The notes under the pieces are model-generated. The model ran no database searches. It was not told the DNA's origin and saw only the letters and a program-made list of their open reading frames with translations. DNA of 64,000 bases from Flavihumibacter petaseus NBRC 106054 (lineage in GTDB: Bacteria > Bacteroidota > Bacteroidia > Chitinophagales > Chitinophagaceae). The translations under genes and the position numbers were made by a program. How positions within the stretch are numbered: position 1 is the first letter of the stretch; each line of letters starts with the position of its first letter. This document shows positions 1-64,000 of this stretch, piece by piece. The stretch is from positions 248,001 to 312,000 of the forward strand of contig NZ_BBWV01000004.1 of the NCBI RefSeq assembly GCF_000974785.1, given 5' to 3'.

Positions 1-266
1 AATCCCAGGGGCTCAACGGCATGCGCCAGTTCAGTCTGTTTGCTGCGGAACATCACTTCACTTTTCATTGTCTTGAACTCATATTCCAGTTCGCGCAATT
101 CCCTGTTTGTCCTACTGATGGATTTGATAATCTTATCGGAGTAATGGCCGTTATAGATATACAACACTGCCAGTACACTGAGGAACAACAGGAAGGGAAG
201 GTTTTTCACCACCAGGTGATTGGTGAACCTGAAACGCTTTCCTTGTATTTTACCAGGCTGTTCCAT
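1..266 (-). CDS. FtsL-like cell division protein (3' end outside window)
   Basis: The first 88 codons of a minus-strand gene that runs off the left edge. Translation gives a short basic cytoplasmic tail (MEQPGKIQGKRFRFTN), one membrane helix around residues 23-40, and then a heptad-rich charged stretch rich in Arg, Glu and Leu. A short bitopic protein with a periplasmic coiled coil is the FtsL pattern. Its place right after rsmH, 33 bases downstream, is the normal ftsL slot of the division/cell-wall cluster, and this position carries much of the assignment because FtsL sequences are poorly conserved. It would bridge early and late divisome proteins at the septum. Confidence 0.75.
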   Translation of the reverse strand, partial: MEQPGKIQGKRFRFTNHLVVKNLPFLLFLSVLAVLYIYNGHYSDKIIKSISRTNRELRELEYEFKTMKSEVMFRSKQTELAHAVEPLG

Positions 267-299
267 AGTATTTTGGTAGTTCAATAGGACATTAACATT

Positions 300-1229
300 T
301 CACAACTTCTTTGCTGCAACACGAAGCTTGGCGCTGCGTGCCCTTGGATTTATTTTCATTTCTTCCTGTGAGGGAAGAATTGGTTTTTTAGTAATTACCT
401 GTAGCGGCTTCTCGCGGCTCACACTTTCAAAAGGATTGACATCAACTTCCTGTTCCAGTAATCCATCCTTAAAGAAATTCTTCACGAGCCTGTCTTCCAG
501 TGAATGGAAGGTGATGATAGCCGCCCTGCCGCCGGGCTTCAACACTGAAGGCAACTGTAACAACAACTCTTTCAGTGCGCCGAGTTCGTCATTCACTTCT
601 ATGCGAAGTGCCTGGAAGACCTGGGCGAAATATTTGTTCGGGTTCCCTTTCACTACCGGTTGCAGCATCGCTTTGAACTGACTGATCGTGGTAACCTGCA
701 TTTTTTCCCGCTGCTGAACGATGGTCTTGGCCAGCGTTTTGGCATTGGTCACTTCCCCGTACCGCTCAAACAGCTTATGCAATGCTTCTTCGGAATAACC
801 GGCGATGATGTCTTTTGCCGTAAGGGTCGACCGGTGATCCATGCGCATGTCGAGTGCTGCATCGAATCTTATGGAAAACCCGCGTTCAGCTTCATCGAAC
901 TGATGACTGCTTACACCCAGATCGGCAAGCAGGCCATCTACAGCGGCAATTTTCTGCAACCGCAGGAACCGGGACAAATGCCGGAAATTCTGTGGTATGA
1001 AAATGAGCCTCTCGTCATCCGGCAGGTTTTGCCGGGCATCCGCATCCTGATCAAAAGCGATCAGCCTGCCCGATGGCCCAAGCCTTTCCAGGATACCGCC
1101 GGAATGACCTCCGCCTCCGAAGGTGCAATCCACGTAGATACCGTCAGGTTTAATATCCAGTGCTTCTACTGATTCCCGGAAAAGTACCGGTACATGGTAG
1201 CCTTCTGATATGTCATTTGCGGCAGCCAT
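300..1229 (-). CDS. rsmH: 16S rRNA (cytosine-1402 N4)-methyltransferase RsmH
   Basis: Methylates N4 of C1402 in the 16S rRNA decoding centre using S-adenosylmethionine. The 309-residue length is normal for the family. The SAM-binding loop TFGGGGHSGGILERL lies near residues 36-50, followed by FDQDADA, and the characteristic ALRIEVNDEL and ITFHSLEDRLVK motifs lie in the C-terminal half. The start codon overlaps the mraZ stop by one base (TGATG), which indicates translational coupling and fixes the start. The gene sits between mraZ and the FtsL-like gene, the standard order of this cluster. Confidence 0.97.
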   Translation of the reverse strand: MAAANDISEGYHVPVLFRESVEALDIKPDGIYVDCTFGGGGHSGGILERLGPSGRLIAFDQDADARQNLPDDERLIFIPQNFRHLSRFLRLQKIAAVDGLLADLGVSSHQFDEAERGFSIRFDAALDMRMDHRSTLTAKDIIAGYSEEALHKLFERYGEVTNAKTLAKTIVQQREKMQVTTISQFKAMLQPVVKGNPNKYFAQVFQALRIEVNDELGALKELLLQLPSVLKPGGRAAIITFHSLEDRLVKNFFKDGLLEQEVDVNPFESVSREKPLQVITKKPILPSQEEMKINPRARSAKLRVAAKKL

Positions 1230-1690
1230 CAGGAAACCTTTTCTGCTACAGTTGTCATCACCTGCTGCGCCAGCGAACTGAAAGCATCAGGTGAGAACGA
1301 ATCAAAGAACTGTTTGTATTTGGCGGCATCCCATATTTCTATCTTATTCACTGCCGATACCAAAACGATGTCTTTATCGAGGCCAGCATGTTCTTTCAGG
1401 TTGGGCGGCAACAGAATCCTTCCTGCACTATCCGGTTCTATCTCCGTTGCTCCGTTGAGGAAATACCTCCTGAATTCACGAACTTTGGGGTCAAAATCAT
1501 TCAGTTTGCTGATTTCGGTGAATATCGGCTCCCAGGTTGCCAGCGGATATAGCGTAAGGCACTTTTCGAATCCCCGGTTAACAACAAAGGTGGTTGCGTC
1601 TTCCGGCATTTGCTTTTTGAGCCCTGCCGGGAGAAGAAAGCGCCCTTTGGCGTCCAGAGTAGCTTCGTATTCGCCTAGAAAACCTTTCAT
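1229..1690 (-). CDS. mraZ: Transcriptional regulator MraZ
   Basis: DNA-binding regulator of the division/cell-wall cluster, with two SpoVT/AbrB-like swapped hairpins. The N-terminal copy begins GEYEATLDAKGRFLLPAGLK and the second contains EIEPDSAGRILLPPNLKEHA. The open frame extends 23 codons upstream, but the family begins at MKGFLGEYE, so I place the start at 1690 (153 residues). The extension would also run through the repeat-bearing leader. In studied bacteria MraZ represses its own promoter through short GTG/TGGG-type direct repeats, and such repeats occur here just upstream. Confidence 0.95.
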   Translation of the reverse strand: MKGFLGEYEATLDAKGRFLLPAGLKKQMPEDATTFVVNRGFEKCLTLYPLATWEPIFTEISKLNDFDPKVREFRRYFLNGATEIEPDSAGRILLPPNLKEHAGLDKDIVLVSAVNKIEIWDAAKYKQFFDSFSPDAFSSLAQQVMTTVAEKVS

Positions 1691-1724
1691 TGATATGTAA
1701 ACGCCCCAAAACTGACATTTATTA

Positions 1725-1748
1725 CCACAAAATAACACTTTTTCCCAC
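1725..1748 (-). promoter_or_regulatory. Candidate MraZ operator: three GTG boxes at 10-bp spacing
   Basis: On the minus strand, GTG triplets begin at 1748, 1738 and 1728, exactly one helical turn apart. The three units read GTGGGAAAAA, GTGTTATTTT and GTGGTAATAA. They lie between the proposed promoter and the mraZ start. Regularly spaced GTG/TGGG boxes upstream of mraZ are the known type of MraZ binding site. Assigning these to MraZ is inference. Confidence 0.65.
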
Positions 1749-1756
1749 GAACGGGA

Positions 1757-1786
1757 CAAATTTTGGAACCTTTATTTTTTCCACAA
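1757..1786 (-). promoter_or_regulatory. Bacteroidota-type promoter for mraZ-rsmH-ftsL
   Basis: A -33 TTG at 1786-1784 is followed by 19 bases and a -7 AAAATTTG at 1764-1757, matching TTG-N19-TAnnTTTG at all positions but one. The predicted transcript would begin near 1750, immediately before the GTG boxes, so a protein bound there would block initiation. Confidence 0.6.
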
Positions 1787-1912
1787 CGGGTTTTTTCATG
1801 CAATGCAACGTAGTTCTACGTTTTACCACTTTCTCCACAGTAAGAATGGCACAACAAGGTGGATATCATGTGAATTACTGTTGATAACCCGTGAATAGCA
1901 CAAAACGCCTTC

Positions 1913-3172
1913 ATGAAGTCTGCTCCCAACCATCCAAAATCAATATCCATTGCAGCGTACCAATATGCGCTGCCCGACAACCGGATAGCTTCTTTCCCCC
2001 TCTCCGACCGCGATGCCAGTAAACTGTTGGTCTTCCGTGAGGGAAATATCCGTGACGGACAATACCGTGACCTTCCTGCTGAAATTCCTTCGGGATATCT
2101 TCTGGTATTCAACCAGACCCGGGTGGTTCGGGCGAGAATGGTGTTTACGAAGCCCAGCGGCGGGCGAATTGAGGTCTTTTGCCTGGAGCCCACCAGTGAT
2201 TATGCAGAGATGACTACTGCTCTTGCGCAGACCGGAAAAGTAAACTGGACCTGCCTGGTAGGCGGAGCCGCCAAGTGGAAGCCTGGAATGGTGCTGGAAA
2301 AGTCCGTATCCTTACCGGATGGTACCAGCTTAATGCTGAAAGCGTCCATCAGCCACCGGGAGCAGGAAACCTTTGTAATCCAATTCACCTGGGAGCCCGG
2401 GTATATTGCTTTCGCGGAAGTGCTGGAAGTCGCCGGCGCTATTCCCATACCACCATATCTGAAACGCGAATCGACAGAAAGTGATCTTGAACGTTACCAG
2501 ACTATCTATGCCCGGGAGGAAGGGTCGGTGGCGGCGCCGACTGCGGGATTACATTTCACCCCCAACTTGCTTCAACGCCTGACGGAAAAGAATATTAATT
2601 CAGCTTTTGTCACCCTGCATGTCGGGGCAGGCACATTCAAACCTGTAAAGGCTGAGAAAATCGAAGGACATGAGATGCATGCAGAATGGATAGAAGTAGA
2701 AAAGCACGTCATTGAAACATTGCTGCATGCAGGAAATAAGGTCATCGCCGTTGGTACCACATCGCTGCGTACCCTGGAGAGTATTTACTGGATGGGATGT
2801 AAGGCTTATGCTGATCCCGATACGCCCCTCGATCAGCTGGAAGTGCATCAGTGGGATCCATATGATGGCGCTGTGCCATCACAGATGCCCGTTGAAGCCG
2901 CATTACGGGCGTTACTGCAAAGGATGGAAACAGAAAAAGCCATGAAGATTGTCAGCAAGACAAGTTTGCTGATCGCGCCCGGGTATCGCGTTCGTATGGT
3001 TGAAGCGTTGATCACTAATTTTCACCAGCCGCAATCAACATTGCTGCTGCTGGTTGCTGCAATGGTGGGAGCAGATTGGAAAAAAATATATGAACATGCA
3101 TTGAAATCCGACTACCGGTTTCTGAGTTATGGAGACGGGTCGATTTTGTGGAAGTCAGCCAGTCAGTTTTAG
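1913..3172 (+). CDS. queA: S-adenosylmethionine:tRNA ribosyltransferase-isomerase QueA
   Basis: Transfers and isomerises the ribosyl part of S-adenosylmethionine onto 7-aminomethyl-7-deazaguanine at tRNA position 34, forming epoxyqueuosine. Recognisable family segments are YALPDNRIASFPLSDRD at the N-terminus, LVFNQTRVVRARM, the EEGSVAAPTAGLHFT block near residues 203-217, HVGAGTFKPV, and GTTSLRTLESI with ITNFHQPQSTLLLLVAA toward the end. At 419 residues it is longer than the approximately 356-residue E. coli enzyme. Its 3' end overlaps the convergent kinase gene by four bases. Confidence 0.96.
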   Translation: MKSAPNHPKSISIAAYQYALPDNRIASFPLSDRDASKLLVFREGNIRDGQYRDLPAEIPSGYLLVFNQTRVVRARMVFTKPSGGRIEVFCLEPTSDYAEMTTALAQTGKVNWTCLVGGAAKWKPGMVLEKSVSLPDGTSLMLKASISHREQETFVIQFTWEPGYIAFAEVLEVAGAIPIPPYLKRESTESDLERYQTIYAREEGSVAAPTAGLHFTPNLLQRLTEKNINSAFVTLHVGAGTFKPVKAEKIEGHEMHAEWIEVEKHVIETLLHAGNKVIAVGTTSLRTLESIYWMGCKAYADPDTPLDQLEVHQWDPYDGAVPSQMPVEAALRALLQRMETEKAMKIVSKTSLLIAPGYRVRMVEALITNFHQPQSTLLLLVAAMVGADWKKIYEHALKSDYRFLSYGDGSILWKSASQF

Positions 3173-4512
3173 CCTGAAGCGGGCATTTCAATAATGAAGC
3201 TGGTCCCTTTACCCAGGGCGCTTTCTACTTTGATCTTACCATGATGTGCGTCGACAATAGTTTTGACGTAACTCAGACCGAGACCAAATCCTTTTACGTT
3301 ATGCAGGTTTCCCGTGTGCACGCGGTAAAATTTCTCGAAGATGCGTTTGACACTTTCTTTGGTCATACCGATCCCATTGTCTTCAATGCGGATCTGAATA
3401 CCTCTCGAAGTATTGACAGTATTGATCTTTAAAACGAGATTATCCCTGGAATATTTGACTGCATTGTCTACAAGGTTGTTGATGAGGTTGGTAAAATGTA
3501 CTTCATCTGCCTGTATCTCATCGTTCTTCGCCTGCAACTGAATATCCGCATGGCCGCCTTTGTTCTGAAGCTGCAGGTCAAAATTTTCCAATACCTGCTC
3601 AAGAATTGCATGAACGTGAACCGGTTTTCTATTAAGCTGAATCTCCTGCCGGTCCATTAAAGCAGCCTGAAGGATCGTCTCCACCTGCTTGTTCATTCGT
3701 TTATTTTCCTCTTTGATGATGCCGGTAAAGTATTCTCCTTTTTCCCGGTCATTAGCTACTTTTTCCGTTCGAAGGGCATCAACGGCAAGCGAGATGGTCG
3801 CGAGAGGTGTCTTAAACTCATGCGTCATATTGTTGATGAAATCATTCTTGATTTCGCTCATCTTTTTCTGACGCAACAAAGCACTGACAGTAACATAAAA
3901 TGCCGCAAGCAGAATGATCGTGAAAAGGATTGCGCCTGCCAGCATCCACCGGAGTTCACGGAATACAATATGTTTCACATTAGGTACCACCACCATCATT
4001 ACCTCTTCTGGCACAAGGCCTTCCATATTACTGCCCGCCGGAACCTGCAGCAGGTAAACAAATCGGCGGTTACGAATGGTATCTTCTACTACCCTGTCGA
4101 ATCCACGGGAACGTAACTCGTCATAGCTGAGAAAGCCGCCTGCATCTGAACTGATCACGAATTCATACCGTGTATCATTGAGTCCGTTGGCATTGAAATT
4201 TTTTCGAAGTTTTTCATCTACTTCGTATGTCGTAAATTTTTCGGAGATGGTGGAAGGTTTCATGAGTTCCATCATCAGCTGGTCAGATGGCCATGTGATG
4301 TTAGGTCTGCTGCGACGGTTTTTAAGAGATGGCAGGGTGCCTTTCTGTTCCATTAATTCCTGCCCGGTTACAGCCATTGCCTTAATTACTTTTTCCGCAA
4401 GCTGATCCTCTTTCACTACCAACATGGAACGGAACCAGGATACCTGAATTACGATGATTCCGATTAGCGACAGAGAAACCAGTAAGATGATCAGCGGGAA
4501 AATTCTCTTCAT
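3169..4512 (-). CDS. Membrane sensor histidine kinase (orphan)
   Basis: Two membrane helices, near residues 5-28 and 188-212, flank a periplasmic sensor region of about 160 residues that matches no family I recognise. The HisKA phosphoacceptor His231 lies in NNMTHEFKTPLATISLAVDAL. The HATPase part has an N box (NLINNLVDNAVKYS), a G1 box (EDNGIGM) and a G2 region (GFGLGLSYVKTI). No response regulator adjoins it, so its partner must be encoded elsewhere. There is no clear HAMP domain. The ligand is unknown. Confidence 0.9.
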   Translation of the reverse strand: MKRIFPLIILLVSLSLIGIIVIQVSWFRSMLVVKEDQLAEKVIKAMAVTGQELMEQKGTLPSLKNRRSRPNITWPSDQLMMELMKPSTISEKFTTYEVDEKLRKNFNANGLNDTRYEFVISSDAGGFLSYDELRSRGFDRVVEDTIRNRRFVYLLQVPAGSNMEGLVPEEVMMVVVPNVKHIVFRELRWMLAGAILFTIILLAAFYVTVSALLRQKKMSEIKNDFINNMTHEFKTPLATISLAVDALRTEKVANDREKGEYFTGIIKEENKRMNKQVETILQAALMDRQEIQLNRKPVHVHAILEQVLENFDLQLQNKGGHADIQLQAKNDEIQADEVHFTNLINNLVDNAVKYSRDNLVLKINTVNTSRGIQIRIEDNGIGMTKESVKRIFEKFYRVHTGNLHNVKGFGLGLSYVKTIVDAHHGKIKVESALGKGTSFIIEMPASG

Positions 4513-4517
4513 TCTGG

Positions 4518-4525
4518 CAAAACTA
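4518..4525 (-). promoter_or_regulatory. -7 element (TAGTTTTG) upstream of the kinase gene
   Basis: TAGTTTTG on the minus strand fits TAnnTTTG exactly and ends five bases before the ATG at 4512. No TTG is visible at the -33 spacing. If used, transcription would begin at or in the start codon, giving a leaderless mRNA. Confidence 0.4.
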
Positions 4526-4681
4526 CATTTGGTTTTGAATTATTTACTTACCGCTCAGATGATAACTAACAAATTAACAGGAGTTTATCTAGCCCTGGTC
4601 GTCAAATATCAGACGCTGAATATCATCTTTATCCTGCAAACTTTTATTGTTGCATTCCTCAATATTCTATAAATTAATGCT

Positions 4682-5239
4682 ATGACGCAAATATTACCGG
4701 CTGCGGGTGTGTTGTTGATAGCCGATCCTTTCCTGAAGGACCCCAACTTCAAAAGGACGGTAGTGTTTCTTTGCGAGCATCAGGAAGAAGGTAGTTTTGG
4801 CTTTGTTCTGAACCGGCGGTATGATTTTACGCTCGATCAGCTTATGGCAAGTGCCGAGGGAATGCCCATTACGGTTTTTTATGGTGGCCCCGTTCAACTG
4901 GACACTATCCATTTTCTGCACCGTTATCCCGAAAAAATTCCTGGTGGATTTGAAGTGACTGACGGAATTTTCTGGGGCGGGGATTTTGAAACTGCGGTCG
5001 AACTACTGAAAGCAGGGGAAATTGAGGTTTCAGGAATCCGTTTTTTCATAGGTTACTCCGGCTGGTCGGAAGGACAGTTACAAGGCGAACTGGACGAAAA
5101 GTCATGGATCACTTCTCATGGTAGCCGTAAGCTCATTTTCCACAAAAACCTTGAAGCCATCTGGAAGGATGCCTTACTTGAACTAGGTGGCGACTACCAG
5201 CAACTCGTTAATTATCCGCTCGATCCACAAATGAACTGA
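4682..5239 (+). CDS. YqgE/AlgH family protein (DUF179)
   Basis: A 185-residue protein of a widespread, poorly understood cytoplasmic family. Family hallmarks are the N-terminal GVLLIADPFLKDPNFKRTVV, HQEEGSFGFVLNR, the YGGPVQ motif, and FFIGYSGWSEGQLQGELDEKSW in the second half. No enzymatic activity is established for the family. It is transcribed alone, divergently from the kinase gene, and a hairpin lies just behind the stop codon. The downstream neighbour atpC is convergent. Confidence 0.93.
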   Translation: MTQILPAAGVLLIADPFLKDPNFKRTVVFLCEHQEEGSFGFVLNRRYDFTLDQLMASAEGMPITVFYGGPVQLDTIHFLHRYPEKIPGGFEVTDGIFWGGDFETAVELLKAGEIEVSGIRFFIGYSGWSEGQLQGELDEKSWITSHGSRKLIFHKNLEAIWKDALLELGGDYQQLVNYPLDPQMN

Positions 5240-5251
5240 GCAATACAGCAA

Positions 5252-5282
5252 AAAGCCGGAACTTCCTGAGAAGTCCGGCTTT
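5252..5282 (+). terminator. Hairpin terminator after yqgE
   Basis: AAAGCCGGA (5252-5260) pairs with TCCGGCTTT (5274-5282), and an inner CTT/AAG pairing closes a six-base loop. It begins 13 bases after the yqgE stop. The T run is short (three bases), so efficiency is uncertain. Confidence 0.6.
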
Positions 5283-5437
5283 GCTCCTCTACTACCCCAA
5301 TTCCCGATTTCAGGACAACTTCCTACAGCACAGTTCAGTCGCACGGCCATCCTTTATCTGATACAATATTAGCGCAGCGGGCAATGCTTTACCAGCGTGC
5401 TTTAACGGTACTTGTTACCGTTGTTTCACGTTCAGAC

Positions 5438-5469
5438 AAAAAAAAACCGCAACCAATTCTGGTTGCGGT
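5438..5469 (-). terminator. Rho-independent terminator of atpDC
   Basis: On the minus strand a perfect 10-bp stem, ACCGCAACCA pairing with TGGTTGCGGT around a four-base loop, is followed by an uninterrupted run of T (A at 5438-5446 on the plus strand). It starts about 20 bases after the atpC stop. Confidence 0.88.
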
Positions 5470-5490
5470 AGTATGTTGGGTTGTACCAGA

Positions 5491-5754
5491 TCAGCTTTCT
5501 ATAGCAGAAGCACCTTCCACCAGCACAGTTACCTTGTTATGAAAGACTTCCACGAAACCACCCTGAATATGAAACAGGCTATGGTCTCCTGAGGACTTGC
5601 TTTTCAGAACTTTCAACTGACCAGCTTTCAGCGCACTTACCAAGGGCGCGTGTTTCTCGAGAACTTCAAAAAGGCCATCGACCCCCGGTAACTGAACTCC
5701 GTAAACTTCGCCGCTGTACAATTTCCGTTCAGGCGTTAATATTTCTAAGTTCAT
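5491..5754 (-). CDS. atpC: F1 ATP synthase epsilon subunit
   Basis: The 87 residues cover the N-terminal beta-sandwich of epsilon: MNLEILTPERKLYSGEVYGVQLPGVDG (first 20 or so diagnostic), FEVLEKHAPLVSALKAG, then FHIQGGFVEVFHNKVTVLVE. The C-terminal helical hairpin that inhibits ATP hydrolysis in E. coli is absent, as is usual for short epsilon subunits in this phylum. It couples the catalytic head to the central stalk. It is ten bases downstream of atpD and followed by a strong terminator. Confidence 0.95.
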   Translation of the reverse strand: MNLEILTPERKLYSGEVYGVQLPGVDGLFEVLEKHAPLVSALKAGQLKVLKSKSSGDHSLFHIQGGFVEVFHNKVTVLVEGASAIES

Positions 5755-5764
5755 AGTATTGTCC

Positions 5765-7288
<1,524 letters not shown>

Positions 7289-7301
7289 TCAAAATTTGCC
7301 G

Positions 7302-7309
7302 CAAAGGTA
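7302..7309 (-). promoter_or_regulatory. -7 element (TACCTTTG) for atpDC
   Basis: TACCTTTG on the minus strand, 40 bases before the atpD ATG, is a perfect TAnnTTTG match. I see no TTG at the expected -33 position, so the call rests on the -7 element alone. Confidence 0.5.
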
Positions 7310-7320
7310 AGGGTTTTAAT

Positions 7321-7328
7321 TATTTTTG
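7321..7328 (+). promoter_or_regulatory. -7 element (TATTTTTG) for the L,D-transpeptidase gene
   Basis: TATTTTTG fits TAnnTTTG. A TTG at 7296-7298 precedes it by 22 bases, slightly over the usual 19-21. It covers an in-frame TTG at 7326, which argues that translation starts at the ATG at 7347 instead. Confidence 0.5.
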
Positions 7329-7346
7329 GATGAGAACAGCCCAAAA

Positions 7347-8948
7347 ATGAAGGTACACTCGTCCATTTTCCTGATTTTTCTGCTGGTAACAGGTTTATCG
7401 CCGTCCTGTCAGGAGGCCTCAAAAGGCCCGTCCGGACAGATAATCAGCCGCGATACAACCATCAGCACCAAATCTGCCTTTTCAACATTATTTATTGACA
7501 GCAGCTACCTGGAGCACTTTCTGGCTGACCGGCAGGTTATTGATACCGGCCGCCAGCTTTACCGGAACTTCTATAACCAGCGCAATTTTAGTCTGGCCTG
7601 GTTCGACTCCTCAGGTATTGCCGAGCAGGCGAACCTGTTCTGGAACCTTCAGGCCAATTACATTGCCTTCAGTGGCGACAGCAGCATCTATAATCCCTTC
7701 CTGCAGCAATGGGCTGATTCCGTGGGGGTTTATGGCGCCCGCGCCATCCCGGACAGCCTTCGCTCACGTATAGAACTTGAACTGACCGGGCAGTTCTTCC
7801 GGTACGCGGCAAAGGCGTACATGGGTAATCTCAAACTGAACAGCGCGGACCTGGGATGGTTCATCCCCCGTCGGAAAGTGGATATCCTGGCATTACTGGA
7901 CAGTGTCAGCAACAACAAGGGCAAGGACATCAAGCACCTTGAACCGGTCAACCGGCAATATGGCCTGCTCCGCGAAGCACTGAACCGCTATTACGAAATC
8001 GAAAAACAGGGAGCATGGGATCATCTGGCTACCACTCAAAAGAAAATTACAATCGGGGATACGGGTCAGGCAGTTCTGCAGCTCAAGAGAAGGCTATTCC
8101 TTTCCGGTGATCTCGGAAAAATGGACAGTGTTCCCCTTTTTGACACTGCGCTTGCCGCGGCGGTCAGGAAATTCCAGTACCGGTATGGCCTCAGAGAAGA
8201 TGGTATTGTGGGTGGCGCTACACTCCAGGAAATTAACAGACCCATTAATTACCGGATCCGGCAGATCCTGGTCAATATGGAAAGATTGCGCTGGGTACCT
8301 GACGAACCGGCAACGGATTACCTGCTGGTCAATATCCCCGAGTACCGGCTTCATGTATACGAAAAAGGACGCAACCTGGTATTTAACATGAATGTGGTGG
8401 TAGGATCAACCACACACCATTCTGTGATTTTTACCGGAAATCTGAAAAACATTGTATTTAGTCCCTATTGGTACGTTCCTCCGGGCATCCTTCAAAAAGA
8501 AGTATTACCAGGAATCAAGCGGAACAAGAATTACCTCAGCAGCCACAACATGGAATGGAACGGAGGCAACGTGCGGCAGAAGCCAGGACCAAAAAACTCC
8601 CTGGGACTGGTGAAATTCCTTTTCCCGAACAGTTACAATATTTATCTCCACGATACGCCTTCAAAAAGTCTGTTCAATGAATCCAAGCGTGATTTCAGTC
8701 ATGGATGCATCCGTGTGGCTGAACCAAAAAAACTGGCTGCCTGGCTGTTGCGTGACGAGAAGAGCTGGACATCAGAAAAGATCGATGCCGCAATGCATAA
8801 AGGAAGTGAAACATGGGTTACCATAAAACAGGAACTGCCTGTTTTTATTGGTTATTTTACCGCCTGGGTGGACCGGCAGGGAAATCTGAATTTCCGGGAA
8901 GATATATACGGCCATGATAAAATCATGATGGAAAAGATGTTCCGGTAA
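7347..8948 (+). CDS. L,D-transpeptidase lipoprotein (YcbB/LdtD type)
   Basis: Forms 3-3 cross-links in peptidoglycan or attaches proteins to it. The N-terminus is a lipoprotein signal, with a hydrophobic run and then LSPSC, so the protein is probably membrane-anchored outside the cytoplasm. A peptidoglycan-binding domain (DTGQAVLQLKRRLFLSGDL, then AVRKFQYRYGLREDGIVG) precedes a YkuD catalytic domain with the HDTPSKSLF segment and the catalytic Cys in FSHGCIRVAEP. The domain order and 533-residue length fit the YcbB group. The ATG at 7347 gives a proper signal peptide; an upstream TTG lies inside the probable promoter. Confidence 0.93.
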   Translation: MKVHSSIFLIFLLVTGLSPSCQEASKGPSGQIISRDTTISTKSAFSTLFIDSSYLEHFLADRQVIDTGRQLYRNFYNQRNFSLAWFDSSGIAEQANLFWNLQANYIAFSGDSSIYNPFLQQWADSVGVYGARAIPDSLRSRIELELTGQFFRYAAKAYMGNLKLNSADLGWFIPRRKVDILALLDSVSNNKGKDIKHLEPVNRQYGLLREALNRYYEIEKQGAWDHLATTQKKITIGDTGQAVLQLKRRLFLSGDLGKMDSVPLFDTALAAAVRKFQYRYGLREDGIVGGATLQEINRPINYRIRQILVNMERLRWVPDEPATDYLLVNIPEYRLHVYEKGRNLVFNMNVVVGSTTHHSVIFTGNLKNIVFSPYWYVPPGILQKEVLPGIKRNKNYLSSHNMEWNGGNVRQKPGPKNSLGLVKFLFPNSYNIYLHDTPSKSLFNESKRDFSHGCIRVAEPKKLAAWLLRDEKSWTSEKIDAAMHKGSETWVTIKQELPVFIGYFTAWVDRQGNLNFREDIYGHDKIMMEKMFR

Positions 8949-9308
8949 TTACTTCTTCTTTTTCCCAAACAGCCATTTCAATGTGACATTCCCCAGCGCC
9001 AGCAGCCCTGCCTTTTTGATCGAGCTAAAGGCGGCATGGGATACAGTAGTCGCCGCCTTTTTCACGAAGAAATTGCCCAGCAACGCAGATCCGGCGGTCA
9101 ATGCAACGCTTGCAGCTTTATTGCTCAGGATCGGTTGTACCACACTACCAACGCCTGCCTTAAAGGCCTCCTTTGGTAACGACCGCAAATGCACTTTCAG
9201 CTCATCTTCCTGTGCTCTTATGCGCGCGCGGAGAAGAGCTTCCTCTGCCTGAAGGTCATGTACCGAATTGATATATGACAGGTCACGCCTGGGTTTCTTG
9301 TTCTCCAT
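8949..9308 (-). CDS. Small protein of the holin-like/YtxH trio, unknown function
   Basis: About 119 residues: a charged N-terminal region with a short helix (LQAEEALLRARIRAQEDEL), a central Ala/Gly/Val-rich segment (VALTAGSALLGNFFV) that may associate with the membrane, and a basic Lys-rich tail. I recognise no domain. It is the last of three minus-strand genes and overlaps the 3' end of the holin-like gene by 26 bases. The start at 9308 has a GGAAG sequence at suitable distance; 9314 and 9329 are possible alternatives. It is probably an accessory of the membrane protein encoded before it. Confidence 0.65.
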   Translation of the reverse strand: MENKKPRRDLSYINSVHDLQAEEALLRARIRAQEDELKVHLRSLPKEAFKAGVGSVVQPILSNKAASVALTAGSALLGNFFVKKAATTVSHAAFSSIKKAGLLALGNVTLKWLFGKKKK

Positions 9309-9666
9309 TGTCATCTTCCGATTTGTCAAAGAATATACGAACGACGGTGTTCGTTATGAACGGATCAAGGTATCGCTTGCGCAGCGCCAGTACCAGAACA
9401 AGCAGGATCAGGTAGAATCCGGTCACAATCCCGAACCCGTAAAAAATACTTCCGGTCACCCTGGCAAAAAAGTATCCTGCCAGAATGCTTGCCAGCAGCA
9501 GGAGAAAAAAGCCCAGAAGCAAAACAACCATGAATATTACCAGCGCAGCAGCCAGCCGCGCAATTTTCTCCGTTGCCGTCAGTTTTAGCAGCAGTACACG
9601 GTCTTCCAGGTACCGCCGTACCAATTGCTCTGTCCTTTCAAAATATCCGGTCTCCTGTTGTTCCAT
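9283..9666 (-). CDS. Phage holin-like membrane protein (DUF1469 / Phage_holin_3_6 type)
   Basis: A 127-residue protein with two adjacent membrane helices near residues 35-60 and 70-95 (AALVIFMVVLLLGFFLLLLA, then GFGIVTGFYLILLVLVLALR). A charged amphipathic N-terminal region and a charged tail flank them. The pattern is that of the DUF1469 family, annotated as holin-like by distant similarity but found as ordinary chromosomal genes beside YtxH proteins. A lytic role is not implied. It lies nine bases behind the YtxH gene. Confidence 0.75.
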   Translation of the reverse strand: MEQQETGYFERTEQLVRRYLEDRVLLLKLTATEKIARLAAALVIFMVVLLLGFFLLLLASILAGYFFARVTGSIFYGFGIVTGFYLILLVLVLALRKRYLDPFITNTVVRIFFDKSEDDNGEQETQA

Positions 9667-9675
9667 TTGTTATGA

Positions 9676-9888
9676 TCAGGTGGTGGATGACGTTTTTTCT
9701 TCAAAATCATTTGCCCACTGCTTACCCTTCTCAATTGCTGATTTCACTTCATCACCTGCACTGGCGGCAGCGGACTTCAGGTCATCCAGAAATTCCTTTC
9801 CCTTTTCGGTGGTTAACAGGTATCCGATAGCTGCACCGGCGGCAGCTCCGAGTAAAAGACCAGCCAGAAATTTCGAATTACTACTCAT
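9676..9888 (-). CDS. YtxH domain small membrane protein
   Basis: A 70-residue protein starting FLAGLLLGAAAGAAIGYLLT, one Gly/Ala-rich membrane helix, followed by a charged helical tail (GKEFLDDLKSAAASAGDEVK). This is the YtxH pattern: an N-terminal anchor with a short amphipathic helix, often stress-induced in other bacteria. It heads the three-gene unit with the holin-like and 119-residue proteins. Confidence 0.82.
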   Translation of the reverse strand: MSSNSKFLAGLLLGAAAGAAIGYLLTTEKGKEFLDDLKSAAASAGDEVKSAIEKGKQWANDFEEKTSSTT

Positions 9889-9999
9889 GTTTGATTTTTT
9901 TACAGTCAGCCTGTAGCTAAAATTACGCCAACCAGTTAAATAAACCTTCCAAAAAATAGGTGGTTCGGTTTAACTTGCCTCTTATAGGAAAGGAAAAGC

Positions 10000-11157
10000 A
10001 TGCACTTACTGGAAGTAAAGGACAGCAGAGAAATCAGACAATTTCTCGATCTGCCCAAAATGATCTACAAAAATATCCCGGAGTGGATACAACCGCTCGA
10101 CAAGGACATAGAAGAAGTTTTTAATACCCGCAGGAACAAGGCTTTTCGAAATGGAAGTGCGACCCGCTGGCTGCTGATGTCTGAGGGCAACATATGTATC
10201 GGCAGGATCGCGGCATTCGTGAACAGCAGGTACAAGAACAAAGGTGACAGTGTTCCAGTTGGCGGAGTGGGCTTTTTCGAATGCATCAATGACCAGGCTG
10301 CCGCCGACCTGCTTTTGGATACCGCCGCCGCCTGGCTGCGGGAAAAAGGCATGGCGGGCATGGATGGCCCGATCAATTTTGGCGAGCGGGATAAATGGTG
10401 GGGAATGGTTACGGAAGGCTTCCAGTCGCCCCTTTATTGCATGAACTACAATCCTCCCTATTACAATACACTTTTCCGGCACTACGGCTTCCAGGTTTTC
10501 TATCACCAGTTTTGTTTCGGAATGGACCCCCTGGCCCCGCTCAATGCCAAAGTACTCCAGCGCCATCAGGCCCTCGCAACCGATCCCAACTATTCGGCTC
10601 GCCATATAGATAAGGCACAGCTTGACAAATACGCCGGGGATTTCTGTGAAGTTTACAACAAAGCATGGGCGAAACATGCGGGAAACAAAGAAATGAGCCT
10701 GCAGCAATGTAAAAAGATATTCCGGGCAATGAAACCGGTAATGGACGAGAAAATTGTGTGGTTCGCCTATTACCAGGAACAACCCATTGCGATTTTCATA
10801 AATCTGCCCGATCTCAACCAATGGTTCCGCTTCCTCCATGGCAAATTCGACCTGTTCCGTAAGCTCTGGTTCCTGTTTCTTCAAAAGACACGGACCAATA
10901 ACCGGGTTGTTGGTGTTGTGTTTGGCGTGGTGCCTGAATACCAGGCAAAAGGTGTGGACAGCTATATCATCGGGGAAACTTCCAGACAACTTCACCAGAT
11001 GCATTACCAGGATTATGAAATGCAATGGATCGGGGATTTCAATCCCAAAATGGTAGCTGTTGCTGAAAAGCTGACTCCTAACAAAAGCAGGATATTAACA
11101 ACGTACAGGAAGTTTTTTGACCCCGGCACCCCCTTTCAGCGCCATCCCTTCCTCTGA
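10000..11157 (+). CDS. GNAT-like acyltransferase-fold protein, function unknown
   Basis: A 385-residue cytoplasmic protein. The N-terminal part (DSREIRQFLDLPKMIYKNIP, GRIAAFVNSRYKNKGD, GFFECINDQAAADLLLDTAA) resembles an N-acetyltransferase fold, with GPINFGERDKWWGMV after it. A second region contains FGVVPEYQAKGVDSYIIGE, similar to an acyl-CoA-binding loop. I know it as a conserved Bacteroidota family with no assigned substrate. A purine-rich ribosome site (AGGAAAGGAAA) precedes the ATG. It ends 25 bases before dnaX on the same strand. Confidence 0.7.
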   Translation: MHLLEVKDSREIRQFLDLPKMIYKNIPEWIQPLDKDIEEVFNTRRNKAFRNGSATRWLLMSEGNICIGRIAAFVNSRYKNKGDSVPVGGVGFFECINDQAAADLLLDTAAAWLREKGMAGMDGPINFGERDKWWGMVTEGFQSPLYCMNYNPPYYNTLFRHYGFQVFYHQFCFGMDPLAPLNAKVLQRHQALATDPNYSARHIDKAQLDKYAGDFCEVYNKAWAKHAGNKEMSLQQCKKIFRAMKPVMDEKIVWFAYYQEQPIAIFINLPDLNQWFRFLHGKFDLFRKLWFLFLQKTRTNNRVVGVVFGVVPEYQAKGVDSYIIGETSRQLHQMHYQDYEMQWIGDFNPKMVAVAEKLTPNKSRILTTYRKFFDPGTPFQRHPFL

Positions 11158-11182
11158 GTAAAATTTCACTAATTTAGCCGCC

Positions 11183-13003
11183 ATGGAACAGTTCATCGTA
11201 TCCGCCAGAAAGTACCGTCCGCAGAATTTCTCCACCGTAGTGGGTCAGTCTCATATCACCACAACGCTGAAAAACGCTATCCGGAACCAGCAACTGGCGC
11301 ATGCTTTCCTGTTTTGCGGTCCACGGGGAGTAGGTAAAACGACCTGTGCCCGGATCCTGGCGAAAACAATCAATTGCGAAAATCCATCAGCCGACGGGGA
11401 AGCCTGTAACAAGTGCCATTCATGCATATCCTTTAATGAAGGCAGTTCGATGAATATTCATGAACTGGATGCTGCAAGCAATAACTCTGTGGATGATATC
11501 AGGGCATTGGTAGAACAGGTACGGTTCGCACCCCAGGCCGGCAAATACAAGGTATATATCGTGGATGAGGTGCACATGCTTAGTACCAGTGCCTTCAATG
11601 CCTTCCTTAAAACACTGGAAGAGCCGCCACATTATGCCATTTTCATCCTGGCGACTACAGAAAAACACAAGATACTTCCGACAATCCTGTCCCGCTGTCA
11701 GATTTTTGATTTCAAGCGCATCACGACTGCGGATACGGTTGGGCATCTGGAAGAGATCTGTGAGAAGGAACACATTCAGGCGGAAAAAGCGGCCTTACAG
11801 GTGATCGCCCAGAAAAGTGAAGGTTGTATGCGCGATGCGCTTAGTATCCTGGACAAAATTGTCAGCTTCACCAACGGCGAACTTTCCTATGGAAATACGC
11901 TGGAACATCTGAACATCCTTGACGCTGCCTACTATTTCAAACTGATGGACTGCATGCTGGGTCAGGACCTTTCCGGCGCCATGCTATTGTATGATGATAT
12001 CAACAGGAAAGGATTTGAAGGAGATCTTGTATTGAACGGGTTTGCAGAATTCCTCAGAAACCTATTGCTGTGTAAAGACAGCAGGGTTGCCGCATTGATG
12101 GAAGTTGTCGAAAGCTTTCGTCCGCAATACGAAAAAACTGCGCAACGCATAAGTGCAGGCTACCTCGTCAGCGCACTCAATATTTTGTCTGAAGCTGAGA
12201 TCCAGTATAAATCGGCCCGCAACAAGAAGCTTCATGTAGAGCTCACGCTTATCCGCTTATGTTATCTTCAACAGGCGGTTGAACTTGCAGGCGGTGCCAG
12301 CCGGCAGAATACCACGGATGTCAGGCCCATGAATTTTCGTATTCTTTCTCCGATCGTACAACCGGCTGCTAAAACAGCACAACCGGCCAAACCTCATGTT
12401 GCCCCTGCCCCTGAAACGGAAAGAATAGAACCTGTCGCCAGGCAGATGGCAGCGCCTGCTGTTCCACCGGCAGCCCCAGTAACCGAACCCGGCGGAGCAG
12501 TATTGCTGGTAGATGAAAAGCTGATGGCAACAAAGCAAAAACCGGGTGGAGGAAAATTAAAGTCCCTGCAACATTTACGGCAACAGGTGAGTTCAGCTTC
12601 ACAGGAACAAAAAACGCAGACGGCCATCCCGCTGACTACCGAGGGGCTCCAGGCTGCATGGCAGGAATTCGTTGCAATGTTGCGCAACAATAAGAATCCT
12701 GCAGTTCAAAGCTTTGAGTTGGCAGTGCTTCAGGTGGAGAACGACCAGCAATTCACCATTATTACTCCCAATAACCTGCAACAGAAATTCATTGACGGAG
12801 AACGCCTTCCCCTGAGCGAATTCCTGCAGCAGCGGTTTGTTAACCGTTACCTGAACTTTCAGGTGATTATTGAAGCGCGTGAAGATCTGCAAATCAAAAT
12901 CGAGGTCCCCCTGAACAGCAGAGAGCGTTTCCAGCAACTGACTGAACAATTTCCTTTGATCAAAGACCTGAAAGATCGTCTGCGGCTGGAACTGGATTAT
13001 TGA
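11183..13003 (+). CDS. dnaX: DNA polymerase III gamma/tau subunit
   Basis: Clamp-loader ATPase. The AAA+ core has a Walker A GPRGVGKT at residues 46-53, a four-Cys zinc site (Cys65, 75, 78, 81), Walker B VYIVDEVHML, and sensor ATTEKHKILPTILSRC. A Pro/Ala-rich linker near residues 390-440 leads to a C-terminal domain that would bind polymerase or helicase. The 606 residues suit a tau-length product. I did not see a strong slippery sequence that would make a shorter gamma. Confidence 0.96.
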   Translation: MEQFIVSARKYRPQNFSTVVGQSHITTTLKNAIRNQQLAHAFLFCGPRGVGKTTCARILAKTINCENPSADGEACNKCHSCISFNEGSSMNIHELDAASNNSVDDIRALVEQVRFAPQAGKYKVYIVDEVHMLSTSAFNAFLKTLEEPPHYAIFILATTEKHKILPTILSRCQIFDFKRITTADTVGHLEEICEKEHIQAEKAALQVIAQKSEGCMRDALSILDKIVSFTNGELSYGNTLEHLNILDAAYYFKLMDCMLGQDLSGAMLLYDDINRKGFEGDLVLNGFAEFLRNLLLCKDSRVAALMEVVESFRPQYEKTAQRISAGYLVSALNILSEAEIQYKSARNKKLHVELTLIRLCYLQQAVELAGGASRQNTTDVRPMNFRILSPIVQPAAKTAQPAKPHVAPAPETERIEPVARQMAAPAVPPAAPVTEPGGAVLLVDEKLMATKQKPGGGKLKSLQHLRQQVSSASQEQKTQTAIPLTTEGLQAAWQEFVAMLRNNKNPAVQSFELAVLQVENDQQFTIITPNNLQQKFIDGERLPLSEFLQQRFVNRYLNFQVIIEAREDLQIKIEVPLNSRERFQQLTEQFPLIKDLKDRLRLELDY

Positions 13004-13041
13004 GATAACAGGTTCTGCCGTAAAACCTCAACAGACTTGGT

Positions 13042-13049
13042 TACCTTTG
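13042..13049 (+). promoter_or_regulatory. -7 element (TACCTTTG) directly before ubiE
   Basis: TACCTTTG ends six bases before the ATG at 13056, so a transcript starting seven bases downstream would begin at the start codon. It also contains the in-frame TTG at 13047, which is therefore unlikely to be the translation start. No TTG at -33 is seen. Confidence 0.5.
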
Positions 13050-13055
13050 CGCACC

Positions 13056-13817
13056 ATGAGCAATTCATTGCCCCACGACAGTATTACTCCTTTTGGTGAA
13101 GGACAGCTGACCAAGAAACAACAAGTTGCGGAAATGTTTGACCGGATCGCTTTCCGGTACGATTTCCTGAACCGGTTTCTAAGCGGTGGCATTGACATCT
13201 ATTGGCGCCGTAAAGCCATCGCTTCGCTGAAAGAGATCAACCCACAACACATACTTGATGTAGCAACAGGTACAGCTGACCTGTCACTGATGGCCATGAA
13301 ATACCTTCAGCCACAAAGCATTACAGGCATAGACATCTCTGGAGGCATGCTCGAACTGGGAAGGAAAAAAGTCTCCCGTGCCGGACTGCAGGATCGTATC
13401 CGGTTATTGCAGGCAGACGCAGAGAACCTTCCATTTGAAGACAACAGCTTTGATGCCGTTATGGTAGCATTTGGGGTACGGAATTTCGAAAACCTGCCCC
13501 GGGGTTTGAAGGAAATGCAACGGGTATTAAAACCTGGAGGAAAGCTGGTCATACTTGAATTTTCGAAACCTCGACGTGCTGTCTTCAGCAAGTTGTACCA
13601 ATGGTATATGAATCGCATAACGCCAGGGATAGGCAGCATTATTTCCCGGAACCGGGAAGCATACCGGTATCTGAATGATTCCGTCAAGGCGTTCCCTGAG
13701 GGAGAAGCCCTTCAGGAAATCATCAGCGGTGCCGGGTTTTCAGATAGCCGGTTCAAGCCATTAAGCTGGTGCATAAGCACGCTCTATACGGGCTATAAAC
13801 CCAAAAACCTGTTATAA
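13056..13817 (+). CDS. ubiE: Demethylmenaquinone methyltransferase UbiE/MenG
   Basis: Performs the final C-methylation of menaquinone biosynthesis. In a 253-residue class I SAM methyltransferase, motif I is ILDVATGTADLSLMA, with GIDISGGMLELGRKK after it, and the UbiE signatures YDFLNRFLSGGIDIYWR and VAFGVRNFENLPRGLKEM are both present, as is KPGGKLVILEFSKP. No ubiquinone genes are seen, so menaquinone is the expected substrate. porT follows 108 bases downstream. Confidence 0.94.
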   Translation: MSNSLPHDSITPFGEGQLTKKQQVAEMFDRIAFRYDFLNRFLSGGIDIYWRRKAIASLKEINPQHILDVATGTADLSLMAMKYLQPQSITGIDISGGMLELGRKKVSRAGLQDRIRLLQADAENLPFEDNSFDAVMVAFGVRNFENLPRGLKEMQRVLKPGGKLVILEFSKPRRAVFSKLYQWYMNRITPGIGSIISRNREAYRYLNDSVKAFPEGEALQEIISGAGFSDSRFKPLSWCISTLYTGYKPKNLL

Positions 13818-13925
13818 ACCAGGCTACTGGCAATTATTTGCCTTTTTGGCCGTTTATTTGTTAATAATGCGCTTTAATCAATAATTCAAGCTGATAAAAA
13901 ATACGCTATTGGACCACATTTACTT

Positions 13926-14660
13926 ATGCAATTACTGAAGAAGGCGCGTTTCTTTTTGTTGATCTGTTGTTTCTCAACCTTTGGGATAACCGCATTTGGC
14001 CAGTTAAGGGAATCCATCAACCTTCCCGATAATGATGACAAATGGTATCACATAGGAATTGTTGTAATGGGAACCATGAACCGGTTCCAGATCAATCAGC
14101 ACCCCACTTTTCTGCAATCTGACAGCGTGCTGGTAAGTAACCCTAACAATAGTTTTGGTTTTGGTATCGGCGGCATGCACACATTCCGCATCAGCAACCG
14201 GTTTGAAGCCAGGGTAGTCTTCCCGCAGCTGTTGTTTGTAAATAAGTCCATCAATTACCACCTGAAATACCCGGATGCGGGAAATGAAGAAACTCCGGTA
14301 ATGGACCAGCAGGTAGAGTCCATTTTGTTGGGTGTTCCCATTCAGCTGAAATTAAAGTCTGACCGCATCGGCAATTTCCGCGTATACATGATGGGAGGCG
14401 TTAAATTTGAAACCGATCTTTCTTCAAAGGCCAACGCGCGTAACGCCGACAAATTTGTGAAGCTCAAAAAGTCAGATTTCGGGATAGAGGCTGGTATCGG
14501 ATTCAATTTCTACAACAAAATGTTTATTCTTTCTCCCGAGATCAAAATCAGCAACGGTATCAGTAATGTTCATGCGCGCGATCCGAACCTCAAATTTTCC
14601 AATGTGATCGATAAGATCCAAAGCCGCCAGATCATCTTCTCCCTGATATTCGAAGGCTGA
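13926..14660 (+). CDS. porT: PorT-like outer membrane protein (type IX secretion)
   Basis: A 244-residue exported protein. A signal peptide of about 25 residues ends AFG-QLRESI, and the rest is an eight-strand-type beta barrel with alternating patterns, ending SRQIIFSLIFEG with the aromatic-rich last strand typical of outer membrane proteins. In Bacteroidota PorT is needed for type IX secretion of proteins with C-terminal sorting domains, and it is often the gene after ubiE, as here. The adjacency and the internal FGFGIGGMHTFRISNRFEAR segment support the call. Other secretion genes are not in the window. Confidence 0.8.
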   Translation: MQLLKKARFFLLICCFSTFGITAFGQLRESINLPDNDDKWYHIGIVVMGTMNRFQINQHPTFLQSDSVLVSNPNNSFGFGIGGMHTFRISNRFEARVVFPQLLFVNKSINYHLKYPDAGNEETPVMDQQVESILLGVPIQLKLKSDRIGNFRVYMMGGVKFETDLSSKANARNADKFVKLKKSDFGIEAGIGFNFYNKMFILSPEIKISNGISNVHARDPNLKFSNVIDKIQSRQIIFSLIFEG

Positions 14661-14722
14661 TATATTGCTGAAATATTTTATGGATTGAGACGCAATGCTT
14701 AAATTGATGTATTGCAGCAATT

Positions 14723-15496
14723 ATGCTATTTCCTATCAGCGACGATAACAGCGACCGGCACATCACTCCTTACATAACCTGGGCGATCATTCTGATCAAT
14801 GTATTGGTATTTATATTCCTTCAGGGAATGGGTGCCAACATTGCATTCACCTATGCCTTCTCTACCGTTCCGGCTGAAATCCTGAACAATACCGATATCA
14901 TCACTGACGGGAAAGTAATCCGTGACCTGGCCTCCGGGCAAAGCTTCCAGGTACCTGGCCTGCAGCCAACACCAATTCCTGTTTACGGGACGATCCTGAC
15001 ATCAATGTTTATGCATGGGGGGTTCGGGCACCTGGCCGGAAATATGTTATACCTGTGGATTTTTGGAGATAACCTGGAAAACCGCCTGGGTCATATGCGT
15101 TACCTGCTTTTTTACCTGCTCTGTGGTATTATTGCATCGCTAAGTCACGTTCTCTTTACTGCTTATACTGGTGCGGATCCCCTGGTTCCCAGCCTGGGCG
15201 CATCCGGTGCCATTTCAGGTGTATTGGGCGGTTATTTACTACTTTACCCCAACAGGCGGGTAAATGCACTGCTCGGATGGCTCATTATCGCCATCCCCAG
15301 CTGGATCGCCCTCGGGATGTGGATTGTGCTGCAACTGGTCAGTGGTTTTGGGGCCATTGCCGGAGAAGCCGATGGTGTTGCTTATGCCGCTCATATCGGA
15401 GGATTTGCAGCCGGCCTGCTGCTGGTTAAACTTTTCGACCGCGGCGAACCCCAACCCCCGCCCCACCGAACGCAATGGATATCTCGACGCTATTGA
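14723..15496 (+). CDS. Rhomboid family intramembrane serine protease
   Basis: A 257-residue polytopic membrane protein with about six helices. The catalytic Ser161 sits in GASGAISG and His224 in YAAHIGG. The HGGFGHLAGNM segment near residues 98-108 carries the oxyanion Asn of the family. All residues needed for cleavage are present, so an active protease is expected. Substrates cannot be inferred. It follows porT on the same strand after 62 bases. Confidence 0.94.
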   Translation: MLFPISDDNSDRHITPYITWAIILINVLVFIFLQGMGANIAFTYAFSTVPAEILNNTDIITDGKVIRDLASGQSFQVPGLQPTPIPVYGTILTSMFMHGGFGHLAGNMLYLWIFGDNLENRLGHMRYLLFYLLCGIIASLSHVLFTAYTGADPLVPSLGASGAISGVLGGYLLLYPNRRVNALLGWLIIAIPSWIALGMWIVLQLVSGFGAIAGEADGVAYAAHIGGFAAGLLLVKLFDRGEPQPPPHRTQWISRRY

Positions 15497-15646
15497 TTTT
15501 CATTGATTAGAGCGCATATCCGGCACGTTATTTTCTATACTTCGTTGATGAAATTTCTATTAAAAAGTCTTAAGATTAGGCTTACGGCCCGATTTTCTCG
15601 CAATTGCCCATACCTTTAAAAAACACCACATCGAAAAAATTTACCC

Positions 15647-17128
15647 ATGGTTTCTGTCATCATACCGGTACTGAACGAAGGTGCCACCATCCGGAAAGTG
15701 ATCCGCATCATCCGTCAAAGCAGCCTTCCGCTTGAAGTTATTTTAGTAGATGACAATTCTACCGACAACACAATTGCGGAAGCACGCAAAGAGAATGTCC
15801 GAATCATCACATCCAGCCGCCGTGGTAAAGGACTTTCCATGCGGGAGGGGCTGTTGGCTGCCAAATTCGAAACCGTTGTATACCTGGATGGCGACATCAT
15901 TACCTATCCACCTGATGTGGTCGACCTGCTGGCCAATCCGATCCTTTCCGGCGAGGCTGACTTTGTCAAATCAACATTTAAACGCCAGGCGGGGAGAGTG
16001 ACGCAGCTTGTAGCAAAGCCCCTTCTGAGCATTCTTTTCCCCGAATTGGGCAACCTGGAACAGCCGCTCAGTGGAATGATCGCAGCGAAAAAGTCATTTT
16101 TGGAGAAAGTGACTTTTGAAAATGATTATGGCGTGGATGTGGGCCTGCTGATCGATGTACACAGAATGAAAGCTCGTATCAGGCAGGTCAATATCGGCCG
16201 GGTTCAGAATGCCATGCAATCGCTCGAAAATCTTGGAAAGATGAGCAAGCAGGTTACCCGTACCATCCTTAATAAAGCTGATGCGCAAAGCCTGCAGACA
16301 CTTGGCCATATCGACCTGATCAACCGGCAGATGGAATCTGCAGTGTTGGAATCAATTGATAAAATGGAAAAAATGGTATTGCTCGAGATGAACCACCTCG
16401 TACTCGACGGCCATTTCGGCCAAACTGCTTCACGAACGCTGGGTCTGGCAGAAGGATATGAAGCAATAGAGAAACTTTATCAAACCACTCCTGAAAAGCT
16501 TTCTGCAGTCGCCTCCCTGTTTGCAGGAACCAGTTTACCTACGCTGCTGGAGATCGCCGACGATATTCCATTGGTGCCGGGCATTCGCGAACTCATATAT
16601 GACCTCAAAAAAAGAGGGTATAGCGTGGGCTTGATCACTGAGCAGTTTTCCTGCGTGGCAAACCATCTGAAGAATGTTCTGGGCTTTGATTTTGTAGTTT
16701 GCAATACCCTGGTGTTAAGTGAGGGCATCGCCACCGGCGAAATTGAATTCAATCCATTTTTCACCCGTGGGAACGATATCGGCACCTATGGCAAGCAACA
16801 GGTCTTCTCGCATATACAGGAACGATATAACCTTCGCACGGACAACATCATCTATGTTACGGCCAACAGGAATGACCGGGCATGTATAGACGCAGCGGGG
16901 ATCGGTGTACTGATTGAAGACGGAGATCTTGCCCACCTCGAAAATGTGTTGCCTGGACAAAAGAAGACCAACGGGATGAACGCATTCAGAAAGCCTATCA
17001 GGCCGGCATCTGTGGTGCTTCCGGCCGTGATGCTTACAGCGGTAGGTGTAATGGCCTGGGTCGGGTGGAAAACTTTCATTAAAAAGGCGCTGCCGGATGA
17101 CTCATCCGCAGCGCCCTGTCTGAATTAA
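15647..17128 (+). CDS. GT81/GpgS-like glycosyltransferase fused to a degenerate SerB-like HAD domain
   Basis: A 493-residue two-domain protein. Residues 1-200 are a GT-A glycosyltransferase: SVIIPVLNEGATIRKVI, VDDNSTDNT, metal-binding Asp81-Gly-Asp83, and QPLSGMIAAKKSFLEKV with YGVDVGLLID, which resembles glucosyl-3-phosphoglycerate synthases. Residues 250-430 align by eye with SerB-type phosphatases (IPLVPGIRELIYDLKKRGYS, VCNTLVLSEGIATGEI). However, motif I reads DGHFG rather than DxD, motif II TEQFS rather than SGGF, and motif IV TANRND rather than GDGxND, so phosphatase activity is doubtful. A helix at 455-474 anchors the C-terminus. The product is unknown; a compatible-solute pathway is one possibility. 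Confidence 0.75.
   Translation: MVSVIIPVLNEGATIRKVIRIIRQSSLPLEVILVDDNSTDNTIAEARKENVRIITSSRRGKGLSMREGLLAAKFETVVYLDGDIITYPPDVVDLLANPILSGEADFVKSTFKRQAGRVTQLVAKPLLSILFPELGNLEQPLSGMIAAKKSFLEKVTFENDYGVDVGLLIDVHRMKARIRQVNIGRVQNAMQSLENLGKMSKQVTRTILNKADAQSLQTLGHIDLINRQMESAVLESIDKMEKMVLLEMNHLVLDGHFGQTASRTLGLAEGYEAIEKLYQTTPEKLSAVASLFAGTSLPTLLEIADDIPLVPGIRELIYDLKKRGYSVGLITEQFSCVANHLKNVLGFDFVVCNTLVLSEGIATGEIEFNPFFTRGNDIGTYGKQQVFSHIQERYNLRTDNIIYVTANRNDRACIDAAGIGVLIEDGDLAHLENVLPGQKKTNGMNAFRKPIRPASVVLPAVMLTAVGVMAWVGWKTFIKKALPDDSSAAPCLN
17081..17115 (-). terminator. Terminator of pdhC lying within the convergent gene's 3' end
   Basis: On the minus strand GGCGCTG and CAGCGCC, and CGGATGA with TCATCCG, form a 14-bp stem with one bulged base and a one-base loop, followed by TTTTT (A at 17081-17085). 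It starts 30 bases after the pdhC stop but overlaps the last 15 codons of the glycosyltransferase gene. Confidence 0.8.
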
Positions 17129-17144
17129 GTTCTGTTTATTTCTG

Positions 17145-18818
17145 TCAGACCAACATGCGCAATGGTTCTTCCAGCAAACTTTTCACTGTCTGCAGGAAAG
17201 CTGAGCCGGTTGCTCCGTCCACTACGCGGTGATCGCAGCTGAGTGTAACTTTCATGACATTTCCCGGAACCACCTGGCCGTTTTTCACAACGGGTATTTG
17301 TTGAATAGCGCCAATTGCCAGAATACAGCTATCGGGCGGATTGATGATGGCAGTGAATTCGTCTATCCCAAACATTCCAAGGTTACTGATGGTAAACGTG
17401 CTTCCTTCCCAGTCAGATGGTTGTAGTTTTTTGGATTTGGCCCGACCTGCAAAATCTTTTACTTCAGTCGCAATCTGTGCAAGGCCCTTGGTATCGGCAA
17501 AACGCACCACAGGAACCAGAAGACCGTCTTCCACAGCTACAGCAACACCGATGTTCACATGATGGTTGGTGCGAATGGTATCGCCCAGCCAACTGCTGTT
17601 CACAGCCGGATGCTTTTTCAGGGCAAGCGCTACAGCCTTCAGCACCATGTCATTAAAAGATATTTTGACCGGAGCTGTTTCGTTGATTTGTCCGCGGCTC
17701 GCAACTGCCTTATCCATATCGATGGACATGGTCAGGTAAAAATGCGGTGCGGTGAATTTGCTCTCAGCCAGGCGGCGGGCAATCACTTTACGCATTTGAG
17801 ATACTGGCCTGTCTTCAAAGCTTACTTCACCAGCAGGAGCTTTTGAAACAGCAGCAGGCGTTGAGGCGCTGGAAGCAGAAGCTGTGGCTGCAGCGGGAAC
17901 TGCCGCGGCTTTTGATGGCTGGAAACCTTCCACATCTGACTTAACGATGCGGCCTCCATCGCCGGAACCCTGAACCTGACTAAGACTAATCCCTTTTTCG
18001 GCAGCAAGCTTTTTAGCAAGCGGACTGGCTTTGATACGACCATTTCCTTCTGCAGGGGCTTCAACAACAGCCTCTGCTGTACCGCCGGAAGCCGCAGCGG
18101 GGGCAGCTTCGGCAACGGGGGCAGCTGCGACGCTGCCGCCGGAGGCAGCCGCTTTAATCGCCTCGATGTCCACTTTACCGGCCTCACCAATTACACAAAG
18201 CAATGCGTTAACCGGAACCTTATCGCCCTGGTTCGCACCGATATACAATAATGTGCCGGTTTTATAGCTTTCCAGGTCCATCGTGGCTTTGTCGGTTTCC
18301 ACCTCAGCCAGCAGATCACCTTTACTAACCTTATCGCCAACCTTTTTATGCCAGGCAGCAATCACCCCTTCCGTCATGGTATCACTCAGACGGGGCATCA
18401 GGATTACTTCTTCCATTTTGGAAAGATCCAGGCTGCTCCCCTGTGCAGGAGCGGCAGTGGCGGCAGGCGCAGGTGCCTGGGCGGGTGCAGGCGTGGCGGC
18501 AGGTGCTGGTTTTTGTTCTGCAGCAGGCGCCGTGGTTGCAGCTGCTCCACCAGAAGAAACCAGGCTGCTGATATCTTCACCGGGGTTACCAATGATCGCC
18601 AGCAGGTCATTTACCTGGAGTTTTCCGCCCTTTTCCACACCTATATGCAACAGGGTGCCGTCTTTATAACTTTCCAGATCCATAGTCGCTTTGTCTGTCT
18701 CTACTTCTGCAAGTAACTCTCCCTTCTTAACAGGATCTCCTACCTTTTTATGCCAGGCTGCAATGACCCCTTCGGTCATGGTATCACTCAATCGAGGCAT
18801 CAAAATCGCTTCGGCCAT
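17145..18818 (-). CDS. pdhC: Pyruvate dehydrogenase E2, dihydrolipoamide acetyltransferase
   Basis: Acetyltransferase core of pyruvate dehydrogenase. Two lipoyl domains (about residues 1-80 and 136-215) each carry ETDKATMDLES with the lipoylated Lys43 and Lys177, and are nearly identical over a 20-residue stretch. Ala/Pro-rich linkers follow, then a subunit-binding domain at 262-297 and a catalytic domain from about 340 with the active-site SCDHRVVDG. The 557-residue length fits. E1 and E3 genes are not adjacent. A 2-oxo acid complex other than pyruvate is possible, but two lipoyl domains fit pyruvate best. Confidence 0.92.
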   Translation of the reverse strand: MAEAILMPRLSDTMTEGVIAAWHKKVGDPVKKGELLAEVETDKATMDLESYKDGTLLHIGVEKGGKLQVNDLLAIIGNPGEDISSLVSSGGAAATTAPAAEQKPAPAATPAPAQAPAPAATAAPAQGSSLDLSKMEEVILMPRLSDTMTEGVIAAWHKKVGDKVSKGDLLAEVETDKATMDLESYKTGTLLYIGANQGDKVPVNALLCVIGEAGKVDIEAIKAAASGGSVAAAPVAEAAPAAASGGTAEAVVEAPAEGNGRIKASPLAKKLAAEKGISLSQVQGSGDGGRIVKSDVEGFQPSKAAAVPAAATASASSASTPAAVSKAPAGEVSFEDRPVSQMRKVIARRLAESKFTAPHFYLTMSIDMDKAVASRGQINETAPVKISFNDMVLKAVALALKKHPAVNSSWLGDTIRTNHHVNIGVAVAVEDGLLVPVVRFADTKGLAQIATEVKDFAGRAKSKKLQPSDWEGSTFTISNLGMFGIDEFTAIINPPDSCILAIGAIQQIPVVKNGQVVPGNVMKVTLSCDHRVVDGATGSAFLQTVKSLLEEPLRMLV

Positions 18819-18874
18819 CTGGTATGGGTATTTTGTTTTTTTGAGATAATGAGAGGCCGAAATTAAGGCAATTT

Positions 18875-18882
18875 TATCTTTG
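18875..18882 (+). promoter_or_regulatory. -7 element (TATCTTTG) directly before engB
   Basis: TATCTTTG ends four bases before the engB ATG, predicting a leaderless or nearly leaderless transcript. No -33 TTG at the usual spacing. Confidence 0.45.
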
Positions 18883-18886
18883 TTCC

Positions 18887-19513
18887 ATGCACATCAAGAA
18901 AGCGGCCTACCTGGTCAGCAGTCCCGATTGGGAAAAGTGTCCTTCGCCCGATCGTCCGGAATACGCCTTTATCGGAAGAAGCAACGTGGGAAAATCTTCC
19001 CTGATCAATATGCTCACCCGAAATCAGAAACTTGCCAAAACCTCAGGTTCGCCGGGTAAAACGCAAATGATCAACCACTTCACCATCAGCAGTGCCAAAA
19101 GCGAGGGAAAGCAGGAACAGCAGTGGTACCTGGTGGATCTGCCCGGTTACGGATTCGCTAAAGTGTCCATCAGTCAGCGGAAAAGCTGGGCAAAAATGAT
19201 TGAAAATTACCTGAGAAACCGCAGTAACCTGATGGCGGTGTTTGTGCTTATAGACAGCCGGCACAGCCCCCAGGATATTGATATCGACTTTGTAAACAGC
19301 CTGGGCGAATGGGAAATCCCTTTTACACTGGTATTTACGAAAGCAGATAAGGAAAATCAGAAGACTGTGGCCAAAAATGTGAAGGACTTTCTGAATGAAA
19401 TGCGGAAAACGTGGCAGTTTTTACCGGCTCATGTAGTCACCAGCGCTACAAAAGGACAGGGTCGCGAGAAACTCTTGCAAATGATTGATGAATCAAACGC
19501 CAATTTTCAGTAG
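18887..19513 (+). CDS. engB: Ribosome biogenesis GTP-binding protein EngB/YsxC
   Basis: A 208-residue small GTPase that helps assemble the large ribosomal subunit. The G motifs are in order: GRSNVGKSSL, SPGKTQMINHF, DLPGYGFAKV, TKADKENQKT and SATKGQGREK. Length and start (MHIKKAAYLVSS) fit the family. The -7 element just ahead of the ATG supports this start. A small secreted-protein gene follows 23 bases later. Confidence 0.96.
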   Translation: MHIKKAAYLVSSPDWEKCPSPDRPEYAFIGRSNVGKSSLINMLTRNQKLAKTSGSPGKTQMINHFTISSAKSEGKQEQQWYLVDLPGYGFAKVSISQRKSWAKMIENYLRNRSNLMAVFVLIDSRHSPQDIDIDFVNSLGEWEIPFTLVFTKADKENQKTVAKNVKDFLNEMRKTWQFLPAHVVTSATKGQGREKLLQMIDESNANFQ

Positions 19514-19536
19514 ATTTCATATCACAATAAATGCAT

Positions 19537-19986
19537 ATGAGACTATTTTTTGTTCTTCTCGCCTTATTTGGTGGCATCACTGTTTCCCGGGGTCAGTATG
19601 GTGGTTATACGGCAGACAGTAAAACTGCCGGTGACGCTGTAAAAGCGGCTGCGTTTAAGAATGGCTATCAATACCTGATCACTTTTGAAGAGACCAACGC
19701 CGGAGCCATTAATGTGAATAAGCAAACCAACTACCTTGTCGTTTATGTGTATCAAAATCCGAATAATCAGGCTGTTACACAGCGGGCGCACCTGATGACA
19801 CCGGACAGTGTTTTGTTGAAACAATATTCTGCCAAACCGGATAACCTGGGACGGGTAGGAACAGCAGCGGTGTCCCGGCTTCGGTTCCGGACGAGAAACT
19901 TCAATGGCGGCGATGGGGATACCCGCCCCGTAAAATTTGAGGCAAATCCAAAGGCAACGATCTACGTTTTCTACAAGAAGGCCTAG
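19537..19986 (+). CDS. Small secreted protein, unknown function
   Basis: A 149-residue protein with a clean signal peptide (MRLFFVLLALFGGITVSRG, cleavage before QYGG). The mature part has alternating strands such as YLITFEETNAGAINVNKQ and NYLVVYVYQNPN, suggesting a small beta-rich periplasmic or surface domain. I recognise no family. The ATG at 19537 gives the better signal peptide; an in-frame ATG at 19531 adds two residues. The 3' end overlaps the convergent YkuK-like gene by four bases. Confidence 0.7.
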   Translation: MRLFFVLLALFGGITVSRGQYGGYTADSKTAGDAVKAAAFKNGYQYLITFEETNAGAINVNKQTNYLVVYVYQNPNNQAVTQRAHLMTPDSVLLKQYSAKPDNLGRVGTAAVSRLRFRTRNFNGGDGDTRPVKFEANPKATIYVFYKKA

Positions 19987-20456
19987 TTCACTACCTTGTT
20001 GGCGCAACTGCTGCTGGCAAAGGCTTCGGGCTTGGCCTTAAACGCAAAGCCCATTCCGAGGATGTAGCCCATCGCCTCCTTCAGTGCATCATTACTTTTG
20101 AAATGCGGGTTGGTGTTGATGTCGGCGTGCACTTCCATATCAACATTATACTCAGTAAATAACTGGCACAATTCGTAGGCAATTTCAATGCTGCGCGCTA
20201 CTTCAACCAGCATCCTTTCCTTAATGCTGTATTTCTGGCGCGTCTTTTCATTGTGAATGAACATAAAGCCCCCGTGGCCTTCCCTGAGAAAAACAATAAC
20301 CGTGGCAAATTCTGTTTCAGCACCTTTTACCTGCGAATCAGTTCCGATGCAAACTTTGAGGTGGTAGCCATTGGCAGTTTCCCGCCTGATGGCTCTTTCT
20401 ACGGCGTCTCTGATCGGAAGATCGATCGGATCGCCATTAAATTTTCTCCATAACAT
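19983..20456 (-). CDS. YkuK-like RNase H-fold protein (DUF458)
   Basis: About 157 residues starting MLWRKFNGDPIDLP. The family features are LKVCIGTDSQVKGAETEFATVI, an Asp-bearing strand like an RNase H fold, then RMLVEVARSIEIAYEL and DMEVHADINTNPHFKSN with a second Asp cluster. Nuclease activity is not established for the family. An upstream in-frame ATG at 20492 would add 12 residues without family similarity. It may be the last gene of the long minus-strand run, although 99 bases separate it from the CoA-binding gene. Confidence 0.8.
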   Translation of the reverse strand: MLWRKFNGDPIDLPIRDAVERAIRRETANGYHLKVCIGTDSQVKGAETEFATVIVFLREGHGGFMFIHNEKTRQKYSIKERMLVEVARSIEIAYELCQLFTEYNVDMEVHADINTNPHFKSNDALKEAMGYILGMGFAFKAKPEAFASSSCANKVVN

Positions 20457-20555
20457 AAAAATGGGTTTTCGTAAGTTACCGAAAAACTCCATTTAATGCG
20501 CAGGACGGCCATGTTAGCGATTTTTTAATTTCCACAACCGTGAATAAGATTTCGG

Positions 20556-20924
20556 CTAGTACTGGCCGGTACTTAGCAATACAAGGGTACAGGCCTCCTG
20601 GGGATAAATCTGGTTTTCGCGGGCAAGGTCTGCAAGCTCTTCATTTTCAGCACCCGGATTGAAAATAATCCGTTTGGGCTTCAGTTGCAGGATATAATCG
20701 TAATACTCCTTCTGATGGGTCGGGGAAAGATAAAGCGTAACTGTGTCGACTGCTTCCAATGGCTTTTTTTCAGTTCCAATCGCCACCCCGGCAACTGTGG
20801 CAGGCCGCCGGCCAATCGCTTCAACCGGGTGGCCATTTGCTATTAGCTTATTAACCGCCAGAAAACTATAACGGGAAGGATTATCCGATGCCCCCAATAC
20901 GAGCGTCTTTTTCTTTTCTGCCAT
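20556..20924 (-). CDS. CoA-binding (YccU-type Rossmann) protein
   Basis: A 122-residue single-domain protein of the CoA_binding_2 family. It starts KKTLVLGASDNPSRYSF, the nucleotide-binding loop, followed by HPVEAIGRRPATVAG, DTVTLYLSPTHQKEYYDYIL, and the closing IFNPGAENEELADLARE. The family is thought to bind CoA or an acyl-CoA; its reaction is unknown. It begins five bases behind the GbsR-type regulator gene and is likely co-transcribed. Proximity to a polyketide operon is suggestive only. Confidence 0.88.
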   Translation of the reverse strand: MAEKKKTLVLGASDNPSRYSFLAVNKLIANGHPVEAIGRRPATVAGVAIGTEKKPLEAVDTVTLYLSPTHQKEYYDYILQLKPKRIIFNPGAENEELADLARENQIYPQEACTLVLLSTGQY

Positions 20925-20929
20925 ACATT

Positions 20930-21436
20930 TTATTTCAACAGTTTAACAAGATTGCCCCAAAACCAACTTTCTTCGGCCCTGATCATCTGTTCCATCGTTC
21001 TGTCAGCCTGTGTTGCGAATTTCCTAATGCCGGAGACAGCATCAATAAATGCTTTATGTTCCGGATTCCGCTTGTCACATTCAACATTTTCAAAAGTACC
21101 CAGCATCATCATCAGCGGCTCCAGCTCTCTTTTCTTCCGTTCCTTCACAATCTGCCTGGCTACCTTCCAGATATCCTTTTCCGCCGTAAAAAATTCTTTA
21201 CGTTCACCGGGTATCACTACCCGGTATACCAGCCCCCAGTTAATCAACTCCCGGATATTCATATTGACATTTCCGCGACTGATAGTTAATGCTTCCATCA
21301 CATCATCCTGGCTCATCGCATCAGCCGACACCAGTAATAACGCATGAATCTGCGCCATGGTTTTATTAATACCCCATTGGGTAGCAAACGCACCCCACGA
21401 CTGAATAAACTGTTGCCTTGCTTCTTCTAGTTTCAT
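20930..21436 (-). CDS. GbsR/MarR family transcriptional regulator
   Basis: A 168-residue winged-helix regulator starting MKLEEARQQFIQSWGAFATQ. The GbsR-type features are WGINKTMAQIHALLLVSADA, DDVMEALTISRGNVNMNIRE as recognition helix region, and WGLVYRVVIPGERKEFFTAE as wing. A helical C-terminus would dimerise. The same frame is open upstream through the tail of the DUF5723-like gene, but family alignment places the start at 21436. A perfect 8-bp inverted repeat lies 16 bases upstream, consistent with self-regulation. Control of the polyketide operon is inference from position. Confidence 0.88.
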   Translation of the reverse strand: MKLEEARQQFIQSWGAFATQWGINKTMAQIHALLLVSADAMSQDDVMEALTISRGNVNMNIRELINWGLVYRVVIPGERKEFFTAEKDIWKVARQIVKERKKRELEPLMMMLGTFENVECDKRNPEHKAFIDAVSGIRKFATQADRTMEQMIRAEESWFWGNLVKLLK

Positions 21437-22773
21437 GAGACTGAATGTATCATTTTTCAATAAATACTGAAAAATTAATACGGAATAACCACCTCCGTTT
21501 GCCATTTTACTGGAACTGAAAATATTCCCCAGATTATGAAATCCAACCAGCAACGGGCCTGCTTTTCCAGCAAGTCCCAGCCAGAACTGGTTATTGTAAT
21601 TGCATTGCAGCGGCAAATAAACACCCCAGGTTCTTGTCTCCCAGCGGGGGGTGACCCGGAACAGGCCAATGCCCCTGGAATAAAGCTCAGATTTACCCAA
21701 CAGCGGAGTCAGGTTCAAACTCAGGTCGGCATTCAGAAAAAACTGTCCGCCCATCCAGTAATCAACATTAATTACCAGCCTTGCAGGATAAAAGATCCGG
21801 AAAACTTCGTCCGGAAATGTCGTGGGGATGACTGAACTGAGCGAATCCGTAAAATCAGCAAGGCTTTTTACAGGGTCCCCATATCCATCAGTGATACGCC
21901 GATTTTCCAGTCATAGTCATAATACGCCTCCTCATCTTCCATACCGGAACTAATGCCGGACTTAACAAGCAGCTCCACACCAATGCCGAACGAAAAGCCC
22001 GTTTTTGTGGCTTTCAGGAACTCGCTGATATTGTTTTTATCGCTAACCTGATCATTCCACCGATCATAATTCGACGAGTAGCTGTAGGTGAAACCACCCT
22101 GGTTCAGCAGGTAGTCTGTCTGATCCCCGGAATTTATGGTTACCATATCAACATCATCCACGTCAGCGCGAAAGCCGCTGATTCCCCGGTTGATCTTCAC
22201 CGTTACGCCGGCATTCAGCCTGTAACCGGCCCTGTCCACAATAGTCTGACCATAACTGGCAAATAGTTCAAGAATACTGCTGTTCCTGAGTTCGCCGGTG
22301 AAAGGACCGTTTTGCCTGTTCAGTTCAACATATGACCCGATTGAACTGACGGTGTCTTTGTAACTGTATTCAGAGGTCTTGATGTCGGAAAATGTGCGGA
22401 TGTTCGCCCCGAAAGCTACAGCCCGCTTGCGGCCCCAGGCAATCCGCGTGTTGAAAATGTTTGCATTGCTGACCGAACACCCAAATCGCGCAAACTCCCC
22501 GCCAATAACCTGAAATTTTGACCGGGCCGGAGATCCTATCAGAGAGTAGTCCAGTATCCTGACTGCATTGGTCTGGTACTGCACCTGCAATCCGGCAATT
22601 GTAACATCCCAGGGATAAGGCGTATTGACAATTGCAGCCGGATTTGATCCAGCGCCCAGCGAGCCTGCATAATTATAACCTTGTACTGCATTGTACTGCT
22701 GTGCAACCATACCGGAACCGGATAGCAGGCATGCCGTCAATAACGCTGCCACTGCCTCAATACGCATTGCCAT
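21437..22773 (-). pseudogene. DUF5723-like outer membrane protein gene, frame-broken
   Basis: Signal peptide plus beta-barrel-like protein read in two frames. The first 301 codons (22773-21868) start with a signal sequence, then YNYAGSLGAGSNPAAIVNTP, and stop after SLMDMGTL. The continuation KSLADFTDSLSSVIP, PARLVINVDYWMGGQFF, VTPRWETRTWGVYLPLQ and GPLLVGFHNLGN is in the -1 frame from about 21885 onward and belongs to the same family. That second frame has no stop before the regulator gene and runs into it. Either a real frameshift or small deletion, or a sequencing error. The start overlaps the FAD gene by 17 bases, so it belonged to the operon. Confidence 0.75.
21452..21475. promoter_or_regulatory. 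Perfect inverted repeat, candidate GbsR/MarR operator
   Basis: ATTTTTCA (21452-21459) and TGAAAAAT (21468-21475) are exact reverse complements separated by eight bases. The repeat centre lies 27 bases upstream of the regulator's ATG. MarR-class dimers typically bind such palindromes. Binding is inference. Confidence 0.5.
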
Positions 22774-23896
22774 GGGTTTGGCGAATCAAAAATTGCGTAA
22801 GCATCGGAACTTTTTTAGCAGTACCGACCAGCAGCCGGGTAAGGGCCGGGTCACCAAAAAAACGCTGAATAATTCTTCCCGCACGCAGCCTGGAAGAAAA
22901 ATTTCGCGCCCATTGGCGGCTATAAACGTTTTCCATTGAAGCCCGTGACAATTGTCCCCTTAAAAAACCATCTGCCGCACCCGCAGCCATCTTTCCTGCC
23001 CGTAGAGCCATGCTCATCCCGTTACCGCAAAGCGGCGATATCATGCCTGCTGAATCGCCTGCCATCAGCACATGCGATTCGACGCTTTTTTTGGGTGAAA
23101 ATGAAATCTGAGAGATACTCACCGGATTGGCACTTACAAATGTTGCAGTTTTCCAGATCCGGGCAAGGTGCGGATTCCTGCAAAGAATCTCCTGTTCCAT
23201 CGCAGAGATGCTGTTATTGCAAAGTCCAAGGTTAGCCGCACTCGTCATATAGCAAAGACAATACTCCCCTCCTTCAACAGCTGAAATACCGCAATAGCCA
23301 TCCTGAAAATTGTGAAGCGCTATCCTGTCTGCAGGTAAGTCGCACCGGATATGATACTTGATGCCGATATAGTTATTCAGTTTATGTGGCTTCCCGCCAA
23401 TAAAACTCCTTTTCCAGCGGACATCCAGGTTGCTTCTTTTTCCAAAGCAGCCAAGGGCCACCTGGCAGGCAAATACCTGTTTACCTACAAAAACATGGTG
23501 CTGATTACTTTCAAAGGTTATATCATCCACCTTGTGCCCTTCCAGGATTTCGACGCCGGCAGATCGGGCCAACCCCGCAAGTCTGGCATCCAGCCCATAC
23601 CTGCTGGCACCAAACCCGCCGGGATTTAATGGAGCAAACAGAAAACTGCCATCAGGAGCGCTCACCTGAAGGTTGCGGATTTTCGGAAACTCCGGGTCCG
23701 GGAATTCACATCCCAAATGCATAAGAAAATCGCGGCTTTCTTCACCGATATATTCTCCGCATACGCGTTGAACCGGATAGAAGTTTTTTTCAATCAACAT
23801 TACCTGATATCCCTGGCGACCCAGCAGGATCGCTGCAGACAGGCCAGCCAGACCACCGCCAGCTACAATAACATCATATGTCGTAACCTGCTTCAT
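22757..23896 (-). CDS. FAD-dependent oxidoreductase of the polyketide operon
   Basis: A 379-residue flavoprotein of the geranylgeranyl reductase/aromatic hydroxylase group. The Rossmann motif GGGLAGLSAA lies at residues 13-22, VCGEYIGEES follows near 46, and the second FAD motif MAGDSAGMISPLCGNGMSMA lies near 278-297. The start ATG overlaps the methyltransferase stop (ATGA), which selects 23896 over an in-frame ATG 16 codons earlier. It probably hydroxylates or otherwise oxidises the aromatic ring made by the polyketide synthase. Reduction of a prenyl or alkyl chain is the alternative. Confidence 0.85.
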   Translation of the reverse strand: MKQVTTYDVIVAGGGLAGLSAAILLGRQGYQVMLIEKNFYPVQRVCGEYIGEESRDFLMHLGCEFPDPEFPKIRNLQVSAPDGSFLFAPLNPGGFGASRYGLDARLAGLARSAGVEILEGHKVDDITFESNQHHVFVGKQVFACQVALGCFGKRSNLDVRWKRSFIGGKPHKLNNYIGIKYHIRCDLPADRIALHNFQDGYCGISAVEGGEYCLCYMTSAANLGLCNNSISAMEQEILCRNPHLARIWKTATFVSANPVSISQISFSPKKSVESHVLMAGDSAGMISPLCGNGMSMALRAGKMAAGAADGFLRGQLSRASMENVYSRQWARNFSSRLRAGRIIQRFFGDPALTRLLVGTAKKVPMLTQFLIRQTHGNAY

Positions 23897-24585
23897 TGCT
23901 GGTTCACTTCTGCCAGAATACTCCACCGGAAGGCCCATGCCCAACGAATCTGGTAATCATCAATGCCCGCTTTACGCAACAACCTCACCCATTCCTCCCT
24001 CCTGAATCCTCTGAGCACAGACAGCGGTGCGTCATTTTTCACGAGTACGGAGCGGGAAAGGAGCGCTGTGATCCATTTAATCGAATAATAAGCAACCGGA
24101 TGTCTATGGAGGTCATTGATAAAAAATCCGATGTTGCAATACTCCTTCATCCACTTTAGCTGTGCCACCAATTCATCATCAGAAAAGTGATGGCAAAACA
24201 GGGAGGAAAAAATAATATCAGGCTTTTCAGAAAATGTGACCTGCCTGTAATCACTGTGTAGGTATCGGGTACCGGGATCGTTTTCCCTTGCATACCGGAT
24301 GCACTCGCCATTAAGGTCAATGCCAGTCGTCGTTATGGATTTACCATTTGAAGTTGCCCAGCTTCTAATAGATGCAAGATTATCGCCACCACCACTGCCA
24401 ATTTCACAAATTGAAAATCCGGGCCTGCTTTTTACCAGAGCTGCTACTGCCTGGATGTTCAGCCTGTGACCACCGAGCAGGTGATTGATCGTTTTCAGTT
24501 CGATGAGATTCTGCCTGATGGCCTCAAACGGAACACCCGGCAAATCGAGCAATTCACTTGCCCGTGAGCGGTTATCCCATTTCAT
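23893..24585 (-). CDS. SAM-dependent methyltransferase of the polyketide operon
   Basis: A 230-residue class I methyltransferase. The SAM-binding motif is SICEIGSGGGDNLASI near residues 78-93, TTTGIDLNGECIRYAREN follows, and DIIFSSLFCHHFSD is motif IV/V. The C-terminal part (VLRGFRREEWVRLLRKAGID) resembles small-molecule methyltransferases. The start overlaps the polyketide synthase stop by four bases (ATGA) and its own stop overlaps the FAD gene start in the same way. The likely substrate is the polyketide product, at O or C; sequence does not say which. Confidence 0.85.
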   Translation of the reverse strand: MKWDNRSRASELLDLPGVPFEAIRQNLIELKTINHLLGGHRLNIQAVAALVKSRPGFSICEIGSGGGDNLASIRSWATSNGKSITTTGIDLNGECIRYARENDPGTRYLHSDYRQVTFSEKPDIIFSSLFCHHFSDDELVAQLKWMKEYCNIGFFINDLHRHPVAYYSIKWITALLSRSVLVKNDAPLSVLRGFRREEWVRLLRKAGIDDYQIRWAWAFRWSILAEVNQQ

Positions 24586-25667
24586 GACACAACAGCCTCC
24601 AGGCAGCAGGTTTCAATGCACAAGCCAGGGCCAAATGCTGCCATCAATGTTTTTCCGCCAGTGCCTTTGGCAAGCATCCGCGACAACACAAAAAGGACTG
24701 TCGGGCTTGACATATTTCCAAATTCGCGCAGTACACCATATGCATCTTCAAGCTGCGCATCAGGAAGGTCAAGGCAATGCGCTACAGCCTGCAGTATCCG
24801 TTTTCCGCCGGGATGAATACACCAATCGTCAACCTGGGCGGCAACCCATCCGGCATTCTCCAGCGCCCTATCGACCAGAGGACGAAAATCAGCACGGATA
24901 AGTTCCGGAATGTAACCACTTAAAGTCATGGCAAATCCGTAAGGGGTGATCTCCCAACACATATCTTTTTTCCCTGAAGGAAGAAATTCAGCGTAGAAAT
25001 CCCTGATCGTTGCCAGGCCGCCTTCACCGTTTCCCAGCAGTACCGCAGCCGATCCGTCACCAAACAGCAATGAAGCAGCAATATTATCCGGACTGGGTGT
25101 TTTCTGAAAATGAAGTGTGCACAATTCAGTGCATACGATCAGCACCCTCGCATCACGTTCGGCCCTGCATATCTGATCACCCTGGCGTAACGCATGTATC
25201 GCAGCGTAACATCCCATGAAATTAATGGAAGATCGCTTTGTGGACCGGGGGAATCCCAGTAGTTCGACCAGTTCAACATCCAGACCAGGGGCGCTCATGC
25301 CGGTGCAACTTACTGTAATCAGGTGCGTAACGCATTCCTGGCGGAGGCACTGATCCTGCAGACAATTGTTGATAGCTGCCACAGAGAGACCGGCAGCATA
25401 CCGTTTGTACCAATCCATCCTTTTCGAGATATCGGGAAAAGGTTCCAGTGATTCCTCAGGTGAATAAAATTGCCAGGCAGCCGGCGGCAAACTATAATCC
25501 GGTATCACTGAATAACGGTTGTCTATACCCGAATGCTGATACAGGTAGGCAAGCTTTCTTCTTTCAACCGGGTCAAGGGCAAATACACCTTCCATAAAAT
25601 GGCGGATATCCATTTGCTGGTGTTTATACCCGGGGACGGCCGTACCTATTGAAATTATTTTAGTCAA
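24582..25667 (-). CDS. Type III polyketide synthase
   Basis: A 361-residue chalcone-synthase-fold enzyme that extends an acyl-CoA starter with malonyl-CoA. The catalytic triad is complete: Cys153 in NFMGCYAAIHAL, His285 in DWCIHPGGKRIL and Asn318 in REFGNMSSPTVLF. SCTGMSAPGLDVELVELLGF and AASLLFGDGSAAVLLG are further family segments. The partner genes suggest an alkylresorcinol- or pyrone-type product from a fatty acyl starter. The starter cannot be read from sequence. It overlaps the UbiA-like gene by eight bases and the methyltransferase gene by four. Confidence 0.95.
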   Translation of the reverse strand: MTKIISIGTAVPGYKHQQMDIRHFMEGVFALDPVERRKLAYLYQHSGIDNRYSVIPDYSLPPAAWQFYSPEESLEPFPDISKRMDWYKRYAAGLSVAAINNCLQDQCLRQECVTHLITVSCTGMSAPGLDVELVELLGFPRSTKRSSINFMGCYAAIHALRQGDQICRAERDARVLIVCTELCTLHFQKTPSPDNIAASLLFGDGSAAVLLGNGEGGLATIRDFYAEFLPSGKKDMCWEITPYGFAMTLSGYIPELIRADFRPLVDRALENAGWVAAQVDDWCIHPGGKRILQAVAHCLDLPDAQLEDAYGVLREFGNMSSPTVLFVLSRMLAKGTGGKTLMAAFGPGLCIETCCLEAVVS

Positions 25668-26541
25668 GGAGCTTCAATATTAAAATAAAGAGAAACCCTG
25701 CATTGGAACATATCGACGAAATCAGGTTCATGCGCATCAGGTGATCAAAATCAGCCGCCCCTGGATCCTTCCAGACTGCCGCCGCCCATTTTGTGAAATA
25801 AATCAGCACAGGAAGAAAAAACAACAGCAGTAACAGGTATCGTGTCAGTTCCAGTTGCAAAGCAAAATGCAATCCAAGTGCCAGGAATGCCAAACTAAAT
25901 AACGCCCCGGAAAAAAGAAAGGTTGCTTTGATCCCCAGTAACCTGCTGATCGAATGAACGTTATCCTGTTTATCCTGCTCGTGCTGGTAAACCTGGGTAA
26001 GCGGATAGGCTCCCCCGATGAGCAATGTACTGGCGACACAACCCGTAAGGGAAGGATTAAGGGAATGATGCAGGTGTGCTGCGTGGTAAGAGAGCGCATA
26101 GACCAGCGCGCCCTGGCAAATAATGACCAGCAGAAAACCGCCAACCGGGAACCGCTTTATTCTTGTCAGCCTGCTGCTGTATAATCTGGAGGCCATGATA
26201 TACAGGAGAACACCAAGGGCAAACCAGGGTGTTATCAGAAAAGAAAGCCCTATGGCCAGGAGGTCCATAATGTTTACGACAGTAAGCAATTCCGTTGTCG
26301 GTTGAAGCGGATTCCTGATGCCCCCGACAGCTGATGTATCCCGGTCTGAGTATCCATTAAATCCGTTACTGGCAGGATAAACAAGCAGATGAAGGATAAT
26401 ACCGGCAAGAAGAGTGCTCCGCCAATCCGTATAAACTGTCTGGCTGACAGCGAACAAAAAAACTGGCAAAAGAAAAAACGAAAATGGAAACCGTAGCAGT
26501 TGTATTGTCGATGGTTTAAGCATAATGCTGCTAATAGTCAT
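25660..26541 (-). CDS. UbiA-like prenyltransferase, membrane
   Basis: A 293-residue protein with about eight membrane helices. The first Asp motif region reads SNGFNGYSDRDTSAVGG near residues 59-75 and the second HEQDKQDNVHSISRLLG near 188-204. Both correspond to the diphosphate/Mg sites of UbiA, though with fewer acidic residues than classic members. A GAAGAGAA ribosome site before 26541 supports this start, inside the last codons of the barrel gene. It may prenylate the polyketide aromatic ring. Being an inactive or altered member is a possibility. Confidence 0.82.
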   Translation of the reverse strand: MTISSIMLKPSTIQLLRFPFSFFLLPVFLFAVSQTVYTDWRSTLLAGIILHLLVYPASNGFNGYSDRDTSAVGGIRNPLQPTTELLTVVNIMDLLAIGLSFLITPWFALGVLLYIMASRLYSSRLTRIKRFPVGGFLLVIICQGALVYALSYHAAHLHHSLNPSLTGCVASTLLIGGAYPLTQVYQHEQDKQDNVHSISRLLGIKATFLFSGALFSLAFLALGLHFALQLELTRYLLLLLFFLPVLIYFTKWAAAVWKDPGAADFDHLMRMNLISSICSNAGFLFILILKLLD

Positions 26542-28198
26542 ATTCTCTTCTGAACATATTCATTCTTAATCCCAAACTAAACATTGTCGTATTTCTGCTC
26601 AGCGTGGGATCATCCGCCACCTTATAATTCCGCACCTGGAAAACGCCATCTACAAAAAGATTTTCCAGCACTTCATACCCAACCCATAGGGACGCATTCA
26701 CGCCCGTTGCCCGCCGGCCTTCACCAATTTTCCAGTCATAATCTTTGGGGCGGTCGGTATAATAACGGAAGATATTGCTGCCGTAATTAATTCCGGCTGA
26801 ATCGAGCCCCTGGATCCAGCCAATAATCTTGCCCTGGATGCTGAGCTTGGGAATTGGCTGATATTTCGCAATCCCGATCACTTCACGAAGGTTGGCGCCC
26901 ATTGGATGGGCCAATGGCTGGTTATAGTGGGAATAGTTGGCAACACCATCAAAGTGGGAATAGGTAAAGGGCCGAACGGCATTGTATTCTGCCTGCAGGT
27001 CGAGATTACGGATCCCGAGGGCGTCTATGTATTTCGCGCCCAGCTGAATACCATATTTGTTTCCCCACCATCCTTCACCGCCTTTCATCTCACTCAGTTT
27101 AAATTCATCAAGGAGAATCTGAGAATATATCTGCACGTGTTTCGCAATATTTGCCTTCACATCAAAACCGATATTGGCATTGTCGGCACTTCCATTTTGT
27201 TGTTCAATCGAACGGAGGAAAATGATGGGGATCAGGTAGCTGAATTCGAAATGGTTTTCCCTGCCAAATACAACAGATTCAAAAAAACCAATATTCAGCC
27301 ACTTGGTCGCCTGCAGGCTGAGGTGGTGTACAGCAGCATATTTTTTATCAATCAGCTCATTTCCGGGATTGATCAGGTCCTGCGGTGTCAGTTCCATGAA
27401 CATGCTCTGGTAGTTCAGCTTCCAGATACGTGCCGCAAGCTTAAGGAAGAGGTAGTTATTGGAAAAATCGCTCAGGAAAAGGCTCCGGTATCCGTTGCCG
27501 ATAAAGTTTTTATCATATCCGAACTGGACGTTGATGTACTTGGTGATATTAAAAAATACCGATCCGCGGGCATCGAAATAGTCATAACCGGTTTTTTTGA
27601 ATGTCTTGTAAAAACCTGCTCCCGGTACAGCATGAAAGGAGTCGACAAAACGGCGAACATAAAAGGGATCCCTTTCCTGGTTATCGGTAAGGTAAAAGTC
27701 AAAACCTATTTTTTTGGCGATCAGACCTCTTCCACGGGCGCCTTTGCTGTTCACAAAGAGGGTTTCATCGGTTCCGGACTCTTTACCTGCCTGAAACTGA
27801 AACACCGGGTTGACACTCAGAAAGAAATCCTTGGTATCTACCAGCAGGAAATCAGATTTGACCTTATAAAAGGTTTTCACCCATGGTTTCCTGCTATTAA
27901 ATGCATCTTTGGGACCTGTCACCCATTCATAGTTATTCATCAGGGCATCCTGGATATTGTAGGCATCCACTTTGTTCATCGGAGCTGTTGAATCAATCCG
28001 CTCAAGGGCTGCCACCCAGCCTTTCCGGTCATAAGGTTTGATATGCTGGAAAGACAGTGCACTATCCCTGAACCGGATCTCAAGCCTGTCCATCAGGTTC
28101 TGGTGCTTATACCCCTGCGGCAGGAGTGGCGTCTGAGAAAAAAGCTGGGCGGGCAGGATTAAGCAGATTCCGTAAAGCAGTCTTTTAATACATTGCAT
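26531..28198 (-). CDS. Wzi/RemB-like outer membrane beta-barrel protein
   Basis: A 555-residue exported protein with a signal peptide (MQCIKRLLYGICLILPAQLF, then SQTPLLPQG). Many amphipathic strands follow: YINVQFGYDKNFIGNGYRSL, FEFSYLIPIIFLRSIEQQ and GIQLGAKYIDALGIRNLDLQ are typical of the capsule-assembly Wzi family, which in Flavobacterium includes the motility-related RemB. The last strand is NTTMFSLGLRMNMF. The frame is open 73 codons further upstream, but that part crosses the divergent pyrC-type gene and has no signal. It overlaps the UbiA-like gene by 11 bases. Confidence 0.78.
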   Translation of the reverse strand: MQCIKRLLYGICLILPAQLFSQTPLLPQGYKHQNLMDRLEIRFRDSALSFQHIKPYDRKGWVAALERIDSTAPMNKVDAYNIQDALMNNYEWVTGPKDAFNSRKPWVKTFYKVKSDFLLVDTKDFFLSVNPVFQFQAGKESGTDETLFVNSKGARGRGLIAKKIGFDFYLTDNQERDPFYVRRFVDSFHAVPGAGFYKTFKKTGYDYFDARGSVFFNITKYINVQFGYDKNFIGNGYRSLFLSDFSNNYLFLKLAARIWKLNYQSMFMELTPQDLINPGNELIDKKYAAVHHLSLQATKWLNIGFFESVVFGRENHFEFSYLIPIIFLRSIEQQNGSADNANIGFDVKANIAKHVQIYSQILLDEFKLSEMKGGEGWWGNKYGIQLGAKYIDALGIRNLDLQAEYNAVRPFTYSHFDGVANYSHYNQPLAHPMGANLREVIGIAKYQPIPKLSIQGKIIGWIQGLDSAGINYGSNIFRYYTDRPKDYDWKIGEGRRATGVNASLWVGYEVLENLFVDGVFQVRNYKVADDPTLSRNTTMFSLGLRMNMFRREYDY

Positions 28199-28231
28199 CG
28201 GTTTCGTTTTATTATGGCTAATTTTCAAATT

Positions 28232-29572
28232 ATGCAAAAATACCTGATTAAAAATGCCCGCATAGTGAATGAAGGAAAGGTTTATACAGCCGACCTTCTT
28301 TTGGAGGGGGGAATTATTGAAAAGATCGGAAGCCGGATTGACCCCGCCTATGGCGTTACAGAAATCGATGCCGAAGGCCAATACCTGATACCGGGAGTAA
28401 TTGACGACCAGGTACATTTCAGGGAACCAGGGTTAACGCACAAAGCAACAATACAAACCGAATCAACAGCCGCAGTTGCCGGTGGCGTTACCAGCTTTAT
28501 GGAAATGCCCAATACCCAACCGCCTGTTTTCACACAGGAACTCCTGGAAAACAAATACACCATTGCTTCCGAAACCTCTTTGGCCAACTACAGTTTTTTC
28601 ATGGGAACCAGCAATGAGAACTATGACGAGGTGATGCGTACCAACGAGAAAAAAGACAGGGTATGTGGTATTAAGATTTTCATGGGATCTTCAACAGGCG
28701 GGCTGCTCGTAGACAACCCCCTGGCACTGGAAAGAATATTTAACAATACTGAATTATTGATTGCCACGCATTGCGAAGACGAACGCATTATCCGCCACAA
28801 CCTGCAGGAACTGCAGAAGTCGGGACGGACACTTACTGCTGCCGATCACCCCGTCATCAGATCCGCCGAAGCGTGCTTTGAATCATCTTTTTTTGCCATA
28901 CAAATGGCAAAAAAATTTGACAGCAGGTTGCATATCCTCCATATCTCCACGGCAAGGGAACTACCGTTGTTCGGAAATATGTTACCACTGGAAGAAAAAC
29001 GGATCACCTCCGAAGTTTGTGTACACCACCTCCATTTTACGGCCGATGATTATGACCGTCTCGGTAACCTGATCAAATGCAACCCCGCCATCAAGGCAGC
29101 AATTAACCGTGACGCTTTGTGGGAAGGATTACTTGATGACCGCCTGGATATCATCGCAACAGATCATGCGCCACATACCCGGGCAGAAAAAGAAGAGGAC
29201 TACCTTCACGCACATGCCGGGGTACCGCTGGTACAGCATTCACTGCTACTGATGCTTCGCTATGTGGAAGCCGGCAAAATCACCATTGAAAAGGTTGTGG
29301 AGAAGATGTGCCATGCCCCAGCCACATGCTTCCGGATCAGGAACCGTGGGTTCATCCGGGAAGGGTATCATGCTGATCTAGTGCTGATCAATCCGGCTGA
29401 AACCACAACCGTTTCCAAAAAGAACATTTACTACAAATGCGGCTGGAGTCCTTTTGAAGGAGAGAAATTTCCGGCATCAATATCACATTGTTTTGTCAAC
29501 GGGCACCTTGCCTATGCCCATGGCCAATTTGATACTTCCAGGAAAGGACAGCGGCTGCTTTTTAACCAATAA
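28232..29572 (+). CDS. pyrC: Dihydroorotase
   Basis: Amidohydrolase-fold enzyme cyclising carbamoyl-aspartate to dihydroorotate in pyrimidine synthesis, 446 residues from MQKYLIKNARIV. Features are GVIDDQVHFREPGLTHKA, MEMPNTQPP, a GIKIFMGSSTG Lys strand, THCEDE, HILHISTARE and IIATDHAPH. The first metal motif has Gln60 where the usual HxH has His; I recall the same substitution in other Bacteroidota dihydroorotases, so it may still be active. In-frame ATGs at 28193 and 28214 are less likely because they crowd the divergent barrel gene. Confidence 0.9.
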   Translation: MQKYLIKNARIVNEGKVYTADLLLEGGIIEKIGSRIDPAYGVTEIDAEGQYLIPGVIDDQVHFREPGLTHKATIQTESTAAVAGGVTSFMEMPNTQPPVFTQELLENKYTIASETSLANYSFFMGTSNENYDEVMRTNEKKDRVCGIKIFMGSSTGGLLVDNPLALERIFNNTELLIATHCEDERIIRHNLQELQKSGRTLTAADHPVIRSAEACFESSFFAIQMAKKFDSRLHILHISTARELPLFGNMLPLEEKRITSEVCVHHLHFTADDYDRLGNLIKCNPAIKAAINRDALWEGLLDDRLDIIATDHAPHTRAEKEEDYLHAHAGVPLVQHSLLLMLRYVEAGKITIEKVVEKMCHAPATCFRIRNRGFIREGYHADLVLINPAETTTVSKKNIYYKCGWSPFEGEKFPASISHCFVNGHLAYAHGQFDTSRKGQRLLFNQ

Positions 29573-29631
29573 TCTGTGCAAATGCCCGCTTCATGCATCT
29601 ATTTGCGATTCAACCCGTAAATTGACCCTGC

Positions 29632-30948
29632 ATGAATATCGACAAAATTTCCCTCCAGGACCTGGCTATTTTTCATTCCGACGAAGAACAGTCGATTTTT
29701 CACCGGCTGAATTTCACCCGCACCGTCAATGGAAAGGAATGGCTGTTGAAGTTTTTCAGAGAACCCTTTGATAAACCCGGACCCATTCTGGAAACTCAAC
29801 AGATCATCAGTCAGATCCATCAGCACCTGGACAACTGGCCAGGGTCCATCAGCAATGGAACGTTAATGGTGATCGCCCGGTTCTATGACGCTCAGATCGA
29901 TCACATCCCGGCAGCACATGCCCCCCTGGCGGGACTTCGTTACCGGCTTATCAACGGACCGGATTTTTCAATGGTCCGATATAGCATCGGTCATTTTACA
30001 GACTTTGTAAGGGGGTTCCGGCAACTATCCGGTCTGCTTTCGCAACCTGGCATTCCCAAAACCCTGCAGAATTTGCTGAACCGGGCAAATGACCTCCTTA
30101 ATCATAAGCCGCTCGAAGATCTCGCAGCACGCCCCCCAGGAAAGCAGTTCTCGATGACCGAAGTGGTGTATTATGGTCATTTCCTGTTATACCGGTTTAA
30201 ATCACATGCATTTGAGTTGATGCAGCTGTATGGCAAACTGGATGCATGGTACAGTATGGCCATGGCCATGCGATCCCTCAAACTCAGTTTTCCCGTTATC
30301 CGCGAAGATGAGAACCCCTTTATCAAAGCAGAAAAGTTGTATCATCTGCTTCTCCCCCAACCCATCGCTTACGACCTTCTTCTTGACCCGACACATAATT
30401 TTCTGTTCCTTACCGGTGCCAACATGGCAGGGAAAAGCACCTTCATCAAAGCCGTTGGCAGCGCTACCTACCTGGCACATCTGGGAATGGGAGTACCCGC
30501 TGAAAACATGGAACTGACATTGTTCGAAGGAATTCTGAGTAACATCAACGTGACGGACAACATCATCAAGGGTGAAAGCTATTTCTTCAACGAAGTACAA
30601 CGAATCCGCAACACCATCATTAAAATCAATGACAACCACAAATGGCTGGTGCTGATCGACGAACTTTTCAAAGGCACCAATATCAAGGATGCGATGAGAT
30701 GTTCGCTGGCAGTAATAGAAGGCCTCGTAAAAATCCGGCATTCCCTGTTTATACTTTCCACTCACCTGTACGAAATCGGTGAGGATCTGAAAGATCATCC
30801 CAATATCATCTTCAGGTATTTTGAAACACGGGTGGAAGACGAACAGCTTGCCTTCAACTACCAATTAAAAACAGGGATCAGCAACGACAGAATAGGGTAT
30901 CTGATCCTGAAAAGGGAAAAAGTACTGGACCTTTTGAACAACCTGTGA
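29632..30948 (+). CDS. MutS-family ATPase lacking mismatch-recognition domains
   Basis: A 438-residue protein with only the core-lever and ATPase parts of MutS. Walker A is LTGANMAGKST near residues 260-270, the MutS loop SNINVTDNIIKGESYFFNEV follows, Walker B is WLVLIDELFKGTN near 338-350, and the STHLYEI His switch is near 376. There is no N-terminal FxE mismatch-reading domain and no MutS2 Smr tail. Its DNA substrate is unknown. It ends two bases before the ATG of the peptidase gene. Confidence 0.88.
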   Translation: MNIDKISLQDLAIFHSDEEQSIFHRLNFTRTVNGKEWLLKFFREPFDKPGPILETQQIISQIHQHLDNWPGSISNGTLMVIARFYDAQIDHIPAAHAPLAGLRYRLINGPDFSMVRYSIGHFTDFVRGFRQLSGLLSQPGIPKTLQNLLNRANDLLNHKPLEDLAARPPGKQFSMTEVVYYGHFLLYRFKSHAFELMQLYGKLDAWYSMAMAMRSLKLSFPVIREDENPFIKAEKLYHLLLPQPIAYDLLLDPTHNFLFLTGANMAGKSTFIKAVGSATYLAHLGMGVPAENMELTLFEGILSNINVTDNIIKGESYFFNEVQRIRNTIIKINDNHKWLVLIDELFKGTNIKDAMRCSLAVIEGLVKIRHSLFILSTHLYEIGEDLKDHPNIIFRYFETRVEDEQLAFNYQLKTGISNDRIGYLILKREKVLDLLNNL

Positions 30949-30950
30949 TT

Positions 30951-32555
30951 ATGCGTAACCTTCTTGCAATCCTGCTCCTGTTGGCCACTTTTACATGCAA
31001 AGCATCGGATGTCAGTCCGATCCCCGAAAGGCACCGGCAGATCAATGTGCTTTCCTACGATTTCACCATTGATCTGAATGATGTGAATGACGAAATCCGC
31101 GGCACTGCAAAAATCCTTTTGCAGCTGGCTGAAGCAACCGACAGTATACGGTTTGACCTGAAATCAGTAAATAATGGAAAGGGAATGACCATACTTGGTC
31201 TTAAAGCCGGTGGCAAACCAGTTCCTTTCCTGCACAGGAATGACCTGATAACCCTCTCCAGTGCCGGAGGCAAAAAAAATGATACTACCCTAATTGAAAT
31301 AACTTACAAAGGTGTTCCGGGAGACGGTCTCATCATCTCTAAAAACAAATACGGGCACCGTTGTTTTTTCGCGGATAACTGGCCGAACAGGGCCAGGAAC
31401 TGGATTCCCTGTAATGACCATCCATCCGACAAAGCTACGGTATCCTTCCAGGTAAACGCACCGGCAGATTACAGCGTAATTGCCAATGGCGAACTGGTAT
31501 CTGATGAAAAAGATAGTTCCGGAAGAAGGATAACCAGATGGCAGGAAAAAAATGAGATCCCGACGAAAGTTATGGTGATCGGTGTTGCTGATTTTGCGGT
31601 TGGGGATGCCGGGCGGGTAGACGATATACCGGTATCAAGCTGGGTTTATCCAGAAGAACGGGATAATGGATTTTATGATTATGGCCAGGCTGCACTTATC
31701 CTTCCCTGGTTCATCGGGAAATTGGGCCCATATCCTTTTACCAAACTGGCAAATGTTCAGTCAAAAACGATTTTTGGAGGGATGGAAAACGCCGGCTGCA
31801 TTTTTTATCATGAACAATCCGTAGATGGCAAACGTACTTCTGAAAACCTGCTGGTACATGAGATCGCACACCAATGGTTTGGAAACAGTGTTACGGAACG
31901 CGATTGGGCTCATTTGTGGCTGAGTGAAGGTTTTGCTACCTACCTTACCGATGCCTGGGTTGAAATGCAGCATGGTCAGCAGGCCGCACGAACCCTGCTG
32001 GCGAAACAGCGCGCTGAAGTGATAGATTTCCACCAACAGCAACCAGGCAGGCCGGTAATAGACAGCATGGAAACGAATTACCTCAAACTGCTGAATGCCA
32101 ACAGCTACCAGAAGGGCGGTTGGGTGTTACACATGCTTCGGCTAAAAATAGGCGAGAAAGCTTTCTGGGAAGGCATTGCGGACTATTATCAGCGCTATCG
32201 CGGTAAAAATGCGGGTACCGGCGATCTCCAGAAAGTGATGGAAAACCACGCTGGCATTGCGCTTGGTGATTTTTTTGATCAGTGGTTGCGACAGCCGGAT
32301 TTTCCCAATCTTGAAGTTCGCTGGAAATCCACGCCAGGCGGTTTATCAATCACAGTTCATCAGCTCCAGAATACGCTGATGAAATTCCCCCTCAGGATCG
32401 CAATTTCCGGAGCCGGCGGAACGACACATGTTAATATCCCCATAGACAGCAGGAAAGTTGATGAGGAATTCCGGTTGCCGTATATACCCACAAGCGTGAC
32501 CATAGATCCTGATACAGAGTTGCTGGGTGTATGGAAAACAACTCCCGTTAAATAA
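30951..32555 (+). CDS. M1 family metallopeptidase (exported)
   Basis: A 534-residue aminopeptidase-type zinc protease. A signal peptide (MRNLLAILLLLATFTCKAS) precedes the substrate-anchoring motif GGMEN at residues 276-280, the zinc site HEIAH at 303-307, and the third ligand Glu326 in WLSEGFATYL. It lacks the long C-terminal armadillo region of full-size aminopeptidase N. The ATG at 30951 yields the signal peptide; a GTG two codons earlier overlaps the mutS-like stop. It is probably periplasmic or surface-located. Confidence 0.93.
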   Translation: MRNLLAILLLLATFTCKASDVSPIPERHRQINVLSYDFTIDLNDVNDEIRGTAKILLQLAEATDSIRFDLKSVNNGKGMTILGLKAGGKPVPFLHRNDLITLSSAGGKKNDTTLIEITYKGVPGDGLIISKNKYGHRCFFADNWPNRARNWIPCNDHPSDKATVSFQVNAPADYSVIANGELVSDEKDSSGRRITRWQEKNEIPTKVMVIGVADFAVGDAGRVDDIPVSSWVYPEERDNGFYDYGQAALILPWFIGKLGPYPFTKLANVQSKTIFGGMENAGCIFYHEQSVDGKRTSENLLVHEIAHQWFGNSVTERDWAHLWLSEGFATYLTDAWVEMQHGQQAARTLLAKQRAEVIDFHQQQPGRPVIDSMETNYLKLLNANSYQKGGWVLHMLRLKIGEKAFWEGIADYYQRYRGKNAGTGDLQKVMENHAGIALGDFFDQWLRQPDFPNLEVRWKSTPGGLSITVHQLQNTLMKFPLRIAISGAGGTTHVNIPIDSRKVDEEFRLPYIPTSVTIDPDTELLGVWKTTPVK

Positions 32556-32593
32556 CGCTGTTCCTCAAACGCAGTGTCGGCTACCTTAGCCGG

Positions 32594-34135
32594 ATGCTGG
32601 TGAAAACTTATGGAAGTGCCGTTTACGGTATTGATGCAATTACTATTACGATAGAGGTAAATGTGACGCTCGGCACACAAACTTTTATCGTCGGCCTGCC
32701 TGATAATGCAGTTAAGGAAAGCATACTCAGGGTAGAAAGTGCCATCAAATCGAATGGCTTCTTTATGCCCCGAACCAAGGTGATTGTAAATATGGCACCT
32801 GCTGATATCCGCAAATCGGGATCAGCATTTGATCTTCCGATAGCGCTGGGCATTTTGGCCGCCACCGATCAGTTGCCCGGTTCAGCTCTCCTCGACAACC
32901 TGATTGTAATGGGCGAGCTAGGGCTGGATGGCAGGATTCATCCCATTAAGGGGGCTTTGCCGATAGCGATTGCTACTAAAAAAGACAAATTCAGGGGGTT
33001 GATCCTTCCCGCAACAAATGCAACCGAAGCGGCTTTGGTCGATCAACTCGATATTTTTGGTGTTAGCCATTTGCGTGAAGTAACCAGTTTCCTCGAATCT
33101 GGAAGGAGCCTGGTACCGGTAAAATTGGATTCACGGTCAGCTTTTGAAAACGGAATTTCAGCGACCGGACCAGATTTTGGTGATGTCAAAGGACAGGAAA
33201 ACATCAAGCGATCCCTTGAAATTGCCGCAGCCGGTGGCCACAATGCTATTCTGATCGGTGCTCCGGGTTCAGGAAAAACCATGCTGGCAAGACGGCTTCC
33301 TTCAATACTCCCTCCCCTGACACTGGACGAAGCACTGGAAACCTCCCGCATTTACAGCGTTGCCGGGCGCCTGCAACATCCTTCGGGTCTTGTCAGTACC
33401 AGGCCTTTCCGGTCACCGCACCACACCATCAGTGATATGGCATTGGTTGGAGGTGGTGCCGTGCCGCAGCCGGGAGAAATATCCCTCGCGCACAATGGGG
33501 TCTTGTTTCTGGATGAACTTCCTGAGTTCCGGAGAACGGTGCTCGAAGTTATGCGTCAGCCGCTGGAAGAACGCAAGGTAACCATCGCAAGAGCACAATA
33601 CTGCTTTGATTTTCCAGCCAGCTTTATGCTGATAGCAGCGATGAATCCATGCCCCTGTGGCTATTATAACCACCCGTCCCGGGAATGTACCTGCTCTCCT
33701 TTTCTGGTAGATAAATATTTAAGCCGGGTTTCCGGTCCCCTGCTTGACCGGATAGACCTGCACGTGGAAGTCACTCCGGTAGAACCCGGTGAATTTACTG
33801 GTTCAGGAAAGCAGGAACAGTCAGCAATAGTGCGACGTCGTGTTATGGCTGCCAGGGAAATCCAATTGAGGCGATTTGCCGGAACAGGCATTTATTGCAA
33901 TGCGCAGATGGACAGCGCTGCAACCAGGGCTATCGTACCGCTGAGCCAACCTTCGAAACAATTACTCCAGTTGGCAATGAACCGGCTGGCACTTTCTGCC
34001 AGGGCCTATGAGCGTATACTGAAAGTAGCGAGAACGATTGCAGATCTTGACCTCAGGGCTGATGTGCTTCCGCAACATGTGGCAGAAGCAATTCAGCTTC
34101 GCAGCCTTGACCGGGAATTGCGTAGCAGGCACTGA
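32594..34135 (+). CDS. comM: YifB/ComM family Mg-chelatase-like AAA+ ATPase
   Basis: A 513-residue helicase-type ATPase that in naturally competent bacteria promotes branch migration during transformation. It has an N-terminal Lon-S5-like domain (TITIEVNVTLGTQTFIVGLP, GELGLDGRIHPIKGALP), Walker A GAPGSGKT at 222-229, Walker B VLFLDELPEF, and a C-terminal chelatase domain with a Cys cluster (CPCGYYNHPSRECTCS). No competence genes are nearby, so the role in this organism is open. Confidence 0.93.
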   Translation: MLVKTYGSAVYGIDAITITIEVNVTLGTQTFIVGLPDNAVKESILRVESAIKSNGFFMPRTKVIVNMAPADIRKSGSAFDLPIALGILAATDQLPGSALLDNLIVMGELGLDGRIHPIKGALPIAIATKKDKFRGLILPATNATEAALVDQLDIFGVSHLREVTSFLESGRSLVPVKLDSRSAFENGISATGPDFGDVKGQENIKRSLEIAAAGGHNAILIGAPGSGKTMLARRLPSILPPLTLDEALETSRIYSVAGRLQHPSGLVSTRPFRSPHHTISDMALVGGGAVPQPGEISLAHNGVLFLDELPEFRRTVLEVMRQPLEERKVTIARAQYCFDFPASFMLIAAMNPCPCGYYNHPSRECTCSPFLVDKYLSRVSGPLLDRIDLHVEVTPVEPGEFTGSGKQEQSAIVRRRVMAAREIQLRRFAGTGIYCNAQMDSAATRAIVPLSQPSKQLLQLAMNRLALSARAYERILKVARTIADLDLRADVLPQHVAEAIQLRSLDRELRSRH

Positions 34136-34140
34136 GTGGA

Positions 34141-34833
34141 TTAGTTGTTCAGGGCACCGATGCGACGGGCCGGCTTTAAAAGCTGAACAATATTGCGGGA
34201 AACATTTTGCACCGGTGCAGGCGACTGCGCCTTGAATAAAGAGGAAAGGAAGTTATTGAAAGATTGAACCAGGATCCGCCGATCCAGTTGCAAACTCGCA
34301 TTGCGCAGGTAAAAACCATCCCATTGGTGGATGTTAAATAGTCTGGAACCCTCATCCGGTTGGGAATTACTGCATTTTACCATAGCCATGCCCGTGATGC
34401 CTGGCTTGAAGGCATACCGGGCATAATATCCCTTCAGCTGAACAGCAAACTGTTCATCTTCACGGGAACCATTTGCCTCCGGGCCAACCAGGCTCATTTG
34501 CCCGGTCAATACCTTAAGCATCATTGGAGCACGGTACAGACCGGTCTGTCGCAGCCAATTCCCCCATCGGGAAAATTCCAAAACACCCCAGTTATTGTAC
34601 CGGCTGGTGTTGAGTACCCAACAGGTAAACGTCAGCCCGCGTTTACCCGTCAGTTGCCTGCGATGAAACACACGCCGGCCAATAGATATGCTGCTGATTA
34701 CACAAAGCAGTGGCAGGAGCCACCAAAGGAATAAAACAAAGATCAACCCGGCTATCACTACATCGAAAAGCCTTTTGTGAAAAAGGTATCGCTTTGTCAT
34801 TGCACTAGTCACGGGATATAATATCGATTTCAT
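34141..34833 (-). CDS. Divergent bacterial sugar transferase-like protein
   Basis: A 230-residue protein with the membrane re-entrant N-terminus of WbaP/PglC-type phosphoglycosyl transferases (KRLFDVVIAGLIFVLFLWW) and the later GQMSLVGPEA and FKPGITGMAMV blocks. The catalytic Asp-Glu region, usually LDELPQ, reads LYRAPM, and the GKPFxxxKFRTM block is replaced. It is therefore probably not an active transferase of the standard type. It has no polysaccharide genes beside it. An in-frame ATG at 34800 is an equally possible start. Confidence 0.65.
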   Translation of the reverse strand: MKSILYPVTSAMTKRYLFHKRLFDVVIAGLIFVLFLWWLLPLLCVISSISIGRRVFHRRQLTGKRGLTFTCWVLNTSRYNNWGVLEFSRWGNWLRQTGLYRAPMMLKVLTGQMSLVGPEANGSREDEQFAVQLKGYYARYAFKPGITGMAMVKCSNSQPDEGSRLFNIHQWDGFYLRNASLQLDRRILVQSFNNFLSSLFKAQSPAPVQNVSRNIVQLLKPARRIGALNN

Positions 34834-34945
34834 TTTATAAGGTCTTCACAGGTCTGACAAGGGCCGGATCAATTCCGTTGTATCGAGCCAACAAAAAAAA
34901 GCCGGCGATGTTAGTATCTTTAGCCATAGCGCATTTGCCAACATC

Positions 34946-36751
34946 ATGAAAATTTTATTACACTACCTTAAGCCATATAAATGGCTGGTATTCATTACGC
35001 TGCTTCTCGCAGCCATCAATACGGGCTTTAGTCTGATTGACCCGATTATTTTCGGCAGGATGACCAAAATTGCCTTTGATTACAAGAATTATAAGGAGGC
35101 GGGAAACCTTGTCGGGTTCAGAAATGCAGTACTCTGGCTGTTGCTCCTTTCAATTTCCGTAGCAATGGTAAGCCGGATAGCCAAAGCCTTCCAGGACTAT
35201 TTCTTTAATGTCATTACCCAGAAATTTGGTGCAAAGGTGTTCACCGATGGCCTTAAACACGCTATGAAACTACCGTTTCATGAGTTTGAGGATCAGCGCA
35301 GCGGTGAAACGCTGAGCGTATTGCAAAAAGTAGAAACGGACACGGAAAAGTTTATCTCCAATTTTATCAATGTATTATTTGGAGTGCTGATCGGGATTGT
35401 GTTTGTATCGATCTACGCCTTTTCACTGCACTGGTCACTTCCGCTGGTCTATTTCGGCGGAATTATTTTGTTGACCGTTATCACCAATTACCTCAGCAAG
35501 AGAATAAAAAAGATCCAGAAGAACATTGTGGCACAAACCACATCACTGGCGGGAACAACCACTGAATCATTACGCAATATCGAACTGATTAAAAGTCTTG
35601 GCCTCACCAACCAGGAAGTAGAACGGTTGAACAAAAACACCTACAAAATCCTTGGACTGGAGCTGACAAAGGTAAAGCGGGTGCGCAGTCTTAGTTTTGT
35701 ACAGGGTACTGTTGTCAATACCCTCCGCCAGGTAATCATGTTTATACTCATGTGGCTGATCTATCGCGAAAAAATGACTCCGGAGAACCTGGTAACCATG
35801 CAGATCTTTTCCTTTTTCATTTTCAGTCCCCTCCAGGAAATCGGCAATATCCTGCTGTCATACCGCGAAGCAGAAGCTTCTTTGCTAAACTTCCGTAATC
35901 TGATGGATAAAAAACCTGAAGCAAGACCTGAACATCCGGTTTCCATTCCTGAGATCCGCACACTTGCTTTCAACGAGGTGAGCTTCCATCATAAAACTGC
36001 TCCGCAGCCTGCGATCAACAGGATCAGTTTTCAGGTGCGTAAAGGAGAGACTATTGCCTTTGTGGGACCATCAGGAGCCGGCAAAACCACCCTGGTTAAA
36101 TTACTGGTTGGCCTTTACCGGCCGCAACAGGGCGGCATTGTTTATAATGGTGTCAATGAAAATGAAATTGATTATGAAGACCTGCGCAAGCAGATCGGGT
36201 TCGTCACCCAGGATACCCAGTTATTCAGTGGAACAATCCGTGAAAATCTACTTTTTGTAAATCCTGGGGCCGGCGATGACGCATTGTATGATGCACTACA
36301 CAAGGCAAGTGCCGATAACCTGATTGCCCGTGCTTCCAATGGGGTGGATACCATGATCGGAGAAGGTGGCCTTAAACTGAGTGGCGGTGAAAAACAAAGG
36401 CTATCCATTGCACGTTCCCTGCTCAGGCATCCCCGGCTGCTGATCTTTGATGAAGCTACTTCAGCACTAGATTCGATCACTGAGGAAGAAATCACCAGAA
36501 CTATCCGGAGTATTTCCGCACAGCGGGAACAGATCACAGTACTCATCGCCCACAGGCTGTCTACCATCATGCATGCCGACAGAATTTATGTGCTTGAAAA
36601 AGGTGAGATCGTTGAAACAGGCACCCATGACTCGTTGCTTGCGGAAAAAGGGCTGTATTTTGCGATGTGGCGGCAACAGATCGGAGAAAGGAAAACGACA
36701 GCAATGCCCGTTACGCCTGTCCTTTCGGAGCAACCGGTTTCTTCCAATTAA
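34946..36751 (+). CDS. ABC exporter, fused permease and ATPase (MsbA type)
   Basis: A 601-residue half-transporter with six membrane helices in the first 330 residues and one nucleotide-binding domain. Walker A is VGPSGAGKTTL near residue 373, Q-loop IGFVTQDTQLFSGTIREN, signature LSGGEKQRLSIARSLL, Walker B LLIFDEATSALD and H-loop IAHRLSTI. It should work as a homodimer exporting lipid, peptide or drug. The substrate cannot be deduced. It stands alone between two minus-strand genes and ends three bases before the kinase stop. Confidence 0.93.
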   Translation: MKILLHYLKPYKWLVFITLLLAAINTGFSLIDPIIFGRMTKIAFDYKNYKEAGNLVGFRNAVLWLLLLSISVAMVSRIAKAFQDYFFNVITQKFGAKVFTDGLKHAMKLPFHEFEDQRSGETLSVLQKVETDTEKFISNFINVLFGVLIGIVFVSIYAFSLHWSLPLVYFGGIILLTVITNYLSKRIKKIQKNIVAQTTSLAGTTTESLRNIELIKSLGLTNQEVERLNKNTYKILGLELTKVKRVRSLSFVQGTVVNTLRQVIMFILMWLIYREKMTPENLVTMQIFSFFIFSPLQEIGNILLSYREAEASLLNFRNLMDKKPEARPEHPVSIPEIRTLAFNEVSFHHKTAPQPAINRISFQVRKGETIAFVGPSGAGKTTLVKLLVGLYRPQQGGIVYNGVNENEIDYEDLRKQIGFVTQDTQLFSGTIRENLLFVNPGAGDDALYDALHKASADNLIARASNGVDTMIGEGGLKLSGGEKQRLSIARSLLRHPRLLIFDEATSALDSITEEEITRTIRSISAQREQITVLIAHRLSTIMHADRIYVLEKGEIVETGTHDSLLAEKGLYFAMWRQQIGERKTTAMPVTPVLSEQPVSSN

Positions 36752-36754
36752 ACA

Positions 36755-38584
36755 TCAGTGAGCAAGCCTTACTGTAAAAGTGCTGCCAACCCCTGGAACA
36801 GAGGTCAGGCTGACGGAGCCATTTAATTCACTCACCAGCCGTTTAACAATGCTGAGCCCAAGGCCGGTTGAATATTCACCGCCGGTAGGCCGGGAACTAA
36901 GCGTGCCGTATTTCGTAAAAAGACGGCTCTGATCTTCTTCTGAAATGCCAGGGCCTTCATCCGTCACGGCAATTTCAAACGCATCGGGAAAAGCACTCAG
37001 ACTTACCAGCACAGTCGTTGACGGTGCCGAAAATTTTATGGCATTGGAAAGGAGATTGTCCATAATCCTGCGCAGCAATTCCTGGTCAGTTAACAAATAA
37101 TGTTCGCCGGGGTCTTTCTGAAATTCAACACTGATCTCTTTAGCCTGTGCTATCTTCCGCTGGCTGTTGCAAACATGTTCCAGGAATGCACCGAGATTGA
37201 TCTCCTCCAGTTCCAGCTGATCTTTGCCGGTACCTTTCTTTTCAATCTCAAGGATATGGCGGATCAACCGCTCACCGCTGAGCGCTGAATCTTTGATATT
37301 GGACAGGGCCGTAAGCTGATTTGCAGCAAGATCCCGCTCAAGCAGCTGACTCCACATCTGGATACTCGCAAAAGGGGTACTCAGGTCATGAGAAACAATA
37401 CTGAGCAATGAATTTTTCTCCTGGTTGAGTGCCAGTAGTTTTTCCTTCTGACGATTGATTACCTGATTGGTCTCTTTTAATTTCCGGTTGGAACGGCGGT
37501 AGATCAACAGGAATGTACCAATAAGTATCCCTATCACAACAGCCGCCAGCATCATGTAACTGAGATACCGGCTTCTCAGTTTCTCCTGTTGAACGGTTGC
37601 CATCAGCAGCCTGTTCTGCTTATCACGCTCGCTGGAATGATAGCGTTCCTGCATTTCAGCGATATTCCTGTTACTCTCCTCATTTACAAGCGCAGTATCC
37701 AGCTGATACCATTGCTTTTGAAACTGGTAAGCTTTCTTGTATTGCCCCAGCCGCTCGTAAAGCTTTGCCATCAGTGAATAACTGTCTGCCTCCTTGCTTT
37801 TACTTTCCAGCTGCATGGAAAGTCTCAATGAGCCTTCAGTATAATAAACGGCTGAATCATATTGCTTCAATTCAATAAAACAGTCACCAATGTTGAGGTA
37901 ATCGATCCACAGATCCGCAGGTGTTGCGCCATCAGAATGCCTGGACATATTCATCTGAAAATACCCCAGCGCCTTCTCAAACTCTTTGCGTTTGAAGTAA
38001 ACATTCCCCGTATTGTTATAAATAAAACTGAGCGCCTTTGTTTGTTTGTATTTATCAGACATGCTTCTTGCAACGATCAGGTAATGCAATGCACTATCCG
38101 TACGGTTCAGGATGTTGTAGATGGCGCCCATATTACTGTAACCGGAAATGATGGAAGCGATCTCTCCCCGTTTTTCTGTCAGTTTCAGACATTCGAGGTA
38201 TACCTGTTTTGCCTTCTCAGGTTGTTTGATTTCAGTGTAAATAATTGCCAGGTCACTTAATGCAGAAATCTCATATTCCGCGTAACCGCCGTCACGTGCA
38301 AGTTTCAAACCGGCCAGCTGATACCGGATGGCTTCGTCATAATTCCCGGAAAGATCACTGTGTAAACCTCTCAGACGAAGGCCGAGAATTTTCCCCGGTG
38401 CAAAATGTAAAGATTCCGCCTGTTTTTCAATATAGGTGGCATTGACTAGGAAAGAATCAAGCTTGTCTTCTGAGAAATCAACCGTGCGGTCGTATAAACG
38501 TTTAAGATAAATGGTGTCCACCGCCTGCGCCCAACTACGGGCCAGGCCTGAAAGGGAAAGAATTATAATCAGGACATACTTCAA
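36755..38584 (-). CDS. TPR-sensor histidine kinase
   Basis: A 609-residue kinase. A signal peptide leads to about six TPR-like helical repeats (residues 60-300; for example ISGYSNMGAIYNILNRTDSA, FIYNNTGNVYFKRKEFEKAL), then a coiled coil, one membrane helix at 340-362, HisKA with His399 in LLSIVSHDLSTPFASIQMW, and HATPase with DNLLSNAIKFSA, DEGPGIS and GLGLSIVKRLV. The periplasmic TPR sensor is a common Bacteroidota design. It directly follows the response regulator gene with no intergenic base, so the two form a pair. Confidence 0.92.
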   Translation of the reverse strand: MKYVLIIILSLSGLARSWAQAVDTIYLKRLYDRTVDFSEDKLDSFLVNATYIEKQAESLHFAPGKILGLRLRGLHSDLSGNYDEAIRYQLAGLKLARDGGYAEYEISALSDLAIIYTEIKQPEKAKQVYLECLKLTEKRGEIASIISGYSNMGAIYNILNRTDSALHYLIVARSMSDKYKQTKALSFIYNNTGNVYFKRKEFEKALGYFQMNMSRHSDGATPADLWIDYLNIGDCFIELKQYDSAVYYTEGSLRLSMQLESKSKEADSYSLMAKLYERLGQYKKAYQFQKQWYQLDTALVNEESNRNIAEMQERYHSSERDKQNRLLMATVQQEKLRSRYLSYMMLAAVVIGILIGTFLLIYRRSNRKLKETNQVINRQKEKLLALNQEKNSLLSIVSHDLSTPFASIQMWSQLLERDLAANQLTALSNIKDSALSGERLIRHILEIEKKGTGKDQLELEEINLGAFLEHVCNSQRKIAQAKEISVEFQKDPGEHYLLTDQELLRRIMDNLLSNAIKFSAPSTTVLVSLSAFPDAFEIAVTDEGPGISEEDQSRLFTKYGTLSSRPTGGEYSTGLGLSIVKRLVSELNGSVSLTSVPGVGSTFTVRLAH

Positions 38585-39229
38585 TCAGTCAATTAGGTTA
38601 TTCCTGATGGCAAACTTAACCAGGCCAACAGTGTTCTGAACACCGAGTTTGGCAATAAGATTCTTCCGATGTGTCTCCACCGTGCTGATGCTCAGGAATA
38701 GTTTTTGCGCAATTTCAGCATTGCTGAATTCCTTACAAACCAGTTTCAGTACTTCTACTTCCCGCTTGGAAAGTATTTCATTCACTTTTCGGTCTTCTAT
38801 CGTCAGGGTATTCCGGAATTCGCCCTCGCTCAGGATATCAATTTCCTTACTGAAATACTGACCGCCAGCCGCTACAGCATCAATCGCTTTTACCAGCTCG
38901 TCAACACTGGCGTTTTTCAGAATATAACCCTGAACCTGATACTTCAGCAACTTGTGAACATAACGGGTTCCCCTGATCAGCGTCAGGTAGATCACCTTTT
39001 GCTGCGGCCTGATGGTGCGGATTTTTTTTATAAGATCTTCTTCCTCCATGTCTGGAAGATTAACATCAAGCAAAAGTATATCCTCGGGCGAAAGTTGCGG
39101 TAAACGCAACAGCAGATCGCTGGCATTTGAACTCGTTCCAGTTACTTCAACTGCTGTTTGCCTTTGCAGCAACAATGAAAGCCCTTCGAGATACATCTCG
39201 TGATCATCGGTAATATACACCCTGGTCAT
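38585..39229 (-). CDS. LuxR/NarL-family response regulator
   Basis: A 214-residue regulator partnered with the TPR kinase. The receiver has acidic Asp8-Asp9, the phosphoacceptor Asp55 in ILLLDVNLPD, and Lys near 105 (YILKNAS). The C-terminal HTH domain starts LSKREVEVLKLVCKEFSNAE, with SISTVETHRKNLIAKLG as recognition part. It is the first gene of the operon. Targets are unknown. Confidence 0.94.
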   Translation of the reverse strand: MTRVYITDDHEMYLEGLSLLLQRQTAVEVTGTSSNASDLLLRLPQLSPEDILLLDVNLPDMEEEDLIKKIRTIRPQQKVIYLTLIRGTRYVHKLLKYQVQGYILKNASVDELVKAIDAVAAGGQYFSKEIDILSEGEFRNTLTIEDRKVNEILSKREVEVLKLVCKEFSNAEIAQKLFLSISTVETHRKNLIAKLGVQNTVGLVKFAIRNNLID

Positions 39230-39324
39230 ACGTCACATTACGATTTGTTATGGAAATTTTCCTGTTGATTGTACGAAGCTTACAAAGAAACTATTTTTTA
39301 ATGTTTAATCACAGGATTTAAGAC

Positions 39325-39354
39325 AAAAAAGAAGCCGCATCCTCAGATGCGGCT
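39325..39354 (-). terminator. Rho-independent terminator of the thiolase gene
   Basis: On the minus strand AGCCGCATC pairs with GATGCGGCT over nine bases with a four-base loop, followed after two bases by a T run (A at 39325-39330). It lies 35 bases past the thiolase stop and upstream of the regulator operon, insulating the two. Confidence 0.85.
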
Positions 39355-39388
39355 ATAATGTACATTAATATGACTTATTTCCTATATA

Positions 39389-40564
39389 TCATATACTTTC
39401 GATAATTCCGGCTATTCCTTGTCCCCCGCCCACACAGGCTGTAACCATGCCGTATTTCTTACCGAGACGCTTTAAATCAGTCAGTACCTGTATCGTCAGC
39501 TTCGCCCCGGTACATCCCAGGGGGTGGCCAAGCGCGATCGCTCCACCGTTTACGTTCACCTTATCTGCGTCAAGGCCAGCCTCACGGATAACCGCCAGGG
39601 TCTGGGAAGCAAATGCCTCATTCAGTTCGACCAGGTCAATCTGAGACAGATTCATTCCAACCTGCTTCAGGGCTTTAGGGATGGCTGCCACCGGCCCTAT
39701 TCCCATAATACGGGGATGCACACCCGCACTGGAACTGCTAACCAACCGTCCGATAGGTTCCAATCCCAGTTCCTTCACCATACTTTCGCTCATAACCACA
39801 ACGAAAGCTGCACCGTCGCTGGTTTGTGATGAGTTTCCGGCAGTAACGGTACCACCGGCAGCAAATGCCGGCTTCAGTTTCCCCAGGGCATCCAGGCTGG
39901 TGTCTGCCCTTGGTCCCTCATCGGTATCCACCGTGAAACTCTTTTGTTGTTTCTTTCCCTTTTCGTCCAGAAAAACCTGCTGAACCTGGATAGGCAAAAT
40001 CCCCGGTCTGAAATGACCAGCCTGTATGGCCGCTAGCGCTTTCTGGTGGCTGTTATAGGAATAGGCATCCTGGGCGTCCCGCGAAATGCCGAACTCCCTG
40101 GATACCGCTTCAGCGGTAAGCCCCATACTCAAATAATAATCCGGTGATTCCACTGCCACACTGTATGCCGGTACCGGTTTCCAGCCTGCAGTGGGTACCA
40201 TGCTCATACTTTCCGTTCCTCCCGCAATGATGCAGTCGGCCTGCCCACTCCTGATCTTGGCGGTTGCAATGGCAATGGTTTCCAGCCCGCTGGCACAATA
40301 ACGGTTTACCGTCATGCCCGCCACGCCAATCCCAAGCGCCCTCACCGAGATCATTCTCCCGATCTGCAACCCCTGCTCCGCTTCGGGTACTGCATTGCCT
40401 ACAATTAGGTCATCCACCCTGGAAGGATCAAGACCCGGAACAGATTGCACCAGACCCTTTATCAGATCCACTGCCAGATCATCCGGCCTGACAAAACGGA
40501 AACCACCTCGTTTCGATTTGGTAACGGCTGTTCTGAAACCCGCTACGATATACGCTTCTTGCAT
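39389..40564 (-). CDS. fadA: Acetyl-CoA C-acyltransferase (thiolase)
   Basis: A 391-residue thiolase that cleaves 3-ketoacyl-CoA in beta-oxidation, or condenses acetyl-CoA. The nucleophile Cys lies in [13 protein letters not shown] near residue 89, the His in [15 protein letters not shown], and the second Cys in [13 protein letters not shown]. Starting at MQEAYIVAG matches the family; the open frame extends 17 codons upstream through an inverted repeat. FadA is the likelier identity because of [13 protein letters not shown] and overall size, but AtoB-like use cannot be excluded. No fadB-type gene adjoins it. Confidence 0.88.
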
Positions 40565-40586
40565 AATTCCTGATTGTCCTGTGAAA

Positions 40587-40606
40587 AAAGTTGCATAGAC
40601 AACTTT
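40587..40606. promoter_or_regulatory. Perfect 7-bp inverted repeat upstream of the thiolase gene
   Basis: AAAGTTG (40587-40593) and CAACTTT (40600-40606) are exact reverse complements six bases apart, 22 bases ahead of the thiolase ATG. On the minus strand the right arm runs into six T, so it could be an attenuator-like hairpin or a repressor site. Function is inference. Confidence 0.4.
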
Positions 40607-40665
40607 ATTACTCAAATTTACATTATCCCCTTAGCCTGTAAAATATTTTTTCGAAATTGCGCTGG

Positions 40666-41742
40666 ATGTATCGATTAATACGCAACCTCCTTTTTCGCTT
40701 TCCCACAGAACCGGTACACTATTTTTCCATGAACAGCCTGCAGGCTGCCTGCCGGGTTCCCGGTATCAGGAAACAAATAGCCCGTCAGTTTCAGCCTAAA
40801 GGCAATCTGGCCAGGGAAGTATTTGGGTTGACCTTCAGTAATCCGGTCGGCCTGGGCGCTGGCTTTGACAAAAACGCCCGGTGGCTCACGGAGCTGGAGG
40901 CACTGGGATTTGGATCAATAGAAATAGGAACGGTTACGCCGCGTCCCCAGTCAGGCAATGACAAACCACGGTTATTCCGCCTGCCCAAAGACCAGGCACT
41001 GATCAACAGGATGGGATTCAACAATGAAGGCGTAAAAGTGATCGCAGAAAGATTGCGGCGATGGAATGTTACCCGCCCGGATCCGATGCCCGGCAGGGAG
41101 AAGCTGATTGTGGGAGGAAACATTGGGAAAAACAAAGTGACGCCTAACGAAGATGCCTGGAAAGACTATGAAACCTGCTTCAGGGAACTTTTTGAGGTAG
41201 TGGATTACTTTGTGGTGAACGTGAGTTCTCCCAACACACCAGGACTAAGAGAACTTCAGGAGAAAGACGCCCTGCACAAAATTCTGTCGCATCTTCAAAC
41301 CATCAATCATCAGCAACCAAAAGCAAAACCACTGTTGCTGAAGATCGCGCCCGACCTTACCAGTCAGCAGGTGGATGACGTGATTGCACTTGCTTTTGAC
41401 TGTGCCCTGGATGGCCTTGTAGCGGCCAACACTACTATTGACAGGTCGGGTTTACGCACACCATCAGCCACTATTGAAAATATTGGTGCGGGTGGGCTTA
41501 GTGGTGCGCCATTGCGGAGCCGCTCCACCGATCTTGTCCGGTATATCACTGAAAAAAGCGGCGGCAGGATTCCGATCATTGCCAGCGGTGGCATTTTTAC
41601 GGCTGATGATGCCCGTGAAAAATTAGCAGCTGGTGCAAGTCTGGTACAGGTCTGGACAGGTTTTATATATGAAGGGCCCGCTGTTGTAAAGAATATCTGT
41701 GATGGCATGCAACCCGGCGGTGGTCATTCTTTATCTAATTAA
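40666..41742 (+). CDS. pyrD: Quinone-dependent dihydroorotate dehydrogenase
   Basis: Class 2 enzyme oxidising dihydroorotate with menaquinone as acceptor, 358 residues. An N-terminal membrane-associating helix region (MYRLIRNLLFRFPTEPVHYF) marks class 2. FMN-barrel motifs are NPVGLGAGFDKNARW, GSIEIGTVTPRPQSGN, NRMGFNNEG, VNVSSPNTPGLRELQ with the catalytic Ser, LLKIAPDL, and IIASGGIFTADDA. The ATG at 40666 is chosen over an in-frame TTG three codons earlier. Confidence 0.96.
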   Translation: MYRLIRNLLFRFPTEPVHYFSMNSLQAACRVPGIRKQIARQFQPKGNLAREVFGLTFSNPVGLGAGFDKNARWLTELEALGFGSIEIGTVTPRPQSGNDKPRLFRLPKDQALINRMGFNNEGVKVIAERLRRWNVTRPDPMPGREKLIVGGNIGKNKVTPNEDAWKDYETCFRELFEVVDYFVVNVSSPNTPGLRELQEKDALHKILSHLQTINHQQPKAKPLLLKIAPDLTSQQVDDVIALAFDCALDGLVAANTTIDRSGLRTPSATIENIGAGGLSGAPLRSRSTDLVRYITEKSGGRIPIIASGGIFTADDAREKLAAGASLVQVWTGFIYEGPAVVKNICDGMQPGGGHSLSN

Positions 41743-41754
41743 CTTTCATTGCTC

Positions 41755-42558
41755 ATGGAACACTTATTTACCAGCGAAAGCATTATCAGTTTTCTTATCC
41801 TTGTTGTACTTGAAGTTGTATTGGGAATAGATAACGTCATTTTCGTTTCTATCATCATGAACCGGCTGCCCAGACCGGAGGACCAGAAAAAGGCCCGCCG
41901 GTTCTGGATGATAGCAGGCATCATCATGCGAAGCCTGATGTTGCTCGGCCTTACCTGGTTGCTGTCCCAGAAAGGTAAATCCCTCTTCACCATTGGCGAA
42001 AAAGGCTTTGACCTGGCCAGCCTGGTTATGCTGGGAGGTGGATTGTTCCTCATTTACAAATCCGTAAAAGAGATCCACCATAAACTTGAGGGCGATGATG
42101 AAGACTCGTCGTCAACCGCGGGTGCAGGGCTTTCACTGGGTAAGGCGATGGCGCAGATCCTGGTGCTGGACGCGGTATTTTCATTTGACAGTATTATCAC
42201 CGCCGGCGGTACCGCAAAACACGTTGAAATCATGATTGCTGCCGTGGTGATTGCAATGATCATCATGTTCATGTTCAGTCCGAAGATCTCTTCATTCATA
42301 CATCAGCATCCAACGCTGAAGATGCTCGCATTGAGTTTCCTGGTGATGATCGGGCTTAGCCTGGTAATAGAGGGATGGGATACTGAAGCAGCGCATGAAC
42401 TGCACCTGAAGAACTATATCTACTTCGGCATGGCATTCTCCTTCGCAGTGGAGCTGTTAAATATGCTGATGATGAAAAAACGCAAAGGCAAACCCGTACA
42501 ACTGCATGAGCCTGTTTTGAGCACCCGAAAGGCCGGAGAAGACGACCAGGCACATTAA
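41755..42558 (+). CDS. TerC family membrane protein
   Basis: A 267-residue protein with about seven membrane helices. TerC signatures are VLEVVLGIDNVIFVS in the first helix and VLDAVFSFDSIITAGG in the middle, each with a membrane-embedded acidic pair likely to bind metal ions. Relatives act in manganese efflux or tellurite resistance and in metalation of exported enzymes. It begins 12 bases after pyrD, so it may share its transcript. A TTG two codons upstream is less likely as a start. Confidence 0.92.
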   Translation: MEHLFTSESIISFLILVVLEVVLGIDNVIFVSIIMNRLPRPEDQKKARRFWMIAGIIMRSLMLLGLTWLLSQKGKSLFTIGEKGFDLASLVMLGGGLFLIYKSVKEIHHKLEGDDEDSSSTAGAGLSLGKAMAQILVLDAVFSFDSIITAGGTAKHVEIMIAAVVIAMIIMFMFSPKISSFIHQHPTLKMLALSFLVMIGLSLVIEGWDTEAAHELHLKNYIYFGMAFSFAVELLNMLMMKKRKGKPVQLHEPVLSTRKAGEDDQAH

Positions 42559-42571
42559 TCGGAAATATCTT

Positions 42572-43273
42572 CTAGTGAACGCAAAGGAGTGTTGCGCCTA
42601 CCATACCGGCAGTTTCTGTGCGTAGCCTTGTTTCGCCCAATTTGACAGGAATGAAATTATGCCGGATAGCGAGGTCAGCTTCTTCCTGTGAAAAATCTCC
42701 CTCCGGACCAATCAGCAGCAGTTGTTCACCGGTTGATGCGGCTAGCTCGCGCAGCGCTATTTTGGGTGTATCAAGGCAATGCGCAATGTACTTGCGGTCA
42801 TGTCCGGCCGATGCCACATGTGCGTCAAATTTTACCGGGCCCAGCAACCTGGTCAGCCACACCTGCTGGCTTTGTAACATGGCACTGATAAGGATCTGCT
42901 GAAGCCGGTCAATCCGGATATGCTGCTTTTCCGTCCGCTGGCATTGCAACAGAACAATATTTCCAACGCCGATTTCAACGGCTTTCTCGAGGAACCACTC
43001 GAGCCTGGACACATTCTTAAGAAGGGAGATGCCAATGGTAACCCGGTTAGCAGGCAAGGGCGTAAAAACGGAAGAGAGCACCCTGACTACCGCCTTTTTT
43101 TTGTGCGGATCAATGATAACTGCAGTTTGAAGATTGCCTTTTCCATCTGTTACCTGCAGTTCTTCACCAGCTGTCATACGCAATACGCTGATAGCATGCC
43201 TCGAGTTCTGTTCATCCAGCTGGATTTCGGATTCCGGCAAAGGACCTTCAACGTAAAAAAAAGGGAGTGACAT
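42572..43273 (-). CDS. rsmE: 16S rRNA (uracil-1498 N3)-methyltransferase
   Basis: A 233-residue SPOUT-class enzyme methylating U1498 of 16S rRNA. An N-terminal PUA-like domain (QLDEQNSRHAISVLRMTAGE, VTDGKGNLQTAVI) precedes the knot, seen as LLIGPEGDFSQEEADLA and LGETRLRTETAGMVGATLL. The stop is 13 bases from the convergent terC stop. It starts two bases after dnaB on the same strand. Confidence 0.95.
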   Translation of the reverse strand: MSLPFFYVEGPLPESEIQLDEQNSRHAISVLRMTAGEELQVTDGKGNLQTAVIIDPHKKKAVVRVLSSVFTPLPANRVTIGISLLKNVSRLEWFLEKAVEIGVGNIVLLQCQRTEKQHIRIDRLQQILISAMLQSQQVWLTRLLGPVKFDAHVASAGHDRKYIAHCLDTPKIALRELAASTGEQLLLIGPEGDFSQEEADLAIRHNFIPVKLGETRLRTETAGMVGATLLCVH

Positions 43274-43275
43274 TA

Positions 43276-44829
43276 TCAGAATGGCGTTTCGTCGTCATCA
43301 AATGAAACGTCATTCATCCTGCTGCCGATCTGGCGATACCCGCCGGCATCACCACCTGCAGACGAGGGCCCGATTGGTTTCCAGTTAGCTGCCGGTGCTG
43401 GTCCCTCAGCCCCGTCTATACCTTCATCCACGAATTTCTGAATATGCAATTGAGCCCTCAGCTTAATGGTTTCCAGAGAACCGTTACGGTGTTTTGCGAT
43501 CCTGACGTGTGTTTCACCCTTTACACTTTCGCCGTGTTCGTTGGCATTCACGTCATAATACTCCGGACGGTAAATAAACATTACCATGTCCGCATCCTGT
43601 TCAATAGCGCCGGATTCCCGGAGGTCACTCAGCTGTGGCATCTTATTGCCCTCCTTACGGGTTTCAACCGCACGGCTTAATTGTGACAGGGCAATGATTG
43701 GCACTTCCAGTTCCTTTGCGAGTTGTTTCAAAGACCTCGAGATCTGTGAGATCTCCTGTTCCCGGTTGGTATTGCCACCCGCACCGCTCATCAGCTGGAG
43801 GTAATCGATAATGATCAGGCCCAGGTCATGTTTATTTTTCAGACGACGACATTTCGCCCTCAATTCAAATATGTTCAGTGCAGCCGTATCATCAATAAAT
43901 ATCTTGGCTTCAGAAAGCCGCTGAATGCCTTTGGCATAAAGCTGCTTCATTTCGTACTCTTCAAGTTTGCCCCTGCTGATCTTTTCCAGCCATATTTCAC
44001 TTTCCGCAGAAAGAATACGCTGAACCAGCTGCCCCGCACTCATCTCAAGGCTGAACACCGCTACCGCAGTTGCCTTTGTCGGATGCAGGGCTGCATTCCT
44101 GGCCAGGTTAAGGGCAAAGGCTGTTTTACCCACGGCAGGACGGGCAGCCAGGATGATCAGGTCGGTTTTCTGCCATCCGTAAGTAACTTTGTCAATACTT
44201 GGGAAACCAGACGGAACGCCGGAAATGTCCTCCGTCTGATTGCGCAGGTCTTCAATACGCTGAACCGCCTGAACCAGCACGGAATCAATGGAATTATAGT
44301 CTTTCCGAAGGTGATTGTTGGTAATTTCAAACAGTTTGCTTTCGGCAGCGTCCAGCAGGTCGAAAACATCCGTTGAATCTTCATATGCGTCACCGATCAC
44401 TTCGCCGCTGATGCGAATCAGCTCACGCTGGATGAATTTCTGAAGAATGATCCTTCCATGGGCTTCAATATTGGCCGAAGAAACAACCGAATTGGTCAGC
44501 TTGGTAACATAATAAGGGCCTCCCACCATTTCAAGCTCCTCCCTCTTCCGCAACTCCTCCACCACTGTCAGGATATCAATCGGCTGACTTTTTTGAGAAA
44601 GCGACTGCATGGCTTTAAAAATGCGTTGGTGGGCATCCACGTAAAAACATTCAGGCTTCAGAATCTCAATCACAGTGTCAAATGCACTTTTCTCCAACAT
44701 AATCGCTCCCAGAACAGCCTCCTCCAGGTCTTTCGCCTGAGGAGGAACCTTTCCGTAAACCATCGTTGTCAGATCAATTGAGCCTTTCCGTCTGTTTTTC
44801 CGGTCTTTGTTAATATTAGTAAGGTCCAT
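43276..44829 (-). CDS. dnaB: Replicative DNA helicase DnaB
   Basis: Ring helicase of the replication fork, 517 residues. The N-terminal primase-contact domain starts KVPPQAKDLEEAVLGAIMLE, a linker follows, and the RecA-like domain has Walker A ARPAVGKTAFALN, VAVFSLEMSAGQLVQRILS, Walker B LIIIDYLQLM and the arginine finger region SDLRESGAIEQDADMVMFIY. No intein is present. A Gly/Ala-rich tail closes it. Two palindromes lie upstream. rsmE follows immediately. Confidence 0.97.
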   Translation of the reverse strand: MDLTNINKDRKNRRKGSIDLTTMVYGKVPPQAKDLEEAVLGAIMLEKSAFDTVIEILKPECFYVDAHQRIFKAMQSLSQKSQPIDILTVVEELRKREELEMVGGPYYVTKLTNSVVSSANIEAHGRIILQKFIQRELIRISGEVIGDAYEDSTDVFDLLDAAESKLFEITNNHLRKDYNSIDSVLVQAVQRIEDLRNQTEDISGVPSGFPSIDKVTYGWQKTDLIILAARPAVGKTAFALNLARNAALHPTKATAVAVFSLEMSAGQLVQRILSAESEIWLEKISRGKLEEYEMKQLYAKGIQRLSEAKIFIDDTAALNIFELRAKCRRLKNKHDLGLIIIDYLQLMSGAGGNTNREQEISQISRSLKQLAKELEVPIIALSQLSRAVETRKEGNKMPQLSDLRESGAIEQDADMVMFIYRPEYYDVNANEHGESVKGETHVRIAKHRNGSLETIKLRAQLHIQKFVDEGIDGAEGPAPAANWKPIGPSSAGGDAGGYRQIGSRMNDVSFDDDETPF

Positions 44830-44864
44830 TATATATTACCGTAACATGAAGGAATCGTGAATCA

Positions 44865-44876
44865 GGTGTTAACACC
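44865..44876. promoter_or_regulatory. 12-bp perfect palindrome upstream of dnaB
   Basis: GGTGTTAACACC reads the same on both strands. It lies 36 bases upstream of the dnaB ATG, twelve bases from a second palindrome. With no loop it resembles a protein site more than an RNA hairpin. Confidence 0.45.
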
Positions 44877-44888
44877 CGGCTACAGGAC

Positions 44889-44906
44889 GGCGAATATATA
44901 TTCGCC
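44889..44906. promoter_or_regulatory. 18-bp perfect palindrome upstream of dnaB
   Basis: GGCGAATATATATTCGCC is a perfect 18-bp palindrome 60 bases upstream of dnaB. Chance occurrence of a specific 9-bp arm pairing in a short spacer is unlikely. A dimeric repressor site is plausible; the binding protein is unknown. Confidence 0.5.
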
Positions 44907-45348
44907 CCTTTCCTCAAAAAAAATTTTTTAAGCCGTTTAGTTATGCTTAAATAGTGCAGGTGTTTATCCCCGTTATTTCCGGGCTTATGCACCAAATTTC
45001 CGACCATATTCACATTTAAAAAAAGTTTTCCTGCAATTGCCGGGAGATATGCACACTACTTGTGCAGAAAGAATTGGTCCGCTTTTTTTGGCCAGGAGTT
45101 TCTGGCACCAGAATGGCATTTGAGGCCAGACAGTGTAAAAAAGACAACGCTTTTTAAGGCTATAACCCGCTCCAACAGGGCGCTTGAACTTCTGGTGAAT
45201 GATCTTGAAACGACCTAAAAGCAGCAGCAGCCTGCTTTACAGGGCTGCATGAACTACTGCATGGATCCACCAGTTATTCAAAACCCCAAGTTTCACTACC
45301 GTTTCACGCCCAAGTGGCAATCCATTCCCACACCCTGTTATCATTTCT

Positions 45349-45356
45349 TATATTTG
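45349..45356 (+). promoter_or_regulatory. -7 element (TATATTTG) for pheT
   Basis: TATATTTG fits TAnnTTTG and ends 42 bases before the chosen pheT start, which supports a start at 45399 rather than any codon upstream of the element. No -33 TTG is seen. Confidence 0.45.
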
Positions 45357-45398
45357 CACTCCCGGTACACTTACATATTATCATTATTAATACGTTAC

Positions 45399-47819
45399 AT
45401 GACGATTTCTTATAACTGGCTTTGTGACTACCTGCCGGTAACCATCGAACCTGAGCGCCTGTCAAGGATACTTACCGCAATCGGCCTGGAGGTAGAAAGT
45501 GTTGAACCCTATGAATCCGTTAAAGGCAGTTTATCTGGCCTGGTGATCGGTGAAGTGATCACCTGCACCCCCCACCCGAATGCCGACAAACTTAAACTGA
45601 CCACGGTGAATACGGGTGAGGCTGAACCGCTTCAGATTGTTTGCGGAGCCCCTAACGTGGCCGCTGGCCAGAAAGTGATCGTAGCACCTGTCGGAACGAC
45701 CATCTATCCCGTTTCCGGTGATCCCCTGACAATGAAAGTTGCCAAAATCCGTGGTGTGGAAAGCTATGGTATGATCTGCGCCGAAGATGAGATCGGGCTG
45801 GGTTCCAGCCATGCAGGAATCATTATATTACCAGATGACGTGCGTGTCGGAACCCCGGCGGCAGGATTTTATCACCCTTACCAGGATACACTTTTTGAAA
45901 TCGGCCTTACGCCCAACAGAATGGATGCGATGAGCCATATAGGTGTGGCCCGGGACGTGTGTGCCTACCTGAGCCATCACGACAAAAAGGAATTCCGCGT
46001 TAAACGGCCATCCGTAAACGGATTTAAAGTTCAGCAGCAGCAATTGCAGATAGCCGTTGAGATCGGGAACAGCACCGCTTGTGGCCGTTATTGTGGCCTT
46101 TCCCTTACCGGGATCAGGGTTGGCCCTTCGCCGCAATGGCTGAAAGACAGGCTGCTTTCCATTGGCGTACGCCCAATCAATAACATTGTCGATATCACCA
46201 ATTTTGTACTGCACGAAACCGGCCAGCCCCTGCACGCTTTTGATGCCGACGCGATTACCGGAAACAAAGTAGTGGTGAAGACCCTGCCGGAAGGCAGCAC
46301 CTTTGTTACCCTCGACGGCAAGGAGCGCAAATTGTCTGCTGAAGACCTCATGATCTGCAACAGCGAAACGCCCATGTGTATTGCCGGCGTTTTCGGAGGA
46401 ATCGACAGCGGTGTGACGGAAAGTACCACCCGCATTTTCCTGGAAAGCGCATGGTTCCACCCGACCTGGATCAGGAAAACTTCATTCCGCCATGGTCTCC
46501 GTACAGATGCTGCCACCCGTTTTGAAAAAGGAGTTGACATCTCACAAACTGTCAATGTACTGAAAAGAGCAGCGTTACTGATGGCAGACCTTGCTGGCGG
46601 AACTGTTGCCTCAGAGATTATTGATGTATATCCAGCCATACAGGACCGCAAACAGGTAGCCATCAAGTATCATTACCTGAAAAAGCTCAGCGGGAAAAAT
46701 TATCACCCCGATACTGTCAAGAAAATCCTGGAATCATTGGGTTTCGAAGTGATGAAAGACGGTATAGACGAACTTTGGGTGGCTGTACCCTACAGCAAAC
46801 CTGATATCTCCATTCCAGCCGACATCGTTGAAGAGATTCTTCGGATCGACGGGCTTGACAATGTTACCATTCCCACCACCATCAGCATCTCTCCCTCCGT
46901 GGAGAAAGACCTTGATGGCCGCCTCAGGGAAAAAGTCGCTGCAGCGCTGACAGGGGCCGGATTTAACGAGATCCTGACCAATTCAATTTCCAATTCTGCC
47001 TGGTATGCAGAAGATCAGCTGAAACATGCCGTCCGCATGCTGAACAACCTGAGTGTTGAACTCGACGTCTTGCGACCGGCTATGCTGGAAACCGGGCTCG
47101 CCGTGCTTGCCCACAACCTGAACCGAAAAAATGCCAGCCTGCAATTGTTTGAATGGGGGAAAACCTACTCCTCCGAAGCAGTCGGCAGTTACCAGGAACA
47201 GCCGCATTGCTGCCTGTACATGACCGGATCCAGCCAGGGAAACTGGCGAAAACCCGGCTCAGAAGTGGATTTCTTTGGTCTGAAGGGAATTCTGAATCAG
47301 CTCGCCGCAGCTGCCGGACAACCCCCTTTCGACTGGGAGTCTGCTTCCGTAGCAGGTCTGAGAAATGCTTTCCAGTTGAAATCAGGAAAATCCACCATTG
47401 GGTTTGCAGGGCAGGTTTCAAAAGAGAAACTCGCCGGATTTGACATCAAACAGCAGGTTTTCTTCGCGGATCTCGACTGGATGAAACTGGTTACCCTTGC
47501 CGGAAAAAAGGAAATCAGCTTCCAGGAACTTCCGAAACAGTTGCCCGTGCACCGGGATCTTGCATTGCTGGTGGACAAGACACTTCCCTATGCAAAAATT
47601 GAAACGGCGATCCGGAAAACAGGAATATCAAGACTCCGGCAGATTTTGCCTTTCGACTTGTTTGAAAGTGATAAATTAGGGCAGAATCGGAAATCCGTAG
47701 CGGTCAGCTTTATGTTCCTCGATGAAGAAAAAACGATGACGGACAAAGAGATCGACAACATGATGCAGAAGATCATTAACACGCTGGAGCAGGAACTGGG
47801 TGCCGAGATCAGAAAATAA
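45399..47819 (+). CDS. pheT: Phenylalanyl-tRNA synthetase beta subunit
   Basis: An 806-residue subunit of the alpha2-beta2 enzyme. The N-terminus MTISYNWLCDYLPVTIEPER matches the family. A tRNA-binding EMAP domain (LVIGEVITCTPHPNADKLKL), B3/B4 editing region (RPINNIVDITNFVLHETGQP), B5 domain and the C-terminal anticodon-binding FDX-ACB domain (PVHRDLALLVDK) follow in order. The frame is open 50 codons upstream, but a -7 element lies within that part. pheS is not adjacent. It leads a run with a coiled-coil protein, zapA and rny. Confidence 0.96.
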   Translation: MTISYNWLCDYLPVTIEPERLSRILTAIGLEVESVEPYESVKGSLSGLVIGEVITCTPHPNADKLKLTTVNTGEAEPLQIVCGAPNVAAGQKVIVAPVGTTIYPVSGDPLTMKVAKIRGVESYGMICAEDEIGLGSSHAGIIILPDDVRVGTPAAGFYHPYQDTLFEIGLTPNRMDAMSHIGVARDVCAYLSHHDKKEFRVKRPSVNGFKVQQQQLQIAVEIGNSTACGRYCGLSLTGIRVGPSPQWLKDRLLSIGVRPINNIVDITNFVLHETGQPLHAFDADAITGNKVVVKTLPEGSTFVTLDGKERKLSAEDLMICNSETPMCIAGVFGGIDSGVTESTTRIFLESAWFHPTWIRKTSFRHGLRTDAATRFEKGVDISQTVNVLKRAALLMADLAGGTVASEIIDVYPAIQDRKQVAIKYHYLKKLSGKNYHPDTVKKILESLGFEVMKDGIDELWVAVPYSKPDISIPADIVEEILRIDGLDNVTIPTTISISPSVEKDLDGRLREKVAAALTGAGFNEILTNSISNSAWYAEDQLKHAVRMLNNLSVELDVLRPAMLETGLAVLAHNLNRKNASLQLFEWGKTYSSEAVGSYQEQPHCCLYMTGSSQGNWRKPGSEVDFFGLKGILNQLAAAAGQPPFDWESASVAGLRNAFQLKSGKSTIGFAGQVSKEKLAGFDIKQQVFFADLDWMKLVTLAGKKEISFQELPKQLPVHRDLALLVDKTLPYAKIETAIRKTGISRLRQILPFDLFESDKLGQNRKSVAVSFMFLDEEKTMTDKEIDNMMQKIINTLEQELGAEIRK

Positions 47820-47824
47820 TGTAC

Positions 47825-48112
47825 ATGGAAGAACTGGTACAACAACTCCGGAGAATTCAGGAAAAACTGGCAATCCTTCAGAAGCAGCAACAAATGCTGC
47901 AACGGGAAAATGAACGGTTGTTGTTACAGGTAAAAGTGTACCAGGAAAAGGACCAACTGGTACAGCACCGGATGACGGAACTCGAAACCCAGCTCGAACT
48001 GGCCCGGACCATCCGTCCTCAGATGAGTGAGGAAGACAGGCTGGCCCTGGAAAAAAGGATCAACAGATACCTGAAAGAAATTGATAAGTGCATTGCCCTT
48101 TTGAATGAATAG
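47825..48112 (+). CDS. Short coiled-coil protein between pheT and zapA
   Basis: A 95-residue, almost entirely helical protein rich in Gln, Glu, Leu and Lys, with heptads from residue 1 to about 60 (LRRIQEKLAILQKQQQMLQR) and a second helix near the end (EKRINRYLKEIDKCIALLNE). It resembles ZapB only in being a short coiled coil. Sitting two bases before zapA and likely co-translated, it may be a division partner of ZapA. This role is inference. An ATG two codons earlier overlaps the pheT stop. Confidence 0.7.
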   Translation: MEELVQQLRRIQEKLAILQKQQQMLQRENERLLLQVKVYQEKDQLVQHRMTELETQLELARTIRPQMSEEDRLALEKRINRYLKEIDKCIALLNE

Positions 48113-48114
48113 TT

Positions 48115-48405
48115 ATGGCAGAAGAGCTGATACCCGTCAATATTGTCATCGGTGACCGTACCTATCGGATCAAAATCCGTCCGGCGGACGAAGAGGCCGT
48201 CCGCAACACGGTAAAGATCATCAATGACAAAATCGTCGAATTCAAAACCCAATTCTCGGCAAAAGACATGCAGGACTATGTCGCCATGGTACTGGTATGG
48301 TATGCTACCGAACAAACCCAGCAAACCCAAAGCAGCATCGAGTCAAATGAATTGAAAGATCGGTTACATCAGATTGAAGCCATTCTGGACAAAATGAATG
48401 CCTGA
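48115..48405 (+). CDS. zapA: Cell division protein ZapA
   Basis: A 96-residue FtsZ-bundling protein. The N-terminal beta domain reads [20 protein letters not shown], followed by [15 protein letters not shown] and a C-terminal coiled coil ([17 protein letters not shown]). Length and pattern match ZapA of Bacteroidota. It lies between the short coiled-coil gene and rny, 53 bases from the latter. Confidence 0.9.
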
Positions 48406-48458
48406 AAATCGTACTTTCGCAAATTAGCGTACCGCTTAACTACTTAAAAAACAACACA

Positions 48459-50024
48459 ATGGATTCAATCATACTGACTTTGATCGTCGGTGTCGGCGCC
48501 CTGTTGGCCGGCATACTGGCGGGAAAGTTCATCTTTAAAGCCAACACGGAACAAAAAATACAGGAAGCCACTACCGAAGCCGGTAAAATTGTTGCTGAAG
48601 CCCAGCAAAAGGCGGAAACCTTAAAAAAGGAAAAACTGCTCGAAGCCAAGGAAAAATTTGTACAACTGAAGAGCGAGCATGATAAGGAGGTAATGGACCG
48701 CAACAGGAAACTCGGCGACTCCGAAAACCGCATCAAACAAAAAGAGGTCAGCATCAACCAGAAAGAAAATTCGATCGACAAACAGATTAAGGAAAACGAA
48801 GCCATCAAGGAAAACCTCAACAGGCAGATCGAACTGGTAAATATCAAAAGAACTGAACTGGAAAAACACCAGGAAGAACATATCCGGAGACTCGAAAAAA
48901 TAGCCGGCCTCACTGCAGAAGAAGCGAAGACACAACTGGTTGAAAGCCTGAAACAGGAAGCCCATACTCAGGCACTGGCAGTGCAGCAGGAAATTATCGA
49001 CGACGCCAAGCAGAAAGCCAATAAGGAAGCACGGAAAATCATTATTCAGACTATTCAACGGACAGCCGCAGAACAGGCTATAGAAAACTCCATAACCGTT
49101 TTCAATCTCGAAAGTGACGAAATCAAGGGGCAGATCATTGGCCGGGAAGGCCGGAACATCCGGGCTATCGAAGCAGCTACCGGTGTTGATCTTATCGTTG
49201 ATGATACCCCTGAAGCAATTATCCTGTCCAGCTTTGATCCCCTTAGAAGAGAGATAGCCCGTCTCAGTCTTACCAGGCTGGTTACCGATGGCCGGATCCA
49301 CCCTGCAAGGATCGAAGAAGTGGTGGAAAAGACAAGGCGGCAGATTGAAGAACAGGTAATGGAAATCGGAGAAAGAACTGTAATTGAACTCGGCATTCAT
49401 GGACTGCATAAAGAACTCGTTCGCATTGTAGGTAAAATGAGGTTCCGCTCCTCCTACGGTCAGAATCTGTTGATGCACAGCCGCGAGGTGGCGAATCTTT
49501 GCGGCATTATGGCTTCTGAACTCGGCATGAATCCGAAACTGGCAAAAAGAGCCGGCCTGTTGCACGATATTGGCAAAGTGCCTGATGAAGAATCCGAACT
49601 GAGCCATGCCCTTCTGGGAGCAAAGCTGGCTGAGAAATACGGCGAAAACCCTGCCGTGGTGAATGCAATCGGTGCCCACCACGACGAAATGGAGATGCAA
49701 TACGTGATCTCCCCCATCGTACAGGCCTGTGATGCTATCTCAGGTGCCCGTCCGGGAGCCAGGCGCGAGATCATGCAGCAATACCTCCAACGCATCAAGG
49801 ATCTTGAAAATATGGCCATGAGCTACCAGGGTGTGGAAAAAGCCTACGCCATCCAGGCCGGGCGGGAACTGCGCGTGATAGTGGAGGCCGACAAGGTTAC
49901 CGACGCCGACAGCGACAAGCTAAGTTTTGAGATCGCACAGAAAATTCAGACGGAGATGACTTTCCCCGGACAGATCAGGGTTACCGTCATCCGCGAAAAA
50001 CGCGCTGTAAACGTTGCCAGGTAA
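48459..50024 (+). CDS. rny: Ribonuclease Y
   Basis: A 521-residue membrane-anchored endoribonuclease starting mRNA decay. An N-terminal membrane helix ([20 protein letters not shown]) leads into a coiled coil of about 180 residues, a KH domain ([20 protein letters not shown]) and an HD domain with [12 protein letters not shown] and HHDEMEM. All parts are present. A strong terminator follows 92 bases after the stop. Confidence 0.96.
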
Positions 50025-50116
50025 GATTAATACCCGTTGCTGAATATTTTTTTTATTTGCCGGATACGCTGAAATACGCGCTATTGGCTTGATCAGCAAC
50101 CAGATATAACTAACAG

Positions 50117-50157
50117 AGCCGAAAATAAATCCTTATTGCGATTTACTTTCGGCTTTT
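50117..50157 (+). terminator. Rho-independent terminator after rny
   Basis: AGCCGAAA and TAAATC pair with GATTTA and TTTCGGCT across one A/C mismatch, closing an eight-base loop, and TTTT follows. It would end the pheT-zapA-rny transcript before rplS. Confidence 0.82.
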
Positions 50158-50184
50158 AACTTTCTGAAATTTACTTTTTTCTCC

Positions 50185-50192
50185 TACCTTTG
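50185..50192 (+). promoter_or_regulatory. -7 element (TACCTTTG) for rplS
   Basis: TACCTTTG, a perfect match, ends 22 bases before the rplS ATG and lies behind the rny terminator, so rplS should have its own promoter. Confidence 0.55.
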
Positions 50193-50214
50193 CCGTCCGT
50201 TAAAACAGATCATC

Positions 50215-50577
50215 ATGAACGCAGTAGCTTTTGTTCACGAGCAACTTACCCCGAAAAGAGAGTTTCCGAATTTCAAGGCCGGTGACAATGTTACCGTTAA
50301 CTATAAGATCATTGAAGGCAACAAAGAGCGGATCCAAAGCTTTAAGGGCGATGTGATTAAGCGTCAGGGCCAGGGAAATACACAAACCTTCACTGTCCGT
50401 AAGATTTCTGACAGCATTGGCGTTGAGCGGACTTTCCCCCTCTTTTCCCCCAACATCGAATCCATTCAGGTTCATAAGACCGGTAAGGTTCGTCGTGCAA
50501 AACTGTACTTCCTCCGCGAGCGTAGCGGCAAGCGCGCCCGTATCAAGGAAAAGAAAGTTGCCATCGCTGCAAAATAA
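50215..50577 (+). CDS. rplS: 50S ribosomal protein L19
   Basis: A 120-residue ribosomal protein at the 30S-50S interface. It shows [60 protein letters not shown] and the basic C-terminus [20 protein letters not shown]. It is monocistronic here, framed by its own -7 element and terminator; in many bacteria it lies with rpsP-rimM-trmD instead. Confidence 0.98.
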
Positions 50578-50595
50578 TTTTTCCTGTAAAATATC

Positions 50596-50620
50596 AAACC
50601 GCCCCAGTGGCGGTTTTTTT
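50596..50620 (+). terminator. Rho-independent terminator after rplS
   Basis: AAACCGCC pairs with GGCGGTTT around a five-base loop, with eight T following from 50613. It lies 18 bases past the rplS stop. Confidence 0.92.
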
Positions 50621-50779
50621 TATTTCCCGGATCACCGGAACACCCCGGAAGGTATTGGCAAATCATTGGTTAAACCAGGCGGAAATCCATTTTTTTCGCT
50701 TTTTCCCCTTGACTTTTGCAATTGACAAATTATTAGGTGCATAATTGCGTACCTTTACCAACTACAAAAATATTTTAGC

Positions 50780-51001
50780 ATGTTAGTAGCTAACTCCCCT
50801 CTGATGATTTCTATGCCTGGTGGTAGTGAGTGGATCCTCATCATCCTGGTGGTGCTGTTATTGTTCGGTGGCAGAAAAATTCCCGAACTGATGCGTGGTC
50901 TCGGCCGTGGTATCCGTGAATTCAATGATGCCAAGAACAATGTGAAACAGGAGATTGAAGAAGGCATGAAGGAAAAAGACAAAGCACCGTCACAACAATA
51001 A
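50780..51001 (+). CDS. tatA: Twin-arginine translocase TatA/E family subunit
   Basis: A 73-residue protein: a short exterior N-terminus, one membrane helix ([20 protein letters not shown]), the FGGRKIPEL hinge and the amphipathic helix [15 protein letters not shown], then a charged tail. This is the TatA plan, forming the pore for folded proteins. TatC is not in the window. gatA begins 19 bases later. Confidence 0.95.
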
Positions 51002-51020
51002 CAGCAGAAACAGATAGGGT

Positions 51021-52457
51021 TTGTTCGTTTACGAAACAATAGCGAATTATCATACCGCCTTGTTACAAAACTCCACTACCGTTACACAGGTAGTGGAGTT
51101 TTATTTGCGGCAGATTGAAGACAACAGGCACCTCAATGCCTATGTAGAAATCTTTGATCAGGAAGCCAGGGATCGCGCTGCCCTTCTTGATCAGCAACGT
51201 GAGGAAGGCACCCCGCTTCAGCCGCTTCACGGCGTAATAATCGGCATCAAAGATGTGCTTTGTTATGAAGGGCACTATGTAAGTGCAGCTTCCAACATGC
51301 TTCACGATTTCAGGGCTCCCTACTCCGCTACCTGCATCCAGCGGCTGACCGATGCAGGCGCTATTATCATCGGCCGCCTCAACTGCGATGAATTCGCGAT
51401 GGGCTCTTCCAATGAACATTCGGCCTTTGGGCCGGTTCTGAACGCCCTTGATAACGATCGCGTACCAGGCGGCTCATCTGGCGGTTCAGCTGTAGCGGTT
51501 CAGGCTAATCTTTGTATGGTAAGTCTGGGCTCAGATACAGGTGGTTCAGTACGCCAGCCGGCGGATTTCTGTGGAATTGTCGGCCTTAAACCGAGTTATG
51601 GCCGGATTTCACGATATGGTCTCATCGCCTACGCTTCCTCATTTGACCAGGTTGGTATTTTTTCCCGCAACCTTGCTGACGCCGCCAAATTGCTGGAGAT
51701 CATGGCTGGCGCCGACAATTTCGACAGCACCTCCGCTACAACACCGGTTCCGGCCTACTCATCTGCCGCGGAAACAACCGGGGGGCCTAAAAAATTCGCC
51801 TACTTCAAAGAAGCCGTGGAGCACCCGGCACTTGATCCGGAAATCCGGGCAGCATTGCTGGAATATTTCGGCAAACTGAGGCAGGCCGGTCACCAGGTTG
51901 ACGCAGTAGATTTCCCGCTCCTTGACTATATCGTTCCAACTTATTATGTGTTAACGACCGCTGAAGCTTCCTCCAACCTGTCGCGTTACGACGGTGTGCG
52001 CTACGGCCACCAGTCAACAGCCCCCGCGGAAAGTTTAGCAGAATTTTATGCACACAACCGGTCCGAGGGGTTTGGCAGGGAAGTGAAGCGCCGCATCATG
52101 CTCGGCAGCTTTGTTCTCAGCGCCGGTTACTATGATGCCTATTTCACCAAAGCCCAGCAGGTAAGGAAGCAACTTTTCGACAGAACACAGCTGATTTTCA
52201 ACGACTTCGATGCTATCCTGTCTCCCACAGCACCGAGTCCAGCCTTCCGTTTCGGAGAGAAATCGCAAGACCCCGTTGCAATGTATCTGGAGGATATTTA
52301 TACCGTTTTTGCCAATCTGACAGGGATCCCGGCCGTCTCACTGCCATTTTTTTGGCACAGTAATGGCATGCCATTCGGGCTGCAGGTTATGACTAACCGG
52401 TTTGAGGAATTATCTTTATTCCAGATAGCAGAAGCCATGACCCGGATAGCCCGTTAA
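51021..52457 (+). CDS. gatA: Asp-tRNA(Asn)/Glu-tRNA(Gln) amidotransferase subunit A
   Basis: A 478-residue amidase that releases ammonia from glutamine for the GatCAB transamidation. The Ser-cisSer-Lys triad is intact: Lys in IGIKDVLCYEG, and the Ser pair in VPGGSSGGSAVAV and SLGSDTGGSVRQPADFCG. The start is a TTG at 51021, because no ATG occurs before conserved sequence and the family begins MFVxxxI. gatB and gatC are elsewhere. It follows tatA closely. Confidence 0.95.
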   Translation: MFVYETIANYHTALLQNSTTVTQVVEFYLRQIEDNRHLNAYVEIFDQEARDRAALLDQQREEGTPLQPLHGVIIGIKDVLCYEGHYVSAASNMLHDFRAPYSATCIQRLTDAGAIIIGRLNCDEFAMGSSNEHSAFGPVLNALDNDRVPGGSSGGSAVAVQANLCMVSLGSDTGGSVRQPADFCGIVGLKPSYGRISRYGLIAYASSFDQVGIFSRNLADAAKLLEIMAGADNFDSTSATTPVPAYSSAAETTGGPKKFAYFKEAVEHPALDPEIRAALLEYFGKLRQAGHQVDAVDFPLLDYIVPTYYVLTTAEASSNLSRYDGVRYGHQSTAPAESLAEFYAHNRSEGFGREVKRRIMLGSFVLSAGYYDAYFTKAQQVRKQLFDRTQLIFNDFDAILSPTAPSPAFRFGEKSQDPVAMYLEDIYTVFANLTGIPAVSLPFFWHSNGMPFGLQVMTNRFEELSLFQIAEAMTRIAR

Positions 52458-52525
52458 TCCCTCCTTAGAAAATTCCGACCAGACTCCCTTTGAGAAACTG
52501 TTGCTAATGAACCTAAAGCTGGAAC

Positions 52526-53596
52526 ATGAAACAATTTCTTATGCTGGGTGCTTTCATGGCTGGAACACTTGGCTTAACCGTAGCCCAGACCATTCAATCA
52601 CCAGCCCGTACCCAACAATACGGCATATCATCCAACGCGGATACCACCATTCAATTGGCGGCAAATCTCAATTCTCCGGCATCCGGCAATGAGATCTCCG
52701 GCCTTTTTGATAAACAAAATGCCGCTGGGCCCTCCGCTCCCCGGCTTAATCCACGTGCCGTTGCATTCGTTGACGACTACATGGAAAAGTATAGCAAGTC
52801 GCTTCAGGATATGAAAGGCTGGGCGCTCCCCTATTTTAATATGATTGATGCCGTGATGATAGAATACGGCCTTCCCCGGGAACTTAAATACCTCGCCGTC
52901 ATTGAATCTAAAATGAAAGCCGGGGCAACTTCCTGGGCCGGCGCTGTCGGCCCATGGCAACTGATGCGGGAAACTGCCATCAAACTCGGACTCAAAGTCA
53001 ACAAAAAGGTTGATGAACGGCGGAATTATGTGAAAAGTACTCATGCCGCAGCAAGATACCTGAAGGACCTGTATGCCATTTATGGCGACTGGCTGCTGGT
53101 TATCGCGAGTTATAATGCCGGACCCGGTACCGTTCAGCGGGCCATCTCGAAAAGCGGCAGCAAGAACTTCTGGGACCTTCAGTATTACCTCCCTTCCGAA
53201 ACCCGGAATCATGTGAAGAAGTTCATCGGCACCCATTATATCTTCGAAGGCGGGGGTGGTCTTACTACCCTGACCAAATCCGAAACAGTTGCCCATTACG
53301 GACAACAACTATACGCTTTTAACCGGAAGATGACGGCAGAAGAGACCAGTGATGCCAGGTCACAACAGGTGGCCGGCAAATACCAGTCCCATATTGTAGC
53401 ACGCCATGTGGGGATGGAAATGGAAGACTTTAACCGGTACAATCCCGATTTTGACAAGGTTATGGCGGCTTCAGCCAATGGCTATGAACTTAAACTGCCG
53501 GCGGGCAAGATGGATACTTTCAACGCCAACAAGTACCAGATCCTGCAGGAATCAGTACAGTTCCTGTTAAGTGGAAGTGCCGCATCAACGCTTTGA
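52526..53596 (+). CDS. Exported lytic transglycosylase, SLT domain (MltD-like)
   Basis: A 356-residue peptidoglycan-cleaving enzyme. The signal peptide is MKQFLMLGAFMAGTLGLTVA. The SLT domain shows YLAVIESKMKAGATSWAGAV with the catalytic Glu, GPWQLMRETAIKLGL, and IASYNAGPGTVQRAI. The C-terminal part (HIVARHVGMEMEDFNRYNPD) resembles a single LysM-like cell-wall-binding module. MltD proteins usually have several LysM repeats, so this is a short form. Its last 12 bases overlap the convergent pabB. Confidence 0.9.
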   Translation: MKQFLMLGAFMAGTLGLTVAQTIQSPARTQQYGISSNADTTIQLAANLNSPASGNEISGLFDKQNAAGPSAPRLNPRAVAFVDDYMEKYSKSLQDMKGWALPYFNMIDAVMIEYGLPRELKYLAVIESKMKAGATSWAGAVGPWQLMRETAIKLGLKVNKKVDERRNYVKSTHAAARYLKDLYAIYGDWLLVIASYNAGPGTVQRAISKSGSKNFWDLQYYLPSETRNHVKKFIGTHYIFEGGGGLTTLTKSETVAHYGQQLYAFNRKMTAEETSDARSQQVAGKYQSHIVARHVGMEMEDFNRYNPDFDKVMAASANGYELKLPAGKMDTFNANKYQILQESVQFLLSGSAASTL

Positions 53597-54901
53597 ACCC
53601 TCAAGAATCTTCAGTAATGCCTGCACTTTCAGCAGGCATTCTTCATATTCCTGCTCAGCATCGGCATACCAGGTAATGCCGGAGCCAACGAGGCAACTGA
53701 GCTGCCGCCTTGTGTTGCTGTACAAGATGCTCCTGATTACAACATTAAAATCAGCGTTACCATCCGGATCAACATATCCCACGGTTCCGGAAAAAATGCC
53801 TCTCCCGGTCTTCTCATAGCGGGCAATCAATTCCAGCACCCGCTTTTTGGGGGCACCCGTCATAGAGCCCATGGGGAAACAATTTTCGAGAACGTCGATC
53901 CAGTTCCTGCCTCCCGACAGTTCTCCCGACACAGTCGAAATCATCTGGAATACCTGGGGGAAGGCGTGGATTCCGAACAATTCGGTTACAGTAACCGATC
54001 CGGGTCTGCAAACCCGGCTAAGGTCATTCCGCACAAGATCAACGATCATGACGTTTTCCGCCTTTTCCTTGGCACTCGCCAGCAACCGGCGCGATTGATC
54101 TTCGTCCCTAACCGGATCATCAGGAAACCTCGGTGCCGTGCCTTTGATCGGCTGGCTCCAGACGCTTTCTCCCTGCAGGGTAAAAAACCTTTCGGGGCTC
54201 GCGCAAAGAAGATACGTCTCATCCGATTTGTAAAACACTGAAAACGGATTTGGAGACACATTGCTCATCTCGCGGAACACCTGAACGGGATCAATAACAG
54301 TTTCCGAAGCGGAGAACTCCTGGCAAAAATTGATCTCATAACAGTCACCCCTACGGATATGCGCTCTCAGCTCGCCGATGGTCCTTACATAATCTGCTTT
54401 CGGAACAGCAGGTATCAGCCTGATAACCTGATGGCCCGCCGGCTTATCTGCTGTCGATTTCGTCAAAGCGGCAACGATGCTATCCGGATTCTGGCTATGG
54501 CTGCTGACCCGCAATACATCCCCCTTCAATAACAATAAATGCTCAGGAACAAAAAAACCCAGGTGCGGAAATCCGACCGGATCAGGTTGAACAGGCAAAT
54601 CAGGAAAAATCTCGGACTGCATTCCAAATCCAACATGACCGAAGAGCCAATCACTGTTGTCATGGGTAAAAGCCCTGAGTTTGGCAAAAGCATTGCCCGG
54701 TGCCGACGCAATCCATTTCCAGGCACCGGCGGCAAGGATGGCGTCATAGTGCTGAAGGCTATCCGGATAGTTATGACTGTCCATAAAACAACAAATGTTG
54801 AACCGGCTTCCCCAATTCAACATTTGCTTTTTTATTTCCGGTGCATTCCCCAGGGAATACCCCTTAAAACTTCGCCCGGTAACGGTGTTGTTATTCAACA
54901 T
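53585..54901 (-). CDS. pabB: Aminodeoxychorismate synthase component I
   Basis: A 438-residue chorismate-utilising enzyme for folate synthesis. The PIKGTAPR motif carries the PabB-type Lys, where TrpE would have Ala, which favours PabB over anthranilate synthase. Other motifs are RRGDCYEINFCQEFSA, NVMIVDLVRNDLSRVC, MGSMTGAPKKRVLELI and FSGTVGYVDPDGNADFNVVI. The start overlaps the stop of the acidic-protein gene by one base, indicating coupling. The N-terminal 30 residues are less certain; a second ATG lies 26 codons in. Confidence 0.9.
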   Translation of the reverse strand: MLNNNTVTGRSFKGYSLGNAPEIKKQMLNWGSRFNICCFMDSHNYPDSLQHYDAILAAGAWKWIASAPGNAFAKLRAFTHDNSDWLFGHVGFGMQSEIFPDLPVQPDPVGFPHLGFFVPEHLLLLKGDVLRVSSHSQNPDSIVAALTKSTADKPAGHQVIRLIPAVPKADYVRTIGELRAHIRRGDCYEINFCQEFSASETVIDPVQVFREMSNVSPNPFSVFYKSDETYLLCASPERFFTLQGESVWSQPIKGTAPRFPDDPVRDEDQSRRLLASAKEKAENVMIVDLVRNDLSRVCRPGSVTVTELFGIHAFPQVFQMISTVSGELSGGRNWIDVLENCFPMGSMTGAPKKRVLELIARYEKTGRGIFSGTVGYVDPDGNADFNVVIRSILYSNTRRQLSCLVGSGITWYADAEQEYEECLLKVQALLKILEGSKR

Positions 54902-55329
54902 TAGAAGTCGTCGTCGTCATCATCGAAACCAGAATCATTGAAGAGGTCCATCTCTTTGAAATCATCATCCAGTCCAAGATCGTCATCGTCTTTGGCGCTT
55001 TTCTTGGCGCCACCGGTACCTGACTTCTTGGTCTTTGATTTGGGAAGATCGAATTCTTCGAAATCCGGATCCCAGTTGTCTTCCTCTTCTACTTTTTCCC
55101 AATCATCTTCTTCGTCATCAACCTCATCCTCTTCATCCTCGTCATCTATTTTGCTTGACTTGGCTGCTTTTTTTGATGAGGCTTTCGGAGTTTCGTCTTC
55201 CTCATCAAAGTCATCATCCTCGTCCTTCTCTTTTTTCGGTTTCGAAGCAGTTTTCTTTACGGACTCGCTTTCTTTACCAGAAGCTTTTGGGGTAGTCTCT
55301 TTTTTTGCCTTATCTGATTTTGATGCCAT
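54901..55329 (-). CDS. Acidic low-complexity protein upstream of pabB
   Basis: A 142-residue protein of strongly biased composition. The N-terminal third is Lys/Ser/Glu rich (SKSDKAKKETTPKASGKESE), the middle and end are runs of Asp and Glu, with only short ordered-looking pieces (WDPDFEEFDLPKS). It ends in a poly-Asp tail. Most of it should be disordered. It has no signal peptide. I recognise no family with known role; a histone-tail-like or chaperone-like binder of basic proteins is only a guess. Codon runs make replication slippage likely. Confidence 0.75.
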   Translation of the reverse strand: MASKSDKAKKETTPKASGKESESVKKTASKPKKEKDEDDDFDEEDETPKASSKKAAKSSKIDDEDEEDEVDDEEDDWEKVEEEDNWDPDFEEFDLPKSKTKKSGTGGAKKSAKDDDDLGLDDDFKEMDLFNDSGFDDDDDDF

Positions 55330-55418
55330 AGCGCATAAGGGATTAACATTGTAAAATTTCAGCGTTCTTTTTAAATAGCCAAATTTTTAAAAGGGATTTT
55401 TCCGCTGAATTATCCCCG

Positions 55419-56753
<1,335 letters not shown>

Positions 56754-58988
56754 TTAAGCCTGTTCTGCATCAAACCGCTCCACAGCATGGATCCCGCTTA
56801 AACTTTTGAGGCGGTGAACAAGGTCATCAAGTTCTTCCTTATCGTGCACAAAAATCTTGATGGACCCTCTGAAAATTCCTTCCTTCGCTTCAATAGAAAG
56901 GGCGCTGATGTTAATTTTCATCTCGCCGGATATCAGGTTGGTAATTTTATTCACCACCCCAACGTCATCCAGCCCCACAATATTGAGTCCGGTAAGGAAC
57001 GAGATCTCCTTGTTTTTCGCCCATTTGGTCTTTACCACGCGATGGCCGTAATTGGCCAGCAGCTTGGAAGCGTTGGGGCAGTTCGTACGGTGGATGGTCA
57101 GACCCTTGCCTGTGGTCACAAATCCGAAAACGTCGTCTCCGGGGATCGGTTTACAACAATTCGCCAGGTTATACATTACACGGTCACTGCTCTCACCGAA
57201 GATGATCAGTTCCGCATCTTTTTTATTCAGTTCATGATGAACCGTCTCAGGTTTCGGATCAGGCAGCCGGACTGGCTTCGGTGGTTCAAGGCGGTCGCCC
57301 AGGATCTGAAAATCTTTCAATTCCTTAAGATCAATGGCTTTGGTGGCCACCTGGTAAAAGAAATCCAGCGGAGATGCCAGCTTATAAAAATCGACCAGTG
57401 TATCTACGTTCTGCGAATGAAAAGCAGCCCCCACCCCTTCCAGCTTTCGCTGTACCTGGTATTTTCCATCTTCCGCCACCTTCCTCTTTTCCTCCTTCAG
57501 CGCATCCTTGATCTTCGTTTTAGCCTTGGCCGTAACAACCAGGTTCAGCCAGTCTTCCGTCGGTTTCTGCTTGTTGGACGTGATGATCTCAATCTGATCG
57601 CCACTCCTGAGCTTGTGACTCAGGGGAACCAGTTTGTGATTCACCTTGGCGCCAATGCAACGTGCACCAACGGCTGAGTGGATGGCAAAAGCAAAATCCA
57701 GGGCGGTAGAACCCACCGGCAGCATCTTGACATCGCCTTTGGGCGTGTACACATAAATCTCTTCAGCAAGAAAACTGGTCTTGAAATCCTGCAGGAAATC
57801 AACGGAGTCGGTATCCTGGCTCTGCAGCATTTCCCTGATCTGGTGAAACCACTTGTCAAAGCGGCTTTCGTCGCCGGCACCCTCCTTATATTTCCAGTGA
57901 GCCGCAAGACCTTTTTCAGCAATCTCATTCATCCGCTTGGTACGGATCTGCACCTCAACCCATTTTCCCTGGGGACCCATCACGGTGGTGTGCAGGGCCT
58001 CGTACCCATTGCTCTTGGGATTGCTGAGCCAGTCTCTCAGGCGCTCCGGCGAAGGAGTATACTCGTCTGTGATCATGGAATATACCTTCCAGCAATCTTC
58101 TTTTTCCCGTTCCGGGGGAGAATTGAGAATTACCCGGATGGCGAAAAGATCATATACCTCTTCGAAGCTGACCCCTTTCTTCTTCATCTTGTTCCAGATG
58201 GAATGAATGCTTTTGGGGCGTCCGTAAATCTCGAAGTTGAAACCGGACTTCTCCATATTATCCCGCAGGGGGCGGATAAACTCGTTGATATAGCGCGTCC
58301 GCTCTCTTTTTGTTTCTGAGAGTTTGCGGGCGATTTCCTTATAGGTATCCGGCTCCATGTATTTCATGGCCAGATCCTCCATTTCCGTCTTGATATTATA
58401 CAGCCCCATCCGGTGTGCCAGCGGCGCATACACGTAAACTGTTTCCGACGATATCTTGAGCTGCTTCTCCCGTTTCATGCTTTCCAGCGTCCGCATATTA
58501 TGCAGCCGGTCCGCCAGTTTAATCAGGATCACCCGCGGATCGTCAGTAAGCGTAAGTAGTATTTTCCGGAAATTTTCTGCCTGCTGGGATGCATTGACAT
58601 CAATCACATTGGCAATCTTGGTCAGCCCGTCAACAATACGGGCTATCTCATTACCAAACTGCTTTTCTATATCGTCGAGGGTGATATCGGTATCCTCCAC
58701 CGTATCATGCATCAGTGCGCAAATGGTGGATCGCACACCAAGGCCGATTTCTTCTACGCAGATGCGGGCTACGGCAAGCGGATGCAGAATATAGGGCTCA
58801 CCGCTTTTACGCCGCATGGTCTTGTGCGCATCAGCTGCCATTTCAAAGGCAACCCTTACCAGTTCCTTGTCGCCTGGCTTCAGCTTGGGTTTCAGGCATC
58901 GCAAAAGTGCTCTGTATTCCCTCAAAATCAGCTTCTTCTCCTGGTCTTCCGTAAGATTGTATTTCGGTATCGCTGCAACTGTTTCCAT
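56754..58988 (-). CDS. spoT: Bifunctional (p)ppGpp synthetase/hydrolase
   Basis: A 744-residue long RSH enzyme. The HD hydrolase part has YILHPLAVARICVEE and LMHDTVEDTDI, and the synthetase part has EIYGRPKSIHSIWNKMKKK and ESNGYEALHTTV-type sequence around residues 230-370. A TGS domain (VYTPKGDVKMLPVGSTALDF), a Cys-containing region (NLANCCKPIPGDDVFGF) and a C-terminal ACT domain follow. Both active sites look complete, so it should both make and degrade the alarmone. Confidence 0.96.
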   Translation of the reverse strand: METVAAIPKYNLTEDQEKKLILREYRALLRCLKPKLKPGDKELVRVAFEMAADAHKTMRRKSGEPYILHPLAVARICVEEIGLGVRSTICALMHDTVEDTDITLDDIEKQFGNEIARIVDGLTKIANVIDVNASQQAENFRKILLTLTDDPRVILIKLADRLHNMRTLESMKREKQLKISSETVYVYAPLAHRMGLYNIKTEMEDLAMKYMEPDTYKEIARKLSETKRERTRYINEFIRPLRDNMEKSGFNFEIYGRPKSIHSIWNKMKKKGVSFEEVYDLFAIRVILNSPPEREKEDCWKVYSMITDEYTPSPERLRDWLSNPKSNGYEALHTTVMGPQGKWVEVQIRTKRMNEIAEKGLAAHWKYKEGAGDESRFDKWFHQIREMLQSQDTDSVDFLQDFKTSFLAEEIYVYTPKGDVKMLPVGSTALDFAFAIHSAVGARCIGAKVNHKLVPLSHKLRSGDQIEIITSNKQKPTEDWLNLVVTAKAKTKIKDALKEEKRKVAEDGKYQVQRKLEGVGAAFHSQNVDTLVDFYKLASPLDFFYQVATKAIDLKELKDFQILGDRLEPPKPVRLPDPKPETVHHELNKKDAELIIFGESSDRVMYNLANCCKPIPGDDVFGFVTTGKGLTIHRTNCPNASKLLANYGHRVVKTKWAKNKEISFLTGLNIVGLDDVGVVNKITNLISGEMKINISALSIEAKEGIFRGSIKIFVHDKEELDDLVHRLKSLSGIHAVERFDAEQA

Positions 58989-59071
58989 CAGATACGAATT
59001 TAAGAAAAGCCCTTGGTTTTACGGAAATGGCCTTACATTTGCGACCCGACCGCATAACCGGTTCATTTTAA

Positions 59072-59153
59072 GCGGGCGTGGCGAAACTGGCAGACGCACC
59101 AGACTTAGGATCTGGCGCCGCAAGGCATGTAGGTTCGACTCCTATCGCCCGCA
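59072..59153 (+). tRNA. tRNA-Leu (anticodon UAG)
   Basis: GCGGGCG (59072-59078) pairs with CGCCCGC (59146-59152), discriminator A at 59153. The anticodon stem CCAGA/TCTGG encloses CTTAGGA with anticodon TAG at 59106-59108. A long variable arm and the TTCGACT T loop fit a class II leucine tRNA. CCA is not encoded. Confidence 0.97.
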
Positions 59154-59161
59154 CTTCAATT

Positions 59162-59185
59162 AACCTCCTCCGGGAGGTTTTTTTT
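59162..59185 (+). terminator. Terminator after tRNA-Leu
   Basis: AACCTCC pairs with GGAGGTT around a four-base loop, followed by eight T. It begins nine bases after the tRNA. Confidence 0.9.
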
Positions 59186-59220
59186 ATTCCTCAGGCAACC
59201 GGGCCCAATGAAATTGCATT

Positions 59221-59228
59221 TAGCTTTG
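59221..59228 (+). promoter_or_regulatory. -7 element (TAGCTTTG) for the sigma factor operon
   Basis: TAGCTTTG fits TAnnTTTG and ends 16 bases before the ATG at 59245, giving a leader of about ten bases. No -33 TTG seen; an ECF-type promoter could also be used. Confidence 0.45.
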
Positions 59229-59244
59229 AAAGTACGTGCAATTC

Positions 59245-59799
59245 ATGAATATCGCCGAACTGATAAATGAGATAAAGGCGGGCAGCAGGGCTGCGCAAAA
59301 AGTATTGTTCGATCACCTTTCTGACCGGATGCTGATGGTTTGCTGCCGTTATGTCAAATCCCGGGAAGATGCTGAAGAGATGATGCTGAACGGATTTTAC
59401 AAACTGTTCCGGAATCTGCACGGCTTTCAATTCCTTTCTGAACCTTCCTTTTATGCCTGGGTAAAGCGGCTGATGGTAAATGAATGCCTGATGTTCCTCA
59501 GAAAGAAACATGTGTTTACGATGGTTTCAGAAACAGCGGCGCTCGAGATCAGGCTGAATGAGGACATACTGGACCGGCTGTCTGCAGCGGCCATTTTCGA
59601 ACTGATATTGCAGTTGCCAGTAGGATACCGCACCATCTTCAACCTTTATGAACTGGAAGGTTACAACCACCAGGAAATCGCCTCTATGCTGGACATTTCC
59701 CCGGGCACGTCCAAATCACAGCTCAGCAAGGCTAAAGTGTTGCTGCAAAAAATGATCATTCAAAACGAAACTTATGGTACCCAACGAAAAGTCAGATAA
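59245..59799 (+). CDS. ECF-type RNA polymerase sigma factor
   Basis: A 184-residue sigma-70 family factor with region 2 (LFDHLSDRMLMVCCRYVKSR, DAEEMMLNGFYKLFRNLHGF) and region 4 (LQLPVGYRTIFNLYELEGYN, HQEIASMLDISPGTSKSQLS). It starts at the ATG at 59245; an in-frame GTG three codons earlier is less likely. The next gene overlaps its end by 26 bases and encodes a one-helix membrane protein, the arrangement of a sigma factor with its regulator. Confidence 0.92.
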   Translation: MNIAELINEIKAGSRAAQKVLFDHLSDRMLMVCCRYVKSREDAEEMMLNGFYKLFRNLHGFQFLSEPSFYAWVKRLMVNECLMFLRKKHVFTMVSETAALEIRLNEDILDRLSAAAIFELILQLPVGYRTIFNLYELEGYNHQEIASMLDISPGTSKSQLSKAKVLLQKMIIQNETYGTQRKVR

Positions 59800-60484
59800 C
59801 CAGTCAGGCTGGCGCGATAAGCTTTCCGGCTGGGATGGCAGATTGCCGGAAGAAGGCGGTCGTCTCCAGGTGCCTTTTGATAAGGAGGCTGCCTGGGAAA
59901 AAATCAGGGCCCGGCAAGAAAATCCGGCGCCGGCAGGGTTCTCCTGGAAGAAAACAGCGGCCATCGCTGCCATGATCACCGCATTGTTTTTTGTATGGCA
60001 GCAATTCCGGCAAAAAACTGACATACCGGTTCAATCCCCCGTCAGTAAGGAAAGCCTTGTTAAGAGTCCGGCAATAACTGAAGTACCACCGCCGCCTGTA
60101 AGTGCGGCAAGCACTGCCGCTGCAGGCAGGGAAATTCCCAAAACAATCACTGCTGAAAAAAGCAAGGTTTCTCCTGGCCGTCCGACCAAACGGATTGAGC
60201 TTTTGAGTGCAGCACCTGCCCATGTTCCCGCACCAACCGACAGCGCTTCCCAACGCATTCAGGTTCCGGCAAACGAACTGATCGCAGGCATGTCTGTTAC
60301 CCCGGTAACACCTAAAAAAATACGGGTTGTGCATATCAATGATATACGGACCCCCCAGGAATTACTCTCCATTCAACCAGTAAAGGAACAAAAGCAGTTC
60401 ACCCGCGCGCTCCAAAGACAATCACCCGACCCTGGCCCGCCATCACAACAACCAGGCGGATGGGTCATCCAACTTAATAATTAA
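59774..60484 (+). CDS. Single-pass membrane protein, likely anti-sigma factor
   Basis: A 236-residue protein with a cytoplasmic N-terminal part of about 58 residues (DKEAAWEKIRARQ), one membrane helix (KKTAAIAAMITALFFVW), and a low-complexity Pro/Ser/Ala-rich exterior part. It overlaps the sigma gene by 26 bases. This topology and position are those of anti-sigma factors, but I see no zinc HxxxCxxC anti-sigma motif, so the call is from context. Confidence 0.65.
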   Translation: MVPNEKSDNQSGWRDKLSGWDGRLPEEGGRLQVPFDKEAAWEKIRARQENPAPAGFSWKKTAAIAAMITALFFVWQQFRQKTDIPVQSPVSKESLVKSPAITEVPPPPVSAASTAAAGREIPKTITAEKSKVSPGRPTKRIELLSAAPAHVPAPTDSASQRIQVPANELIAGMSVTPVTPKKIRVVHINDIRTPQELLSIQPVKEQKQFTRALQRQSPDPGPPSQQPGGWVIQLNN

Positions 60485-60489
60485 CCAAC

Positions 60490-61599
60490 ATGAAGCACTT
60501 TCTAACGCTTTGGGTACTGATCACCGGTACCTTCGGAATCGCCTTGTCCCAATCGAAATCAGGATTCGATGTACCGGCAAATTTCAACTATGGCCAGAAA
60601 ATACGCATTGACCTGGGAAAGGGAAACAGCGTGATGGTTTATCTCAGCGATGTGGCTGACGTGCCGCGCCTGCTGGCCAGCGATTCCATGATCCAGCGAT
60701 TCTTTCTTGACCTCGCTCCTATCAAAGACAGTCTCAGCGATCCTTTGCAGGCCTACTATGTAGATTATTTTTCAGACGGCCTTGGCGTCAGGAAAATCCG
60801 TTACCGGAAAATTCCGCGGGAAACTTCCGCATACCTGGTCATGCCAAACGAGGTAGCCGCGATCAAACAACAGCAGGATACTGTCAGGTTTCTTGGGATC
60901 ATCCCACATCCTGCACCGGTGCAGGCCCACAAATTCAACAGGAACTATCCGCGTTACTATGAATTTATTTTTACGGTCAACAATATCAGTGACCTGAACA
61001 ATTATACAGACAGTACTATTGCCCAAAAACTGCAGTACTATGCGAAAAACAAAAACACCAAATGGGAACGCAACTGGAGCGGCGGACTCAGCTGGAAAAT
61101 GAAACAGGAAGAAAGCATTACCGGCGACCGTCGTACCGGCGGATCGTACAACTCGAGAGACTATATTTCATTCCAGCTGAATGTTAGTGTTCAAAACTAC
61201 AAGAACTATTTTACGCCAGGTTTTGGTGTGGGCACCACTGTTGTTCTGAGCAATATCGACCGTACCTGGCGACACTTTATCAGCCTGCATTGGGAACCAT
61301 CCTTCATGTTTGCAAGAGACCAGCACGACAAACTTCAGACTTACAGGAACGACTTCCTCACCCTTGGTTATGGACAGGGACCGGTTAAGGATAAGGATCC
61401 GATGAAAACAGTATCCTTCACCGGGCTGGGTTCATTGGGTTACCTGATACACCGCAGCGGCGATTTTTACGAGAAGAACACCTTCCGGCTGAGCCTGGGC
61501 CGCCTAAACTTGCACAAGACCGCTATCGACCCCACAATATATTTTAATGATTTCTTTCAGGGTGTTACACCCGGACTGCGGATAATTCAGTTCTTCTGA
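60490..61599 (+). CDS. Exported protein with barrel-like C-terminus, unknown
   Basis: A 369-residue protein with signal peptide (MKHFLTLWVLITGTFGIALS). The first half is a mixed domain (YGQKIRIDLGKGNSVMVYLS). The second half has amphipathic strands such as DYISFQLNVSVQNYKNYFTP and GVGTTVVLSNI, ending LRIIQFF, an aromatic-terminated last strand typical of outer membrane proteins. I recognise no family. It starts six bases after the anti-sigma-like gene and is probably the third gene of the sigma operon. Confidence 0.7.
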   Translation: MKHFLTLWVLITGTFGIALSQSKSGFDVPANFNYGQKIRIDLGKGNSVMVYLSDVADVPRLLASDSMIQRFFLDLAPIKDSLSDPLQAYYVDYFSDGLGVRKIRYRKIPRETSAYLVMPNEVAAIKQQQDTVRFLGIIPHPAPVQAHKFNRNYPRYYEFIFTVNNISDLNNYTDSTIAQKLQYYAKNKNTKWERNWSGGLSWKMKQEESITGDRRTGGSYNSRDYISFQLNVSVQNYKNYFTPGFGVGTTVVLSNIDRTWRHFISLHWEPSFMFARDQHDKLQTYRNDFLTLGYGQGPVKDKDPMKTVSFTGLGSLGYLIHRSGDFYEKNTFRLSLGRLNLHKTAIDPTIYFNDFFQGVTPGLRIIQFF

Positions 61600-61629
61600 G
61601 TTAAATTTATAAGAGCAAAAACTCAGCAG

Positions 61630-62457
61630 ATGAAATTGATCCTGGTTGCCACGGACTTTTCCGAACCTTCTAAAAATGCTGCCGGTTATGCGGCTCACCT
61701 GGCAAAGCAAAACGGCGCGGATATCTGCCTGTTGCATGCCTATATGCTGCCTACGCCAGTCAGTGAAGTGCCCTATGTAATGGTGTCGGTGGAAGAGATC
61801 CAGCAGGAGAATGAAAAACAGGCAAAGTTGCTGGCAGAACAACTTGAAGCGATAACGGGCAGCCCTGTACGAACCATTGTCAATATCGGGATGCCGGCTG
61901 ATGAAGTGGTGTACCAGGCCAAAGAGCTGAATGCTGACCTGATCGTTACCGGTATGCGGGGAGAAAATTCCGGCATTGATAAACTGATTGGCAGCACCAC
62001 GGCGGCGATCATGCGAAAATCACATATTCCGGTGCTTGTCATTCCGGCCGGGGTAGGGTACGTTGCACCTTCCACCATTACCTATGCTACAGATTTCAGC
62101 TATACCATGAATATGGTTTGCCTGAACCTGCTGCAGGAATGGGTAAAAAGGCACGCTGATGCCAAGATCAAAGTCATTCACGTGCAGAAACCCAACGAAG
62201 TGATGACTGCTGAACAGGTGAGCGGCAAAGTAAGGCTGGAACAGAAGATCTCAGGCCTGCCACATAAATTTTATGTTGCCACCAACGCTTCTGTTGAAGC
62301 CGGGCTGGACAGCTTTCTCAATGACAACCCCAGCCAGCTGCTGGTGATGGTAGCGCACAGGCATTCCTGGTGGAACCGCCTGGTAAATGGCAGCCATACG
62401 CGCGAAATGGCCTATCGGGCGGATATACCGTTACTCGTGTTGCAGGACAAAGACTGA
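61630..62457 (+). CDS. Universal stress protein, tandem Usp domains
   Basis: A 275-residue cytoplasmic protein with two Usp folds. Domain 1 (residues 1-140) has LILVATDFSEPSKNAAGYAA and the nucleotide-loop-like TGMRGENSGIDKLIGSTTAA. Domain 2 starts near 146 (STITYATDFSYTMNMVCLNL) and ends REMAYRADIPLLVLQ, without a full Gly loop. ATP binding is therefore likely only in the first domain. It follows the barrel-like gene by 30 bases. Confidence 0.88.
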   Translation: MKLILVATDFSEPSKNAAGYAAHLAKQNGADICLLHAYMLPTPVSEVPYVMVSVEEIQQENEKQAKLLAEQLEAITGSPVRTIVNIGMPADEVVYQAKELNADLIVTGMRGENSGIDKLIGSTTAAIMRKSHIPVLVIPAGVGYVAPSTITYATDFSYTMNMVCLNLLQEWVKRHADAKIKVIHVQKPNEVMTAEQVSGKVRLEQKISGLPHKFYVATNASVEAGLDSFLNDNPSQLLVMVAHRHSWWNRLVNGSHTREMAYRADIPLLVLQDKD

Positions 62458-62478
62458 GAACAAGTTTGGGGTTTGCTT

Positions 62479-62504
62479 TGCCTGTCGAAGCTTTAGCGAT
62501 GGCA
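62479..62504. repeat. REP-like imperfect inverted repeat
   Basis: TGCC-TG-TCG at the left and CGA-T-GGCA at the right pair around an AAGCTT-centred core. The form resembles short interspersed palindromes seen in intergenic DNA of many bacteria. Only one copy is in the window. Confidence 0.4.
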
Positions 62505-62569
62505 GGGGTTTGAGGTTTGCAGTTAGGTTTGGCGTTTCCCAGGTTATCTGACACCCAACTAAGTGCTAT

Positions 62570-62591
62570 CCTGGCTCCATCCTGGCTCCAT
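62570..62591 (+). repeat. Two tandem copies of an 11-bp unit
   Basis: CCTGGCTCCAT occurs at 62570-62580 and 62581-62591 with no gap, and a partial third copy may follow. Confidence 0.75.
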
Positions 62592-62709
62592 CCCTGCAAT
62601 TTTGGGTGGGTTTTATTGACTGCGGCACGCAAGCCGGGCATCATTGTAGCTGGTACCAGGCACCGTCGAAGCATGGATGGCCATAGGGGGAGTATGGGAA
62701 AACCCTGAC

Positions 62710-62760
62710 CTGACCCTAAGCTGACCCTAAGGTGACCCTAAGCTGACCCTAAGCTGACCT
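62710..62760 (+). repeat. Tandem array of an 11-bp unit, four copies plus part
   Basis: CTGACCCTAAG is repeated at 62710, 62721, 62732 (first base G) and 62743, with a partial copy from 62754. The unit length equals that of the other array 120 bases upstream. Confidence 0.9.
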
Positions 62761-62934
62761 CACAATCACCTATAAATCAAGCATTTAATTTTATCGAATT
62801 ATATATTTTTTATTATATAATAATTTTAAATTCATATTATTAGAATGAGGGTATTCAATCCTTCTCCTGGAACCTGCCTATTGTCCACCATTCCCCGCGG
62901 TCAATCTTTGGCCGGCAATGCAGAAACCTTTTCG

Positions 62935-62942
62935 TACCTTTG
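62935..62942 (+). promoter_or_regulatory. -7 element (TACCTTTG) for tig
   Basis: TACCTTTG is a perfect match, with a TTG 24 bases upstream (62908-62910), longer than the usual spacing. It gives a leader of roughly 35 bases before the ATG at 62983. Confidence 0.5.
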
Positions 62943-62982
62943 CCCCCCATTTTAGGTTAATATCTATAATAAATAGCATCGT

Positions 62983-64000
62983 ATGGCAACCGTTACGCGG
63001 GAAAACATTGGTCTGTTAAACGACAAGATCACTGTAAAACTGGCAAAAGAGGACTATCTGCCCTCTTTCGAAAAAGCACTCAAAAATTATAGCAAACAGG
63101 CAAATATCCCTGGCTTCAGAAAAGGAATGGTCCCTTCCGGACTAATCCGCAAAATGCACGGCCAGAACGTGTTCGTTGACGAGGTACTGCGTTCCGTTGA
63201 GAAGCAGCTGACCGATTATATGACCAATGAGAAGCTGGAAATCTTCGCCCAGCCGCTTCCGATGCCGGAAAACGACTCCCGTCAGCTGGATATGAATAGT
63301 CCAAATGAGTATGCTTTCGCATTTGAAATCGGCCTGAAACCCGATTTCAAAGTAGCTGACCTGAAAACTGCCAAACTTCCCTATTACAAGATCACTGTTA
63401 CAGAAGAAATGGTAGACGAAGAGCTGAACCGGCTCCAGTTGCGTTATGGCAACATGACAGAACCCGAAACTGTGACAGGTGACGACAATGTATTGAATAT
63501 CAGCTTTACTGAGCTTGGTGACGATGGTCAGCCTGTAGAAGGCGGAATTACCAAAGACAATTCAGTACTGGTTAAGTATTTCGCAGAAGCCTTCCGTCCC
63601 CGGCTGATCGGTAAAAAAACAGGAGATGCGCTTGAAACCACCCTCGCGGAGGCTTTCGATACGAAAGAGCGCGAATGGATCCTGGGTGACCTCGGTCTGT
63701 CCAAAGAAGATCCGGCGCAACTTTCCCGCAAATTCAGGCTGACGATCACTAAAGTTGGCCTGGTGGAGAAAGCAGCAATGGATGAGAACTTCTTTCAGAC
63801 TGCTTTCCCCGGTAAAGAAATTACCGACGAAGCCAGCGTAAGAAATGCGATCAAAGAAGATATCCAGCTGCAGCTCGATGCGCAGAGTCGCAATCAGCTG
63901 TTCGACGGCATCTATCACCACCTGCTCGATCATACCACAATTTCCTTCCCGGAGAGCTTCCTGAAGAAATGGATCCAGAACGGAAACGACAGTCAGAAGT
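62983..64000 (+). CDS. tig: Trigger factor (3' end outside window)
   Basis: The first 339 codons of a ribosome-bound chaperone with peptidyl-prolyl isomerase fold. The N-terminal ribosome-binding part has NYSKQANIPGFRKGMVPSGL, matching the GFRxGxxP signature that docks on the ribosome by protein L23. The central region (LKPDFKVADLKTAKLPYYKI) and start of the C-terminal arms follow. The frame is open to the window edge. Confidence 0.95.
   Translation, partial: MATVTRENIGLLNDKITVKLAKEDYLPSFEKALKNYSKQANIPGFRKGMVPSGLIRKMHGQNVFVDEVLRSVEKQLTDYMTNEKLEIFAQPLPMPENDSRQLDMNSPNEYAFAFEIGLKPDFKVADLKTAKLPYYKITVTEEMVDEELNRLQLRYGNMTEPETVTGDDNVLNISFTELGDDGQPVEGGITKDNSVLVKYFAEAFRPRLIGKKTGDALETTLAEAFDTKEREWILGDLGLSKEDPAQLSRKFRLTITKVGLVEKAAMDENFFQTAFPGKEITDEASVRNAIKEDIQLQLDAQSRNQLFDGIYHHLLDHTTISFPESFLKKWIQNGNDSQK

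Follow-up and report, generated by a model that had tools for sequence, protein, structure and literature searches.

A Bacteroidota type III polyketide synthase operon with a close UbiA-superfamily partner and a probable role in making an aromatic membrane lipid

What is made by a bacterial operon that joins a type III polyketide synthase (PKS) to a methyltransferase, an FAD enzyme and a UbiA-like membrane protein, and what does the last of these contribute? Such a set occurs in Flavihumibacter petaseus NBRC 106054, in a 64,000-nucleotide stretch of genomic DNA (the window), where all four open reading frames lie in a chain on the minus strand at 22757-26541. We favour the view that the operon's product is an aromatic-headed membrane lipid, assembled by a four-step pathway that draws on all four proteins, and we put the probability of this reading at roughly 0.55. 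The chain and its surroundings comprise:

26531-28417, minus strand: gene for a Wzi-like protein, directly upstream (Caps_assemb_Wzi 23.3 bits, under its cut-off of 30.1)
25660-26541, minus strand: UbiA-superfamily membrane protein, 293 aa, first of the four genes (PF01040, AF2 model)
26338-26358, minus strand: UbiA motif 1, Asn62-xxx-Asp66-x-Asp68 (alignment rows)
25972-25986, minus strand: UbiA motif 2, Gln186-xxx-Asp190 (alignment rows)
24582-25667, minus strand: type III PKS, 361 aa, TTG start, predicted long-chain alkylresorcinol synthase (Pfam Chal_sti_synt, catalytic triad, Trp238)
24954-24956, minus strand: Trp238 codon of the PKS, aligned with PKS18 Leu266, with an inferred match to ArsB Trp281 (aldol/resorcinol type)
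23893-24585, minus strand: class I SAM-dependent methyltransferase, 230 aa (Methyltransf_25/11)
22757-23896, minus strand: FAD enzyme, 379 aa from the ATG at 23896, predicted ring hydroxylase (FAD_binding_3, fold)
21868-22773, minus strand: DUF5723 gene, 301 aa, downstream (PF18990 29.6 bits, cut-off 26.8)

The sequence-only reading of this DNA had described four genes chained by overlaps of 8, 4 and 4 bases and belonging to one pathway. The open reading frame coordinates confirm the chain (UbiA/PKS, 25660-25667, 8 bases; PKS/methyltransferase, 24582-24585, 4 bases; methyltransferase/FAD, 23893-23896, 4 bases), and each gene has Pfam support. The single pathway is upheld by the company the genes keep in other Bacteroidota, where, rather than lying apart, they remain together: the order UbiA-PKS-methyltransferase-FAD is kept in 53 of 62 relatives' loci (those of the set L021-L100 whose flanks reach 1.5 kb or more upstream and 3 kb or more downstream of the PKS), and the arrangement is therefore not due to chance. 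Flavihumibacter solisilvae and Chitinophaga costaii are among the species that carry all four genes. With start codons chosen by alignment to the window genes, 28 of the 49 loci that could be measured share the 8-base UbiA/PKS overlap, and overlapping pairs amount to 39/49 for UbiA-PKS, 43/71 for PKS-methyltransferase and 47/67 for methyltransferase-FAD. The true start of the UbiA gene may be 26523, since many relatives begin near Met7; the longest open reading frame of the FAD gene starts at 23944, as opposed to the ATG at 23896. Scans of the DNA for promoters and terminators returned counts such as those obtained from shuffled sequence (15 versus 12.8 and 8 versus 9.3).

Two same-strand neighbours, which the earlier coordinates had omitted, flank the chain, and we take the products of both to be outer-membrane proteins. 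The Wzi-like gene accompanies the chain in the Flavihumibacter loci; it adjoins UbiA in L021-L027 and L032 and is rare elsewhere. In the window the DUF5723 gene has a 17-base overlap with the FAD gene and is probably interrupted, since its product has 301 aa as compared to 479-505 aa in relatives; it lies immediately 3' of the cluster in 19 of 64 loci and is a loose operon member outside the core.

The PKS belongs to the chalcone synthase superfamily, with both Chal_sti_synt domains above cut-off (N-terminal 89.8 bits, C-terminal 72.3 bits) and a Cys153/His285/Asn318 triad, reported as complete from the sequence alone, that is invariant in 57/57 aligned PKSs. Trp238 is equally constant (57/57 aligned PKSs and 46/46 rows of its clade). 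It aligns with Leu266 of PKS18 and lies nine residues before Met247, just as Gly284 of ArsC lies before Met293; it thus presumably corresponds to Trp281 of ArsB, a placement made via chalcone synthase numbering. An alkylresorcinol core is predicted from this invariant residue at an ArsB-type position. Trp238 is also found in most other Bacteroidota PKS groups that we looked at and so does not distinguish this clade. An alternative is that the PKS makes alkylpyrones, as do PKS18 and ArsC, and that the tailoring enzymes decorate a pyrone. PKS18 is, together with Steely1, among the best solved relatives of the PKS, but we deem this outcome very improbable, as the tryptophan present in all 46 clade rows is replaced by Leu266 in PKS18 and, by the inferred alignment, by glycine in ArsC, and a putative FAD ring hydroxylase next to the PKS is better suited to a resorcinol. 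Tunnel residues were abandoned as a guide to acyl length because their signs conflict: Cys183 is small, like Cys205 of PKS18, whereas Phe187 is large compared to PKS18 Ala209.

The methyltransferase matches Methyltransf_25 above cut-off (34.5 bits) as well as Methyltransf_11, and scores 125.5 bits against PRK06202, under the 243-bit cut-off of that model. It is of class I, unlike SrsB of Streptomyces griseus, which we take to be of the isoprenylcysteine methyltransferase type.

The FAD enzyme matches FAD_binding_3 above cut-off (39.3 bits), and its AF2 model (pLDDT 90.2) lies near FasV, PltA, the geranylgeranyl reductase (GGR)-like protein 3oz2 and 3-hydroxybenzoate 6-hydroxylase. The modelled fold is thus of the geranylgeranyl-reductase/aromatic-monooxygenase/halogenase type, and a role as ring hydroxylase is predicted. 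The enzyme could instead reduce a prenyl or unsaturated acyl chain or act as a halogenase, since its best NCBIfam match is the GG-reductase superfamily (TIGR02032, followed by QhpG) and, by sequence, the solved proteins closest to it are halogenases and archaeal GGR-like proteins. We find either activity doubtful. The TIGR02032 score of 97.5 bits falls short of the cut-off of 158.8, and the WxWxI motif of flavin-dependent halogenases is absent: the family reads GYCGIS where an aligned halogenase has GWLWYI, with Tyr201 and Gly203 in 53/53 rows. The FAD enzyme is moreover retained in clusters whose genomes lack UbiA, so its work is independent of any group that UbiA may add, and homologues beside type III PKSs in Novosphingobium and Mesorhizobium are annotated as monooxygenases. 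Ring hydroxylation remains our prediction for this enzyme.

The PKS-methyltransferase-FAD trio is a known and widespread bacterial cassette of the hid, pkq and srs type, and UbiA is the new part; profile matches identify the trio both in the window and on plasmids from other phyla, and the likeness to hid and pkq is by published description. The hidABC and planctomycetal methyltransferase-FAD-PKS operons combine the same three enzyme types, with PKSs that yield long-chain alkylresorcinols; when expressed, planctomycetal PKSs from such operons or their variants were alkylresorcinol synthases making pentadecyl- and heptadecylresorcinols; the role of the FAD enzyme stayed unclear in that study, so that hydroxylation is not established for these kin (PMC10896814). 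Cyanobacteria have two hid arrangements, and one of them, hidC>hidA>hidB (PKS, then methyltransferase, then oxidoreductase), runs in the order of the window (PMC8086630), whereas the PKS comes last in the more frequent hid order and in the planctomycetal operon. The planctomycetal operon is described without a prenyltransferase, and one cyanobacterial hierridin-like cluster has one. The pkqABC sets of Mycobacterium smegmatis and Streptomyces sp. MNU77 resemble the window in having a PKS followed by methyltransferase and oxidoreductase genes (a likeness by description for the latter two) and a Trp at the ArsB-281 position of the PKS, like the inferred site in the window; they yield alkyl benzoquinones that serve, or are proposed to serve, as electron carriers, and the paper mentions neither UbiA nor prenyl (PMC9927152). 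The srsABC set of Streptomyces griseus likewise pairs a type III PKS with a methyltransferase and a hydroxylase to make alkyl benzoquinones, and is described without a UbiA (PMC9927152). The sequence-only reading had chosen srsABC for comparison; on the published descriptions, hid (cyanobacteria and Planctomycetota) and pkq (mycobacteria and Streptomyces) match at least as well, and we have set srsABC aside as closest kin in favour of hid, pkq and agq. In the actinobacterial agq system of Actinoplanes missouriensis a membrane-bound enzyme prenylates the resorcinol made by a type III PKS, and the resorcinol is also hydroxylated; the enzyme types by description resemble those of the window. Prenylation of such a resorcinol by a membrane enzyme is therefore already known; the products are alkyl-O-dihydrogeranyl-methoxyhydroquinones, a name that holds a methoxy group.

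Plasmids of Deinococcus radiodurans and Mesorhizobium sp. INR15 carry PKS, methyltransferase and FAD genes in the order of the window, overlapping or abutting. The PKSs are 38% and 37% identical to that of the window, respectively, and the methyltransferases and FAD enzymes are related, the D. radiodurans FAD enzyme weakly so (22.8 bits). Unlike in the window, no UbiA is annotated alongside, and a tblastn search of 72,556 plasmid records with the window UbiA at E 1e-5 returned no match. Three-gene sets without a UbiA partner occur in other PKS clades and phyla, so UbiA is not needed for the core lipid.

Within Bacteroidota, UbiA is a close partner of one PKS clade, also when the genes are unlinked. 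We sampled genomes in three sets that overlap one another and are phylogenetically uneven, with E-value limits chosen after the first samples had been seen. Among relatives, the 22 of 59 genomes with UbiA are the same 22 that have strong PKS matches. Across the phylum, the 21 of 296 genomes with UbiA at E <1e-70 are those with the strongest PKS matches, the two genes being unlinked in five; PKS scores show no gap here (1.5e-121 to 3.7e-118), and the group boundary is a branch on a quick tree. In the class sample a UbiA match, one of them broken, accompanies the PKS in 53/53 genomes with a PKS at E 1e-90 or better. Where no UbiA neighbours the cluster, it was found elsewhere in 9 of 11 genomes, and not in the other two (L078 and L093, for which genome completeness is not given). 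On the quick tree, built from 80 PKS rows, a single change accounts for the presence of UbiA (SH-aLRT 94), with absence scored from genome searches and genomes of family f42 with a distant UbiA counted as absent. UbiA had been described as an addition to a known gene trio; it is indeed present in the operon, and this co-occurrence marks it as no casual addition.

Eight of 61 UbiA-positive genomes in the class sample fell under the PKS limit of 1e-90; on rechecking, a PKS proved to lie next to UbiA in two of them (at 2e-85 in one, truncated by a contig end in the other), the genome of G608 is 61% complete, and the remaining five are without a PKS and have an eroded or truncated UbiA. G449 keeps its PKS although three stops interrupt its UbiA frame, which shows that the partner can be lost; in G408 UbiA is split. 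Apparent stops inside some Flavihumibacter UbiAs sit at residue 291, the natural end, and these genes are therefore whole. In the phylum sample, the UbiA of 26 genomes of family f42 is more distant (E 1.1e-33 to 2e-22); each of the 26 has a PKS, and nine further f42 genomes have a PKS without this UbiA. We treat f42 as a separate lineage, its PKSs forming another clade on the quick tree. Family f36 has 43 genomes with weak UbiA matches (E 9e-13 to 3e-11), of which just two also match the PKS (at 4e-35 and 1e-12). Of isoprenoid genes, Dxs lies near the cluster in six loci (L078-L081, L086 and L100, five with alike surroundings) and UppS in one, too few to serve as a clue to the donor, and this line was dropped.

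The operon UbiA is placed in its superfamily by a PF01040 match of 52.1 bits (cut-off 34.2) and by an AF2 model (pLDDT 95.9) whose nearest solved folds are UbiA enzymes (4tq4, E 4.5e-6). It reaches no NCBIfam cut-off for the housekeeping families (MenA/MqnP, heme O synthase, EboC), and elsewhere the genome encodes both a heme O synthase (235.2 bits, cut-off 210.3) and a UbiA-like polyprenyltransferase (TIGR01475, 265.5 bits, cut-off 180.8); we therefore rejected a menaquinone or heme enzyme, and also EboC, which gave no match at E 0.01. In place of the canonical pair of Asp-rich motifs (NxxxDxxxD and DxxxD), the active site reads NxxxDxD ... QxxxD. Asn62, Asp66 and Asp68 of motif 1 occur in 43/43 rows; the third Asp is Ser70 in the window, at a variable position with Asp in 2/43. 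In motif 2 an invariant Gln186 replaces the first Asp, and Gln186 and Asp190 are present in 43/43 rows and in 28/28 further rows with letters there. The set N62/D66/D68/R127/K129/Q186/D190 is retained in 74/74 rows with letters at these places (71 distinct, four of these being distant f42 ones) and in 8/8 additional rows of the class sample. The full set survives in none of the five UbiA relatives from PKS-less genomes, where Gln186, Asp190 or both are altered or missing.

With no third Asp in motif 1 and Gln at the start of motif 2, the protein may or may not bind diphosphate, and prenylation, though likely, cannot be read from the family name. UbiA might accordingly have been re-tooled to move another phosphate- or diphosphate-linked group onto the aromatic lipid, or to bind and hand over that lipid in the membrane. 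The invariance of the altered motifs would suit this, as would the fact that just one solved UbiA sequence lies within reach of the profile (E 0.0023). Furthermore, membrane aromatic prenyltransferases, among them the polyketide O-prenyltransferase of Actinoplanes (agq), are stated to have typical motifs such as NxxxDxxxD (PMC4044012). We nevertheless judge a re-tooled UbiA rather unlikely: the fold matches are diphosphate-using enzymes, Asn62, Asp66 and Asp190 sit at canonical places, and erosion of the residue set upon PKS loss fits an active enzyme over a scaffold. We infer instead a transferase dedicated to the PKS product and most likely working as a prenyltransferase, if not a canonical one.

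Taken in the order thought likely, the pathway would begin with the PKS, which, judging by its residues, would be primed with a long-chain acyl thioester and perform three malonyl-CoA extensions and an aldol closure to give an alkylresorcinol. The methyltransferase, by its family, would then methylate a ring oxygen or carbon; the FAD enzyme, by its fold and the srs/pkq precedent, would hydroxylate the ring to yield a hydroquinone or quinone; and the membrane UbiA would attach a group to the aromatic lipid, most likely a prenyl chain donated by a prenyl diphosphate. The product probably belongs to the methylated, hydroxylated resorcinol or quinone lipids, given the alkylresorcinol core predicted from Trp238 and the known cassette. 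The methylated, oxidised aromatic lipid or quinone first proposed for the operon, with a possible UbiA-type modification, thereby gains support, with prenylation a likely form of that modification.

A quinone-type membrane role is our first guess among alternatives that include an antioxidant or respiratory quinone, an envelope lipid and an antibiotic. A purely structural lipid of the envelope or of resting cells, devoid of a redox role, is a real possibility, if short of even odds: the genes taken for outer-membrane proteins, Wzi-like and DUF5723, flank the operon in part of the family. Alkylresorcinols are also membrane and coat lipids of Azotobacter cysts (PMC4824345). The FAD enzyme, however, points to oxidation to a quinone, and respiratory quinones are the products of pkq-type sets in mycobacteria and, it has been proposed, in Streptomyces (PMC9927152).

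A bolder and distinctly speculative idea is that the NxxxDxD/QxxxD proteins are a distinct Bacteroidota UbiA lineage whose sole substrate is the product of one PKS clade, giving a doubly tailed aromatic lipoquinone (acyl plus prenyl or another group), so that a considerable share of the phylum would have two quinone pools, this one and menaquinone. The open-access literature that we searched yielded no described product of this pathway and no expression or enzyme data for a Bacteroidota member. The pathway is spread over many families of a major phylum, and its UbiA partner offers a clean handle on it: the genes number four, UbiA and the PKS co-occur closely, and the UbiA active site decays where the synthase is gone. 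It makes testable both a polyketide-derived quinone beside menaquinone in Bacteroidota and a UbiA protein that may work with altered metal-binding motifs.

The four biosynthetic genes lie on the minus strand of the window and run into one another, with consecutive overlaps of 8 (UbiA/PKS), 4 (PKS/MT) and 4 (MT/FAD) bases, which bears out the sequence-only reading of a chain of four overlapping genes at 22757-26541. The genes and their direct neighbours are:

26541-25660, minus strand: UbiA
25667-24582, minus strand: type III PKS
24585-23893, minus strand: methyltransferase (MT)
23896-22757, minus strand: FAD enzyme
26531-28417, minus strand: Wzi-like gene directly upstream of UbiA, its end lying inside the longest UbiA ORF
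21868-22773, minus strand: DUF5723 gene directly downstream, overlapping the FAD gene by 17 bases

All four names are backed by Pfam matches above cut-off; among the NCBIfam matches listed (for the FAD enzyme the best 25 of 118) none reaches cut-off for any of the four proteins. The closest named PKS relatives belong to Flavihumibacter, family Chitinophagaceae. The surroundings of the Wzi-like gene are typical of Flavihumibacter loci. The DUF5723 protein measures 301 aa in the window versus 479-505 aa in 19 relatives, and its gene looks interrupted in this genome.

The order UbiA, PKS, MT, FAD is kept in 53 of the 62 PKS relatives that offer at least 1.5 kb upstream and at least 3 kb downstream of the PKS, drawn from the best 80 of 304 after scanning one genome per species. 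Adjacent UbiA is missing in seven of the exceptions, UbiA and FAD in one (L097) and MT in one (L100). The commonest UbiA/PKS spacing is the 8-base overlap (28/49 loci), and together with the order this means that the arrangement is conserved beyond chance, overlaps included. Among 78 related loci, taking the starts nearest to the window's (25667), the PKS begins with TTG in 69, GTG in six and ATG in three, in many of them inside the 3' end of UbiA; the conservation of so weak a start may mean that PKS output is coupled to translation of UbiA. At the Emticicia locus L097, a 231 aa protein, carotenoid-monooxygenase-like when read by eye, follows PKS and MT in place of the FAD enzyme, and UbiA lies elsewhere in the genome.

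UbiA and PKS stay together even when unlinked. In the sample of 59 relatives, UbiA occurs in 22 genomes, exactly those with a PKS match of E 4.2e-72 or better, and in none of nine others with weaker PKS-like matches. Across the phylum sample (296 genomes) UbiA is matched at E below 1e-70 in 21 genomes, and these same 21 give the best PKS matches. By coordinates the two genes adjoin in 16 of them (six pairs share a direction, ten diverge); in the remaining five they are separated by hundreds of kb or placed on different contigs. Of 11 genomes that lack a UbiA beside the PKS, nine hold one elsewhere, in a search that took in three control genomes with adjacent UbiA. Within the class sample (295 genomes), UbiA is matched in all 53 genomes with a PKS at E 1e-90 or better and, at E 1e-20, in 61 genomes. 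The samples partly overlap and are related, and therefore no P value is attached to the co-occurrence. In a quick PKS tree of 80 sequences, hand-picked from the loci collected, a single branch (SH-aLRT 94; one label change) separates all 46 sequences of genomes that carry UbiA from the others, and in families f1, f22 and f29, where PKSs of both kinds are present, UbiA again accompanies the UbiA-linked clade. In family f42, 26 of the 35 genomes with a PKS also hold a UbiA that is more distant; four of these proteins (L230-L233), with no adjacent PKS, all show the same NxxxDxD and QxxxD residues. The unlinked UbiA genes of L184, L187 and L189 have a methyltransferase neighbour, with a weak PRK06202 match in the first two and sub-cut-off matches to phthiotriol and fatty-acid O-methyltransferase models in the third.

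The PKS triad (Cys153/His285/Asn318) is invariant, and Trp238, counted along the printed alignment, falls on Leu266 of PKS18; we take the Trp238 and Met247 positions to be linked to Gly256 and Phe265 of chalcone synthase. Leu266 is among the acyl-tunnel residues of PKS18, and resorcinol or pyrone formation is decided by ArsB Trp281 versus ArsC Gly284, a switch with which ArsC Met293 moves along (PMC6274091). The spacing from Trp238 to Met247 is nine, the same as from Gly284 to Met293 in ArsC. Trp238 is found in 46/46 rows of the UbiA-linked clade and 27/27 rows of four other groups, and Phe takes its place in 7/7 rows of a further clade with the order FAD-MT-PKS and no UbiA. This second Bacteroidota cluster type (L218, L221, L222, L227, L228, L229 and L236) has a FAD enzyme of the window's family, the three genes adjoining in six loci and FAD standing slightly apart in L236; its product should differ from that of the window operon. 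Cys183 corresponds to Cys205 of PKS18, the position at which 1tee differs, and would fit a long acyl chain, but Phe187 at the place of PKS18 Ala209 opposes this, so that we predict no chain length.

The MT belongs to class I, and the FAD enzyme has a fold common to aromatic hydroxylases, GG reductases and halogenases. As the halogenase motif is missing, the GG-reductase score is under cut-off, and in other clades and phyla relatives of the MT and FAD enzyme accompany type III PKSs but not UbiA, ring hydroxylation is our best guess for the FAD enzyme. The D. radiodurans FAD enzyme is only weakly related (22.8 bits). A FAD enzyme with 41% identity to the window's, on a Hymenobacter swuensis plasmid (L241), adjoins an isonitrile synthase family gene and a TauD-type dioxygenase.

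Operons combining PKS, MT and oxidoreductase are jointly described as yielding alkylresorcinols, O-methylated hierridins and polyketide quinones, and in Actinoplanes a resorcinol that is also prenylated and hydroxylated (PMC10896814, PMC9927152, PMC8086630, PMC6274091, PMC7587189, PMC4044012). In the planctomycetal work, C-methylation is the probable activity of the G. maris methyltransferase, and what the FAD enzyme does is left open (PMC10896814). In the gene table of the loseolamycin locus, the PKS stands next to genes for a methyltransferase, an acyl-CoA dehydrogenase and a UbiA-family protein (PMC7587189), and the cyanobacterial hidC>hidA>hidB arrangement shares the window's PKS-MT-FAD order (PMC8086630). 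Given these precedents the enzyme mix is already known in kind; the product class first proposed, a methylated, oxidised aromatic lipid or quinone, is likely right, and the Streptomyces srsABC operon with which the set had been compared is not the closest case. Judged from listings, searches of an open-access library turned up no description of the Bacteroidota four-gene set or its UbiA lineage.

A housekeeping role for the operon UbiA was ruled out: a heme O synthase and a UbiA-like polyprenyltransferase are encoded elsewhere in the genome. Its predicted model (pLDDT 95.9) best matches UbiA-fold enzymes, foremost Archaeoglobus UbiA with DMAPP (E 4.5e-6, TM 0.65, 19% identity). Typical Asp-rich motifs are stated for membrane aromatic prenyltransferases, including the Actinoplanes polyketide O-prenyltransferase (PMC4044012), whereas those of the operon UbiA are altered: the first (Asn62-xxx-Asp66-x-Asp68) lacks the last Asp of NxxxDxxxD, and in the second (Gln186-xxx-Asp190) an invariant Gln replaces the first Asp of DxxxD. 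The predicted fold and surviving residues favour prenyl transfer, though at an altered metal site.

Asn62, Asp66, Asp68, Arg127, Lys129, Gln186 and Asp190 are all kept in the 74 rows with letters there (71 distinct sequences, including four of the distant UbiAs from f42) and in 8/8 further class-sample sequences. Eight UbiA-positive class-sample genomes fall under the PKS cut-off. In G575 and G561 the PKS adjoins UbiA on recheck; the G608 assembly is 61% complete, and its UbiA sits at the end of a contig. The other five, 94-100% complete, have no PKS of the UbiA-linked clade; their UbiA relative is shortened in G417 and G487, and most motif residues are altered in G372, G395 and G459. Residues kept with the PKS and eroded without it form the pattern expected if the enzyme's substrate comes from the PKS. 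In the opposite case, G449, the PKS is kept and three stops interrupt the reading frame of UbiA. At L253, L254, L255 and L256 a large gene, apparently AsmA-like when read by eye, adjoins or lies near the eroded or cut UbiA. The dedicated, altered UbiA is the most interesting part of the operon.
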